Below are positions 1 through 51,096 of a stretch of DNA of 51,096 nucleotides, piece by piece (position 1 is the stretch's first letter; every line of letters starts with the position of its first letter). The translations under genes and the position numbers were made by a program. The notes beneath the pieces are model-generated. The model saw only the letters and a program-made list of their open reading frames with translations. It was not told the DNA's origin and did not search any database. The DNA is taken from positions 1 through 51,096 of the forward strand of contig CALMDO010000074.1 of the NCBI GenBank assembly GCA_937862805.1, given 5' to 3'. Origin of the DNA: an uncultured Bacteroidota bacterium (GTDB taxonomy: Bacteria > Bacteroidota > Bacteroidia > Bacteroidales > FEN-979).

Positions 1-53
1 GGGACTCCGAATCATACTTATCCATCTATGAACTTTTAATTGAATTATTAATA

Positions 54-2483
54 ATGAAAAAAAATACATTTTACTTACTGTTTTTTCTTTTACCCCTGCT
101 GAACAGTCAGGCCCAGCAGATCGTTGTACTCGATAAATCGGATCTGCAACCCATCAGTCAGGTAACTATTTCTAACTTTCAGAAAAACCTTTTGGTGGTC
201 ACGGATGTCACCGGAAAAGCTGACATAAGCGCCTTCTCGGATACTTCAATGCTCCATTTTTCCCACGTGGCTTACCAAACGCTCAACCTGAAAAAAATCC
301 AGCTGACTGGTAAAGCCCCAAAGGTTTACCTGACTGAAAACGTTATCCGTCTGGATGAATTTGTCATCTCAGCCAATAAAGTTCAGGAACGGAAAGCAGA
401 TTTACCCTATAAAATTGAGGTCATTCCTGCTAAGGAGATCCTGTTTAACAATCCCCAAACCTCAGCCAGCATGTTGGAACAGACCGGACAGGTCTTTGTT
501 CAACAAAGCCAGATGGGTGGAGGAAGCCCGATTCTAAGGGGATTTGAAGCGAATAAAGTGCTACTGGTCGTGGATGGTGTCAGAATGAACAATGCCATTT
601 ACCGCGCAGGTCACCTGCAAAATGCCATCTCGATCGATCCTTTATCCCTGGCCTCCACAGAAGTGCTTTACGGCCCCGGTTCAGTGATTTATGGCAGCGA
701 TGCATTGGGAGGGGTGATCAGCTTCATTACCCAGAACCCTGTTTTGTCAAACACCAACAAATTACTTGTCAAAGGTAACGCCTTGGCCCGCTATTCTTCC
801 TCTAATTTTGAGAAAACAGGAGCAGTCAACCTGAGCCTGGGATGGAAAAAATTCGGTTTCCTGACAATCTTCTCCTACAACGATTTTGATGATCTGAGAG
901 AAGGGAAGGTCTATAACCCTGCTTATGGTGATTGGGGGAAATGCCTCTATTATGCAGAACGGATCAATAACAAAGATTCCATGAGGGTCAACGACCACCC
1001 GGAAATCCAAAAAAATTCAGGCTATTCACAACTGAATTTCATGGAGAAGGTCATGTTCCAACCTGATAAAGACCAACGTTATACTCTCAATTTTCAATAC
1101 ACCAACAGCAGTGATATTCCGCGGTACGACCGGCTTACCGAAATCGACGGATCAACCGGGCTGTTGAAATACGCCGAATGGTATTATGGCCCGCAGGAGC
1201 GACTGATGGCCTCTTTCAAAGCCGAGATCAGTAAAAACGGGGTGATCTTCGATAAAGTCACAGCCATTGCTGCGTATCAGCATCTTAAGGAATCCCGGAT
1301 TAACCGGAAATTTGGCAAAAGTTGGAAAAAATTCAATGAAGAGTCCGTTGATGTAATGTCACTGAATGTCGATTTTGATAAAGCACTTGGTAAGAAAGAC
1401 AACCTTCGCTATGGCATCGAAGTTTTCTACAACAAGGTACAATCAGCTGCTCATGAAGAGAACATCAAAACAGGAGAATCCCGCGAAGACATCGCAACCC
1501 GCTATCCGGATGACTATGCCAACATGACAACCGCGGCTGCTTATCTTTCCAACGTGTGGAAAATCAATAAAATAATCGCTTTCTCACAGGGTTTACGCTA
1601 CAGTTACGTTACTTTGAACGCAGCATGGACCGACACCATGATGAGCATCATGAAATTTCCTTTCGACCGGACTGTGAAGGAGACCAACTCCGCTCTGAAC
1701 GGTTACCTGGGGCTCAACCTCACACCGGGAAAAGATTGGAGCTTGGCTTTGGTCGGTTCTTCCGGTTTCAGGGCACCTAACATCGACGACGTCGGGAAAG
1801 TCAATGATTCTAACAGCCAGGACCAACTGATCATTGTTCCTAATCCGGATTTGAAACCTGAATATGCCTATAATTTGGAATTTTCGGCTGCCAAGACGAT
1901 CCTCAAAAAAGTTCGTCTCGAAGCATCTGCCTATTATACCTGGCTCACTGACGCGATTGTTCTGGCCCCGACCACGTACAACGGACAGGATTCGATCCTG
2001 TTCGACGGGGTAATGTGCCAGGTTCAATCCAACACCAACGCGGGGAGCGCCCATATTTACGGCGTTCAGGCCAATTTACTGGCTCAGATTACCCCTGTCT
2101 TCTCTATTCTTAGCAACCTGACCTATACCGTCGGACAATTGACAGAAGATAAAACGCCCCTTGACCATATTCCGCCATTCTATGGAATGACCTCTTTCCG
2201 GTTGGAGTTGAAAAAGTTCAAAGGCGATTTCTATGTAATGTACAACGGGTGGAAACGGTTGAGCCAATACAGCCCGAGTGGCGAGGATAACCTGACCTAT
2301 GCAACCCCTTACGGTATGCCTTCATGGTACACACTGAACCTGAAACTGAGTTATCAGATCGAGCGTCATGTAAACATTGAACTCGGGATGGAAAACATCT
2401 TGGATGAACACTACCGGAAATTCGGTTCGGGGATCAGCAGTTCAGGCAGGAACCTTATCGTTTCGCTGCGCGCCAATCTCTGA
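54..2483 (+). CDS. TonB-dependent outer-membrane receptor
   Basis: Outer-membrane active transporter energised by TonB; the ligand (siderophore, cobalamin, metal or glycan) cannot be read from the sequence. The 809-residue protein starts with a signal peptide (Lys-Lys, hydrophobic core, cleavage near NSQA-QQ). A carboxypeptidase-regulatory-like beta domain follows at about 25-100, then a plug domain at about 115-230 (with LRGFEANKVLLVVDGVR and YGSDALGG, typical of plug domains), then a beta barrel ending in the usual aromatic-rich C-terminal strand. No SusD partner follows, so it is more like a cofactor or metal receptor than a SusC glycan transporter. Its 3' end overlaps convergent coaE by 42 bases. 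The reading frame is open upstream to the window edge, but the signal peptide supports the ATG at 54. Confidence 0.93.
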   Translation: MKKNTFYLLFFLLPLLNSQAQQIVVLDKSDLQPISQVTISNFQKNLLVVTDVTGKADISAFSDTSMLHFSHVAYQTLNLKKIQLTGKAPKVYLTENVIRLDEFVISANKVQERKADLPYKIEVIPAKEILFNNPQTSASMLEQTGQVFVQQSQMGGGSPILRGFEANKVLLVVDGVRMNNAIYRAGHLQNAISIDPLSLASTEVLYGPGSVIYGSDALGGVISFITQNPVLSNTNKLLVKGNALARYSSSNFEKTGAVNLSLGWKKFGFLTIFSYNDFDDLREGKVYNPAYGDWGKCLYYAERINNKDSMRVNDHPEIQKNSGYSQLNFMEKVMFQPDKDQRYTLNFQYTNSSDIPRYDRLTEIDGSTGLLKYAEWYYGPQERLMASFKAEISKNGVIFDKVTAIAAYQHLKESRINRKFGKSWKKFNEESVDVMSLNVDFDKALGKKDNLRYGIEVFYNKVQSAAHEENIKTGESREDIATRYPDDYANMTTAAAYLSNVWKINKIIAFSQGLRYSYVTLNAAWTDTMMSIMKFPFDRTVKETNSALNGYLGLNLTPGKDWSLALVGSSGFRAPNIDDVGKVNDSNSQDQLIIVPNPDLKPEYAYNLEFSAAKTILKKVRLEASAYYTWLTDAIVLAPTTYNGQDSILFDGVMCQVQSNTNAGSAHIYGVQANLLAQITPVFSILSNLTYTVGQLTEDKTPLDHIPPFYGMTSFRLELKKFKGDFYVMYNGWKRLSQYSPSGEDNLTYATPYGMPSWYTLNLKLSYQIERHVNIELGMENILDEHYRKFGSGISSSGRNLIVSLRANL

Positions 2484-3056
2484 TAACTTACGGTGAATGG
2501 CCAGAACCTGTGGAATAACCAAACGGTTGTTGTCGTTTACAACGATAAAATCGGCCAGTTTGGCTTTCTCCCGCTCCTCCAGTTGAAACTGTAATCTTTG
2601 AAGCACCTGCTTCCGATCGGCCTGGTCTCGTTTCATGACCCGGCCGATCGCCGTTTCAACGGGGCAGGAAATATGGATAATGTAATCAAAGGCTTTGCTG
2701 TACCCACTTTCAATTAAAATGGCTGACTCCTGTATTATGTAAGGATGGTTACCGTAGGGGACAAGCCATTGCAGGAAATCCTCCATCACCAGTGGATGAA
2801 GAATGGCATTCAGTAAACGGTTGGAAGGACTATCTTTAAAGGCTTTCGCTGCCAGTTTGCGGCGGTCGATGCAGTGATCGGGGGTAAGAATATCTGAACC
2901 GAAGGTCTTAACGATCTCAAGAATCACTGCGTCCTGGGCAAGAAATTTTTTAGATTCTTCATCGGCATGATAAACCGGCACTTTGAGCAATGAAAAGATG
3001 CCGGCCACGGTACTTTTCCCGCTTCCGATGTTCCCGGTCAACCCGGCTTTGATCAT
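2442..3056 (-). CDS. coaE: dephospho-CoA kinase
   Basis: Phosphorylates the ribose 3'-hydroxyl of dephospho-CoA, the last step of coenzyme A synthesis, in the cytoplasm. The 204-residue length is normal for the family. The N-terminus has the P-loop GLTGNIGSGKST (residues 5-16), followed by the HADEESK stretch typical of CoaE, and a C-terminal FIVVNDNN region. It is the last gene of the leftward cluster DUF1573-yajC-YbbR-coaE, two bases after the YbbR-like gene, an order common in Bacteroidetes. It overlaps the convergent TonB receptor by 42 bases. Confidence 0.95.
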   Translation of the reverse strand: MIKAGLTGNIGSGKSTVAGIFSLLKVPVYHADEESKKFLAQDAVILEIVKTFGSDILTPDHCIDRRKLAAKAFKDSPSNRLLNAILHPLVMEDFLQWLVPYGNHPYIIQESAILIESGYSKAFDYIIHISCPVETAIGRVMKRDQADRKQVLQRLQFQLEEREKAKLADFIVVNDNNRLVIPQVLAIHRKLSEIGAQRNDKVPA

Positions 3057-3058
3057 CT

Positions 3059-3649
3059 TTAATGTTTTTGAGAATGGATGGGAGCGTTCCCGTGCTTCCT
3101 TGCAGAATCATTCACCAAACGAACCGAATCGGAAACTTTCGCCGCAACATCCGGATGGGAAGCAGGTTGCAGCCTCGATACCGGTAGTTGTTCCGGTTTT
3201 TCAAAATCGAAAAATAAGGTGTCGGGGATTACGAAAAACACATCACTGGTAAAACTCGACTGTTCGACGATCTCTTTACCTATCCTGTTGGTCATCAGGT
3301 AGCCCCGCGCCTTGTTCTCAGTGTAGCGCATGTGTAAATTTTTCAGGCTGACGTCGTATTTTTGCTCACGCGTTGTGAGAAACCGTTCGGTGATGAAATC
3401 GAACCCCTGGACTTTTATTTTCACGATGATCACAGAGTCGGAAATACCCGTTAACTTGAGATGAGAAGGCAGATTTGTGTACGTCAGATGATAATCGAGA
3501 GAATAGTAATAATCCTTCGAGAGCCTGACCAGGATCCAAATAAAAAGGGAAAGGACCAGGCAGATGATAAAAATCGTCAACTGGTTCCTGAATTTTGCGC
3601 TTCTCCGTTGACGCGCGTTGTCGATGAATTCAAACAGATCGGGCTTCAA
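3059..3649 (-). CDS. YbbR-like membrane-anchored protein
   Basis: A 196-residue protein with one N-terminal membrane segment (about residues 23-43, FIICLVLSLFIWILV) followed by an extracytoplasmic region of about 150 residues. Size, topology and position between yajC and coaE match the YbbR-like proteins often found here in Bacteroidetes; the beta-rich region (about 55-120) would be one YbbR repeat. The biochemical role is unknown. The only start near the yajC stop is TTG at 3649, since no in-frame ATG or GTG lies between it and the yajC coding region; the next ATG would remove the membrane segment. The C-terminal 40 residues look low in structure. Confidence 0.75.
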   Translation of the reverse strand: MKPDLFEFIDNARQRRSAKFRNQLTIFIICLVLSLFIWILVRLSKDYYYSLDYHLTYTNLPSHLKLTGISDSVIIVKIKVQGFDFITERFLTTREQKYDVSLKNLHMRYTENKARGYLMTNRIGKEIVEQSSFTSDVFFVIPDTLFFDFEKPEQLPVSRLQPASHPDVAAKVSDSVRLVNDSARKHGNAPIHSQKH

Positions 3650-3659
3650 ATTCCCGTGT

Positions 3660-3998
3660 TTATTGGTTTTTAGTGGCGTCTATAGTCTGGGTATTATCCA
3701 TCGCCACGGCTGATTTTTCAATTCTTAAACGGACTCCGTTTTCGACTTCGATGGTCACCGTGGTATCCTGAATCTCAACAATTCTTCCATGAATGCCACC
3801 AATGGTGATGACCTTCTGCCCTTTTTGAAGGTTTTCCTTGAATTTCTTTTGATCCTTCGACCGTTTCATTTGTGGCCGGATAAAGAAAAAGTAAAAGACT
3901 ACGATAATCAGTAGTAAAGGAAGAAAAGAATACCAACCATTTTGTTGCTGGCCCTGGCCCTGAGGAGCCATTAAAAGAATGGATAATAAATTTGTCAT
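3660..3998 (-). CDS. yajC: preprotein translocase accessory subunit YajC
   Basis: Small inner-membrane partner of the SecDF-YajC complex, which assists protein export. The 112-residue protein has a short glutamine-rich N-terminus, one membrane helix (about 23-42, [18 protein letters not shown]), then the hallmark cytoplasmic region [17 protein letters not shown] and [17 protein letters not shown]. It sits between the DUF1573 lipoprotein gene (55 bases upstream) and the YbbR-like gene (10 bases downstream). The SecDF gene is not in the window. Confidence 0.95.
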
Positions 3999-4053
3999 GT
4001 TCGATGAATTAAATGATCGTTAAGGTTATTTATCAATAGATTGTGTCGATTGT

Positions 4054-4533
4054 TTATTGATCGCTTCCGGGACTCACCACCTGGGCTTTGATCCGTAGCA
4101 AAGTGGTATTGGGTTGTGTATTGGCGACAACCACGATGTTTTTTGCCTGGAATCCTCTCCTGCCCGTACTGTTGAAAGACACCTTGATGATGCCCTCTTC
4201 ACCGGGACGGACTGGCGTTTTGGGGAAAGAGGGAACCGTACACCCGCAGGAAGTACTCACATCTGCGATGATCAGATCTGATTTCCCCTCGTTGGTGAAC
4301 TTAAAACTGAAAGAGACCGTTTCTCCTTCAAGAATTCTGCCAAAATCGTGCTCTGTCTCACCGAATACCAGCCGGGGTAACGAAGATGCATCAGCCTTTC
4401 CTGTGGCAGAGTTGGGATTATTTACAATATCGGTAGGGAGCGCAGCCTCACCTTTCTGATCGCTGTTTTTACAACCGGCAATGAAGAAGAGACTGATTGT
4501 AAAACCAAGAAGGAATAAAACGGGTTTGTTCAT
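4054..4533 (-). CDS. DUF1573 lipoprotein
   Basis: Secreted lipoprotein of unknown function in the DUF1573 family (an immunoglobulin-like beta domain). From ATG 4533 the protein is 159 residues, with a hydrophobic signal and lipobox ending FIAGC near residue 20. The DUF1573 core has the typical pattern FGETEHDFGRILEGETVSF, then CGCTVPSFPKTPVRPGE and a final VKFNSTGR-like segment. An upstream in-frame start at 4632 is rejected because it would bury the signal peptide and overlap the aroK promoter region. The gene heads the yajC-coaE cluster. Confidence 0.88.
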   Translation of the reverse strand: MNKPVLFLLGFTISLFFIAGCKNSDQKGEAALPTDIVNNPNSATGKADASSLPRLVFGETEHDFGRILEGETVSFSFKFTNEGKSDLIIADVSTSCGCTVPSFPKTPVRPGEEGIIKVSFNSTGRRGFQAKNIVVVANTQPNTTLLRIKAQVVSPGSDQ

Positions 4534-4556
4534 GGGTTGCTTCTCAAATTGTGGGG

Positions 4557-4564
4557 CAAAGGTA
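4557..4564 (-). promoter_or_regulatory. -7 element for the DUF1573-yajC-coaE operon
   Basis: Minus strand reads TACCTTTG, matching the Bacteroidetes -7 consensus TAnnTTTG, 23 bases upstream of the DUF1573 ATG. A second match (TATTTTTG, 4573-4566) lies just upstream. No convincing -33 element is visible. Confidence 0.5.
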
Positions 4565-4589
4565 ACAAAAATAATCGTATTTTTAACCC

Positions 4590-5105
4590 ATGCGCATCTA
4601 CCTTGTTGGATACATGGCTTCCGGTAAAACACAGATTGGAAAATTGCTGGCTGCTGAACTCAATTATGGTTTCATCGACTTGGATCAGTTGTTTGAAGAG
4701 CAATTCAGGATATCCATTGCCGATTTTTTTGAAAAATACGGAGAAAAGCAATTTCGGATGATTGAGCATGAATTGTTGGTGGAAACAAGTAAAAAGGAGA
4801 ACCAGGTGATCGCCACCGGGGGAGGGACACCCTGTTTCCATGATAACATGGAGCTGATCAACCAAACAGGATTATCGGTCTTTATTCATTTTGAAGTTCC
4901 TTTTTTAGTAAAACGGTTATTAAAATCCAGGAGAAAAAGACCAGTGCTCAAAGGAATTCCTGATGAAAAACTGGACGAAATGGTTGGGAATCACCTTGCT
5001 CAGCGGCTTCCTTTTTACCAAAGGGCCCGTGTTATCCTTGATGGCTCGGATATGGAATTATCACAGACAGTCAAGAAAATCAGTGATTTAGTCAATGGCA
5101 TCTAA
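4590..5105 (+). CDS. aroK: shikimate kinase
   Basis: Phosphorylates shikimate to shikimate 3-phosphate in aromatic amino acid synthesis. The 171-residue length is typical. Visible motifs are the P-loop GYMASGKTQIGK (residues 6-17), the shikimate-binding DLDQ (about 31-34), the ATGGGTPC glycine loop around residue 75 and the lid Arg motif KRPVLKG. It stands alone on the plus strand, divergent from DUF1573, and its stop codon overlaps that of convergent rlmD by four bases (CTAA). Confidence 0.95.
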   Translation: MRIYLVGYMASGKTQIGKLLAAELNYGFIDLDQLFEEQFRISIADFFEKYGEKQFRMIEHELLVETSKKENQVIATGGGTPCFHDNMELINQTGLSVFIHFEVPFLVKRLLKSRRKRPVLKGIPDEKLDEMVGNHLAQRLPFYQRARVILDGSDMELSQTVKKISDLVNGI

Positions 5106-6535
5106 ACGTTTAGTTTAAGCAAAGAAATATTCTCAACGTGCTGGGTTTGGGGAAACATATCCACCGGCTGGTTTTTTTCACAGGTGTACTTTTCCGATAA
5201 AAGGAGTAAATCACGGGCTTGGGTAGCGGGATTGCAACTAATGTAGATGATGGTGGGTGGTGCCATGGCCAGCAAGGTCCTGATCACTTTTTCATGCATT
5301 CCCGAGCGGGGCGGATCCGTTATGATCAGGTCCGGTACCGGATTTATAATAAAAAAATCAGGGGTCAACAGTTTTTCCACTTCACCGGTGATAAAAGTAA
5401 CATTGTCAAAACCATTCAACCTTGCATTCATTTGGGCATCTTCAATGGCAGCGGCCACCGATTCCATCCCGATCACTTTTTTCACCATGGGGGCGATGTA
5501 ATTGGCGATGGTACCGGTACCTGTGTACAAATCGTACACCACTTCATTCCCTTTAAACGCTGCGAATTCTGCAGCAGCCCGGTAAAGTGCGACCGCCTGA
5601 TGAGGATTGGTCTGGTAGAACGAGACCGGCCCGATGCTGAAACGAACCGGGGGTTGATTTTCGAAAAAGGCAGGCATCTGCTCTGTCATGTACTCTTTGC
5701 CGTAAAAAAACGTCAGTGGCAGATCGTTGATCACATCGTTTTTTTTAGCGTTGATCACGTAATATATGGAGGTGACAGCGGGGAAAGCGTCGTGTAAGGC
5801 GTTCAGCAAATCATGAATGACATCCTTTCGATCTTCTCTGAATACCAGAATGACCATCAAATCGCCGGTTGTCGTGTTGCGGATAATCAGGTTTCTCAGA
5901 AAGCCTGACCAGGTCCTGACATCATAAAAAGCGAGCCCGTGGTCGAGGGCGTACTGCCTGACAAACAACCGGATATGGTTCGAAGGCTCAGGTTGGAGGT
6001 AACAGCATTCAATATCCAGTACTTTGTCAAACATCCGGGGGATGTGAAACCCAAGGGCATTCATCTCATGCTGAGGAATCGCCTCTTTGGGTAGCTCACC
6101 GGTTAGCCAGCGATGCGTGGAAAAAGTATATTCGAGTTTATTGCGGTAGAACTTTTGTTCCCCTGATCCCAAGATTGGAAGGATCAGAGGGGTTGGGATC
6201 TTTCCGATCCTGACCAGGTTATCCTCCACCATTTTCTGTTTATAAAAAAGCTGATCGGAGTAGTGCAGGTGTTGCCATTTACATCCTCCGCAGGTGCCGA
6301 AATGGCTGCAAAAAGGAGTTGCCCGTTTTTCACTGAACCGATGGAAACGGATAACCCGGGCTTCACACCACGATTTTTTTTTTCGGATGACCCGCAAGTC
6401 TGCCACATCACCCGGAACGGCGTAAGGGACAAAAATTACCAGGTCTCCGACACGGGCCACGGCATTCCCTTCCGACCCGGCGTCGAGGATCTCCACTTGT
6501 TCAAAAACCAACAGTTCATTTTTACCTTTTCGCAT
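5102..6535 (-). CDS. rlmD: 23S rRNA (uracil-C5)-methyltransferase, RlmD/RumA family
   Basis: Uses S-adenosylmethionine to methylate a uracil C5 of 23S rRNA. From ATG 6535 the protein is 477 residues. It has an N-terminal TRAM domain (VFEQVEILDAGSEGNAVAR), the [4Fe-4S] cysteine motif CSHFGTCGGCKWQ, the SAM-binding VYDLYTGTGTIANYIA, and the catalytic ISCNPATQARDL. Starts at 6562 and 6631 are possible but only lengthen the overlap with hydE; 6535 gives a 14-base overlap and a normal TRAM start. RlmD is one of several paralogues in Bacteroidetes, so the exact uracil is inferred. Confidence 0.9.
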   Translation of the reverse strand: MRKGKNELLVFEQVEILDAGSEGNAVARVGDLVIFVPYAVPGDVADLRVIRKKKSWCEARVIRFHRFSEKRATPFCSHFGTCGGCKWQHLHYSDQLFYKQKMVEDNLVRIGKIPTPLILPILGSGEQKFYRNKLEYTFSTHRWLTGELPKEAIPQHEMNALGFHIPRMFDKVLDIECCYLQPEPSNHIRLFVRQYALDHGLAFYDVRTWSGFLRNLIIRNTTTGDLMVILVFREDRKDVIHDLLNALHDAFPAVTSIYYVINAKKNDVINDLPLTFFYGKEYMTEQMPAFFENQPPVRFSIGPVSFYQTNPHQAVALYRAAAEFAAFKGNEVVYDLYTGTGTIANYIAPMVKKVIGMESVAAAIEDAQMNARLNGFDNVTFITGEVEKLLTPDFFIINPVPDLIITDPPRSGMHEKVIRTLLAMAPPTIIYISCNPATQARDLLLLSEKYTCEKNQPVDMFPQTQHVENISLLKLNV

Positions 6536-7601
6536 AGTGTGCTGAATCTCCCCATTCTCCATAAGCAACGGTATCGCCGGCCATAGAAATCCTGGCTTCC
6601 AGACAGGTGCGGCATTCTGCCGCCTCTTCATCCAGGCAGGGTTTATTCTCGTACAGCAGGTAATCCTCTCTGTACTTGACCGGAGTGATGTTGGGCATGA
6701 TCACGTTGGCCCCGGCCAGGAGGGCTTTTTCTCTCCCCTGGGGATCGATGGTTTGCATGGCAGTCGTTGCTGCAATGTTGATGTCTTTCATCATGATCCG
6801 GAGCAGCGCGACCATTTTCAACGAGAGATCAAATCGGGTTTTTAAAGGAAGCAACTGATCCCTGTACTGATAGAGAGGGGTGTCTTGGTGTTCGATATAG
6901 GGGCCCATTCCGGCCATGTCGATATCGAGATCGCGGAAGAATAAAAGATCGTTGGCCAGGTGGGCCGTGGTTTGAAATGGTAATCCAATCATCACCCCGG
7001 TACCAACCTGGTATCCCGTTTTCCTGAGAAGATGGAGCGCTTCAAGCCTTTTCTGGTAACTGTGACGCTGGTTTGCAGGATGGAGCTTTTCATACAACAC
7101 GGGATCCGATTCTTCGATCCGCAAGAGATACCGGTGTGCTCCTGCTTCAAACCATCTCCGGTAGGTCTCTTCTGTCTGTTCTCCTAATGATAAAGTGACA
7201 TGCAGCTTGCCTCCTGTTCTCTGGTGAATGTTCCGCAGCAGGGAGGCAATTTTGTTAACATACATTTTACCCGATTGCTCTCCTGCCTGAATGACAATGG
7301 AACCGTAATGACTCTCAAAAGCAAAGTCTGCTGCTTCCATCACCTCCTGATCGGTCATCCGGTAGCGTTGATACCTGCGATTGGCAGAACGGATCCCGCA
7401 ATAAAAACAATTCTTTGAACAGGCATTGGAATATTCAATCAATCCTCTGAAATAGACTTTTTTCCCTACATTTTCTGCTTTCACACTTTGCGAAAGGGTA
7501 AATAGTTTTTTTTTCGCTTCACCTTCCGCTTCAAGCAACGCTATCAGATCATCCCGTGAAAATGAAGGTTTTTCCAAAATTCTTTCAGTTGCTTTATTCA
7601 C
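6522..7601 (-). CDS. hydE: [FeFe]-hydrogenase H-cluster maturase HydE (radical SAM)
   Basis: Radical SAM enzyme needed, with HydF and HydG, to build the diiron part of the H-cluster. The 359-residue protein has the radical SAM cysteines C61-x3-C65-x2-C68 (YSNACSKNCFYCGIR), followed by a TIM-barrel pattern typical of HydE (VIQAGEQSGKMYV, HRYLLRIEESD, GVMIGLPFQTTAHLANDL). The C-terminal cysteines ECRTCLEAR may hold the optional second cluster. It starts with GTG at 7601. It lies about 38 kb from the hydrogenase genes and overlaps the rRNA methyltransferase rlmD. HydF and HydG are not in the window. BioB- and PylB-like enzymes are relatives, but the overall match favours HydE. Confidence 0.9.
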   Translation of the reverse strand: MNKATERILEKPSFSRDDLIALLEAEGEAKKKLFTLSQSVKAENVGKKVYFRGLIEYSNACSKNCFYCGIRSANRRYQRYRMTDQEVMEAADFAFESHYGSIVIQAGEQSGKMYVNKIASLLRNIHQRTGGKLHVTLSLGEQTEETYRRWFEAGAHRYLLRIEESDPVLYEKLHPANQRHSYQKRLEALHLLRKTGYQVGTGVMIGLPFQTTAHLANDLLFFRDLDIDMAGMGPYIEHQDTPLYQYRDQLLPLKTRFDLSLKMVALLRIMMKDINIAATTAMQTIDPQGREKALLAGANVIMPNITPVKYREDYLLYENKPCLDEEAAECRTCLEARISMAGDTVAYGEWGDSAHYAKR

Positions 7602-7647
7602 CCTGATATTTTTAAAAAATTATTGCAGTTAATGAAGGTTTCGTTGC

Positions 7648-7655
7648 CAAAATTA
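7648..7655 (-). promoter_or_regulatory. -7 element for hydE, facing a possible LytTR promoter
   Basis: Minus strand TAATTTTG matches TAnnTTTG, 46 bases before the hydE GTG. On the plus strand an overlapping weaker match, TACATTTA (7657-7664), could serve the LytTR regulator 26 bases downstream. The two would compete for one 89-base spacer. Confidence 0.45.
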
Positions 7656-7690
7656 CTACATTTACATGACAATCGGTAATCTCACTTTCC

Positions 7691-8449
7691 ATGGAAGGTA
7701 GCACAAAGGTCGTACTGGTCGATGACGACAAAACCAGCATATTGACACTGAGGACGTTATTGCAAAATACCTATCCCAACATCGATATTGCCGGGGTGGC
7801 TTACTCGGTCAATGAAGCAATACCGCTGATTGATAAAATCAAACCCGAACTGGTTTTTCTGGATATCAACCTGCCCGATGGAGAAGGTTTCGAAGTGATC
7901 GAACAAGTTACCTTCAAAAATTTCAGAGTGATCTTCATCACTGCTTTCGACCGTTACGCCGTGAGGGCTTTTGAGTTTTCAGCCCTTCATTACCTGGTCA
8001 AGCCCATCACCTTGGAGATGCTCGAAACGGCCATCAACCGTTTTAGGGATTTAAAGGTGGAAGAGATCAACAACCGTATCAACGTACTGAGGGATAACCT
8101 GAAAACAAAAAATGAGAAGATCATTATTCCTTCCACTGACGGGTTGAATATCGTAAAATTAGCCGATATCATAAGGCTTGAAGCCAGCGACGTCTATACC
8201 TTGTTTTATCTCATCAACGGCCAGCGCTTCGTGGCTTCCAAACCCCTCAACAATTACGAAAAAATACTGGAAGATCTGCCTTTCTCCAGAATCCACAGTA
8301 AACATCTGATCAACCTGATGTACGTTAAAAGATACATTAAAGGAAAAGGAGGATCAGTCATCCTTGAAGACAATACCGAAGTAGAAGTTTCGGTCAGGAA
8401 GAAAGCTGATTTTATTGAAAAACTGAAGAATTTCGCCCGGTACGTTTAA
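7691..8449 (+). CDS. LytTR-family response regulator
   Basis: Two-component transcription regulator of 252 residues. The receiver domain (about 6-120) has the acidic DDD cluster (residues 12-14), the phospho-acceptor in FLDINLPDGEGF and the Lys of LVKPI. The C-terminal LytTR DNA-binding domain (about 145-250) has the characteristic IIRLEASDVYTLFYL, FSRIHSKHLINL and VSVRKKADF segments. No sensor kinase adjoins it, so it is an orphan; the LytS-type partner must lie elsewhere. It is divergent from hydE, but regulation of hydE by it is only a guess. Its stop codon overlaps that of ychF. Confidence 0.92.
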   Translation: MEGSTKVVLVDDDKTSILTLRTLLQNTYPNIDIAGVAYSVNEAIPLIDKIKPELVFLDINLPDGEGFEVIEQVTFKNFRVIFITAFDRYAVRAFEFSALHYLVKPITLEMLETAINRFRDLKVEEINNRINVLRDNLKTKNEKIIIPSTDGLNIVKLADIIRLEASDVYTLFYLINGQRFVASKPLNNYEKILEDLPFSRIHSKHLINLMYVKRYIKGKGGSVILEDNTEVEVSVRKKADFIEKLKNFARYV

Positions 8450-9537
8450 ACGTTGAACCGGATGTGCAGAATGTCACCGTCACCGACAATGTAATTTTTC
8501 CCTTCTACAAAGAGTTTCCCGTTTTCTTTACAGGCATGTTCACTTTTCAGGCGGATAAAATCATCGTATTTCATCACCTCTGCCCTGATAAACCCACGCT
8601 CCAGGTCACTGTGAATGACACCTGCTGCCTGTGGAGCAGTCATCCCTTTTCTGATGGTCCAGGCCCTGACTTCCTTTGGACCTGCCGTAAAAAAACATTG
8701 CAGATCAAGAAGGTCGAAAGCTGCCCGTACCAGTCGGTTCACACCGGGTTCCTGCAGTCCGGCATCCGCCAGAAAAGCAACCCGGTCTTCCGGACTCTCC
8801 AATTCCGCGATCTCCGACTCCATCTTTCCTGCCAAGGTTAAAACCAACGCTTTTTCACCCGCTATTGATTGGGAAAATCTCAGAGAATAATCATTTCCTG
8901 AAACAGCTGCCCCATCTTCCACATTACAAACGTACATCACCGGCTTGTCACTCAGTAAAAACATATCATCCAATATCTTCCGTTCATCAGCAGTAATATC
9001 AACGCTTCTGACCGGTTGAAAATTTTCAAGGTGGTTTTTGATGTGATGAAGGATATCCAGGGCGTGTTTCGCCTCTTTGTCGCCGGCTTTGATCAACTTT
9101 TCTGTACGGGCAATCTTCTTTTCCACCGATTCAAGATCCTTGATTTGAAGCTCGAGGTCAACGATCTCTTTGTCCCTGACCGGGTCCACCGATCCTTCCA
9201 CGTGCGGCAGGAGCGGATCGGTAAAACATCGGATGACATGGATCAGGGCGTCAACATTCCGGATATCGGCAAGAAATTTATTGCCTTCTGTATGGCTGCC
9301 GCCTTTCGACAAACCGGGTATGTCAACCATTTCAATGGTCGTTGGTACTATTTTTGCTGAACGGATCAGTGTATCAATAGCATACAGCCGGTCGTCGGGG
9401 ACATTGACCGTACCCAGGTTGGATTTGGTCCCTGAAAAAGCTGCCTGGTGCGTTTCGGCCCGATTGGTTGAGATGCAATTGAACAAAGTGGTTTTTCCTG
9501 AGCCTGATAATCCGATGATCCCGCATTTCAATGGCAT
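8446..9537 (-). CDS. ychF: YchF/OLA1-type GTPase-like ATPase
   Basis: Ribosome-associated P-loop ATPase of the YchF/OLA1 family, linked to stress responses. The 363-residue length is standard. It has the G1 loop GLSGSGKTTLFN (residues 9-20), the G3-like VDIPGLSKGGSHTEGN with NKFLADIRNVDALIHV, and the C-terminal TGS-type domain (FFTAGPKEVRAWTI, GVIHSDLERGFIRAEV). Family proteins usually read DIAGLVKGAS; the DIPGLSKGGSH variant is a modest deviation. The last base of its stop TAA is shared with the LytTR stop in TTTAAA (8445-8450). Confidence 0.93.
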   Translation of the reverse strand: MPLKCGIIGLSGSGKTTLFNCISTNRAETHQAAFSGTKSNLGTVNVPDDRLYAIDTLIRSAKIVPTTIEMVDIPGLSKGGSHTEGNKFLADIRNVDALIHVIRCFTDPLLPHVEGSVDPVRDKEIVDLELQIKDLESVEKKIARTEKLIKAGDKEAKHALDILHHIKNHLENFQPVRSVDITADERKILDDMFLLSDKPVMYVCNVEDGAAVSGNDYSLRFSQSIAGEKALVLTLAGKMESEIAELESPEDRVAFLADAGLQEPGVNRLVRAAFDLLDLQCFFTAGPKEVRAWTIRKGMTAPQAAGVIHSDLERGFIRAEVMKYDDFIRLKSEHACKENGKLFVEGKNYIVGDGDILHIRFNV

Positions 9538-9585
9538 AGCTTTGGATTTGAGGCTGCGAAGATAGGAAAATCAATTATTTATTCC

Positions 9586-9705
9586 TATCTTTGCACTCCG
9601 TTTTCATAGGGTGGAAACCGGAATCGTTCTTTATATAAATCCCTGCCAATAAACTCAATGTCAAACCCGGTTTGTGCCCTATTGCACGACCACAATTTTT
9701 TTTTA
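9586..9705 (+). promoter_or_regulatory. rpsA promoter -7 element and about 100-base leader
   Basis: TATCTTTG (9586-9593) is an exact TAnnTTTG match followed by GCAC, as at many Bacteroidetes promoters. No -33 TTTG is seen at the expected spacing. Transcription would start near 9600, leaving a leader of roughly 100 bases before ATG 9706 with a T-rich tract just before the start. A small stem GTGC/GCAC lies at about 9674-9687. S1 is often autoregulated at its leader, but nothing here proves that. Confidence 0.55.
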
Positions 9706-11763
9706 ATGATTACCGAAGAGAACAACCTCAATTTGGATCAGCATCCTGAAACCCAGGTTGAACAACAACCATTAGTTGAACCGACAGCTTCCCTGACAGA
9801 AACCCCGGCAGAAGCAGTTGCTGAAACCCTGCCCGAAATGCCTTCTGCAGAACCGGTGGCAGAAGTTGCTCCTGCACCCGTTGTAGAAAAAGAAACCAAG
9901 AAAGCCCGGCTTTCTGCTGAAGAACTGAAAAACTTCGACTGGGATTCCATCGGGAAGAAACACGAAGTTTATACCAACGACGAACGCCGTAAACTGGAAG
10001 AGGTCTACGACCAAACCCTCAGGGCTGTTCAGGACCATGAAGTGATCGAAGGAACGGTAGTTACCATGACCAACCGTGAAGTGGTGGTGAACATCGGTTT
10101 CAAAAGCGACGGCGTGATCCAGATGAACGAATTCCGCTATAACCCCGACCTGAAAATAGGGGATAAGGTGGAAGTTTATGTCGAAAATCAGGAAGATACA
10201 AGTGGACAACTGCTCCTCTCCCATAAAAAAGCCCGGATCCTGAAATCCTGGGAACGGATCAACGACGCTTACGAAAAACAGGAAATTATCAAAGGATACG
10301 TCAAATCCCGCACCAAAGGCGGCTTGATTGTCGATATCTTTGGAATCGAAGCCTTCCTCCCGGGCTCCCAGATCGATGTCAAACCGATCCGCGATTACGA
10401 CGTTTTTGTCGATAAAGTAATGGAATTTAAAGTTGTCAAGATTAACCACGAATACAAAAACGTGGTCGTTTCTCACAAAGCCCTTATCGAAGATGAACTC
10501 GAAGCACAGAAAGCTGAAATCATTAAGAAACTGGAAAAAGGTCAAATCCTTGAAGGTACGGTCAAAAACATCACCAGCTACGGCGTATTCGTTGACCTGG
10601 GCGGTGTTGACGGCCTGATCCACATCACAGACCTGAGCTGGGGCCGTATCAACCACCCTGAAGAGATCGTTTCCCTCGATCAGAAGATTAAAGTCGTAAT
10701 TCTTGACTTCGATGATAACAAGAAACGCATCGCGCTGGGTCTGAAACAATTGACTCCCCATCCATGGGATTCACTCGATCCTGATCTCAAAATTGGCGAC
10801 AAAGTAAATGGAAAAGTGGTGGTGATCGCTGATTACGGTGCATTTGTTGAAATTAACACCGGTGTCGAAGGATTGATCCATGTCTCAGAAATGTCATGGT
10901 CACAACACCTCCGTACTGCCCATGATTTCCTTAAAGTCGGGCAGGAAGTAGAAGCTGTCGTGTTGACCCTTGACCGCGAAGAACGGAAAATGTCAATGGG
11001 GATCAAACAACTGATTCCTGATCCATGGACCAATATCAAGGATAAATACCCCCTGAAATCGAAACATAACGCCACCGTTCGCAACTTTACCAATTTCGGC
11101 ATCTTTGTCGAACTGGAAGAGGGCGTCGACGGACTGATCCACATCTCCGACCTGAGCTGGTCGAAAAAGATCAAACATCCGGCTGAATTTACCAAGATCG
11201 GCGAAAAAATCGAAGTCATGGTACTCGATGTCGATGTGGATAACCGCCGCCTGAGCCTGGGTCATAAACAACTGGAAGAGAACCCCTGGGATGTTTTCGA
11301 AAGCGTTTTCGCCGTTGGATCTGTGCATAAAGGAACCCTTGTAAGCCTGAATGAAAAAGGCGCCATCGTTGCACTCCCATACGGTGTGGAAGGATTTGCC
11401 CCGCTCCGTCACTTGGTAAAAGAAGACAATACCTCTGCCAAGGAAGAAGAACAACTGGAGTTTAAAGTGATCGAATTCTCCAAAGAGAACAAAAAGATCA
11501 TCCTTTCTCACAGTAAAATTCATCAGGATGAACTCAATGCCGAGAGGAACAAAGAATCCAAAGCAAGCATAAAGAAGGAAAAGGATACCAAAAAAGCGGT
11601 CAAAAAAATCAAGGATAACCTTGAAAAGACCACCCTGGGTGACATCGATGCCCTGGCTAACCTGAAAGCCGATATGGTTGCTGCAGAAGAAAAAGCCGCA
11701 AAGAATGCTACACCGGAAATGCCTGCTGCAGAGCCGGAAGCTGAAGAACCCAAGGCTGAATAA
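9706..11763 (+). CDS. rpsA: 30S ribosomal protein S1
   Basis: RNA-binding ribosomal protein that helps mRNA bind the 30S subunit. Six S1 (OB-fold) repeats are visible, each centred on a pattern such as GVFVDLGGVDGLIHI, covering about residues 125-610. They are preceded by an acidic Pro/Glu-rich N-terminal extension and followed by a Lys/Glu-rich tail, giving 685 residues. ATG 9706 (MITEENN) is preferred over ATG 9658, whose 16 extra residues (MSNPVCALLHDHNFFL) look unlike an S1 N-terminus. It is followed after five bases by rnz. Confidence 0.95.
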   Translation: MITEENNLNLDQHPETQVEQQPLVEPTASLTETPAEAVAETLPEMPSAEPVAEVAPAPVVEKETKKARLSAEELKNFDWDSIGKKHEVYTNDERRKLEEVYDQTLRAVQDHEVIEGTVVTMTNREVVVNIGFKSDGVIQMNEFRYNPDLKIGDKVEVYVENQEDTSGQLLLSHKKARILKSWERINDAYEKQEIIKGYVKSRTKGGLIVDIFGIEAFLPGSQIDVKPIRDYDVFVDKVMEFKVVKINHEYKNVVVSHKALIEDELEAQKAEIIKKLEKGQILEGTVKNITSYGVFVDLGGVDGLIHITDLSWGRINHPEEIVSLDQKIKVVILDFDDNKKRIALGLKQLTPHPWDSLDPDLKIGDKVNGKVVVIADYGAFVEINTGVEGLIHVSEMSWSQHLRTAHDFLKVGQEVEAVVLTLDREERKMSMGIKQLIPDPWTNIKDKYPLKSKHNATVRNFTNFGIFVELEEGVDGLIHISDLSWSKKIKHPAEFTKIGEKIEVMVLDVDVDNRRLSLGHKQLEENPWDVFESVFAVGSVHKGTLVSLNEKGAIVALPYGVEGFAPLRHLVKEDNTSAKEEEQLEFKVIEFSKENKKIILSHSKIHQDELNAERNKESKASIKKEKDTKKAVKKIKDNLEKTTLGDIDALANLKADMVAAEEKAAKNATPEMPAAEPEAEEPKAE

Positions 11764-11768
11764 TTGTC

Positions 11769-12572
11769 ATGACTTTCTCGGTGATGGTTTTGGGATGCAG
11801 CGCAGCGATCCCGACCCGAAACCGCCATCTAAGCGCTCATTTGCTCAATGCAAATGAGCGCTTCTGTTTGATCGACTGTGGTGAAGGTACCCAATTCCAA
11901 TTGCGCCAATACCATATCCCCTGGAAAAGGATAGACTATGTTTTTATCAGTCACCTGCATGGGGACCATTTCTTTGGTTTGGCAGGACTCCTCAACTCCA
12001 TGCACCTGCTGGGCAGGACCAATGATCTCTATTTATATGCCCCTGAACCGCTGCAAGAAATCCTGGATCTGCAATTTTCAGCCTCCGCAACTACCCTGAG
12101 ATATCTTTTGCACTTTCAGCGTTTGGAGATGAATCACACTTCAGTACTCATCGACAATCAAAAGCTGAAAGTGTTGTCTTTCCCCCTTAAACACAGCATT
12201 CCTGCCTGCGGATTTCTGTTTACTGAAAAGAACCCTCCCCGAAAAGTGTCCACTCCCCGCTCGTTTGCATACTGCAGCGACACCGCCTACGATCCCGGGA
12301 TCATACCCGTGATCCGGGAGGCTGGCTTGCTTTATCACGAAGCGACTTTTTTGCATGAAATGGAAAAAGCAGCACAGGAAAAGTACCATTCCACTGCCCT
12401 TCAGGCTGCACAAATCGCACGTGATGCGAAGGTGAAAAAAATGATCATAGGCCATTTTTCAGCCCGTTATGAAACCTTGCAACCTTTGCTGGACGAGGCC
12501 AGAACAGTATTTCCCGAAACTTACCTGGCAGAAGAAGGGGGCTTGATTGACTGCGGCAATAACGAATCGTAA
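11769..12572 (+). CDS. rnz: ribonuclease Z, short form
   Basis: Metallo-beta-lactamase-fold endonuclease that trims tRNA 3' trailers. The zinc motif SHLHGDHFFGL supplies H62, H64, D66 and H67, and later ligands appear in LKHSIPACGF, YCSDTAYD and IIGHFSARYE. At 267 residues it is shorter than the usual 300 or so. A 3' trimming enzyme suits an organism whose tRNA-Met lacks encoded CCA. It is five bases after rpsA and likely cotranscribed. A perfect 13-base inverted repeat sits inside its 5' coding region (11831-11863). Its end overlaps the convergent FAD/Fe-S gene by 52 bases. Confidence 0.92.
   Translation: MTFSVMVLGCSAAIPTRNRHLSAHLLNANERFCLIDCGEGTQFQLRQYHIPWKRIDYVFISHLHGDHFFGLAGLLNSMHLLGRTNDLYLYAPEPLQEILDLQFSASATTLRYLLHFQRLEMNHTSVLIDNQKLKVLSFPLKHSIPACGFLFTEKNPPRKVSTPRSFAYCSDTAYDPGIIPVIREAGLLYHEATFLHEMEKAAQEKYHSTALQAAQIARDAKVKKMIIGHFSARYETLQPLLDEARTVFPETYLAEEGGLIDCGNNES
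11831..11863 (+). repeat. perfect 13-base inverted repeat inside rnz
   Basis: AAGCGCTCATTTG (11831-11843) and its exact reverse complement (11851-11863) are separated by seven bases. The hairpin would form in rnz mRNA about 70 bases after the rpsA stop and within codons 21-32 of rnz. No U-tract follows, so it is not a standard terminator. Confidence 0.85.
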
Positions 12573-15508
12573 AGAATCTCCACGGGATGGTAAGCAGTAC
12601 GTCCGGTGCCGTCTTTAATCTGGTGCCTGCAGGAGGTGCCGGGCGCTGCAATGATCACATTATCAGGTGTTTTACGTATCTGCGGGAAGAGTACCATTTC
12701 TCCGACTTTTATCGACACTTCATAATGTTCTTTTTCATAACCGAAAGCGCCCGCCATACCACAACAACCGGAAGGTATCTCCTCCACAGTATAGTTAATT
12801 GGCAAGGAAAGCATTTTCCGCGTACTGTCAACAGAAGCAAGGGCTTTTTGGTGACAGTGGCCATGGAGTTTGATGTGCTTTTTCTCTGTAGTGAAGATTT
12901 TTGAGGGATCGAGGTTCCTCTCCCGGAAGATTTTCAGGATGAACTCGTCAATCAGCCAGGTCTGTTTTGCCAGTTCAAGAGCATCCTTCTTTAAAGAAGA
13001 ACCGACCAGATCGGGATACTCATCCCTGAAACTCAGGATGGCAGAGGGTTCAATGCCCACCAATGGCTGCTTTTCATTGACCCTGGCATGAAAGGCTTGA
13101 ACATTCTGCCGTGCCAGCTTTTGCGCTTTCCGGACCAACCCTTTGGAAATAAACGTACGACCACTCTCCCCGTGAGGGATCAGGATCACCTCGTAACCCA
13201 ATGCTTGCAGGAGGCGGATGGCTTTGATGCCCACCACGGTATCATTATAATCGGTAAATTCATCCAGAAAGAGATAAACCATGGGTAGTGTCTGATCAGA
13301 GGGAGCACCCGTCATCACTATTTTTTCCCGTATGGCCCTTTTACGAACGGTTGACTTGCCAATCAGCGGAAGGGTTCGTTGTGGTGCAAACCCCATTGTA
13401 TGCTTAGCTATTCCTGATACCCAACGGTTTTTCATGAAAAAATTGAAAAGGGAAGGAGCGATTGAGCCTAACCGATTGATCGAGGTGATGTGGGCGATCA
13501 TCAGTGAACGCAAAGGTACCCCCCTGGCATCATGGTAATGCTGGAGAAATTCCGCTTTCAAGCGCGCCATGTCAACATTTGAAGGACACTCTGATTTGCA
13601 GGCTTTGCAGGAGAGACAGAGATCCATGACGGCATAGATCTCGGGGTGGTCGAAAGGATTCTCTTTTTCGGAACGGGTAAGCATTTCACGCAAAAGATTG
13701 GCCCTTGCACGGGTGGTGGTATGCTCTTCACCCAGCGCCATATAGGAAGGACACATCCAACGACCGGTTATTATTGTGTTTCTGCAATCTCCCGAACCGT
13801 TGCATTGTTCTGCAGCGCGCAGGATGCCGTGGTTTGATGAGAAATCAAAAAAGGTCTGTATCTCTTTTACTTTGCTCCCCGCGTCAAAACGGAGATGGGT
13901 GTTCATCGGCGGGGTATTGGTAATTTTCTCAGGATTGAAAATCCGGTCAGGATCCCAGACAGCTTTGATTGAACATAGCAAATGGTAATTGGCTTGCCCT
14001 AACATCAGTGGGATGAATTCTCCCCTGAGGCGCCCGTCACCGTGTTCACCCGAAAGGGAACCTCTGTATTTCTTTACGAGATGAGCAGTTTCCAAAGCAA
14101 CGGTATGGAACAGCTCTACATCTGCCGGATCTTTAAGGTTGAGGACCGGCCGGAGGTGGAGCTCCCCGGAACCGACGTGGGCATAGTAAACGCAATCAAG
14201 CCCCAGTTTCTGCATCATTTCTCTAAAATCGCGGATGTAATCGGGGAGCACTTCGGGACTGACAGCCGTGTCTTCAGTTACAGGAACCGGCTTTCGGTCG
14301 CCCGGATAATTGGAAAGAACCCCCAATCCGGCTTTTCTCAATTCCCACACTTTTTTCAGATCCGGAGAAAAAATGAGGGGAAAATGGTAACCTAAGCCGG
14401 CATCACGCATTGCGGATTCAACTTTACGGGCCATGAGAAGGATCTCTTCGCGGCTATCCCGTGCGAATTCTATGATCAGGATAGCCCCCGGATCTCCCTG
14501 GATGAAAAAGCGGTTCTGGCGCTGGGTGATGTTGTCACGGGTACAATCCATGATTGCTTTGTCCATCAGTTCAACTGAACCGGGCTGATATTTCAGAGCG
14601 ATCAGGTTGGCTTTCAAAGCATCCGCAACGGTGTGACAATGAACGCAAAGCAGTCCTTTCTCGCAGGGTGGGAGGGGAACCAGATTCAGTTTGATCTCGG
14701 TGATGAACATCAGGGTTCCTTCGGAACCTGCAATCAACCGGCACATGTTGAAAGGGACTGTTTGTGAATCCCCGAAGGGTTGGGTCTCTAATAACAGATC
14801 AAGGGCATATCCGGTATTTCTGCGATGAAGGGCGGGATCAGGATACTCGCTTCGGATGTTCTCCTGATTGACAGGATCTGAAAGAATTTTATGCAGGTGC
14901 CGGTAAACCTTGTTTTCCAGTTTTTCGCCCTGGCATTTTTTCAGGAACTCCTCCCGGTTTAGCGCGGAGAATTCCACTTCTGAACCATCACTGAGAAACC
15001 CTTTTACCGAGATCAGGTGGTCACGGGTGCTTCCGTACAGGATCGAGTGGGCCCCGCATGAGTTGTTTCCGACCATTCCGCCTATCATACAGCGGCTTGA
15101 AGTACTCGTTTCCGGTCCAAAGAACAACCCGTGTTGTTCAGCCACTTTGTTGAGTTCATCCAAAATGACACCGGGTTGAACCCTTGCCCATCGGGCATTC
15201 TTGTCAATCTCCAGTATTTTGGTCATGTGCCTTGAAACATCCACCACCAATCCGCTCCCGACTACCTGCCCTGCCAGCGAAGTACCGGCTGTACGGGGGA
15301 TCAGGGGGATTTTTTCACGGGAAGCCAGTTTAATCAGTTTATTGATAGCCTCCTCATTTCGCGGACGTGCTACCCCCAAAGGTTTTTCACGGTAAGCCGA
15401 TGCATCTGTCGCGTAGAGAATTCGGGAAGATTCATCCAGCAGGATCTCTCCATCGAATTCCGGTGCAAAAGTTTTTAGTATGGAAACAGGAGATGGCTCT
15501 TCTCTCAT
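12521..15508 (-). CDS. FAD-linked / Fe-S dehydrogenase fusion (YdiJ-like)
   Basis: A 995-residue two-part oxidoreductase for a 2-hydroxy acid. The N-terminal half is a GlcD/LldD-like FAD domain (PRTAGTSLAGQVVGSG near residue 80, GPETSTSSRCMIGGMVGNNS, then SGEHGDGRLRGEF). The C-terminal half is GlcF-like, with a ferredoxin-type motif CLSCKACKSECPSNV and a CCG-type domain (HGHCHQKAL, IPSGCCGMAGAFGYE). Length and order match E. coli YdiJ, a D-2-hydroxyglutarate dehydrogenase; D-lactate or glycolate are alternatives. The gene's ATG overlaps the upstream hydrolase stop (ATGA), and the operon begins with a DUF1338 enzyme, which fits a 2-hydroxyglutarate substrate. Confidence 0.88.
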   Translation of the reverse strand: MREEPSPVSILKTFAPEFDGEILLDESSRILYATDASAYREKPLGVARPRNEEAINKLIKLASREKIPLIPRTAGTSLAGQVVGSGLVVDVSRHMTKILEIDKNARWARVQPGVILDELNKVAEQHGLFFGPETSTSSRCMIGGMVGNNSCGAHSILYGSTRDHLISVKGFLSDGSEVEFSALNREEFLKKCQGEKLENKVYRHLHKILSDPVNQENIRSEYPDPALHRRNTGYALDLLLETQPFGDSQTVPFNMCRLIAGSEGTLMFITEIKLNLVPLPPCEKGLLCVHCHTVADALKANLIALKYQPGSVELMDKAIMDCTRDNITQRQNRFFIQGDPGAILIIEFARDSREEILLMARKVESAMRDAGLGYHFPLIFSPDLKKVWELRKAGLGVLSNYPGDRKPVPVTEDTAVSPEVLPDYIRDFREMMQKLGLDCVYYAHVGSGELHLRPVLNLKDPADVELFHTVALETAHLVKKYRGSLSGEHGDGRLRGEFIPLMLGQANYHLLCSIKAVWDPDRIFNPEKITNTPPMNTHLRFDAGSKVKEIQTFFDFSSNHGILRAAEQCNGSGDCRNTIITGRWMCPSYMALGEEHTTTRARANLLREMLTRSEKENPFDHPEIYAVMDLCLSCKACKSECPSNVDMARLKAEFLQHYHDARGVPLRSLMIAHITSINRLGSIAPSLFNFFMKNRWVSGIAKHTMGFAPQRTLPLIGKSTVRKRAIREKIVMTGAPSDQTLPMVYLFLDEFTDYNDTVVGIKAIRLLQALGYEVILIPHGESGRTFISKGLVRKAQKLARQNVQAFHARVNEKQPLVGIEPSAILSFRDEYPDLVGSSLKKDALELAKQTWLIDEFILKIFRERNLDPSKIFTTEKKHIKLHGHCHQKALASVDSTRKMLSLPINYTVEEIPSGCCGMAGAFGYEKEHYEVSIKVGEMVLFPQIRKTPDNVIIAAPGTSCRHQIKDGTGRTAYHPVEILYDSLLPQSIKPPSSAR

Positions 15509-16911
15509 TTTATTTCTTTCATCAGGTCAAAAACATCCGGTCTCGATTGCAGTTTTTCAAATTCAGGTTGCTGCAGGATCCTTTGGCGGTCGTTGAACCC
15601 TTTTTCAATGGCTGTGCTAAGCTGCCTGATGGCGCCAGTCGTATCCCCGGTTTGGATCTGAATGACAGCGCCAAGATACCAGGGTTCTGTGTTGTCAGGG
15701 TCTGCCAGTCGATAAATGTCATTGACCTTCATGGCGAGCGGGATATTATGCTGGTTCATAATCGCTGTTACATTGGAATAGCACAGTAAACTCAGGTAAG
15801 CCCTCAGGCGGGCATTCATCAGGGTGTCCTCCGGATTGTCGCCTGGCCGGACCCGTTTCAGTCCGTTGATCCGGTTGACCCACCAATCTTTATCTTTTGT
15901 AAAGAGGGCTCCGGCAAGTTCTGCTTGTGCTTTTTCTTCCCTTTCAAGTACCATTTGATGGTACTCCTGTTGTTTTTTATAGATCGCATTGGCCCTGATA
16001 TCAATAAGTTTCTGATGTAAATCCTGATCCTTGGCCAACCCTTCAAGCCCATTGAGTGCCAGTTCTATGGTGATTGATGCCTCTGTCAACCTGCCCTTCT
16101 TCATCAGGCTGTCAGCCTCTTTTCTGAGTTTTTCGACACTTTCATTAATCCGGCTCTCTTTTTTTCCTGCCCTTCCATCTTTCATGGCATTGAAGAGGGT
16201 CCATTCGATCGCTTTTTCCATCACCCGTGCCGGAGGCCACGAATGGTTCCCTTTGTAAGTAAGGAGAAAATGCCTGAATCCAAGAAGATCCAGCATACCG
16301 TCCAATTCCATCATCTCCCGGAGGTTGAAATCTGCTTCACCGGCGATGCCGAAGTAGTCAAAGTGGTATATGGGAGGTTGATTGCCCTGTGGAAAACCAG
16401 CGCCACAACCGATCACTGACTTTATCTCCGGATGAAGCATCGCAGCCAGGGTTGCAACGCGTGCTCCGCCGGAGAAACCCATAACGTAGATCTGATTGGT
16501 ATCCAATGGATAACGAGTTTTTACCTCTTCCAATAAATTGTTGACAATGGTTGTGATCTCCACCTGGCTCAACCCATTGTGCGACTCATTTGAACCAACC
16601 AGGATAATACCATATTTTTCCGCCAGGCCCTTGTAAATCGAAACGGGTAACGAACCCTCTGCGTGTGCATCAAATGCCAGAAAAACCGGATAAAGGGTGG
16701 TACTTACACCTCCTGATGTATCATTTGGCATATACAATGCATAAGTTCCACCGGCCGATTGTAAAGTTTCAACACGGGGGTGCACTACTCCTGAAGCCGG
16801 CCGTTCAGGTTTGTTCCCATTCCCTTTCCGTTCATTTCCTGTATGACATGAAGCACAAATCCATGCAATAAGGACAACGGGAATCAATAATTGTCTTAAG
16901 TACCATTCCAT
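15505..16911 (-). CDS. lipoprotein alpha/beta-hydrolase with C-terminal helical repeats
   Basis: A 468-residue exported protein. The N-terminus has a signal peptide with lipobox ending ICASC. Residues about 50-245 form an alpha/beta-hydrolase: VMGFSGGARVA holds the GxSGG nucleophile serine, and YKGNHSWPPARV holds the likely catalytic histidine, as in feruloyl-esterase or PHB-depolymerase-like families. The C-terminal 220 residues are charged and helical, with a TPR-like end (EPWYLGAVIQIQTGDTTGAI). The substrate is unknown. It is 30 bases downstream of the DUF1338 gene and overlaps the FAD/Fe-S dehydrogenase by four bases, so all three are probably cotranscribed. Confidence 0.75.
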   Translation of the reverse strand: MEWYLRQLLIPVVLIAWICASCHTGNERKGNGNKPERPASGVVHPRVETLQSAGGTYALYMPNDTSGGVSTTLYPVFLAFDAHAEGSLPVSIYKGLAEKYGIILVGSNESHNGLSQVEITTIVNNLLEEVKTRYPLDTNQIYVMGFSGGARVATLAAMLHPEIKSVIGCGAGFPQGNQPPIYHFDYFGIAGEADFNLREMMELDGMLDLLGFRHFLLTYKGNHSWPPARVMEKAIEWTLFNAMKDGRAGKKESRINESVEKLRKEADSLMKKGRLTEASITIELALNGLEGLAKDQDLHQKLIDIRANAIYKKQQEYHQMVLEREEKAQAELAGALFTKDKDWWVNRINGLKRVRPGDNPEDTLMNARLRAYLSLLCYSNVTAIMNQHNIPLAMKVNDIYRLADPDNTEPWYLGAVIQIQTGDTTGAIRQLSTAIEKGFNDRQRILQQPEFEKLQSRPDVFDLMKEIK

Positions 16912-16941
16912 TGGGGAAGCAGCGAATGTAATGCGGTTTGA

Positions 16942-17748
16942 TTATTTTTTGTAAAAATCGGTCGATTCGAAGATCTTATCCGCTGATTTGGCGATGAAAC
17001 CACTATACAATTTTCCATCTCCGTCGGGATACCTCCGGGCAAACTCATAATAACAACCCGGGATTTCAAAGCGGCCCTCAGTAAATTCTATTGGGACCAA
17101 CCCTGCTTTGATACTCGATTGTTCCAAAAGTTCAAAGGGCGTTCCCTGGATCTCGCCGGCTGCATCATTCAAAAGGAATCCGTTTTCCTTCAGCAATTGA
17201 TTGACCTTTTCAATACTGTTGTATTTTTTCAGATGGTTCACACTTACCGTAAAATGGTTTGCTCTGAATCCATGAACATACAACCATGCGGCGTATTCCG
17301 ATTCGTTTCGCAATTTTTCATAGACACGGTGTGACGGAATACCTGAAATATTGCCCGCAAAGAGGAGATCATTGGATAACAGATTGTGCTCGGGTATTGA
17401 TTGTATCCAGCCATGAATCACTTGTTGGAGATAAAAACTGAAAGACTCCATGAGCAATTCGCTGATAAAGATCCTGGGGGCACTTTTGTCCGTCTTGTGT
17501 TCATAGTGGCGGGCGAAAAGATGCTTTTTCTCAAACCGGTATTCCCCCATCATCTCATAGTTGTTGCGTAGAAATGGAAGCGCCAACTGATCAATGCCGA
17601 TGGAGGGATGGCTGAAAGTACGGAAAGCTATGTGATCGTTGATGACAATTTCTCCTTCTGACCTGAACAAATCATATACTTTTTGAGTCAAAGGATTGTA
17701 ATCAGCGTAATCCTTCCAAAGTTTTTCAAAAATGGTGGTAAGATTCAT
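16942..17748 (-). CDS. DUF1338 (HglS-like) dioxygenase/decarboxylase family protein
   Basis: Belongs to the DUF1338 family, whose studied member HglS turns 2-oxoadipate into D-2-hydroxyglutarate with Fe(II) and oxygen in lysine breakdown. From ATG 17748 the protein has 268 residues, shorter than HglS. NDHIAFRTF gives His39 and Arg43, matching the family's metal His and substrate Arg spaced four apart; a second His is in ANHFTVSVNHL and a Glu in CYYEFARRY. ATG 17748 is preferred over the start at 17769 because MNLTTIFEKLW is a family-like beginning. It leads the operon with the lipoprotein hydrolase and the FAD/Fe-S dehydrogenase. An oxygen-using step would be odd in a strict anaerobe, so the true reaction is uncertain. 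Confidence 0.8.
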   Translation of the reverse strand: MNLTTIFEKLWKDYADYNPLTQKVYDLFRSEGEIVINDHIAFRTFSHPSIGIDQLALPFLRNNYEMMGEYRFEKKHLFARHYEHKTDKSAPRIFISELLMESFSFYLQQVIHGWIQSIPEHNLLSNDLLFAGNISGIPSHRVYEKLRNESEYAAWLYVHGFRANHFTVSVNHLKKYNSIEKVNQLLKENGFLLNDAAGEIQGTPFELLEQSSIKAGLVPIEFTEGRFEIPGCYYEFARRYPDGDGKLYSGFIAKSADKIFESTDFYKK

Positions 17749-17766
17749 AAACAATTGTTTTGCTTT

Positions 17767-17774
17767 CAAAAATA
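17767..17774 (-). promoter_or_regulatory. -7 element for the DUF1338 operon
   Basis: Minus strand TATTTTTG matches TAnnTTTG, 18 bases before ATG 17748, in the spacer shared with the divergent histidine kinase. No clear -33 partner. Confidence 0.4.
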
Positions 17775-17852
17775 AACAAAAAGATCATTGCCCTGTATCC
17801 TCCCGGGAGATCATTGTGGCAGCCATTTTCTTTCCCATTCAATAATTACTTT

Positions 17853-17860
17853 TATATTTG
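17853..17860 (+). promoter_or_regulatory. -7 element for the propeller histidine kinase
   Basis: TATATTTG matches TAnnTTTG and is followed by GCATAAAG, seven bases before ATG 17868. The mRNA would have almost no leader. TTTC sits at 17827-17830 (22-base gap) as a weak -33 candidate. Confidence 0.45.
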
Positions 17861-17867
17861 CATAAAG

Positions 17868-20800
17868 ATGGATCCGACTGATTCAAAGCTATCGGAAAGA
17901 CAGCAGAAGGTGAGTTGTAAAATTCAGATAAACAGCTACATAAAAATATTCAAACGAAATTTGGCCAACCCTTTTTGGGGGATGGTTGGATTTCTGCTGA
18001 TACTGTTACCTGGTTACCAAGGAATGGCTCAGCAATATCCCACCCGTACCTATACCGAATCTGAAGGACTTGCCACCACCACCGTTTTTGACATCAACCA
18101 GGATAGTTCAGGTGTTTTGTGGATCGCTCGGAGGGCAGGGATCTCCTCCTATGATGGCCTTTCATTCACCAACTTTTCTGTTGCCAATGGTTTACGTGCC
18201 GGAACTTATGCGTTTCTCTGCATCGATCGAAAAAACGCTGTTTGGGCCCTGCCCGAATCGGGACAACTTTGCATCTCTCGCTTTGACGGGAAAAGATGGG
18301 AAACGTTTTTTCCACCCGACAATTTTACTTGCAACCCGAACGTACAATTTACTTCATTGGAGGTTTTTTATGCCGGAGATGATTACACTTGTTTGATTGG
18401 AACTGCAGAGGACGGGATCATGGTCGCCAGGAATGGTGTATGGAAAAACATTTCCACACGGGATGGCCTCCTCAGCAACAGGGTCACCCACATTACCTAT
18501 TTCGACAACAAGATCTTCGTTGCTTCTGATGACGGCTTAGCTTGCTTTTCGGAGGGTATTATCAGCTACCGGACCCGGATACTGATCCCCTCCCTCAACG
18601 AACCAGTTCTGCATTTGAGTAAAGATGACGGGAAGCTTTGGTTCCTCACCAAAAACAGACTGGGTTACCTCCACAACAGTACTCCTTTAATTGTTGCGGA
18701 GATCAACATCCCACAGGTGGATATCTATAGATACCCATGGTTTATCACCCCCGACAGAAAGGGATCAGTGTACTATGGCAATTCTTACAGGCTGTTTTAC
18801 TTTTCGATAGCCGAAAAAAAACTGCTAACGCTTGGAAAGGATAACGGAATCATCACGGAAGGTGCTAACACGGCATTTGTCGATCGGGAACAAAATGTCT
18901 GGATCGGAAGTTTCCGTGGTATTTCCAAAATCAGTTCCATGAGGTTTTGTACCTATACGGAGAAAAATGGTCTTTACGACAACGAAATCTCATCAGCCCA
19001 GATGATTGATTCGGTACATTATCTTTTTGGACATGAAGCGGGATTGACCTATTACGACGGAAACCGGTTCAAGGCTCAGGCACTCCAAAAGGAAGGAAAT
19101 TCTCTTGAGTTTTATCGCCGTGTCCTCGATTTGGAGATGGATAAAAACGGTAATATCTGGCTTGCTGCCAGTAGTTTAGGCGTAGGCAAGATCCATCCCG
19201 GAAAAAGCATCACCTGGTTCGATGAAAAGGATGGTCTACCGGGGGCAGGCTATTCTGTCGTCCAGAGCGCTGCAGGCCAGATCTTCGTTGCCACCAGCGA
19301 AGGACTATTCAAATTCAATGGGAGAACCTTTACAAAATACACGCTCAATCCGCCCTTAAACAAAAAAGAGATCATTCGTAAAATCTTTCCCGCTCCCGAT
19401 AATTCGCTCTACCTGGGGATGATGAGCAGTGGGATCATTCATGTAAAGGGGAATACTTGTACCCTGATTGCTGCTGAAAGCCCGATGTACGCAAACAGTA
19501 TCTATTCTTTTCTTTTGGATCGCGATGGCAACCGATATGTCGGAACCATGGCCGGTTTGTATGAAATCAAAGATCAACGATTGGTAAAAACCGAAAGAGA
19601 TGGATTGTCACTCAGTTGCCCTGTTTTTCTTATCCTCCAGGATAAGGAGGGAACCATCTGGTTTGGCACAGACAATGGAATCTATCGTTGGAAAAACCGT
19701 ACGCTTGACCATTTTACCACCGCCGACGGGCTTGCCGGACAAGAGATCAATCGGGATGCCGGATTTATCGATGCTTCTGGTAATGTATGGATTGGTACCA
19801 GCAATGGGCTTTCCCTTTTCAGGCCGGCTTATGATTATAATCTGAAGTCAATTCCCCCGCCTTTGGTTCGTTTGATCTCACTCCAAATCGGGAATGATAC
19901 CCTTATGCCCGACCGGAATATAACCCTTAAACATAACCAAAACAACCTGGAATTCAATGTCAGGTTAATCTCCTTTATCAATGAAAACAAGATTTTATAC
20001 AAATACCGTCTCCTAAATCACGATACCAATTGGTCGGCAGCACAGCTTTACAACAGTTCGAAAATTTTTTTCAGTAACCTTAAACCCGGCAGTTACCGGA
20101 TTCAGATCAAAGCATGTAATGCCCTGGGTATCTGGAGCGAACCGATCACCTCTGGCTCAATTTTAATCAGGCAACCTTTCTGGTTCAGGGGCTGGTTTAT
20201 CTTTATGGTACTTGTTTTATTAGCCGGAATTGTCTTTCTGATTTTCCGCTTTGTTTTTACGCACCGATACAACAGACAACTCAGAGAGATGGTCGCCATC
20301 AGGACTGCTGAACTTCAGGAAAGCAACGCTGCCAAGGACAGTTTTTTTTCTATCCTTGCCCATGACCTGAGAAATCCATTTCACGTAATCAATGGGATGC
20401 TGGAACTCCTTACCCGGGACTATGAACACGATACGGAGAAAGATCGAAAAAAAATGTTATGTATGTTGAGAACCACCACCACCAATACCATGTCACTGCT
20501 GGAAAACCTGTTGACGTGGTCACGCTCTCAAAAACAAATGCTCCCCGTTGTACCTGAAAACATTCCGCTTCAGGAATTGATAGCCGAAAATGTGACCCTG
20601 TGCGAACCAGCTGCATTTGGGAAAAAGATTGTCATTACCACATCAGGAGATCTCACCCAATCGGTTTATGCTGACCGGAATATGCTCCATACTGTGATCC
20701 GAAACTTACTTTCCAACGCGGTGAAATTTACATTCCCCACTGGGAAAATTACCATTGATGTCAAAAACGGAACGGATCACCAGGTTTTGATTTCTATATC

Positions 20801-21026
20801 AGACACTGGCCGTGGCATGTCGCCCGAAACGATTAACAAATTGTTCGATATTGGCTCGCGCATTACCACCCCGGGTACCAATAACGAACAGGGTACCGGT
20901 CTTGGCCTGATTATTTGCAAAGATTTTATTCTTAAAAACAAGGGAGAGCTCCAGGTATTCAGTGAAGAGGGTAAAGGCAGTACTTTTGTGATCAACCTCC
21001 CGCGTTACACTGTAGAGCTCCCCTAA
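17868..21026 (+). CDS. beta-propeller sensor histidine kinase
   Basis: Membrane sensor kinase of 1052 residues. After an N-terminal hydrophobic signal/anchor (about 38-55) come repeated two-component-regulator propeller blades (for example GVLWIARRAGISSYDG, NVWIGSFRGISKIS, TIWFGTDNGIYRW), then a Y_Y_Y domain (about 690-760), one membrane segment (about 775-797), HisKA with phospho-acceptor His832 (ILAHDLRNPF) and an HATPase with N box NLLSNAVKF and G box GTGLGL. Unlike hybrid glycan regulators it lacks a receiver and an AraC domain, and no polysaccharide utilisation genes are near. ATG 17868 is chosen over 17760 because a promoter element lies between them. Its stop overlaps that of lplA. Confidence 0.92.
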   Translation: MDPTDSKLSERQQKVSCKIQINSYIKIFKRNLANPFWGMVGFLLILLPGYQGMAQQYPTRTYTESEGLATTTVFDINQDSSGVLWIARRAGISSYDGLSFTNFSVANGLRAGTYAFLCIDRKNAVWALPESGQLCISRFDGKRWETFFPPDNFTCNPNVQFTSLEVFYAGDDYTCLIGTAEDGIMVARNGVWKNISTRDGLLSNRVTHITYFDNKIFVASDDGLACFSEGIISYRTRILIPSLNEPVLHLSKDDGKLWFLTKNRLGYLHNSTPLIVAEINIPQVDIYRYPWFITPDRKGSVYYGNSYRLFYFSIAEKKLLTLGKDNGIITEGANTAFVDREQNVWIGSFRGISKISSMRFCTYTEKNGLYDNEISSAQMIDSVHYLFGHEAGLTYYDGNRFKAQALQKEGNSLEFYRRVLDLEMDKNGNIWLAASSLGVGKIHPGKSITWFDEKDGLPGAGYSVVQSAAGQIFVATSEGLFKFNGRTFTKYTLNPPLNKKEIIRKIFPAPDNSLYLGMMSSGIIHVKGNTCTLIAAESPMYANSIYSFLLDRDGNRYVGTMAGLYEIKDQRLVKTERDGLSLSCPVFLILQDKEGTIWFGTDNGIYRWKNRTLDHFTTADGLAGQEINRDAGFIDASGNVWIGTSNGLSLFRPAYDYNLKSIPPPLVRLISLQIGNDTLMPDRNITLKHNQNNLEFNVRLISFINENKILYKYRLLNHDTNWSAAQLYNSSKIFFSNLKPGSYRIQIKACNALGIWSEPITSGSILIRQPFWFRGWFIFMVLVLLAGIVFLIFRFVFTHRYNRQLREMVAIRTAELQESNAAKDSFFSILAHDLRNPFHVINGMLELLTRDYEHDTEKDRKKMLCMLRTTTTNTMSLLENLLTWSRSQKQMLPVVPENIPLQELIAENVTLCEPAAFGKKIVITTSGDLTQSVYADRNMLHTVIRNLLSNAVKFTFPTGKITIDVKNGTDHQVLISISDTGRGMSPETINKLFDIGSRITTPGTNNEQGTGLGLIICKDFILKNKGELQVFSEEGKGSTFVINLPRYTVELP

Positions 21027-22006
21027 AACAGCCCTTCCATAAACTCCTTTTTGGTCAGGTGGGAAAAGTAAGCATCCATCTTAAACCCCCTGAGAGCCTC
21101 TCTGATCGCCTTTTCCTGGTGAACTATACCCGTAAGGGCTTCCTCGATCTCTTCCGTCTCCAACCGATTAAAATAATCACCGAAGATCTTTATGTGATGG
21201 ATCTTTCCGTTTTGAACATCCAGGTCGAACTCCAGGGTTCCGCTCTTTTCAGTGCGCAGGATTTTTCGGAAAGTATAGGCGGGTGAATAACCGAAATTCC
21301 ATTCCCAGGTTCCGTATTTCTCCCTGACCAGCGTATCGATCTGATCGCGGTCTTCACTTGTCAACTCCGTGATTCGGGCATCAGGATACTTTTCGACCAT
21401 GTGTGCTAAAATTCGTTCAGAGAATTGAACAACATCCATTGCTTCTTTCAGGTGTTCACTGATGTTGGTAACCCGGCTACGAACCGATTTGACCGCCTTG
21501 TCCTGGAATTTTCTCGGATCAACATTCAAGGCTTGGCTCAGATCCGACATCCGCGAAGAGAACAGAAGAGTGCCATGGTGTAATACACGATTCTTCCAGA
21601 CATGCTCCGCGTTACCCGAAAACTTTTTACCTCCGATCGTCAGATCGTTCCGCCCTTCAAACTTTGCATCCAACCCCATCTTTTGAAGCACTTCGAGAAT
21701 AGGTAGCGTGAATTTCCGGAAGTCGATCAGGTTCTCCTTTTCTCCACTATGGATAAAAGTGAAATTCAGGTTTCCCAGGTCGTGAAAAACAGCTCCCCCG
21801 CCACTGAGGCGCCTCACAACAGGGATGTTTTGCTTTTTTACGTAATCGACGTTGATTTCAGCCAGGGTATTTTGGTGCTTCCCCACAATAATGCAGGGGG
21901 CATTCCTCCACAACATGAAGGAATCCTCATTGAAATTTTTAAGGACATACTCCTCAGTAGCCAGGTTGAAATAGGGATCGGTGTTGTGTCGCCGGATGAT
22001 GACCAT
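21023..22006 (-). CDS. lplA: lipoate-protein ligase A
   Basis: Attaches lipoate to 2-oxoacid dehydrogenase or glycine-cleavage proteins. The 327-residue protein has the catalytic LplA domain (NLATEEYVLKN, RRLSGGGAVFHDLGNLNFTF, the lysine region KFSGNAEHVWKNR with HHGTLLF) and an accessory C-terminal domain, as in bacterial LplA. It is convergent with the sensor kinase, sharing a four-base stop overlap, and divergent from the acyltransferase gene. No lipoyl-enzyme gene is in the window. Confidence 0.95.
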   Translation of the reverse strand: MVIIRRHNTDPYFNLATEEYVLKNFNEDSFMLWRNAPCIIVGKHQNTLAEINVDYVKKQNIPVVRRLSGGGAVFHDLGNLNFTFIHSGEKENLIDFRKFTLPILEVLQKMGLDAKFEGRNDLTIGGKKFSGNAEHVWKNRVLHHGTLLFSSRMSDLSQALNVDPRKFQDKAVKSVRSRVTNISEHLKEAMDVVQFSERILAHMVEKYPDARITELTSEDRDQIDTLVREKYGTWEWNFGYSPAYTFRKILRTEKSGTLEFDLDVQNGKIHHIKIFGDYFNRLETEEIEEALTGIVHQEKAIREALRGFKMDAYFSHLTKKEFMEGLF

Positions 22007-22022
22007 GGATGGTGTTTTATTG

Positions 22023-22030
22023 CAAAATTA
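22023..22030 (-). promoter_or_regulatory. -7 element for lplA
   Basis: Minus strand TAATTTTG matches TAnnTTTG, 16 bases upstream of the lplA ATG. No -33 TTTG is apparent. Confidence 0.4.
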
Positions 22031-22083
22031 GTTTATTTTGATATGTCTCCTCACCATGGATGCGACAATACAAAATCAGGGCC

Positions 22084-22114
22084 TTTCGGCCAAAGGCATA
22101 AAAAACTACCTTTG
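22084..22114 (+). promoter_or_regulatory. promoter for the acyltransferase gene
   Basis: TACCTTTG (22107-22114) followed by GCAAG matches the -7 consensus. TTTC (22084-22087) lies 19 bases upstream, one base from the -33 consensus TTTG. ATG is at 22134. Confidence 0.55.
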
Positions 22115-22133
22115 CAAGCGATAAAATTGATCA

Positions 22134-23003
22134 ATGGACCGTTTGACCTACTATCTCTTTCGCTTTTTCCTTTTGCTGTTCAGTTTGATTCCGTTTTGGG
22201 CGCTCTACCTGTTTTCCGACGTTGTCTTTTTAATTATTTTTTATTTGATCGGATACCGGAAAAAAGTTGTAATGAGTAACCTTATGAACTCTTTCCCGGA
22301 AAAATCAGCAAAAGAGATACACAAAATTGCTTTGGCTTTTTACCGTCATTTAGCAGATGTCCTTGTCGAGAGTATCAAAGGGTATGCTATCAAAGGAGAG
22401 GAACTGGTGGACAGGTACCGCTTCGTCAATCCGGGTCTGTTGGATGAATTCACCCGGCAAGGTCGTGATATCCTCTGTGTCGCCGGTCATTATGGTAATT
22501 GGGAGTGGGGCGGTGTCGCTTCCACCAAACAACTGAAACAAAAACCGGTAGCATTTTATAAACCATTATCAAACAAAAGAATCGACGCTTACATGCAAAA
22601 GTCCCGGGTTCAGGGACAAGCAGTGTTGGCCTCTATCACCCGTACGGCTGAAACTTTTCTCACCTGCTGGGGAAAACCAGTGCTGTATTTCATGATCGCC
22701 GACCAAAGTCCCTCCACCACAAGACTGGCTTTTTGGGTGACATTTCTGAACCAGGATACCGCCACCTTGCATGGCCCGGAGAAGTACGCCCGCCTCCACG
22801 ACATTCCGGTCGTGTTTGCGAGGGTAAAAAAAATAAAACGAGGATACTATGAAATTACGTTTGAATTGCTTGAAACCCATCCCGCTACTTCTCCCAGGGG
22901 TTTTATTACAAAGCGTTTCATGGAGATGCTCGAAAGTGAAATAATCAACCAACCAGCCTATTATCTCTGGTCGCACCGGAGATGGAAACTGAAAAAACAA
23001 TAA
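22134..23003 (+). CDS. lipid A biosynthesis-type acyltransferase (LpxL/HtrB family)
   Basis: Inner-membrane enzyme that transfers a fatty acyl chain to lipid A or a related lipid. The 289-residue protein has an N-terminal membrane helix (about 10-40), then the catalytic motif HYGNWEWGG (HX4E), the FYKPLSNKRID segment and the ADQSPS motif usual in the family. The family also includes acyltransferases for ornithine or phosphatidyl lipids, so the acceptor is inferred. It is monocistronic and ends three bases from the convergent hydratase gene. Confidence 0.9.
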   Translation: MDRLTYYLFRFFLLLFSLIPFWALYLFSDVVFLIIFYLIGYRKKVVMSNLMNSFPEKSAKEIHKIALAFYRHLADVLVESIKGYAIKGEELVDRYRFVNPGLLDEFTRQGRDILCVAGHYGNWEWGGVASTKQLKQKPVAFYKPLSNKRIDAYMQKSRVQGQAVLASITRTAETFLTCWGKPVLYFMIADQSPSTTRLAFWVTFLNQDTATLHGPEKYARLHDIPVVFARVKKIKRGYYEITFELLETHPATSPRGFITKRFMEMLESEIINQPAYYLWSHRRWKLKKQ

Positions 23004-23006
23004 TTT

Positions 23007-24815
23007 TTATAACAAACCGCCATTCTGATAGATGGCCAGCTGGGCATCATAAAACTTATTGATTTTCACTGTCTTTTGCAAACGGATGTTGGTCAGTGTA
23101 CCTTCGGTAAAATGGATCACCACCCGGTCGCCATTCACAATTCCGGCTTCTTCAATTACACCGGGTTTATATGTCAACACCGGAAGTGCAGCGTTGATGG
23201 CATTCCTTTCATATATAGCTCCATACGATTCTGCCAGTATGCAACTGATTCCCAGCGAAAGGAAACAATCAACCGCTTGCTGGCGCGAACTGCCTGCTCC
23301 AAAATTCTTTTGGGTAATGACCAGGTCGCCTGGTTTTGCTTTCTTTGCAAAGTCCTCAAAACCTTTCAGGTTGTCGAAAGTATATTGGCCCATCTCCCTG
23401 ATGTCGGTGATGGTGAGATAGCGGTTGTGGAAGATCATATCGGTATCGATGTCGTCTTTGGGAATGATCCATACATTCCCTTCAACAACAACCGGCTTTT
23501 CTTTTTTAATTTTTCCTTCTCCGGCGACAGGCTTGAAAGCGGCTTTCACTGTGGACGTAAACAATACCGGTTTTTCAGGAATAAGATCAGGAGTGGTGAT
23601 GTAACCGGCAACAACCGAAGCTGCAACAACTGCTGGAGAAGCTAAATAAACCTGTCCTTTACCCTGTTTTCCCTCAAAATTCCGGTTACCGGTACTGATG
23701 GTTACCTCTCCCGGGCCGTTCTGCCCGACCTGTCCGGCGGCGCAACCGGCGCAACCGGCATTGGAAACCATCGCTCCGGCATCTTTGAAGATCCTGATCA
23801 AACCTTCTTCCATGGCTTGCTTCCATATGGCATCGGTCGAGGGAACGATTTTCAGGACCACACCCGGAGCCACTTTCCGGTCTTTAAGCACTGCTGCAGC
23901 CTGTCGAAGGTCTTCAATCCTCCCATTGGTGCAACTTCCGATAAAACCCGAGTCGATCTTCTGTGAAGGCACCTCACGGATGTCAACGTCATCATGGGGA
24001 TGACCGGGTCTGGCTACCATAACCACGAATTTTTCTATATCCAAATCAAATTGCTGTTCATACACCGCATCCTCATCGGCATTCATCGGCGCATAGTCAT
24101 GTCCTGTTAATTGCTTGATTTCCAGGAGCAACGATTGTGAAGTAGGGAACAACAGGATGATCACACCCATTTCGGTTCCCATGGAAGCGATGGTGATCCT
24201 TTCGGCCAACGTGAGTTCATCAACCGCTTCACCGTAGAATTCGACCGAACAACCTAAAAGTTTATTGGCTCCGAAAATTGAGAGAAGATTCAGCACGATA
24301 TCCTTGGCGGTAAGCTGTGCGGGTCGTTTCCCTTTAAGGTTGATCCTTACAGAAGGAGGGACTTTGAACCAGACCGCTCCCTTGGCCCACGCAGCAGCTA
24401 TGTCCTGATCGCCCATGCCCTGACCAAAAGAGGCGATGGCCCCCATTATGTTGGCATGTGAATCGGTGGAAACAAAGGTGCTTCCGGGCCAAACCAAGCC
24501 TTTGTCTATCGCCAGGTGTGTACCAATCCCGGAATCCACATCATATATACGTATCCCGTTTTCTCTTGCAAATTGGCGGCAATAATGTTGATTGGCGGCA
24601 TATTTCTGATCCGATCCCCCGGGGTTGCAGTCGAAAGTAAAAATGGTCTTTTCAGGATCTGCAATGGAAAGCCCGTTGTCTAAAAGATTCTTTACAACAT
24701 TAGCTCCTCCGAAATCCCGCGCTGCACGTGTATCGATGAAAACATCGACAATATCACCAGGATGAACTTTGGCTTGTTTGGAGTGGTTGGCTATAATTTT
24801 TTCTATTATATTCAT
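23007..24815 (-). CDS. aconitase/isopropylmalate isomerase-family hydratase, fused large and small domains
   Basis: A 602-residue [4Fe-4S] hydro-lyase in which the large (about 1-420) and swivelling small (about 445-602) parts, separate in LeuC/LeuD, form one chain. Cluster cysteines appear in SGFIGSCTNGR and NAGCAGCAAGQ; the small domain has AGSSRQQAV with the catalytic Ser-Arg. The substrate loop in the small domain reads Y466-L-T-I, unlike the YLRT and YLVY forms described for homoaconitase and isopropylmalate isomerase, so the substrate is open (citrate, isopropylmalate, homocitrate or another malate analogue). It is third in a tight operon after the HD protein (18 bases) and the dehydrogenase. 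Confidence 0.88.
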   Translation of the reverse strand: MNIIEKIIANHSKQAKVHPGDIVDVFIDTRAARDFGGANVVKNLLDNGLSIADPEKTIFTFDCNPGGSDQKYAANQHYCRQFARENGIRIYDVDSGIGTHLAIDKGLVWPGSTFVSTDSHANIMGAIASFGQGMGDQDIAAAWAKGAVWFKVPPSVRINLKGKRPAQLTAKDIVLNLLSIFGANKLLGCSVEFYGEAVDELTLAERITIASMGTEMGVIILLFPTSQSLLLEIKQLTGHDYAPMNADEDAVYEQQFDLDIEKFVVMVARPGHPHDDVDIREVPSQKIDSGFIGSCTNGRIEDLRQAAAVLKDRKVAPGVVLKIVPSTDAIWKQAMEEGLIRIFKDAGAMVSNAGCAGCAAGQVGQNGPGEVTISTGNRNFEGKQGKGQVYLASPAVVAASVVAGYITTPDLIPEKPVLFTSTVKAAFKPVAGEGKIKKEKPVVVEGNVWIIPKDDIDTDMIFHNRYLTITDIREMGQYTFDNLKGFEDFAKKAKPGDLVITQKNFGAGSSRQQAVDCFLSLGISCILAESYGAIYERNAINAALPVLTYKPGVIEEAGIVNGDRVVIHFTEGTLTNIRLQKTVKINKFYDAQLAIYQNGGLL

Positions 24816-24833
24816 AATGAGATAATTAAATTA

Positions 24834-25382
24834 TTACTTCAGTCTCTCCCGAAAGGGTTCAAAAGTCATAAAATCAGCATGATGGACGATATAAGCTTCC
24901 ACTGTCCGCTTGATCATGTCCCCTTCTCCTGCATGGGCTGCAATAATATGGCAAACGGCCGCTGGTACCCCACACTGCTCTGCCAGCGAAACACCTGAAA
25001 AAGGATGACGGAGGTACTTGCCGTATTTACCCTGGAAAGATTTGCCCGATGCATCTAATTCATATTCAAGCAATTTTCCGACATCAGCCAGAATCGCCCC
25101 GGCAATCAGTACATCCATATTAACGGGCAAGTCTTCTTTGAAGAATTCATTCATTTTATTCCCGGCATCCCTTGCCACGTGCACGACACATCTTTTATGG
25201 GCCATGAACGAGACTTTCAAATCCGGCCCGGCTAACAAGGTAAAAGGAATCTTGGTGAGGTCATCGGCTGTAAGAACACTTTTTTCAAGGGCTGTTTCCC
25301 AGGTTTTTGCAACCTGCTCCCGGAGAATGGGATCTGAGATCCACATCAGCTCCGGCCATAAGTCCAATATTTCGTTGGTCAT
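24834..25382 (-). CDS. HD-domain-like protein with altered HD motif
   Basis: A 182-residue protein with the helical pattern of HD phosphohydrolases: HKRCVVHVARDA (residues 62-73), then ILADVGKLLEYELD (97-110), HPFSGVSLAEQ, and HIIAAHAGEG with YIVHHADF. The diagnostic LHDxGK is here LADVGK, so the metal-binding His is Ala99 while Asp100 remains. Either the metal site has shifted or the protein is non-catalytic. It lies between the dehydrogenase and hydratase genes with gaps of 20 and 18 bases, so it is likely tied to the same pathway, perhaps on a phosphorylated intermediate or as a regulator. The function is unknown. Confidence 0.75.
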   Translation of the reverse strand: MTNEILDLWPELMWISDPILREQVAKTWETALEKSVLTADDLTKIPFTLLAGPDLKVSFMAHKRCVVHVARDAGNKMNEFFKEDLPVNMDVLIAGAILADVGKLLEYELDASGKSFQGKYGKYLRHPFSGVSLAEQCGVPAAVCHIIAAHAGEGDMIKRTVEAYIVHHADFMTFEPFRERLK

Positions 25383-25402
25383 GATGTTTCTTTTTGGTCA
25401 GA

Positions 25403-26596
25403 TTATGCTAATTTGGCAATGATGGCGTCCGCCATTTCATGGGTGTTGGCTGCGCCTTTGCTGAAAACCTCGGGTGTCCCGGAGAGTTTCATCATGTCGT
25501 AGGTTTTTACTTTGCCCTCTTCCACCACTTCTGCAACTGCTTTGCTGATTTTCGCGGCAATTTCGTTTTCGCCGATATGTTCCAGCATCATGACTGCCGA
25601 CATGATCATGGCGATGGGATTCACGATGGAAGGATCGAATTCACCGTACTTGGGAGCTGATCCATGGGTGGGTTCGAACACTGCGATTTCCGGACCAATA
25701 TTGGCGCTGCAGGCAAAGCCGAGACCACCAATAAGACCGGCGAAACCATCGGATACAATGTCCCCAAACATGTTTCCAGCCACGATCACATGATAGGTTT
25801 CGGGATTTTTTGTAAGCCACATCATTTGCGCATCGATGTTAGTGTTCTGGACCTTGATTCCGGGGTACTCGTTTTTGGCCATCTCCTGGGCTAATTTCAG
25901 CATCATACCCGAGGTTTCACGGATCACGTTGGGTTTTTCACACAATGTGACCGTATCGAAACCCCTTGATTTGGCATATTCAAAAGCCGCTTTTAAAATC
26001 CGGGCGGTGTATTTTTTGGTAAAGATCCGGGTTGATACTGCCAGCTCGGGACGCGGGCACCAGGCAAAATTATCCCTGAATTTTTTGTGGGTCATCAGGG
26101 CCTCATAAACCAGATCCGACGGATTTGTCCATTCAACCCCGCCATACAGACACTCTGTATTCTGCCTGAAAATCATACAATCCACCAAAGGTTCTTCGAT
26201 CACTCCTCCAAAACCACGACGGATGAAGTTCAACGGATTGCCTTTCAATGTCTTACAGGGACGCATACAAATATCCAGATCGTATTTCTGCCGCATGGTA
26301 ACAATCGGGCTGTAATAAGTAAAGCCCTTTCCTTTTAGCTCCGGAGCCAATTCCGCTTCCGCCTTGTCTTTGGGTTTGGAAGTGATCGCACCGAAAAGAC
26401 CAATTTTATGCTCTTCCAGTAATTTCTGGGTCCGGGCAGGGAAAGGATCTCCCTCTTTGCACCAGAACTCCCAGCCAATATCACCATGGACATACTCAGC
26501 ATCAAAACCAGCAGCATCCAGAACACGGACGGCTTCATTCAAAACGACTTTACCGATGCCATCACCGGGCATCGCAACAATTGTTCTTTTTGCCAT
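25403..26596 (-). CDS. isocitrate/isopropylmalate-family dehydrogenase
   Basis: NAD(P)-dependent decarboxylating dehydrogenase of 397 residues. It has the family start MPGDGIGKVV, the MRQKYDLDICMRP substrate region (residues 101-113), FRQNTECLYGGVEW, and the Asp-rich GDIVSDGFAGLIGGLG with the PTHGSAP coenzyme loop. By alignment with E. coli isocitrate dehydrogenase, Ser113 is kept (Ser96) but Asn115 is Ile98, and REN becomes RQN. This fits an isocitrate-like acid but not canonical isocitrate dehydrogenase. It heads an operon with the HD protein and the hydratase; the hydratase could supply its substrate. Confidence 0.9.
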   Translation of the reverse strand: MAKRTIVAMPGDGIGKVVLNEAVRVLDAAGFDAEYVHGDIGWEFWCKEGDPFPARTQKLLEEHKIGLFGAITSKPKDKAEAELAPELKGKGFTYYSPIVTMRQKYDLDICMRPCKTLKGNPLNFIRRGFGGVIEEPLVDCMIFRQNTECLYGGVEWTNPSDLVYEALMTHKKFRDNFAWCPRPELAVSTRIFTKKYTARILKAAFEYAKSRGFDTVTLCEKPNVIRETSGMMLKLAQEMAKNEYPGIKVQNTNIDAQMMWLTKNPETYHVIVAGNMFGDIVSDGFAGLIGGLGFACSANIGPEIAVFEPTHGSAPKYGEFDPSIVNPIAMIMSAVMMLEHIGENEIAAKISKAVAEVVEEGKVKTYDMMKLSGTPEVFSKGAANTHEMADAIIAKLA

Positions 26597-26640
26597 AAAT
26601 CAATTTGTTAGAGGTTAATTTCTGATGAAGAAAAAGTCTT

Positions 26641-26671
26641 CAAAGATACGACTCTGGCCGATATTCCCAAT
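26641..26671 (-). promoter_or_regulatory. promoter of the dehydrogenase-HD-hydratase operon
   Basis: Minus strand reads ATTG (26671-26668), a 19-base gap, then TATCTTTG (26648-26641). This is a near-ideal Bacteroidetes promoter, predicting a start near 26634 and a leader of about 38 bases. Confidence 0.6.
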
Positions 26672-26715
26672 CATTACCGAGAGAATTTTATCAAGGAAAA
26701 TTGGTCGCTATTCAT

Positions 26716-26723
26716 TACTTTTG
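26716..26723 (+). promoter_or_regulatory. -7 element for the tRNA nucleotidyltransferase
   Basis: TACTTTTG followed by GCACC matches TAnnTTTG. It lies downstream of the first ATG of the frame (26625), which argues that translation starts later, at TTG 26745. No clear -33 element. Confidence 0.5.
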
Positions 26724-26744
26724 CACCAAAATTCAGAAACCATT

Positions 26745-28157
26745 TTGAAAAGCAACCTGACCCATCCTGTCTTCGAAATCGTTGCAAGGATTGCCGCTGA
26801 AACCAATACCCAGGCATTTGTCATCGGTGGTTTCGTAAGAGACCTGTTGCTTCAGCGCGACAATAAAAAAGACATTGATATCATGGTCATCGGCAGTGGC
26901 ATCGACTTTGCTCAACAGGTTGCAAGCCTTCTCCCTGGCGAAGTGCCGGTACGTGTTTTTAAAAATTTCGGAACAGCCATGCTCTCATACTACGACTGGC
27001 AAATCGAATTTGTTGGTGCCCGACGCGAATCTTACCGGCAAAACTCACGGAAACCCATCGTGGAAGATGGTACCCTTACTGACGATCAAAACCGGAGGGA
27101 TTTTACCATCAATGCCATGGCCATCGAACTGACCCCGGATCACTTCGGACAATTGATCGATCCCTTTAACGGACAAGAAGATCTGAAGCGAAAAGTGATC
27201 CGTACACCCCTTGATCCTGATATCACTTTCTCCGACGACCCGTTACGCATGATGCGGGCCATCCGCTTTGCAACCCAGCTCAACTTTACCATACAACCCG
27301 ATACACTCAATTCGATCAGTAAAAATGCCGACCGCATACGCATCGTATCCACCGAACGAATCACTGATGAACTGAACCTGATCATCCAGGCTCCGAAACC
27401 TTCAACAGGGTTTCTCCTGCTCGACACCACCGGTTTACTGCAATTGATCTTTCCCCTTTTCTGCGAGTTGAAAGGAACCGCGACAATAGAAGGAAAAGGT
27501 CATAAAGATAACTTTTACCATACGCTCGAAGTCCTCGACAACGTGGCCGCGCAATCCGATAACCTATGGCTGCGTTGGGCTGCTCTTCTTCATGACATTG
27601 CTAAACCCCAGACCAAAAAGTATATCCCCGGAACCGGCTGGACCTTCCATGCCCATGAATTTAAAGGAGCCAAAATGGTCCCCCAAATCTTCAGAGCCCT
27701 CAAACTTCCACTCAATGAAAAGATGAAGTATGTGGAAAAACTGGTATTGCTCCATCTTCGCCCTATTGTCCTGGCTGAAGAAGAAGTAACGGATTCTGCA
27801 GTGAGGCGGCTCCTTTTCGAAGCCGGCGACGACATCGACGACCTGATGACCCTCTGCAACGCGGATATCACCTCCAAGAACCAGATGAAGGTTAAACGCT
27901 ACCTGGAGAACTTCGCCATCGTCAGAACCAAACTCAGAGAAATTGAGGAAAAAGACCGGCTCCGAAACTGGCAACCTCCCATCAGCGGAGAGATCATCAT
28001 GCAAACCTTTGGCCTCAAACCCTCAAAACCGGTCGGTATGATAAAGGATGCTATTACCGAAGCAATCCTGGAGGGCATCATCCCCAATCAATACGAGGAG
28101 GCTTACCAGTTCATGCTCCGCGAAGGCGAAAAATTGGGACTGAAAAAGATCAACTAA
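26745..28157 (+). CDS. cca: CCA-adding tRNA nucleotidyltransferase / poly(A) polymerase family with HD domain
   Basis: Class II nucleotidyltransferase, most likely adding CCA to tRNA 3' ends. From TTG 26745 it has 470 residues. The head domain shows FVIGGFVRDLLL and the metal-binding DIDIMVIG, then RRESYR and RRDFTINAMA, then an RNA-binding region (DDPLRMMRAIRFA). An HD domain follows (WAALLHDIAKPQTK, about 280-400). ATG 26625 would add 40 residues (MKKKSSKIRLW...) overlapping the promoters of both this gene and the divergent operon; family proteins usually begin shortly before the HPVF segment, as TTG 26745 allows. The tRNA-Met in this window lacks CCA, so the activity is needed. Confidence 0.9.
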   Translation: MKSNLTHPVFEIVARIAAETNTQAFVIGGFVRDLLLQRDNKKDIDIMVIGSGIDFAQQVASLLPGEVPVRVFKNFGTAMLSYYDWQIEFVGARRESYRQNSRKPIVEDGTLTDDQNRRDFTINAMAIELTPDHFGQLIDPFNGQEDLKRKVIRTPLDPDITFSDDPLRMMRAIRFATQLNFTIQPDTLNSISKNADRIRIVSTERITDELNLIIQAPKPSTGFLLLDTTGLLQLIFPLFCELKGTATIEGKGHKDNFYHTLEVLDNVAAQSDNLWLRWAALLHDIAKPQTKKYIPGTGWTFHAHEFKGAKMVPQIFRALKLPLNEKMKYVEKLVLLHLRPIVLAEEEVTDSAVRRLLFEAGDDIDDLMTLCNADITSKNQMKVKRYLENFAIVRTKLREIEEKDRLRNWQPPISGEIIMQTFGLKPSKPVGMIKDAITEAILEGIIPNQYEEAYQFMLREGEKLGLKKIN

Positions 28158-28196
28158 ACCATCCCCAAAAGTTTTTTCGTGAATAGTAATTATTCC

Positions 28197-28204
28197 TATT
28201 TTTG
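28197..28204 (+). promoter_or_regulatory. -7 element for the pRiA4b ORF-3-like gene and miaA
   Basis: TATTTTTG followed by GACC matches TAnnTTTG, 22 bases before ATG 28227. The -33 region is only a T-run (28172-28177). Confidence 0.45.
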
Positions 28205-28226
28205 GACCTGAAAAGAAAAGAAACCA

Positions 28227-28994
28227 ATGCTGATCTATCATTTCCGGATCGTCTCCGTTGACCATGAGGATTTTCTCCGCGAGATCCAGATTCAACCGAA
28301 ACAGAGCTTTCTTGACTTTCATGCCATCCTTGTCGAATCTGCAGAATTGCTTCATTGCGAAAAGGCTTCCTTCTTCCTGACCGATAAAAAATACCATAAA
28401 AACAAAGAGATTACCCTGAAATCTGAAAAACGTCCCATCAGAAAATATGATGAGGACCTTGACCAGGTCATCACTGAAACAGTCACCCTGCCGGTGATGA
28501 AACATGCCCGCCTTAACGAATACATCGAAGATCCTCATCAGAAGATGATCTATGAATTCTCAGGAAAGGACCATTTCTCGTTCCAGATCGAACTCTTCAG
28601 GATCCTGAAAACTGATGAACGGATCTCTTTTCCCCGATGCGTCAAAAGAGTAGGGGAGCTCCCCAAAAAAGCAGAACAACCCCTTCCCGAAGTTACACGT
28701 CAGGCGCCCCCAAAGCCATCACAACCCCGAATCCCCCTGCCCAAAATTCAGGACACAACCAAACCGGATGCCCTGGTTGAAGATGAAGAGGAACTGGCAT
28801 CGATCGAAAACGACCTCAGTTTACTGCTGGAAGAAGAAACAGCACCACTCTCAATACCCGCTTCCCCGGCTGAAGATTCCGAAGAATACGGGTACGCCAA
28901 CGAAGAAGAGATGGAACACATCGAGGATTACGACGACATCGATGCCATCGACCGACCTTACAACGGCTACGACCAGGAATCAGATGACTATTGA
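28227..28994 (+). CDS. pRiA4b ORF-3-like protein with acidic tail
   Basis: A 255-residue protein of unknown function. Residues 1-135 resemble the plasmid pRiA4b ORF-3 / IS1096 TnpR-like domain seen in Bacteroidetes (YHFRIVSVDHEDFLREIQI, FLDFHAILVESA, FFLTDKKYHKNKEITL, KMIYEFSGKDHFSFQIEL). Despite the family name it has no recombinase catalytic residues. A proline-rich linker (about 150-185) leads to a strongly acidic tail with many Asp, Glu and Tyr, likely disordered. It overlaps miaA by 11 bases, so translation may be coupled. An RNA- or tRNA-related role is only a guess from the neighbour. Confidence 0.7.
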   Translation: MLIYHFRIVSVDHEDFLREIQIQPKQSFLDFHAILVESAELLHCEKASFFLTDKKYHKNKEITLKSEKRPIRKYDEDLDQVITETVTLPVMKHARLNEYIEDPHQKMIYEFSGKDHFSFQIELFRILKTDERISFPRCVKRVGELPKKAEQPLPEVTRQAPPKPSQPRIPLPKIQDTTKPDALVEDEEELASIENDLSLLLEEETAPLSIPASPAEDSEEYGYANEEEMEHIEDYDDIDAIDRPYNGYDQESDDY

Positions 28995-29883
28995 AAAGCC
29001 ACTGTTGATCGTAGTTGCCGGTCCAACAGCAAGCGGAAAAACGCGGTTTTCCATTCAACTGGCACAACATTTTGGTACCGAAATCATTTCGGCCGACTCC
29101 CGCCAGTTTTACCGGGAAATGAAAATCGGTACCGCAGCGCCGACAAACCCGGAACAACAGGGAATACCGCACCATTTTATAGGCCATCTGAGCATCCATG
29201 ATCCTTATAATGTCTCCATGTTTGAATCAGCGGTTATCGCCTTACTCGATAACCTCTTTAAACAGCATCCTGTCGTCATCATGACAGGAGGATCGGGACT
29301 ATACATCGATGCGGTTTGCCATGGGATCGACGACCTGCCCGATCCTGATCCACAATTAAGACAACAACTGAAAGAGCAGTTAGCCACACAAGGAATCTCT
29401 GCACTCCAAACAACATTGCAGCGGCTCGATCCGGCAGGGTATGGTCAAATGGATATTTACAATCCCTCCCGGCTTATCCGTGCTCTGGAAGTGACCATCA
29501 CTACCGGAATCCCTTATTCTTCCCTCCGGAAGCAAACGCCCCGCCAACGACCCTTTACCGTGCTGAAAACAGCCCTGACCCTCCCTAAGGAAATCCTCCA
29601 TCGACGCATCCACCAACGGGTCGAACAGATGCTGGAGGCCGGATGGCTCAGGGAAGCAGAAGCATTGCTTCCTTTCAGCCATCTCAATGCTTTGAATACC
29701 GTGGGCTACAAGGAATTGTTCCGTTACCTGCAGGGAGAATATACCCTGTCGGAAGCAGTGGAGAAAATTAAAACCAACACCCGGCGGTACGCTAAGCGAC
29801 AAATGACCTGGTTACGTAAAGATACCTCCATCCAATGGTTTGACCCTGAAGACCCGCAGGAGATTATTAAAAGGATCGATTGA
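28984..29883 (+). CDS. miaA: tRNA dimethylallyltransferase
   Basis: Transfers a dimethylallyl group to A37 of tRNAs that read codons starting with U. The 299-residue protein has the P-loop AGPTASGKT (near residue 12), the ADSRQFYREMKIGTA substrate motif, GGSGLYIDAVCHGID, and NTVGYKELFRYLQGE near the C-terminus. ATG 28984 is chosen because it directly precedes this domain; the longer open frame upstream lies inside the preceding gene in another frame. Confidence 0.95.
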   Translation: MTIEKPLLIVVAGPTASGKTRFSIQLAQHFGTEIISADSRQFYREMKIGTAAPTNPEQQGIPHHFIGHLSIHDPYNVSMFESAVIALLDNLFKQHPVVIMTGGSGLYIDAVCHGIDDLPDPDPQLRQQLKEQLATQGISALQTTLQRLDPAGYGQMDIYNPSRLIRALEVTITTGIPYSSLRKQTPRQRPFTVLKTALTLPKEILHRRIHQRVEQMLEAGWLREAEALLPFSHLNALNTVGYKELFRYLQGEYTLSEAVEKIKTNTRRYAKRQMTWLRKDTSIQWFDPEDPQEIIKRID

Positions 29884-29917
29884 CACGGCCCACCGTACAG
29901 ACAATCAATCTATCAGC

Positions 29918-30766
29918 TCAGTTGCCTTTCGGACAATGGAATCGAAGCAAACCCTCCATCGGATCTTTCATGATAGTGCCAATTGTGACCCCTTTCTCTT
30001 CGGCAGTTTCAGTGAGCAACAACCTGTAATACCATGCAATAGATCCTGTAAAAGATACCTGTAACGTCTGATAATCAGGATAATGATGGATTTGTGCTTC
30101 GAAAAACGCCAGAAACGAATCTTTGATCATCTTCCTTATGACCGGATGCTCCTGCCTGGGGGCGAGGAAATGACTGAAGGAGGCCAGAAAACGATTTGGG
30201 AAAGGGCGATTGTAAAGGGCATTGAGAATATCCTCCAGCGTCAGTCCGTAGTGATCATCAAACGCTATTTTGAGATCCTCCGGAAGCTGCTTTTTCAGGT
30301 ACCGTCCCAGGAGTTGCTTCCCCAAATACGAACCGGCTCCTTCGTCGCCAAAAAGATATCCCAGAGAATCCACTCCCATGTGTACGGATTGACCATCATA
30401 ATAACAGGAGTTGCACCCTGTTCCTAAGATTCCTGCAATACCTCTGGAATGGCCGAACAACGCACGGGCAGCACCCAGGATATCATGCCAGATACCGATC
30501 TCCGCTTTCCGGAAAATCAACGCGAGCGCCTCCCTGATCATCCGATCATTGTTCTCAGTGGAGCATCCTGCTCCATAAAAATGGACCTCCCTCACGTGAT
30601 CACCTGTAATATATGGCTCGACATCCGCCATCAAAACAGCCTCCACACTTTCGGAGGTATGAAAATAAGGATTCAAGCCAGCCGTCTCTATCCGGTTTTT
30701 CACGACTCCATCTTCCGTGAGTACCCATGTGGTCTTCGTGGAACCACTGTCAGCAATTAATATCAT
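29918..30766 (-). CDS. BadF/BadG-type ATPase, N-acetylglucosamine kinase-like
   Basis: Actin-fold kinase of 282 residues. It has the phosphate-1 loop ADSGSTKTTWVL (residues 5-16), FYGAGCSTENN, and GILGTGCNSCYYDG with the adenosine-site SYLGKQLLGRY. Bacteroidetes members are usually called N-acetylglucosamine kinases; 2-hydroxyacyl-CoA dehydratase activators are relatives but have cluster cysteines not seen here. ATG 30766 is taken rather than TTG 30772. It follows the DUF3108 gene by 63 bases on the same strand and may be the last gene of that unit. Confidence 0.8.
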   Translation of the reverse strand: MILIADSGSTKTTWVLTEDGVVKNRIETAGLNPYFHTSESVEAVLMADVEPYITGDHVREVHFYGAGCSTENNDRMIREALALIFRKAEIGIWHDILGAARALFGHSRGIAGILGTGCNSCYYDGQSVHMGVDSLGYLFGDEGAGSYLGKQLLGRYLKKQLPEDLKIAFDDHYGLTLEDILNALYNRPFPNRFLASFSHFLAPRQEHPVIRKMIKDSFLAFFEAQIHHYPDYQTLQVSFTGSIAWYYRLLLTETAEEKGVTIGTIMKDPMEGLLRFHCPKGN

Positions 30767-30829
30767 AGCCAATCCATGTTAACTTCGAAAGAACACACCA
30801 TCCTGCGTGGCTTCCTGATTTCTCAACTT

Positions 30830-31642
30830 TTATTCCACCTTGGATGTCATTGGATTTCGTACACCTTTGATTTCTTTCATGTAAGCCTTGATGGTGCCGA
30901 CAATAATTTTAGCCTCAATGTAAATGGGGATTTTATTGGCATCGTCGGTTACCCAAACCAATACATCTTCGTCACCCCTGAAAATGGTACCTTGCACCAT
31001 CTTGGCAGCAAATTTGATACACCGGTAAGTTTTTCCATCGGTGTTCTCCACTATTTCCTTACCAATGGCCCTGATCGTGATATCATAGTACCCATCGTCA
31101 ATAAATACTTTAACAGTTCGTTGTTCGCCGGGTCTTATATTAGCCAAATCCAATGACCGGGTGTAATAGATGGCTGTCAGCATATCAAAGCTGCAGGGCA
31201 TAAGCTTGACAGTATCGGTGCGCTGGGGATTGTCGTTCGTTTTAGTATTTGAAATAATGGTATTGTTATGATAATTGAAATTTAAGGTATTTAGCAGCGT
31301 GTAACCCCCTTCATAGATGTATCGTTTGAAATCAATGGATTTCAGCGTTGCGGGCTCAACCCATGAGTCGTAGTAATCCCTTACTTTGAAGAGCAGGTCG
31401 TAGGAGGTAAAGGTGCTGCCTGAAGCCTTCAGATGAAAACGCTGTTTCCCCTTATAAAGCTCCTCATCTACCGAAAATGTAACGGTTCCCGCGTTGACCC
31501 AGACCGGCCCCCAATTGTAAGAGACAGTGAATGTTACCTTTTCCCCGCCTTTAAAAACATCGGTAAGGATATTACATTGACTCTGAGATAAATATGAGAT
31601 AAACAGTGCAAAAATCCCCAAAAGAATCTTTTTTAACATCAT
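30830..31642 (-). CDS. DUF3108 exported protein
   Basis: A 270-residue protein with a signal peptide (LLGIFALFISYLSQSQ) and a beta-rich body matching DUF3108 proteins common in Bacteroidetes: GGEKVTFTVSYNWGPVWVNAG, FKVRDYYDSWVEPATLKS, MPCSFDMLTAIYYTR, GDEDVLVWVTDDANKIPIYIEA. The fold is probably a periplasmic or outer-membrane-facing beta structure; function unknown. It is 22 bases after the permease gene. Confidence 0.82.
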   Translation of the reverse strand: MMLKKILLGIFALFISYLSQSQCNILTDVFKGGEKVTFTVSYNWGPVWVNAGTVTFSVDEELYKGKQRFHLKASGSTFTSYDLLFKVRDYYDSWVEPATLKSIDFKRYIYEGGYTLLNTLNFNYHNNTIISNTKTNDNPQRTDTVKLMPCSFDMLTAIYYTRSLDLANIRPGEQRTVKVFIDDGYYDITIRAIGKEIVENTDGKTYRCIKFAAKMVQGTIFRGDEDVLVWVTDDANKIPIYIEAKIIVGTIKAYMKEIKGVRNPMTSKVE

Positions 31643-31664
31643 CCTTATTGTTGGATAAAACGTG

Positions 31665-33113
31665 TTACTCCCGGTTGTTGTTCCATTGGCGCTGCCACAA
31701 AAAATAGACCGGTATTCCCAATATAACGATGATCAGTCCCGGCCACGTATATCCTGGTTTAAAAATTAAAAGGATGACCATTATCGCAGTTGCCAACAGG
31801 ATGTACAACGCCGGTACCACCGGATAGCCAAAGGCCCGGTAAGGTCGCTCTATGTCGGGATGTTTCATGCGCAGGATAAAGATCCCTGAAATGGTCAGGA
31901 CATAAAAGATCAGTACAGCGAAGATGACGTAATCGAGCAACTGTCCGTAAGTTCCCGAAAGACAAAGGAGACTTGCCCATACCCCCTGAAGAATTAACCC
32001 TGCCAAGGGTACCCCGTGGTTGTTGAGTTTCCCGCAGGACCGAAAAAACAATTGATCCCGGGCCATGGCAAAATAGACTCTCGCTCCGGAAAGGATCAAC
32101 CCGTTGTTGCAACCGAAGGTGGAAATTACGATAAAGACCGCCATGATCACTACAGCATGGTTACCAACAATGCCTGAAAGCACAGCAGTACCCAACCGGT
32201 CATTCAGGGCGTACTGCATTCCCCTGCCAACAAATCCATCGCCTCCGGGTTCACCGCGGAGGGGCAACGCTGTAAGATACACTGTATTGGCTAAAAGGTA
32301 CAACACCGTCACAAATAAAGTTCCCAAAACCAGGCTCAGAGGAATGTTTTTCCGGGGATTAATCACTTCCCCTGCCGTGAAAGTGATATTGTTCCAGGCA
32401 TCAGAAGAAAACAAGGTACCGACCATGGCCATTCCTATAGCTGCCATCAAGGCCAGGCCCGACAAGGGGATATCTGCTCCTCCTACGCCCTCCTGTACCG
32501 GTTGCCAGAATACTTTTTTGTTGGCTGCAATGGCTCCCGCATCGGAAGCGAAAATCAGTCCTACGACAATAAATGCTACCAATAGCAATACTTTCCCGGT
32601 GGTGAACGCATTCTGCACCTTCTTTCCGGAACGGATTCCCCGCGAATTGATCCAGGTCAACACCACGATGGATAGAATCGCCACGATCTGCACCGGACCA
32701 AATTTGAAGAATCCTGCCCTGATCCATACCACCTCTTCTGAAACCCAAGGGAATAAGATTCCGAAAAATTTGGCAAATGCCATGGCCACCGCAGCGATGG
32801 TTCCTGCCTGGATCACCAGGAACAGCGTCCACCCGTACAAAAAACCGATCAACGGGTTATAAGCCTCCTTGAGGTAAACATATTGTCCGCCGGCCTTGGG
32901 ATACATCCCGGCCAACTCCCCGTAGCTAAGAGCAGCAATGATCGTAAGAAATCCCGCCAACACCCAGGTCACCATCAGCCACCCCGGTGAACCTACCTGT
33001 CTTGCAACATCTGCGCTTACAATAAAAATTCCCGAACCGATCATTGACCCGGCTACCAGGGCGGTAGAGTCAAACAAGTTCAGGCTTTTTGTGAACGATG
33101 TTGCTTCACCCAT
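31665..33113 (-). CDS. APC-superfamily amino acid permease
   Basis: Inner-membrane amino acid transporter of 482 residues, with about 12 hydrophobic helices. The first helix carries the APC signature DSTALVAGSMIGSGIFI, and FAYGELAGMYPKAGGQYV-like and FSSDAWNNITFTAGEV segments follow. It resembles LAT/SteT-type exchangers, so a neutral or branched amino acid exchange is plausible but the substrate is unknown. ATG 33113 is used; a TTG at 33152 would add a cysteine-containing segment with no family look. It begins a unit with DUF3108 and possibly the BadF-like kinase. Confidence 0.88.
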   Translation of the reverse strand: MGEATSFTKSLNLFDSTALVAGSMIGSGIFIVSADVARQVGSPGWLMVTWVLAGFLTIIAALSYGELAGMYPKAGGQYVYLKEAYNPLIGFLYGWTLFLVIQAGTIAAVAMAFAKFFGILFPWVSEEVVWIRAGFFKFGPVQIVAILSIVVLTWINSRGIRSGKKVQNAFTTGKVLLLVAFIVVGLIFASDAGAIAANKKVFWQPVQEGVGGADIPLSGLALMAAIGMAMVGTLFSSDAWNNITFTAGEVINPRKNIPLSLVLGTLFVTVLYLLANTVYLTALPLRGEPGGDGFVGRGMQYALNDRLGTAVLSGIVGNHAVVIMAVFIVISTFGCNNGLILSGARVYFAMARDQLFFRSCGKLNNHGVPLAGLILQGVWASLLCLSGTYGQLLDYVIFAVLIFYVLTISGIFILRMKHPDIERPYRAFGYPVVPALYILLATAIMVILLIFKPGYTWPGLIIVILGIPVYFLWQRQWNNNRE

Positions 33114-33208
33114 TCTTTTGGTCGTTTTTCGACCGCAATTTAAACAAACCAAACGATTGTAAAGAGGAAATTTTAAGAAAAATACCTATACTCAGGGATT
33201 TTCATAAG

Positions 33209-33216
33209 CAAAATTA
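33209..33216 (-). promoter_or_regulatory. -7 element for the APC permease operon
   Basis: Minus strand TAATTTTG matches TAnnTTTG, about 95 bases upstream of ATG 33113. No -33 partner is clear. Confidence 0.35.
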
Positions 33217-33238
33217 CCTGTAATTTTTCAGAGTGTGG

Positions 33239-33307
33239 TTGCGCCTTGGAACCGGAGGCATTTGTATTGCAGCCAAGGGTAGTTAGGGCTGGGCCAAGCT
33301 GGCGCAA
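33239..33307. other. GC-rich structured element between the permease gene and tRNA-Met
   Basis: TTGCGCCTTGG (33239-33249) pairs with CCAAGCTGGCGCAA (33294-33307), leaving a three-base bulge, and CAGCC/GGCTG (33270-33274, 33287-33291) forms an inner stem. The segment is clearly richer in GC than its flanks. It has no U-tract and no coding potential. A small RNA, a terminator of the tRNA transcript or a decayed repeat are possible. Confidence 0.4.
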
Positions 33308-33340
33308 AAAATCAGGGAAAATTGAAGTAATAGGATTAAG

Positions 33341-33414
33341 TAGCGGGGACGAGAGTTGAACTCGTGACCTCCGGGTTATGAATCCGACGCTCTAACCAAC
33401 TGAGCTACCCCGCC
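33341..33414 (-). tRNA. tRNA-Met (anticodon CAT)
   Basis: A 74-base cloverleaf. The acceptor arms GGCGGGG and CCCCGCT pair with one G-U, the D arm is GCTCAGTTGGTTAGAGC, the anticodon loop is TTCATAA, and the T arm is GAGTTCAACTC-like with flanking pairs. One A-C mismatch closes the anticodon stem. The discriminator is A and no CCA is encoded. An elongator tRNA-Met is favoured over initiator (first pair is G-U) and over lysidine-modified tRNA-Ile, though CAT alone cannot exclude the latter. Confidence 0.93.
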
Positions 33415-33424
33415 AAATTTTCCG

Positions 33425-33456
33425 CAAAAGTAAAGTGTTTGTAACTTTTATGCAAA
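33425..33456 (-). promoter_or_regulatory. tRNA-Met promoter
   Basis: Minus strand TTTG (33456-33453), a 20-base gap, then TACTTTTG (33432-33425): a consensus Bacteroidetes promoter ending 10 bases from the tRNA 5' end. Confidence 0.7.
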
Positions 33457-33594
33457 TTTTCTTTGATCCTCAGTTAACCATAATTCCCATTTTTTTTGAG
33501 CAGTCCGATTGAGCCTAACTTTTTCCAATACTTCGATGATCTCAGCAAAATGGGTCAAAGACGGGTTCTCTGACGGTAATACATTGGTTGACAA
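33448..33594 (-). other. possible small ORF or gene remnant after the aldehyde dehydrogenase
   Basis: The frame of the aldehyde dehydrogenase stays open for 55 codons beyond its TGA stop (33618-33616) to a TAA at 33450-33448. A TTG at 33594 would give 48 residues, including an amphipathic, charged run FAEIIEVLEKVRLNR and KKWELWLTEDQRKF. There is no ATG or ribosome binding site and I recognise no family. The rest of the 33415-33615 spacer holds only the tRNA promoter, which overlaps the end of this frame. Confidence 0.25.
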
Positions 33595-33615
33595 TTTCGA
33601 TGAACCGACTGGAAA

Positions 33616-34974
33616 TCAACCGATCCAGATAGTCTTGGTATTTACGAACTCCCTGATCCCCTGTAATCCCAACTCACGCCCATAACCCGATTTCCCGACA
33701 CCACCAAAAGGCAACCGGGGATCTGATTTGGTCATGCCATTCACAAACATCGCCCCTGTGATTACCTGGCGCGCGACCCGTTCACCGCGATGAAGATCTT
33801 TTGTCCAAACACAACCACCCAATCCAAATTCCGAATCATTGGCCACTTTGATGGCCTCTTCTTCCGACTCTACGGGTATAATGGCCACCACCGGTCCGAA
33901 GGTTTCCTCATGATACACCCTCATTCCGGGCCTGACATCTGTCAGGACCGTGGGTTCAAAATAACACCCGGGGCGTTCCATTGGATGGCCTCCGCAAAGC
34001 AATCGGGCACCGGCTTCGATAGATCCTTTTACCTGACGGGCGATCTCTTGCACCAGATCCGGCCGGGCCATGGGTGCAACCTGGGTAGAGGGATCCATCG
34101 GATCACCCACCCTGAGCCGGCGGAATTCTTCAGTGATGGCTGTCTCAAAATCCCGGATCACCTTTTTCATCACGATGAACCGTTTGGCGGCGATACAACT
34201 CTGTCCCTGGTTGATCATCCGGGCGATGACACCGGTCTGCACAGCAGCTGTCAATTCAGCATCGTCTAAAACGATGAAGGGATCGGAACCTCCAAGTTCC
34301 AAAAGAGACTTCTTGAGATTTTTTCCAGCCAGGGAAGCCACCTGGCTCCCGGCTGCTTCACTTCCGGTGAGGGATACCGCTTTAATATGTCGGTTGGCGA
34401 TCACATTGGCCACATCCCGTGAGGGAATCATCAACGCCCGGAAAAGGTCGGGAGGAAATCCCGCTTCCTGGAAGATCTCTTCAATAGCCAGCGCGCAACC
34501 CGGAACGTTCGAAGCATGCTTGAGTACCGCTGCATTACCGGCCATCAGCGAAGGAGCTGCAAACCGAAACACCTGCCAGAATGGGAAATTCCAGGGCATG
34601 ACTGCCAGCAGGATTCCCAACGGCTGGTAGGCAATGAAACTCCTTCGTGCATCCGATGGTACTATTTCATCCTGCAACATGGATGCGCCATGATCCGAAT
34701 AAAAGTCGCAAACCCAGGCACATTTTTCAATTTCCGACTCCGACTCACGGAGTAACTTACCCATCTCCAGGGTCATCAAGCGCGCATAAACCCGCTTTTT
34801 TTCACGGAGAAGCCTGGCACAGCTTTTAAACAACTCCGCCCGGTATTCAAAAGAGCTCTCCTTCCACAATTCATAAGCCTCGGCCACCGAACCAATAATA
34901 GTGGCTATCTCCTCTGGCGAGTGTTCAGGGTATTCCCTGATCACCTCATTGTTGACCGGATTGATGCTTTTCAT
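33616..34974 (-). CDS. NAD(P)-dependent aldehyde dehydrogenase, succinate-semialdehyde type
   Basis: Oxidises an aldehyde to its acid; the closest family is Sad/GabD-like succinate-semialdehyde dehydrogenase. The 452-residue protein has AVMPWNFPFWQVFRFA, the coenzyme site SLTGSEAAGSQVA, the general base in LLELGGSDPF and the catalytic cysteine in NQGQSCIAAKR, with a C-terminal FGGVGKSGYGRELG and the usual ending TKTIWIG. No aminotransferase for GABA lies beside it. It appears monocistronic, with uvrA 47 bases upstream on the same strand. Confidence 0.93.
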   Translation of the reverse strand: MKSINPVNNEVIREYPEHSPEEIATIIGSVAEAYELWKESSFEYRAELFKSCARLLREKKRVYARLMTLEMGKLLRESESEIEKCAWVCDFYSDHGASMLQDEIVPSDARRSFIAYQPLGILLAVMPWNFPFWQVFRFAAPSLMAGNAAVLKHASNVPGCALAIEEIFQEAGFPPDLFRALMIPSRDVANVIANRHIKAVSLTGSEAAGSQVASLAGKNLKKSLLELGGSDPFIVLDDAELTAAVQTGVIARMINQGQSCIAAKRFIVMKKVIRDFETAITEEFRRLRVGDPMDPSTQVAPMARPDLVQEIARQVKGSIEAGARLLCGGHPMERPGCYFEPTVLTDVRPGMRVYHEETFGPVVAIIPVESEEEAIKVANDSEFGLGGCVWTKDLHRGERVARQVITGAMFVNGMTKSDPRLPFGGVGKSGYGRELGLQGIREFVNTKTIWIG

Positions 34975-35021
34975 GGGTCGATTATTATTTTGTTCATAGG
35001 ATCAATGTCAAAAGTTGCGAA

Positions 35022-37847
35022 TCAAAGTCCTCCATTGACTTTCCCCCTGAGGTACGTGCCCGTGTAAGATTCTTTACACCCTGCAAGTCCTTCAGGGGTC
35101 CCTGCATACACTAAAAATCCTCCCTCGTCGCCTCCCTCTTTTCCCAGGTCAATTACCCAATCAGCACTTTTGATCACTTCGGGATTGTGTTCAATCACAA
35201 CGATGCTATGCCCGTTGGCAATCAACGAATTAAAAGCCATAAGTAATTTATCGATGTCATGGAAATGGAGGCCGGTCGTGGGTTCATCGAAAATAAAAAG
35301 GGTTGGTTTTTCACTGGTTCCCTTAATCAGAAAATAGGCTAGTTTGATGCGCTGAGCTTCACCACCCGACAGCGTACTGCTTGGTTGCCCCAGCCGGAGG
35401 TAGCCCAACCCGACATCCTGCAACGGCTTTAATCTTACCAGAATCCGTTTTTCATGGGTGTTGTGCTTCTGATTCTGCTGAAAGAACACCATGGCTTCGT
35501 CTACCGTCATGTTGAGTACATCTACAATGGTTTTATCCAGGTATTTTATATCGAGCACCTCATCCTTGAAACGCTTCCCTTTGCAATTTTCGCAAGGAAG
35601 GTAGAGGTCGGCCATAAACTGCATTTCGATCTTTACAACTCCTTCACCTTCACATTCTTCACAACGGCCTCCTTCAATGTTGAAAGAAAAATAGCCGGGT
35701 TTGTACCCTCTGACCACAGCCAGTTGCTGAGCGGAAAACAAATTCCTGATCTCATCGAATGCTTTAGTATAGGTGACCGGATTAGAACGGGAGGAACGAC
35801 CGATGGGATTCTGGTCGATGAACTCGATGGCGCCGATCATATTGTAATCTCCCTCCAGGCGGTCATATTTTCCCGTCTTTTCACCATAACCACCATGGAT
35901 TTTTTTCAATACCGGAAAGAGAATCCGCTTTACCAGCGAGGTTTTGCCCGATCCGCTCACTCCTGTTATCACTGTCATGATGTGAAGAGGGATCTTTACA
36001 TCAATATTCTTCAGGTTGTTCTCCCTGGCTCCGGTGATACCAATGTATTCTATCCATTGCCGGCGGACTGTGGGTGTTGGAATATGAAGTCGATGGTTCA
36101 GGTACTGAGCAGTCAGGCTGTCCTTGTCTTTCAATATCTCTTTCAGGGTTCCCTGGAAAACGATTTCACCTCCCTGTTGACCCGCTCCGGGACCAATATC
36201 GATGATCTGGTCAGCGGCACGCATGATCTCTTCATCGTGTTCGACCACGATAACGGTATTGCCCATATCCCGTAAGCGAAGCAGTACCTTAATCAACCTT
36301 TGGGTATCCCTGGGATGCAATCCGATACTTGGTTCATCGAGAATATACATTGACCCTGTGAGGTTGCTTCCCAAAGAGGTAGCAAGGTTGATCCGCTGCG
36401 ATTCACCGCCGGACAGGGTGGAGGAGAGCCGGTTAAGCGTGAGATAACCCAACCCGACATCATTCATCACCTCCAGCCGGTTGTTGATTTCGACCAAAAG
36501 CCGTTTCGAAACAGCTTTGTCAAAATCACTCAATTCTAATTCTTTGAAAAATCCTGATAACTCACTCACCGGCATCAACACCAGGTCACTGATTGACTTC
36601 CCGTTAATCTTTACATAAGTAGCATCTTTCCGTAAACGGGTGCCCTGACATTCCGGGCACAATGTTTTGCCCCGGTATCGCGACATCATGACACGGTACT
36701 GTATCTTGTAATTCTGACTTTCAACATATTCAAAAAACGCATTCAACCCCTTGAAATACTGGTTGCCCATCCACAGGAGTTCTACCTGCTCACGGGTTAG
36801 CTCCCTGACAGGCTTATGGATCGGGAAATCAAATCGATAAGCATGCAAGAGGAGTTCCTGCTGCCATTCACTCATTTTTTCACCCCGCCAGCAGGCAATC
36901 GCGTTTTGGTACACTGAAAGACTTTTGTCCGGGATCACCAGGTCTTCATCAATGCCGATGATCGATCCGAATCCTTCACAGCGTTTACAAGCCCCGTAGG
37001 GATTGTTAAAACTGAAAAGGTTGACAGTGGGTTCTTCAAATATCAATCCATCCGCTTCATATTTATAGGAAAAATCTTTTCTGAAGGTCGTATCACCTGT
37101 GATCTCCAGCATGCAATACCCATGTCCCTCGAAGTAGGCAGTCTGAACCGAATCGGCAATGCGGGCAGCCTGCTCCTCATCCTGGTGATGCACCGGGAAA
37201 CGGTCAACCAGCAGGAAAACCTCTTTGGCCTCTTTTAGTTTCTGAAGTGTCGGATCGTCCAATCGGAATATATTTCCGTCGACCATGATCCTCGAAAACC
37301 CTTGTTGGAGAAGAACACTCCATTTTTTCTGCAGTTCCTTTCCTTTACCTTTCGAAGGGATGGGAGCAAAAAGTGCAACCCTGGCCTCTTCCGGGAGGGT
37401 GCCGATGAAGTCGACCACATCGGTGACAGTGTCCCTTCTGACCACCTCTCCTGAAATTGGGGAATAGGTTTTACCTATCCGCGCGTACAACAATTTAAGG
37501 TATTCATAGATCTCCGTCGAGGTACCTACCGTCGAACGGGGGTTCAAAGTATTGACCCGTTGTTCAATCGCAATGGCAGGTGAAATTCCCTGGATCGAAT
37601 CCACATCCGGCTTGCTCATTCTGCCTAAAAACTGCCGGGCATAAGAACTTAAACTTTCAACATAACGGCGCTGCCCCTCGGCATATAAAGTATCAAAAGC
37701 AAGAGATGATTTTCCTGAACCCGATAAACCGGTTACAACTACCAATTTGTTCCTGGGAATGGCCAGGGTGACATTTTTTAAATTGTTGACACGGGCTCCT
37801 TTAATGATAATGTTTTCCTTGGGATCTGCTTGTAAAACGTTCGTCAT
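35022..37847 (-). CDS. uvrA: excinuclease ABC subunit A
   Basis: Damage-recognition ATPase of nucleotide excision repair. The 941-residue length is standard. It has two ABC modules: Walker [13 protein letters not shown] near residue 40 and [12 protein letters not shown] near 640, with signature [11 protein letters not shown] and [11 protein letters not shown]. The zinc modules appear as [16 protein letters not shown] and CEECEGEG with CENCKGKR. UvrB and UvrC are not in the window. Confidence 0.97.
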
Positions 37848-37873
37848 GGATGGGGTTCGGAAATTGAACCGGG

Positions 37874-37881
37874 CAAAATTA
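37874..37881 (-). promoter_or_regulatory. -7 element for uvrA
   Basis: Minus strand TAATTTTG followed by CCCGG matches TAnnTTTG, 26 bases before the uvrA ATG; no -33 TTTG and no LexA-like box recognised. Confidence 0.45.
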
Positions 37882-37890
37882 TAAAGAAAA

Positions 37891-37921
37891 CTTGCTTTTT
37901 AGTTTTTTTTATTTACATTTG
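37891..37921 (+). promoter_or_regulatory. promoter of the sigma factor gene
   Basis: CTTG (37891-37894), a 19-base gap, then TACATTTG (37914-37921) followed by CGCAA. Both elements fit the Bacteroidetes consensus and predict a leader of about 120 bases before ATG 38052. Confidence 0.6.
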
Positions 37922-38040
37922 CGCAACCTTTTAAGGATAATAGCGTACCATTATTTACCACAACGTGCAGGAATACTGATACTGCACATAAATACAGGAG
38001 GGCAACTATCGACAAGACTTCTACTCTTTTTTGAACAGAA

Positions 38041-38047
38041 AAGGAGG
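38041..38047 (+). promoter_or_regulatory. strong Shine-Dalgarno before the sigma factor
   Basis: AAGGAGG ends four bases before ATG 38052. It decides the start over TTG 38031 and stands out because other genes here lack such sites. A second GGAGGG lies at about 37997-38002, farther upstream. Confidence 0.75.
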
Positions 38048-38051
38048 CCCA

Positions 38052-38636
38052 ATGCAAGCCCATGTCATTAGTGACCAGGATTTGATCAGCAAATATTTGG
38101 CTGGTCAGGAATCCGCCCTCGAAAAACTCATCCGTCGTCACAAGAACCGTGTCTTCGCCTATATCCTGATGATCGTAAAAGATAAGGATCTGGCCGAAGA
38201 TTTGTTTCAGGATACCTTTATCAAGGTGATCAATACTTTCCGTTCAGGAACCTACAAGGAAGAAGGAAAGTTTATCCAATGGGTGATGCGGATAGCACAC
38301 AACCTGATCATCGATTACTTCCGGAAATCGAAACGCATCATGATCATTGAAAACAATGATGATTACGATATTTTCGATAAGGTCAGGATACCTGTCGAAT
38401 CCATTGAAGATTCATTGATCATGGAACAAATCCACAAGGATGTAAAAAAACTGATCGATTACCTGCCCCGCGAACAAAAAGAGGTTTTGTTGATGAGGCA
38501 TTATAATGATATGAGCTTTAAAGATATTGCTGAAGTCACTAACGTCAGCATCAACACCGCACTGGGCCGTATGCGCTATGCTTTGATCAATCTGCGGAAG
38601 CTTGTCAAAGAAAACGAGGTGATACTTTCCGTATAA
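38052..38636 (+). CDS. sigma-70 family RNA polymerase sigma factor (ECF type)
   Basis: A 194-residue two-region sigma factor. Region 2 covers about residues 20-90 (HKNRVFAYILMIVKDKDLAE, DLFQDTFIKVI, FIQWVMRIAHNLIIDYFRK) and region 4 about 125-185 (LPREQKEVLLMRHYND, FKDIAEVTNVSINTALGRM). No anti-sigma gene of the FecR or transmembrane type adjoins; a 66-residue protein follows. ECF factors with strong leaders and isolated genes often serve housekeeping or stress roles in Bacteroidetes; the regulon is unknown. Confidence 0.92.
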   Translation: MQAHVISDQDLISKYLAGQESALEKLIRRHKNRVFAYILMIVKDKDLAEDLFQDTFIKVINTFRSGTYKEEGKFIQWVMRIAHNLIIDYFRKSKRIMIIENNDDYDIFDKVRIPVESIEDSLIMEQIHKDVKKLIDYLPREQKEVLLMRHYNDMSFKDIAEVTNVSINTALGRMRYALINLRKLVKENEVILSV

Positions 38637-38719
38637 TCTTCACTTTTTTTTCCGGTTTATATAATATTGGGAAAACTCTTCCCGTTTCATAGGTATGATT
38701 TCAATACAAAACCAAAATT

Positions 38720-38920
38720 ATGCCTATGAAGCGACCTGCTACGATCTATTTTTTAACAGAAAAATGTGCCAGGGTCAATCCTCCTGCTGCCAGACATCGC
38801 AGGATGAACAAAGCGGTTTCTCCCAGTGAATCGGTAATCCGCAACCTCCTTGGTTATTCAAAAGCTCTTTCTGTATTGGCTACCCGTGACCGGGGTTTCA
38901 TTGCTCTGGTAATGAATTAA
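38720..38920 (+). CDS. small basic protein of unknown function
   Basis: A 66-residue, Arg/Lys-rich protein (MKRPATIYFLTEKCARVN, AARHRRMNKAVSPSES, IRNLLGYSKALSV). I recognise no family by name. It lies 83 bases after the sigma factor and directly before a terminator, so it is likely cotranscribed. The ATG at 38726 (MKRPAT) is an equally possible start; no ribosome binding site decides. The even hydrophobic/charged pattern and position argue for a real gene. Confidence 0.65.
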   Translation: MPMKRPATIYFLTEKCARVNPPAARHRRMNKAVSPSESVIRNLLGYSKALSVLATRDRGFIALVMN

Positions 38921-38948
38921 AAAAAACCGCTATTAAGCGGTTTTTTTT
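38921..38948. terminator. bidirectional intrinsic terminator
   Basis: The stem ACCGCT/AGCGGT with loop ATTA, extended by A6 on the left and T8 on the right (38941-38948), can end transcription from both sides: the sigma/small-protein unit and the long leftward hyd-rplS unit. Confidence 0.9.
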
Positions 38949-38971
38949 GGGTTGATGTTTTGTAACTAAGC

Positions 38972-39328
38972 TTACAAACGTTCTTCTTTGATCCTGGCTT
39001 TCTTGCCTTGTAACCCGCGTAAGTAATAGATTCTTGCACGACGGACAACGCCGCGTTTGTTCACTTCAATTTTATCAATAAAAGGGGAGGTGGCAGGGAA
39101 AATACGCTCAACACCGACGTTGCCCGAAATCTTCCTGACTGTAAAAGTCTCATTCAAACCTTTTCCACTGCGCTGAAGCACAACGCCCTGAAAAGTCTGG
39201 ATACGCTCTTTATTTCCTTCCCTGATTTTATAATGGACCGTGATGGTATCTCCAGCTTTAAAGGAAGGCAAATTGTTCTTCTTTATGATCGTCTCCTCGA
39301 CAAACTTTATTATTTCCGCTTTATTCAT
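38972..39328 (-). CDS. rplS: 50S ribosomal protein L19
   Basis: Ribosomal protein near the 30S-50S interface. The 118-residue protein shows [46 protein letters not shown] and the C-terminal [20 protein letters not shown]. It has its own promoter at 39371-39378 but also lies downstream of trmD (80-base gap). Confidence 0.97.
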
Positions 39329-39370
39329 GGCCGTTGAGTGATTGTTATCGGGTTTGCATTAAAAAGAGTG

Positions 39371-39378
39371 CAAATATA
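39371..39378 (-). promoter_or_regulatory. -7 element for rplS
   Basis: Minus strand TATATTTG followed by CACTC, 42 bases before the rplS ATG; a clear TAnnTTTG match without an evident -33 element. Confidence 0.55.
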
Positions 39379-39408
39379 GGAATTTTTCTTTTACCAGCAT
39401 GGCTTTCC

Positions 39409-40125
39409 CTATTTTTTTATATCAGTTCCCGATCCCTGTTCCGGCGGATTGTTTGGATGAAGCCGCGGACGGCGCTGCTGCGTTCGCACTACCGCCTGTT
39501 CATACCGCCATTGCGCAATCTCTTTATCATTCCCCGATAACAGGACATCCGGCACCCTGAACCCTCTGAAATCCCTTGGCCGGGAATATGCTGGTGGAGA
39601 TACCAAATGGTCCTGAAAAGAATCCGAAAGGGCTGATGTCTCATCATTTAAAACACCGGGCAACAACCTTATTACTGCATCCGTAACAACCATCGCGGCC
39701 AGCTCACCTCCCGATAAAACGTAATCCCCGATGGATAGCTCCATCGTTATGAAATGCTCCCTGATCCTTTCATCAATCCCTTTGTAATGACCACACAATA
39801 ACAGTAAATTACCCGATAATGACAACCTGTTAGCCAACCCCTGATCCAATAATTGACCGTCGGGGCTCAGGTAAATGATCTCATCATAAAGGGTCTTTTC
39901 TTTCAAGGCTTCAATGCTCCTGACCACCGGTTCGATCATCATCACCATACCTGCACCGCCACCAAAAGGATAATCATCCACCCGCTTGTGCTTCAATGTT
40001 GACCAGTCACGAATATTGTAAATGTTAATCTCCGCAAGACCTTTCTCTTGCGCACGCTTGATGATCGAATGATCAAACGGGCCACTGAACATCTCCGGGA
40101 ATAAAGTCAAAATATCAATCTTCAT
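39409..40125 (-). CDS. trmD: tRNA (guanine-N1)-methyltransferase
   Basis: Methylates G37 of tRNAs with S-adenosylmethionine. From ATG 40125 the protein has 238 residues, beginning [17 protein letters not shown]. The SPOUT knot is seen in [14 protein letters not shown] and [19 protein letters not shown]. The upstream ATG 40152 overlaps the previous stop by four bases and would add nine residues (MISEGNEIA); the family start favours 40125. It is followed by rplS, a common pairing. Confidence 0.95.
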
Positions 40126-40148
40126 AGCAATCTCGTTTCCTTCGCTGA

Positions 40149-40937
40149 TCATTCGACCACCACCGTCATCCTGTCATAAGCCAACTTGATGAAACCCGGA
40201 AGTCGCTGGTTTACCTGCTCATGCAAACCCACGAAATGGCTGAGATGGGTAAGATAAGCCATTTCAGGTTCTAACTTCGCCAACACCTCTACCGCTTCGC
40301 TGACCGAAAAGTGGGAGACATGCTTGGAATTTCTCAATGCATTGAGAACGATGACTTTTGACCCCCTGATCTTATCTAACTCTTCCGGAGCTATAAAACT
40401 GGCATCGGTGATGTAAGTGAAATCACCGATCCTGAAACCCGTAACAGGAAGCTTTTCATGCATCACTCCGATGGGAATAAATTCAATACCGCAGATTTCA
40501 AACGGATCGGTGTCGATCGTATGGATGTTCAACTGCGGCGCACCGAAATACCGCGTGCCCGAAAAAATATAGGGAAACTCCGTCCTGATTGCCTCCATGA
40601 CCCTTTCAGTACCGTAAATATCGATTTTTTTGTTGAGTACATAGTTGAAGGCGCGTACATCATCCAAACCTGCTATGTGATCGCGGTGCTCATGGGTGAA
40701 AACCACAGCGTCCAGGTTTTGAACATTCTCCCGTAACATCTGGATGCGAAAGTCAGGGCCACAATCAACAACAACTGTCCTACCATTCACTTCAATCATG
40801 ATCGATGTGCGAAACCGCTTATCCCTCGGATCTTTTGAAGTACAAACCGGACAATCACAGGTGATGACAGGTACTCCGGTGGAAGTCCCGGTTCCAAGAA
40901 ATGTGATCTTCAATTTATTTGTTGCTCCCTGCTTCAT
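40149..40937 (-). CDS. PhnP-like metallo-beta-lactamase-fold hydrolase
   Basis: A 262-residue metal-dependent phosphodiesterase-type protein. It has [13 protein letters not shown], the Cys pair CDCPVC resembling PhnP's zinc site, VVDCGPDFR, the metal motif [18 protein letters not shown], and the distal [11 protein letters not shown]. PhnP opens cyclic ribose phosphates in phosphonate breakdown, but no phn genes are here, so the substrate is open; many Bacteroidetes carry this orphan. Its ATG shares one base with the ribF stop (TGATG). Confidence 0.85.
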
Positions 40938-41866
40938 CAGAAAATCAGTTCATCTACCTGGTTCTTATCGATGGTCAATTGCTTTTTTAGATCCTCCTGT
41001 GTTGTGAGCACCCGTTCCTCGCGCATTTGTTTGTGAAAAAGCAGGGTCACTACCTGCCCTTCAATCTTTCCGAAATTTTCAAAAAGATGCACCTCCACCT
41101 CCGTGTTGATGGGATCTTGCATGTTTTTTCGAACGAAACACATGGCCCTCGAAAAACAATCTTCTCCGGTTACAGTGACCGCGTATACCCCGTTGGGAGG
41201 TATCAGCTTGCAATCTTCTTCAATTTTAACAGAATAACTCGGAAAACCTATTTCCTCAAGGGTTGAACTACTTTTTTCTGTTATTCCGGTAATAATGTAC
41301 TGGTGGTCAAGATAGGCATTGGCTTTCTGAATGTTCCCCTCCATCAGGGCTTTCCGGATCTTAGTCGAACTGACCGATTCATTTTGGATATCCTGCTCCG
41401 CAATCTCTTCTACCTCGAAACCATATTGTTTCCCGAGTTTTCGGAGTGCATCATAGTCTCCCTCCCTGTTGTGCCCGAAATGGTGATTAAACCCGATGAC
41501 GATCTTCCGGGCGTGAAGTTTGTCGAGCAAAATATTCTGAACAAATTCGAGCGAACTGATCTTTGAAAAAGCAAGGGTGAATTCAACAATGATCAGATTG
41601 TCGAGCCCTGCTTTTTGCAATAAAGATATTTTTTCCCGCTGCGAATTAATCAGGAAAAGATCCTTGCCAACTGTCTCCGGATAAAGCACTTTGCGGGGAT
41701 GGGGATGAAAAGTAATCAATACGGTCTCCCCGTCAATCTCCAAAGCCAGTTTTTTCAAACGGTTCAGAATTACTTTGTGACCGATATGAACTCCGTCAAA
41801 AGAACCGGTTGTCACCACCGGATTTCGGATAGAGGAGAGATGATCAAAACCATAGAAAATTTTCAC
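40937..41866 (-). CDS. ribF: bifunctional riboflavin kinase / FAD synthetase
   Basis: Makes FMN and FAD from riboflavin. The 309-residue protein has the nucleotidyltransferase domain (GSFDGVHIGHKVILN, residues 22-36; VIGFNHHFGHNREGDYDAL) and the flavokinase domain (about 185-300), linked by VSSTKIRKALMEG. The start is GTG 41866, giving a GTGA overlap with the rex stop that suggests translational coupling. FMN is needed by the hydrogenase subunit HydB encoded upstream in the same unit. The kinase-domain motif usually written PTAN is not obvious (PSYSVKIEEDC region). Confidence 0.9.
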   Translation of the reverse strand: MKIFYGFDHLSSIRNPVVTTGSFDGVHIGHKVILNRLKKLALEIDGETVLITFHPHPRKVLYPETVGKDLFLINSQREKISLLQKAGLDNLIIVEFTLAFSKISSLEFVQNILLDKLHARKIVIGFNHHFGHNREGDYDALRKLGKQYGFEVEEIAEQDIQNESVSSTKIRKALMEGNIQKANAYLDHQYIITGITEKSSSTLEEIGFPSYSVKIEEDCKLIPPNGVYAVTVTGEDCFSRAMCFVRKNMQDPINTEVEVHLFENFGKIEGQVVTLLFHKQMREERVLTTQEDLKKQLTIDKNQVDELIF

Positions 41867-42519
41867 CGGGAACCTTCCTGTTTGTAACGTTCATCATTTT
41901 TCTTGGCGAAGAAAGCGACTTTTTCCAAAGAGGTAATCATGTCGTATTCTTCAAGGTAAACATAAGCAGGGACATTCAGGGGTTTGGCCGTGAAATTGAA
42001 AATCCCTTTAACCCCGGCCAGAATCATCGTTTCGGCAATTTCCGGAGCTTGCTCTGAAGGTACAGCCACTATACCGATGGTGATGTTGTTCTGCCTGATA
42101 ATGTCAGTCAACTGATTGATATGGTAACAGGCTACCCCGTCGTAAACCCTGTTGATTTTTTCAGGATTGATATCAAAAGCAGCGATAATCGCCAGTTTAG
42201 ACCTTTTACCCTTAAAATAACTGATCATTGCTTTCCCTAAATTTCCTAATCCGACAACGGCAACCCGCTGCCCCTTTTCCGAATCAATGATCCTTCCGAT
42301 CAACTCAATCAGTTCCCTGATATCATAACCTTTCCGAAGGTTGCCGGAATATCCGATCAGCATTAGATCCCGGCGTACCTGTACCGGTGTGATGTGAAGC
42401 ATCTGCGCAATCTCATGAGAGAAAACATGCGTTTTCTCTTTCGAAAGGATCATCAGCAATGCCCGTCTGTACTGGCTTAAACGTTCTACAGTCTTATGGG
42501 GTAAGTTTTTTACATACAT
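41863..42519 (-). CDS. rex: redox-sensing transcriptional repressor Rex
   Basis: NADH/NAD+-responsive repressor of fermentation and hydrogenase genes. The 218-residue protein has an N-terminal winged-helix domain (about 1-80: KTVERLSQYRRAL, FSHEIAQMLHITPVQVRRDL, IGYSGNLRKGYDI) and a Rossmann domain with VVGLGNLGKAM (about residue 93), FDINPEKI and GIFNFTAKPLNVP. It is five bases after the receiver-kinase gene and coupled to ribF by a GTGA overlap. Its place inside the hydrogenase unit points to autoregulation; candidate half-sites lie in the hyd promoter (50308-50357). Confidence 0.95.
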   Translation of the reverse strand: MYVKNLPHKTVERLSQYRRALLMILSKEKTHVFSHEIAQMLHITPVQVRRDLMLIGYSGNLRKGYDIRELIELIGRIIDSEKGQRVAVVGLGNLGKAMISYFKGKRSKLAIIAAFDINPEKINRVYDGVACYHINQLTDIIRQNNITIGIVAVPSEQAPEIAETMILAGVKGIFNFTAKPLNVPAYVYLEEYDMITSLEKVAFFAKKNDERYKQEGSR

Positions 42520-42524
42520 TGATT

Positions 42525-43643
42525 TTAGATTGGTAAGGTTACTGTAAATGTACTTCCTGCATCCGGTATGCTGGTCACTTCGATTCTACCGGAATAATTA
42601 TCAACGAGTTTTTTAATGATGGGCAATCCTAAGCCACTTCCTGAAATATTTTTTGTCTTCTCATTTTTGATCCTGACAAAATCATCAAAGATCTTTTCAA
42701 TCTCTGCCGGACTCAGCCCAATGCCGCTATCCTCAACTTTAATCCGAATACAATCATCGGTTCTTTGCAGATCACAAGTGACGTGCCCTCCCTCTTTGTT
42801 GTATTTTATTGCATTGGAAATAAGATTGTTAAATATGATTTCAATCTCTTCTGAGTCGGCTTGCACAATCAGGGGAGAGACCCCGTGCAGGGTTAAAGTC
42901 ACATCCCGCTGTATCGCATACGGGCGCATAGTATCCATGGCAGTCCTTGCTAACTGAACGAGATCAACATCGGTGATGTTTCTTTTAGCTTTTCCTGATT
43001 CAACCCGCGTAAGATCCAGTAGGTCGAGAATGAGGTTCCGCATTCCCTTGATCCGGTCCAGCGAACGATCGATGATGGTGTCGTAATCTTCAATCCTGCT
43101 TCCCAGTTGTCTTTCTCTGACCATCTTCAGATAACCCTCAATGGCATTGAGCGGAGCCTTCAATTCATGCGACAACATTGAAAGGAATGTAAAACGGATC
43201 TGTTTACCGGTATCCTGGAGTTTGTTGGTCATCTTTTTCAAAAACACCCTTTTTGTGATGTTTTCGATGGATGATTTCAACTCCTGCGGTGTAAAGGGTT
43301 TGGGAATGAAATCATAAGCCCCGTCGCTGGTGGCTTTAACCGCCAACTCGAGCGAAGCATAAGAAGTGATCATCACGACAATGATGTTTTTCTTCTTTTT
43401 TTTAATGTACTCCAGCACTTCCACTCCTTGAATCCCGGGTAATTTGTTGTCAAGTAACAAAATATCAGGGATGTTATTCTCGATGATCTCAATACCGGCT
43501 TCCCCGGTAGCCGCCTCCAGCACTTCAAAATCAAATGCTTCATCCATAAAAGGATAATCCACCCTGAAATTTTTCAGGATCCTTGTGACACCGCTACGAA
43601 TGCCGGGTTCATCATCAACAACAAGAATTTTTAAAGTCGACAT
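42525..43643 (-). CDS. receiver-histidine kinase hybrid
   Basis: A 372-residue cytoplasmic signalling protein with the domains reversed relative to a usual hybrid: receiver first (about 5-125, VVDDEPGIRSGVTR, phospho-acceptor in ILLLDNKLPGIQG, Lys in FIPKPFTP), then HisKA (MLSHELKAPLNAIEGYL, about 175) and HATPase (NNLISNAIKYNKEG, DSGIGLSP, GSGLGLPI). It has no membrane segment and no DNA-binding domain. It lies between the small response regulator and rex and may relay phosphate from the H-cluster sensor kinase. Confidence 0.9.
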   Translation of the reverse strand: MSTLKILVVDDEPGIRSGVTRILKNFRVDYPFMDEAFDFEVLEAATGEAGIEIIENNIPDILLLDNKLPGIQGVEVLEYIKKKKKNIIVVMITSYASLELAVKATSDGAYDFIPKPFTPQELKSSIENITKRVFLKKMTNKLQDTGKQIRFTFLSMLSHELKAPLNAIEGYLKMVRERQLGSRIEDYDTIIDRSLDRIKGMRNLILDLLDLTRVESGKAKRNITDVDLVQLARTAMDTMRPYAIQRDVTLTLHGVSPLIVQADSEEIEIIFNNLISNAIKYNKEGGHVTCDLQRTDDCIRIKVEDSGIGLSPAEIEKIFDDFVRIKNEKTKNISGSGLGLPIIKKLVDNYSGRIEVTSIPDAGSTFTVTLPI

Positions 43644-43699
43644 GGTTCAAGAAACATGGTAAACAGGTTAAAACTAAATCACAATCACAATCAGCCGGT

Positions 43700-44098
43700 C
43701 TATGATTTCTCAAGAAGCCGGTCGATGGCCTCTTTCAATTTTTCCGTCCGGATCCCTTTGTCCAGAAAACAATCAGCTTTGATCCATTTGCGGTTGTTTT
43801 CATCGTTGATGTCAAAACTGATACCGGTCTCAGCTGTTACTCCCGAAGCAATGATGATCGGCAAATCAGGATATTTTTTTTTCATTTTATAACAGAGAAT
43901 AAACCCACTGTCTTCATTTTCCATCATCAGGTCAAGGATGGCCAGGTCAGGCTTGACTTTCTCAATCAACTCCTCTGCCTCTTTTTGGCTTTCTGCCGTA
44001 ATCGTTTGGTATCCAAAATTTTGGATCTTAATCTGTAATTGGTACAGATAGTCCTGGTCATCATCCACAATTAAAATGGTCACATTCCCGGCTCTCAT
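43700..44098 (-). CDS. stand-alone response regulator receiver
   Basis: A 132-residue receiver with no output domain. It has ILIVDDDQDYLYQLQIKI, the phospho-acceptor in LAILDLMMENEDSG, IIIASGVTA and the Lys of CFLDKGIRTEKL. An insertion (SFDINDENNRKWIKAD) precedes the last strand. It follows the H-cluster sensor kinase by 32 bases and is the likely first phosphate acceptor in that relay. Confidence 0.9.
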   Translation of the reverse strand: MRAGNVTILIVDDDQDYLYQLQIKIQNFGYQTITAESQKEAEELIEKVKPDLAILDLMMENEDSGFILCYKMKKKYPDLPIIIASGVTAETGISFDINDENNRKWIKADCFLDKGIRTEKLKEAIDRLLEKS

Positions 44099-44130
44099 TA
44101 TTTCTTTTATTAATGATTGTTCTTTAATAA

Positions 44131-46113
44131 TTATACCCCTCTTGGAAGGGTTATTCTGAAAGTGGTCCCGGTCGGCCCCGCCGCGGGATCATCGTTGGAA
44201 TCGACATGGATCTTTCCCTTGTGCATTTTAACGATTCCATAAATGAGCGCCAGGCCCAGACCGGTTCCTTTTCCCATCTCTTTTGTAGTGAAAAATGGTG
44301 TGAAAAGCTTGTCCATGTTCTCTTTGGCGATCCCGGTCCCGGTATCTTTCACCAGGAAGCTGATTTCCTCCTTGTCACCTTCCACACTTACTGTCAGTTG
44401 CCCACCTGCAGGCATAGCTTCGACAGCATTCTTTTCTAGGTTTGTCAGCACCTGCATCATCTGATCGATATCCAGCGCGGCAATTGGATCTTGAATAGCG
44501 GGTTCAATGTTAATGGTAATATTGTCGGGTTTGATGATGGAGTTGATGCTGTGTTGAAGAAATTTAACGACATCGGTCTCCGACAGGTTCACCTGGTTTT
44601 TCCGGGCAAAATTCAACAACCCGCTGACGATCTTTTTACAACGGTCGGCCTGCTCCACGATCAGTTTGAGGTCATCTCGTACAGGAGCCCCTTCGGGCGC
44701 TTCATCCATTAAAATGCTGCTGTACATGGTAATTACCCCTAAAGGGTTATTCAGTTCGTGCGCAATACCGGCTGAAAGTTGTCCCATGTGCGCCAATTTT
44801 TCCGATTGTTTGAGTGCAGCTTTGGCCTTTGCCAGCTTTTCGTTGGAAACATTCAGATTGGTAATTGAATCATGGAGTTTTTCAATGGTGTAAGGTAAGC
44901 ACATCTCCGTTTCAGCTAACCCTTTGACGATTGCGTTGGCATGATCGATGCAGGTGTCATACCCGCAGGCACCACAATTTAAATGATCCGTAACGGAATA
45001 CTTCCCCATCCCTTGCAGGGCTTTTTCCAGCGCCTCCTCAGAAGCAGCCGTCAGACGCCGGTCTTCAGGCGAGAAACTTTGGGAAAGATCGAGTGAGCTG
45101 TATAACTCCAATTCTTTTTTCCAGTTTCCCTCGTTGATACTTTTGAGTTTCTTTGCTACGTATTCACCCACGGCAGCGCTCCGCGAGAAACGCATTCCTC
45201 CGGAAGAGGTCCCCGGCCCCATGATGCATCCCTCACAACACAACAACATCAGGTGTTTATCGCGAATATAACCCTCTTCAAACTCCTTGATGGCCTCTTT
45301 AAAATTAACCCTTCCTTCTGCTATCACAACGCGCTCCTCAGGGATTGCTTCCTGACTGTTAGCTGTATAATATAATCCCCGACTGATGGGGAATATGGAT
45401 CCTTTTCCGCTATACGGCGGATCAAATTCAGAGGGAGTGGTGTTGGCCGGCGTGATTCCCCGTTTACGAAACATGCTTCTGAGTTCCTGGAAAGTCAGAA
45501 CCTCGTCAACTTCTTCTGCTTCTGCTTTTTTCGCAAAACAAGGACCGATGAAGACAACCTTTAACCCTTCACCGTGCTTTTTCTTCATCACCCGGTTCAT
45601 TGCCACCATCGGGGAGGCGATTGGGGCCAGGTAAGGAACCATCTCAGGATGGTAATGACGAATGAAATAGACAATCGCGGGGCAATCCGAAGAAATATCA
45701 CCCTCTCGCGCATCTTCTTTCATCCTTTTCTCATATTCCAGTGCTACCAAATCTGCACCAAAAGACACCTCCGTTACATAATTGAACCCGATCTTACGGA
45801 TCATTCCCACAAGAATCCGGTAATCACTAACCTCTTCAAATTCCGCAGGAAAACTGGGCGCAATGCAAGCTGCAATCGGGTTTTCGGAAGCTAACATCTC
45901 CTCGACTTCAGTAATTGAATTGAGCGGGATCTTTGCACCCTGGCTGCAAACTTTAACACAATTACCGCAACCGATACAGCGATCGTTGAGCACCTCCGCC
46001 TGCCCGTTGATGATCTTGATCGCCTTGACCGGACACTCTCTGACACAGGTAAAACATACCCTGCAGCGATCCTTGAGAGTGAAAACCAATTGTCGATGGT
46101 ACGAATGACTCAT
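44131..46113 (-). CDS. hydrogenase-like (H-cluster domain) sensor histidine kinase
   Basis: A 660-residue cytoplasmic fusion. Residues 17-60 form two ferredoxin [4Fe-4S] motifs. Residues about 75-320 form an [FeFe]-hydrogenase-like domain that keeps the cluster cysteines C144 (SSDCP), C192 (GPCFAKK), C292 and C296 (CCEGC). C380/C383/C388/C405 (CGACGYDTC) make an extra Fe-S module, then a coil, HisKA with His452 (AGIAHELNNPL) and HATPase (NLEKNAVEAM, GTGLGLALIYG). The proton-relay cysteine before C144 is Asp143, and the glutamates equivalent to E279/E282 are Tyr/Arg, so turnover is unlikely; H2, CO or redox sensing is inferred. Its ATG overlaps the hydA stop. Known group C sensory hydrogenases are the nearest relatives, but no PAS domain is seen. 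Confidence 0.88.
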   Translation of the reverse strand: MSHSYHRQLVFTLKDRCRVCFTCVRECPVKAIKIINGQAEVLNDRCIGCGNCVKVCSQGAKIPLNSITEVEEMLASENPIAACIAPSFPAEFEEVSDYRILVGMIRKIGFNYVTEVSFGADLVALEYEKRMKEDAREGDISSDCPAIVYFIRHYHPEMVPYLAPIASPMVAMNRVMKKKHGEGLKVVFIGPCFAKKAEAEEVDEVLTFQELRSMFRKRGITPANTTPSEFDPPYSGKGSIFPISRGLYYTANSQEAIPEERVVIAEGRVNFKEAIKEFEEGYIRDKHLMLLCCEGCIMGPGTSSGGMRFSRSAAVGEYVAKKLKSINEGNWKKELELYSSLDLSQSFSPEDRRLTAASEEALEKALQGMGKYSVTDHLNCGACGYDTCIDHANAIVKGLAETEMCLPYTIEKLHDSITNLNVSNEKLAKAKAALKQSEKLAHMGQLSAGIAHELNNPLGVITMYSSILMDEAPEGAPVRDDLKLIVEQADRCKKIVSGLLNFARKNQVNLSETDVVKFLQHSINSIIKPDNITINIEPAIQDPIAALDIDQMMQVLTNLEKNAVEAMPAGGQLTVSVEGDKEEISFLVKDTGTGIAKENMDKLFTPFFTTKEMGKGTGLGLALIYGIVKMHKGKIHVDSNDDPAAGPTGTTFRITLPRGV

Positions 46114-47831
46114 TTTTCTTGCCTGGCTACACGTGAAACATGCAAAAACTCCCGGTCCCTGTCATTGTTGGGCTTGCCAAGGAAATTTTCATAAAGACCT
46201 GTAATCGTGGGGTTTTTATGAGCAGCTTTAATGATCTCTTCTTCGTCAATATCATAAAGGATCTTCATCCGCGATTTAAGACTCTTCTCATCTGCTCCCT
46301 GGCGTTGACCACCCCCGTTCAAACATCCGTATGGGCAGGCCATCACCTCCACGATGTGAATCTCCCTGCGACCTGCTTCAATTTCTTCCAGCAAATGTTT
46401 TGCATGGGCCAGGCCACTGACAGAGACAACATTGATAATTTGCTTGCCGATCTTAATCCGTGCCTCTTTCCGGGTCTTCAACCCCCTGAGATCCTGAATC
46501 TTCAAAGGATTCATTTCCTGACCGGTCATCTGGAAATGAAGGGTTCTGATCAATCCTTCCAGATGTCCGCCTGCCATCCCGAACAGTTTCCCTGAAGAAC
46601 TTCTGATGCTGAAAGCCGAATCTTCCGGTTCAGGTTCAAGAAATGAGAAATCAATTCCCATTAAATGAATCAGCTTGATTATCTCCCGGTTGGTGAGTAC
46701 CGCATCCACAAAGGGAACCTGGGTATCTTTAATGAAATCCTTGCCGGCTTCCTCTTTTTTGGCAGTACAAGGCATGGCAGAAACAACAAACACGTCCTCC
46801 GCTTTTTGCCCGGCCGAAGTAGTAATGTATTGTTTGATCATGCGACCCATGATCTGCTGAGGCGAACGGGTGGTCGAAAGAGAGGATAAATAAACGGGTT
46901 TGAGTTCCTCGACATACCTGACCCACGAGGGACAACAACTGGTGAAAAAGGGGAGACCCTCCTGAGTTCTTATTCTTTCAGCTATTTCAGCAGCCTCCTC
47001 CATAAGGGTCAGATCAGCTGCCATAGATATGTCGAAAACCTGCCGGAACCCCATCTTTTTCATCGCGGCACGGACGATGTTCAGTACATCTTTGGTCGAT
47101 TTCAGGTTAAATTCTTCAGCAATGGCAGCCGGTAAAGTCGGTGAGAATTGTACGACAGGGTAAAGCCGCGGATTGTTTAACGCTTCCAGAACCGTGTGAA
47201 TGGCTGTTTTTTCAATTAAGGCTCCCGTGGGACAAACCGTTATGCATTGCCCGCATTTTACACAGGCATTGGTGTTCAACCCCTTGTTATAAGTTGTTCC
47301 GATCCTGCTTTCACTGCCCCGCCCGATGATCTCGATGGCCCCCACACCGATCATTTCATTGCAAACCCTGATGCAACGCTCACATAATATACATTTGGCC
47401 GGATCCCGTTCAATGGAGGGACATGCTTTATCAATCTGAACAGGGATGCGCCGCGACTGGTATTTCCGTTCCCTTATCTGCATTTCGTACGACAATTCCT
47501 GAAGCTCACACCGGCCATTCTTTTCGCAATACAGACAATCGTTGGGATGCCCGGCCAACAGCAATTCAACCAACGTTTTCCGGGCTTTAAGTACTCTTGG
47601 TGTGTGGGTCCTGATCTTCATCCACTCCTCAACAGGATGGGAGCATGAGGGAACCAATCCTGGTAACCCGTCCACCTCCACTACACACAACCTGCAATTT
47701 CCGGTAGGAGTAAATCCGTTGATATGACACAAGGTGGGAACTTTAACTCCAATCCTGTCCAGGACGTTCTTGATGGTCTCCCCGCGCCGGGCGATCACAT
47801 GTTCGTCGTTGACTTCAATTTCAAATTGCAT
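46110..47831 (-). CDS. hydA: [FeFe]-hydrogenase catalytic subunit HydA
   Basis: Catalytic subunit of an NADH/ferredoxin-linked, probably electron-bifurcating, hydrogenase. The 573-residue protein has an N-terminal [2Fe-2S] domain (C35, C46, C49, C63), a His-Cys [4Fe-4S] motif (H95, C99, C102, C108), two ferredoxin clusters (C147-C157, C190-C200) and the H-cluster domain: L1 TSCCPSW (C299, C300), L2 MPCTAKK (C355), L3 EVMACPYGC (C499, C503). Proton-path residues E279, E282 and S319 are present. Residues around the active site differ from the clostridial enzyme: S230, T232, Y501. It follows hydB after six bases and overlaps the sensor kinase by four. Confidence 0.95.
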   Translation of the reverse strand: MQFEIEVNDEHVIARRGETIKNVLDRIGVKVPTLCHINGFTPTGNCRLCVVEVDGLPGLVPSCSHPVEEWMKIRTHTPRVLKARKTLVELLLAGHPNDCLYCEKNGRCELQELSYEMQIRERKYQSRRIPVQIDKACPSIERDPAKCILCERCIRVCNEMIGVGAIEIIGRGSESRIGTTYNKGLNTNACVKCGQCITVCPTGALIEKTAIHTVLEALNNPRLYPVVQFSPTLPAAIAEEFNLKSTKDVLNIVRAAMKKMGFRQVFDISMAADLTLMEEAAEIAERIRTQEGLPFFTSCCPSWVRYVEELKPVYLSSLSTTRSPQQIMGRMIKQYITTSAGQKAEDVFVVSAMPCTAKKEEAGKDFIKDTQVPFVDAVLTNREIIKLIHLMGIDFSFLEPEPEDSAFSIRSSSGKLFGMAGGHLEGLIRTLHFQMTGQEMNPLKIQDLRGLKTRKEARIKIGKQIINVVSVSGLAHAKHLLEEIEAGRREIHIVEVMACPYGCLNGGGQRQGADEKSLKSRMKILYDIDEEEIIKAAHKNPTITGLYENFLGKPNNDRDREFLHVSRVARQEK

Positions 47832-47837
47832 TTTCTT

Positions 47838-49787
47838 TTATTTAAAGTAAATAGCATTGAACTTACAGCTATCAAAACAGATCCCGCAACCGGTACATTT
47901 GTTTTCAATGATAAAATGAGGCATCTTCACTGTACCGATGATCGCATTCTCCGGACATTTTCTCTGGCAGATGTTACAGCCGTTGCAAAGGTCCACATCG
48001 ATGAAGAAAGTTCGCAGATCGTGACATACCCCTGCAGCACAACGCCGGTCGAAAATATGCTCTTCATATTCTTCCCTGAACCACTTCAGACTTGAAAGAA
48101 CAGGTCCGGGAGCGTTTTGCCCCAACCCGCACAGCGAAGTATCCCGGATAACCTCGGCCAGGTTCTCGAGTTGAACCACCCCTTTGAATCTTTCAAGCGT
48201 CTCATGAGAGCTCTCCTCCCGCGGCCGACGCGTAATCCCTTCAAGGATCTCTAACATCCTTTTTGTTCCTTCCCGGCAGGGAATGCATTTTCCACAACTC
48301 TCTTTTTGGAGAAATTCCATAAAATATTTCGAGAGACTGACCATGCAGGTCTCCTCGTCTAACAATACCATGCCTCCGATCCCGATACCGGCACCTATCT
48401 CCTGAAGTGTATCAAAACCAATCTCCGTCTCCAAATCCTGTGGTGGAACAAATACTCCGGAAGGCCCTCCTAAAAGAACAGCTTTCAATTGTTTGCCGTT
48501 CTTTATACCGCCTGCCAAAGTATTCACAATATCGATCAGGCGGGTCCCCATCGGGACCTCCACAACCCCGGTCCTTACCCCTTTGCCGGAGATGCAAATG
48601 ACCTTCGTCCCCTTACTGGTTTTGGTCCCGATTGCTTTGAACCATGCAGGACCATTCTCAAGGATAGCGGGAACATTGGCCAGCGTCTCGATGTTATTGA
48701 CAACCGTCGGACGACCCAAAAGACCCTTCTCCGCAGGGAAAGGTGGCTTTTCCCTCGGGATTCCCCTTCCTCCTTCAAGACTGGCAATCAAAGCGGTTTC
48801 TTCACCGCATACAAAAGCTCCGGCTCCCTGGCTGATCTGCACGGTCAGGTTGAAGCCGCTTCCGAAAATGTTTTCCCCCAGGAAACCACACTCCCTGGCC
48901 TGCCTGATCGCATCACGGAGAATAACGATAGCCCGTTTGTAATCCGACCGTAAATAGATGTAAGCTTTTTTAGCCCCGATCGCATAAGCAGCAATGGCAA
49001 TCCCTTCGATTACCCGATGGGGATCTCCCTCCAGCAATGTACGATCCATATAAGCACCCGGATCGCTTTCATCCGCGTTGCAAATAAGATATTTCTGATC
49101 ACTGCCCGTCTCCAACGCCACCAACCATTTCCTGCCGGTCAGGTAACCACCTCCGGCCCTCCCTCTCAGTTCGCTTTGCTCCACGATTTCACACACTTTT
49201 TCAGGGGTGTAGTTGAGCACCGTTTTGAAAAGCGACTTATATCCACCGCGGGCGAGGTAATCATGAATATCCTCCGGTGAAATGATCCCCGTGTTTTTCA
49301 GTACCATGCGGTATTGTAATCCGAAAAAGGGTAATTCCTCCAGACTGGTTATCCCGGGCCACTCTTCGTGGCCATGGAAACGGTACTGCCCCAGGATGTT
49401 ATCGTGGGGCAGGGTATGATGAAAAACACTGTTGAGCAAATCATCCACTTTCCCGGCTGTGGCATTGGCAAAGGAGAGCCGGGTCTTCCCCGGAAGCTGA
49501 ACGTCGAGAAGTGGCTCCGCAGAACAAAGACCCATACAACCGACCTTGATAATATCAGCCTTGATCTTGTTTTCTGTAAGGTATGTTTCAACAGCTTTAA
49601 GTGTTTTGTCAGCCCCCGCTGTAATGCCGCAACTTCCCATGCCGATAAAAATGGCAGGCTGTGACAGTTTTTCACGCCTTACCCGGGACAGGAGTTCAGC
49701 AGTACTTTTATCATATATCCCGGAATAGTTTTTGACAACCTTCTCTACCAGGAATTCTGTGAGCTTTGGTGTACCTGAACCTGTCAT
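47838..49787 (-). CDS. hydB: hydrogenase NADH-oxidising flavoprotein subunit HydB (NuoF-like)
   Basis: FMN and Fe-S subunit that exchanges electrons with NADH. The 649-residue protein has an N-terminal thioredoxin-like [2Fe-2S] domain (about 40-120; cysteines in GMGSCGITAG and VGCMGLCSAE), the NuoF-type FMN/NADH domain (RGRAGGGYLTGRKW, CNADESDPGAYMD, EETALIASLEGGRGIPR), the [4Fe-4S] motif ESCGKCIPCREG, and two C-terminal ferredoxin clusters (CNGCNICQRKCPENA, CTGCGICFDSC). This is the HydB arrangement of trimeric hydrogenases. It starts one base after the hydC stop. Confidence 0.95.
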   Translation of the reverse strand: MTGSGTPKLTEFLVEKVVKNYSGIYDKSTAELLSRVRREKLSQPAIFIGMGSCGITAGADKTLKAVETYLTENKIKADIIKVGCMGLCSAEPLLDVQLPGKTRLSFANATAGKVDDLLNSVFHHTLPHDNILGQYRFHGHEEWPGITSLEELPFFGLQYRMVLKNTGIISPEDIHDYLARGGYKSLFKTVLNYTPEKVCEIVEQSELRGRAGGGYLTGRKWLVALETGSDQKYLICNADESDPGAYMDRTLLEGDPHRVIEGIAIAAYAIGAKKAYIYLRSDYKRAIVILRDAIRQARECGFLGENIFGSGFNLTVQISQGAGAFVCGEETALIASLEGGRGIPREKPPFPAEKGLLGRPTVVNNIETLANVPAILENGPAWFKAIGTKTSKGTKVICISGKGVRTGVVEVPMGTRLIDIVNTLAGGIKNGKQLKAVLLGGPSGVFVPPQDLETEIGFDTLQEIGAGIGIGGMVLLDEETCMVSLSKYFMEFLQKESCGKCIPCREGTKRMLEILEGITRRPREESSHETLERFKGVVQLENLAEVIRDTSLCGLGQNAPGPVLSSLKWFREEYEEHIFDRRCAAGVCHDLRTFFIDVDLCNGCNICQRKCPENAIIGTVKMPHFIIENKCTGCGICFDSCKFNAIYFK

Positions 49788-49788
49788 T

Positions 49789-50253
49789 TTAAACTTTTTT
49801 TTCTTTTATGACCCCGATGATTTTTCTCAATTCCTCTTCATTGATCCTCGGGTACCGTTCGCCATTGATACTGATCACTGGCGACTGATCGCACGCACCC
49901 ATACATGGAACCGCCTCAAGACTGAATTGTCCGTCACGGGAAGTATTTCCCGCTTTGATCTTAAGAAACTTTTCGACCGCGGTGAGAAGAGAGACAGAAC
50001 CTCCCAGATGGCAACCGGTCCCGTCACAAACCTGAATATGGAAAGCGCCATGAGGACGGAAAAGGAACTGGTTATAAAAAGCAGCTACACCGTATACCTT
50101 GTTGACCGGCAACTCTAAATGTTGAGCTACAGCTGTGAGTATCTCACCTGTTAACGATCCTTTTTCTTCCTGGATCTCCTGAAGGATAGGTATCAATCCT
50201 TCCTTTTTTCCTGCAGGGTATTTGGAAAATAGATCGAGAAGAAGCTGTTCCAT
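49789..50253 (-). CDS. hydC: hydrogenase small [2Fe-2S] subunit HydC (NuoE-like)
   Basis: Thioredoxin-like [2Fe-2S] subunit of the trimeric hydrogenase. From ATG 50253 it has 154 residues. The helical N-terminus precedes the cluster cysteines in CDGTGCHLGG and PCMGACDQSP, the NuoE C-x4-C and C-x3-C pattern. A TTG at 50271 would add six residues (MQQDDI) and is less likely. It is the first gene of the hydCBA unit, 1 base before hydB. Confidence 0.94.
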   Translation of the reverse strand: MEQLLLDLFSKYPAGKKEGLIPILQEIQEEKGSLTGEILTAVAQHLELPVNKVYGVAAFYNQFLFRPHGAFHIQVCDGTGCHLGGSVSLLTAVEKFLKIKAGNTSRDGQFSLEAVPCMGACDQSPVISINGERYPRINEEELRKIIGVIKEKKV

Positions 50254-50284
50254 AATGTCATCCTGTTGCAATTGTTAATAATGA

Positions 50285-50316
50285 CAAAAATAACGAATAA
50301 ATTCTAATTGTTAAAC
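50285..50316 (-). promoter_or_regulatory. promoter of the hydrogenase operon
   Basis: Minus strand TATTTTTG (50292-50285) with TTTA (50315-50312) 19 bases upstream as the -33 element, predicting a start near 50279 and a leader of about 25 bases. The -33 element overlaps the TTGTTAA half-site at 50308-50314, so a bound repressor would block it. Confidence 0.55.
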
Positions 50317-50357
50317 TTTTACCTGTGAAAAATTTAGCAATGTGAAAAAATAAACAA
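50308..50357. promoter_or_regulatory. candidate Rex operator half-sites in the divergent hyd control region
   Basis: Plus strand shows TTGTTAA (50308-50314), then two tandem 17-base units TGTGAAAAATTTAGCAA (50324-50340) and TGTGAAAAAATAAACAA (50341-50357), identical at 14 of 17 positions. Both resemble Rex-type sites (TTGTGAAA or TTGTTAA half-sites). Full palindromy is imperfect: the first unit matches TGTGAAAnnTTTCACA at all left and five of seven right positions. Confidence 0.45.
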
Positions 50358-50394
50358 AGATTAAACGGGTACCATAGCTCCTTTTTTTTGGATA

Positions 50395-50429
50395 TTTAGC
50401 GAAATAACAAACAGATATTTCTATCTTTG
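50395..50429 (+). promoter_or_regulatory. promoter for the second hydrogenase-like sensor gene
   Basis: TATCTTTG (50422-50429) is an exact -7 match 18 bases before ATG 50448. TTTA at 50395-50398 (23-base gap) is a weak -33 candidate. Confidence 0.5.
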
Positions 50430-50447
50430 AACATCATTTACCGATCA

Positions 50448-51096
50448 ATGAAGACCGACCCGTTGTTGCTTATTCATCCCGAAGATTGCATTAAATGCTA
50501 TGCGTGCATCAGAATTTGCCCGGTCAAAGCCATCCGGGTCGACGTCAACACCGAATTTCCATCAATTCTTCCTGAACGGTGCATTGGCTGTGGCAGTTGT
50601 TACCGGATTTGTTCACCGTCGGCCATAACCTTCCGGAGTTCGATAGCGGAAACCCGCGACCTGCTCGCCTCAGGCCAACAGGTAGCCGCCATCTGTGACC
50701 CGACCATCTCCGGTGAATTTCATGATATTACCGACTACCGGAAATTCGTCGAGATGATCAAAAACCTTGGCTTTACATACGTCAGTGAAGTCTCTTTCGG
50801 CGTTGACCTTGTTGCGGAACAGTATAAGGAGATTTTTACCCATTTCAAAGGAAAATACCTGATCTCAGCCAACTGCCCGGCGGTGGTATCTTTTATTGAG
50901 AAATACTACCCCGGGCTCATCAGTAACCTGGTTCCCGTGGTGTCTCCCATGGCCGCCACAGCCGCGGTGATCCGGAAGAAATACGGACCCGCCATCAAGG
51001 TGGTCTTTATCGGACCCTGCATTGCAACCAAAGAAGAAGCACTGAGATACGATGGCGATATGACCATTGACGCCGTTCTCACTTTCGTCGAACTGC
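50448..51096 (+). CDS. second hydrogenase-like H-cluster-domain sensor, 3' end beyond window
   Basis: A gene cut by the window edge; 216 codons are present. It is a paralogue of the H-cluster sensor kinase: two ferredoxin motifs (C14-C24 in CIKCYACIRICP, C45-C55 in CIGCGSCYRIC), then the hydrogenase-like domain with FGVDLVAEQY, the L1 equivalent SANCPAVV (C143, with Asn142 where the enzyme has Cys299) and the L2 equivalent FIGPCIATKEEA (C191). The proton-relay glutamates are absent, so it is probably sensory. The output domain lies outside; in related group C proteins it may be a PAS-kinase or a PP2C/SpoIIE phosphatase. It is divergent from hydCBA and shares its control region. Confidence 0.85.
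   Translation, partial: MKTDPLLLIHPEDCIKCYACIRICPVKAIRVDVNTEFPSILPERCIGCGSCYRICSPSAITFRSSIAETRDLLASGQQVAAICDPTISGEFHDITDYRKFVEMIKNLGFTYVSEVSFGVDLVAEQYKEIFTHFKGKYLISANCPAVVSFIEKYYPGLISNLVPVVSPMAATAAVIRKKYGPAIKVVFIGPCIATKEEALRYDGDMTIDAVLTFVEL

Follow-up and report, generated by a model that had tools for sequence, protein, structure and literature searches.

A histidine kinase with a hydrogenase-derived sensor and a putative variant cluster site, encoded beside hydA in an uncultured Bacteroidales bacterium

Main finding

The window, the whole stretch of 51,096 nucleotides analysed here, corresponds to a complete contig of a draft genome in 329 contigs. It encodes a 660-aa histidine kinase at 44131–46113 on the minus strand, which the preliminary description of this DNA did not state. 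The sensor of this kinase is related to [FeFe] hydrogenases. Histidine-kinase-linked sensory hydrogenases are already described, also in Bacteroidales, and the protein is of this known kind with what appears to be a variant cluster site. We propose, with a probability of about 0.52, that it is a sensory hydrogenase of HydDB group C1 (histidine-kinase-linked), in which an H-cluster senses H2 and drives the kinase directly. A slow H-cluster H2 sensor is the favoured reading, and its main rival is a redox sensor with only [4Fe-4S] clusters.

Domain organization of the sensor kinase

The kinase is composed of the following parts, all on the minus strand.

44131..46113, minus: sensor kinase, 660 aa, with ferredoxin motifs, H-domain, FeS module, HisKA and HATPase (ORF and Pfam)
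45934..46074, minus: two [4Fe-4S] ferredoxin motifs, residues 14–60 (Pfam Fer4; eight Cys invariant in 110/110)
45214..45876, minus: H-domain (Fe_hyd_lg_C), residues 80–300 (Pfam; Foldseek to HydA structures)
44893..44982, minus: FeS module Cx2Cx4Cx16C, residues 378–407 (PF04060; four Cys invariant in 110/110)
44812..44898, minus: modelled continuous helix, residues 406–434, from the FeS module to the kinase, no PAS (AlphaFold, low confidence)
44596..44787, minus: HisKA with phospho-acceptor His452 (Pfam; conservation)
44140..44472, minus: HATPase_c (Pfam)

The Pfam matches are Fe_hyd_lg_C (157.7 bits, cut-off 22.1), PF04060 (35.9 bits, cut-off 23), HisKA (52.4 bits, cut-off 26.9) and HATPase_c (88.4 bits, cut-off 26.4). 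The ORF, these domains and the overlap with hydA agree with the earlier claim of a histidine kinase with a hydrogenase-derived sensor, encoded together with a hydrogenase. The claim that no PAS domain lies between sensor and kinase also holds, as no PAS family is matched in Pfam at E ≤ 0.001 and none is seen in the AlphaFold model. The four-cysteine module before HisKA (C380, C383, C388 and C405) is present as described, and is not special to this protein: Cx2Cx4Cx16C is a feature of group C sensors, and sensors of group D are described with it too (PMC8163306). His452, previously named as the phospho-acceptor, is inside HisKA and invariant in 110/110 full-length kinases. The H, N and G boxes are intact, and their residues are invariant or nearly so (109–110/110).

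The AlphaFold2 model has a mean pLDDT of 75 and a pTM of 0.55, with pLDDT below 50 in the segments 1–6, 17–48, 252–258 and 430–456. Along the linking helix 406–434 the block means of pLDDT are about 65, 58, 51 and 36, and the direct helix between FeS module and kinase is a low-confidence feature of the model. Foldseek matched the model to HydA structures (best E 5e-20) and to ZraS. In a search for solved group C or D structures, no HydS is among the structure names listed.

Pocket and cluster loop of the H-domain

Residue counts refer to 110 distinct full-length kinase relatives. Positions follow CpI numbering, in which we take the H-domain motifs to be C299, C300, M353, C355, K358, C499 and C503. 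C144 (position C300), C192 (C355), K195 (K358) and C296 (C503) are each found in 110/110 kinases. Position 353 is Gly (G190) in 110/110, and the Ser or Thr of group D is absent there. The relay position and the L3 motif are as follows.

45685..45687, minus: Asp143 at the proton-relay Cys299 position (Asp in 107/110)
45217..45249, minus: L3 motif, residues 289–299; C293 and C296 invariant, C292 not (conservation, register)

The preliminary description listed C144, C192, C292 and C296 as the cubane ligands. Three of these stand. The fourth ligand is probably C293, not C292, judging from conservation and register: C293 is kept in 110/110, against 101/110 for C292, which is replaced by S, G, A or T in nine proteins. 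The register E289-x-L291-x-C293 fits ExMxC499 of hydrogenases, so the CxxxC loop would be one residue shorter (CxxC). L291 is found in 110/110 kinases, and Glu at 289 in 82/110, with Met in the window's own kinase. Both cysteines, C292 and C293, occur in this kinase; it is conservation and register that favour CxxC over C499xxxC503, and on these grounds C292 was set aside as a cubane ligand. The CxxxC spacing via C292 is possible in the 101 proteins with both cysteines, this one included. CxxxC is kept in the PAS (5/5), MCP (4/4), group D (7/7) and group B (5/5) types, in Ruminococcus albus HydS, and in 128/129 HydA, the remaining one being unreadable. The K-K motif is present in 120/120 kinases when anchored on the aligned Cys; an unanchored raw-motif scan finds it in 112/120, plus odd hits elsewhere.

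The claims on the L2-motif Lys (K195), on Asp143 in place of Cys299, and on Tyr and Arg in place of E279 and E282 were correct for this protein. Tyr127 is Tyr or Phe in 110/110, and Arg130 is at a variable position (Leu 51/110, Arg 10/110). Overall, the kinases mostly have other residues where the group A proton path has E279, E282, R286 and S319. The label "probably non-catalytic" is not safe, because Asp is the only high-activity replacement of the equivalent Cys: in saturation mutagenesis of C298 in CaHydA only Asp retained high activity, at about half of kcat (PMC3485046). At position 299, the sensory sequences of HydDB have Cys in 17%, Ala in ~43%, Pro in ~10% and Ser in ~10%, and Asp is not named in the accessible text of that source (PMC10055695).

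The 17 kinase orthologues from outside the class all read L-F-C-E-G-C, which puts Phe at position 292 and Cys at position 293. They carry A, P or S at 299, so Asp is not general. As they share C293 and not Asp, the proposed loop shift is older or more general than the Asp.

Operon, receivers and maturases

The gene order is hydC-hydB-hydA-kinase-Rec-RecHK-rex, and the window also encodes hydE.

49789..50271, minus: hydC (NuoE-like)
47838..49787, minus: hydB (NuoF-like)
46110..47831, minus: hydA, [FeFe] hydrogenase of the bifurcating type, with relay Cys, M353, K358 and the cubane Cys in place
43700..44098, minus: single receiver domain (Pfam); Asp56 invariant in 112/112
42525..43643, minus: receiver-HisKA-HATPase protein (Pfam); Asp65 and His159 invariant in 87/87
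41863..42519, minus: rex, redox-sensing repressor; near the kinase in 50/83 loci with room
6522..7601, minus: hydE, H-cluster maturase (TIGR03956, 352.6 bits, cut-off 254.6)

Synteny was counted in 100 distinct kinase loci, each gene being scored only where the contig leaves room. Near the kinase are HydA upstream (90/94), HydB (85/87), Rec (90/91), Rec-HK (84/85) and a divergent C3-type sensor (41/70). The two downstream receivers reported earlier are conserved beside the kinase. The ATGA overlap with hydA is real (4 bp, 46110–46113) and not general: between HydA and the kinase, distances of -62 to 467 bp occur, with exactly -4 in 13/90 orthologous pairs. Rex is the only DNA-binding output found within the cassette. 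A weak candidate Rex site is seen at 50323–50340, in the gap between hydC and the divergent sensor, with 3 mismatches to the Rex consensus and 0.15 such sites expected by chance. The promoter scan (15 vs 12.3 expected) and the terminator scan (14 vs 9.3) are not clearly above shuffles.

The genes hydG and hydF are on other contigs of the same genome. HydG is over the cut-off in 66/67 carrier genomes; the sole carrier without it (G085) also has no HydF over the cut-off, and this genome may be incomplete. The co-occurrence of HydG and HydF is not decisive as a test of cluster retention, because the carriers examined hold other hydrogenases.

Distribution and phylogeny

The sensor part is matched over about 400 of 415 residues, with 47–100% identity, in 67/149 genomes (own included), which speaks against a chance ORF. 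At least 557 genome-contig stretches encode a relative, and the 80 loci kept are all titled Bacteroidetes or Bacteroidota MAGs, mostly Bacteroidales. In a phylum-wide draw of 296 genomes, 20 (own included) have a match at E ≤ 1e-60. Twenty-four loci come from other drawn genomes, all outside the class: 17 are kinase-fused orthologues with 40–44% sensor identity (L216–L232), and seven are proteins of 571–595 aa without a kinase match (L233–L239). Class labels are best BLAST hits to eight seeds, with one protein of 569 aa (L069) moved by hand from the kinase to the PAS class. Trees were built on subsets thinned by identity and random draw.

Based on the trees, the kinase groups with sensory types (PAS/HydS, including R. 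albus HydS; T. maritima HydS is not in the trees) and away from HydA. A placement among catalytic hydrogenases, which would have spoken against a sensor, was not obtained. The sensory clade is separate from groups A and B, and group D-type proteins form another clade. From the HydA root, the branching order is B, D, MCP, PAS/HydS, and kinase + C3, with supports of 81–100. Kinases and C3-type sensors are united with a support of 99, with L054, a kinase outside the main group of both, at 84, and with the out-of-class kinases at 100. C3-type sensors branch among the kinases once the out-of-class kinases are included; without these, the nesting depends on L054 alone and is weak (0.19 and 58 in two trees).

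The window contains one such sensor beside the operon.

50427..51096, plus: second, divergent H-domain sensor of group C3 type, truncated at the contig end (Pfam)

In relatives of this sensor, the next gene encodes 394 aa, with SpoIIE over the cut-off in 3/3 tested flanks, and a PAS-like C-terminal region is over the Pfam cut-off in 1/2 tested. One relative, L036:13792-16971, is a divergent C3-type sensor with an adjacent SpoIIE gene. Among 52 phosphatase-linked C3-type proteins compared, not all of which are beside a kinase, K358 is lost in 51 and kept in one (L064). They have Tyr or Phe at 292, and Cys at 293 is kept in 33/52 and lost in 19/52. Since these sensors branch among the kinases, the fold and FeS sites alone seem not to require the Lys.

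Pocket changes in the neighbouring HydA

The comparison of partner hydrogenases covers 101 distinct HydA-kinase pairs; it excludes eight loci with no reachable HydA and all kinases shorter than 600 aa. All four cubane Cys are kept in 101/101 paired HydA. C299 is changed in 26/101, K358 in 20/101, and either of them in 29/101; loss of K358 took at least 8 changes (Fitch count on a FastTree tree). Seven of the 101 have Asp at 299 with K358 kept. The partner kinases keep K195 in 101/101 and Asp143 in 98/101. By these residue counts, the kinase pocket is better conserved than the pocket of the adjoining HydA. In the window itself, HydA is canonical.

Raw motif reading covered 19 HydA, among them that of the window and one that has no kinase neighbour. 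In L016, L015, L021, L030, L160 and L179, K358 of the operon HydA is replaced by M, R or G with the cubane Cys intact; L015 and L016 belong to the window's own genus. At L061:6184-7767, the same operon position is taken by a HydA-like protein of 527 aa whose H-domain is weak (52.6 bits). In each of eight genomes examined, one or more further HydA have both C299 and K358. Several of these read TSCSP, with Ser at the C300 position, as does HydA1 of the A. woodii HydABC structure. The genome G113, with a degenerate operon HydA, was considered as a natural experiment and is not decisive; two strong HydA are encoded elsewhere in it.

It can be speculated, as an unlikely scenario, that an operon which once paired an enzyme with its sensor is evolving towards sensing alone. 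The kinase would keep the H2-binding pocket while HydA repeatedly loses its own (relay Cys or cyanide Lys) and retains the cubane Cys; HydABC would then serve not as a hydrogenase but as the NADH/ferredoxin wire of the kinase, and the pocketless phosphatase-linked twin would read redox state only.

Proposed function and alternatives

From the domains, gene order, invariant residues and clade described above, we infer the cluster, its ligand, the direction of the response and the phosphotransfer partners as follows. HydE, HydF and HydG would mature an H-cluster in the H-domain. H2, or an H2-coupled ferredoxin pool acting through the N-terminal clusters, would alter the state of this cluster. 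The change might run through the FeS module and the helix straight into the DHp helices, with no PAS relay, and set the autophosphorylation of His452. The phosphoryl group could pass to the adjoining single receiver, the receiver-kinase, or both. The output may act on hydrogenase or redox genes and tune them jointly with Rex, as well as with the divergent phosphatase-linked sensor in loci that have one. This reading is strengthened by the domains and fold, by the sensory clade shared with R. albus HydS, by the loss of K358 in 51/52 C3-type sensors, by the invariant C144, C192, K195, C293, C296 and G190, by hydE, hydF and hydG in the genome, the kept operon and the invariant phospho-residues. 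Asp at 299 as an activity-keeping replacement (PMC3485046) and the altered fermentation of relatives after deletion of HfsB, a HydS homologue (PMC5707799, PMC11837493), also strengthen it. It is weakened by the mostly replaced proton-path residues, by the Lys kept in one C3-type sensor (L064), by the limited occurrence of Asp, by the low confidence of the helix and by Rex as the only DNA-binding output.

The shortened loop also weakens it, as it may not hold the [2Fe] subsite. In this case the kinase could be a [4Fe-4S]-only sensor, with the cubane kept, that reads the redox state of ferredoxin or NADH. This is possible, though clearly less probable than the H2 sensor. C293xxC296 in 110/110 kinases and 17/17 out-of-class orthologues is consistent with it, and the clade tolerates loss of the pocket, C3-type sensors having lost K358 (51/52) and Cys293 (19/52). 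In Hydrogenedentota, H-cluster motifs were hardly found in C1 proteins, as far as the available text of PMC11406978 reports. However, K195 (110/110), G190 (110/110) and Asp143 (107/110) stay in the kinases with no evident reason if [2Fe] is absent, while a related branch lost the Lys. The kept Lys is no proof of [2Fe], since H-domain relatives without [2Fe] (Nar1/NARF) keep a Lys at the K358 place too.

If Asp143 keeps proton transfer, the protein could instead be a slow hydrogenase that also signals, its turnover setting the state of the N-terminal clusters. The C298D variant of CaHydA (PMC3485046) and the seven adjoining HydA with Asp and K358 agree with this, but the other proton-path residues are mostly missing, and slow turnover is seen in TmHydS and TamHydS, neither of which has the Cys (PMC8163306, PMC10055695), which makes this reading improbable. 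CO, proposed as a ligand in the preliminary description, does bind H-clusters; CO or another inhibitor as the physiological ligand is nevertheless very improbable, as TamHydS and TmHydS are reported to be more CO-tolerant (PMC8163306). It is equally hard to credit that the protein is a structural or assembly partner of HydABC with a vestigial kinase part: the kinase adjoins hydA in 90/94 loci with room, yet its H, N and G box residues are conserved (109–110/110), with conserved receivers alongside.

Comparison with known systems

The contrast with described group C hydrogenases drawn earlier was too strong. HydDB groups C1 and C3 (PMC5037454) and C1 proteins of two other lineages are precedents, and group D also has no PAS. 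HydDB defines C1 as "histidine kinase-linked", and its C1 line names only histidine kinases in the available text (PMC5037454). Here the H-domain is linked to a histidine kinase by fusion, with the PAS usual for group C absent. HATPase-bearing C1 proteins are reported in Hydrogenedentota, 21/53 of them beside group A3 genes (PMC11406978), and Petrimonas has a C1 protein encoded close to hnd genes (PMC7768429). They resemble the present protein as H-domain sensors tied to a histidine kinase near hydrogenase genes, whereas the accessible descriptions give no CxxC loop, Asp at 299, or Rec and Rec-HK pair.

HydS of T. maritima and R. albus shares the two [4Fe-4S] clusters, an H-domain with Gly at 353, and the FeS module, and R. 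albus HydS sits in the sister clade of kinase + C3. In contrast, HydS has no fused kinase; PAS is reported for TmHydS, whereas the R. albus protein has CxxxC and lies next to a gene annotated as SpoIIE. At position 299, R. albus HydS has Cys and TmHydS has Ala. TamHydS (group D, M2e) is alike in the absence of PAS, the FeS module and Leu at 497, but has no fused kinase, has Ser at 353, and belongs with group D in a separate clade. Regulatory [NiFe] hydrogenases with HoxJ are similar in that a slow hydrogenase feeds a histidine kinase (PMC8163306, PMC5707799), although their metal site is unrelated and the kinase is a separate protein. In literature titles and abstract openings, which are weak evidence of absence, no description was found of the CxxC loop, the Asp-bearing kinase clade or the decaying partner HydA.

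The role of sensory [FeFe] hydrogenases is called putative in a review (PMC8924675). For H2 sensing by such proteins, and for the route by which a signal would leave the H-domain, the direct fusion of sensor and kinase offers an assay in a single protein, in which phosphorylation of His452 is compared in the presence and absence of H2. Natural comparisons are also provided by the relay Asp, the shortened loop and the pairing of a kinase branch with a phosphatase branch.

Other H-domain proteins

The genome has three kinds of H-domain sensors: the kinase, the C3-type sensor and a group D candidate. The last is a 459-aa TamHydS-like protein (L035:584-1963, contig C249) with Thr at 353, Phe at 299 and the FeS module; no PAS is seen in it, and a HATPase-like ORF of 144 aa precedes it. 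A C-terminal piece of a second HydA of this genome is found on contig C230 (L075:1-765). Elsewhere, L071:7304-11365 encodes a 1353-aa chain with an H-domain, several PAS domains and SpoIIE.
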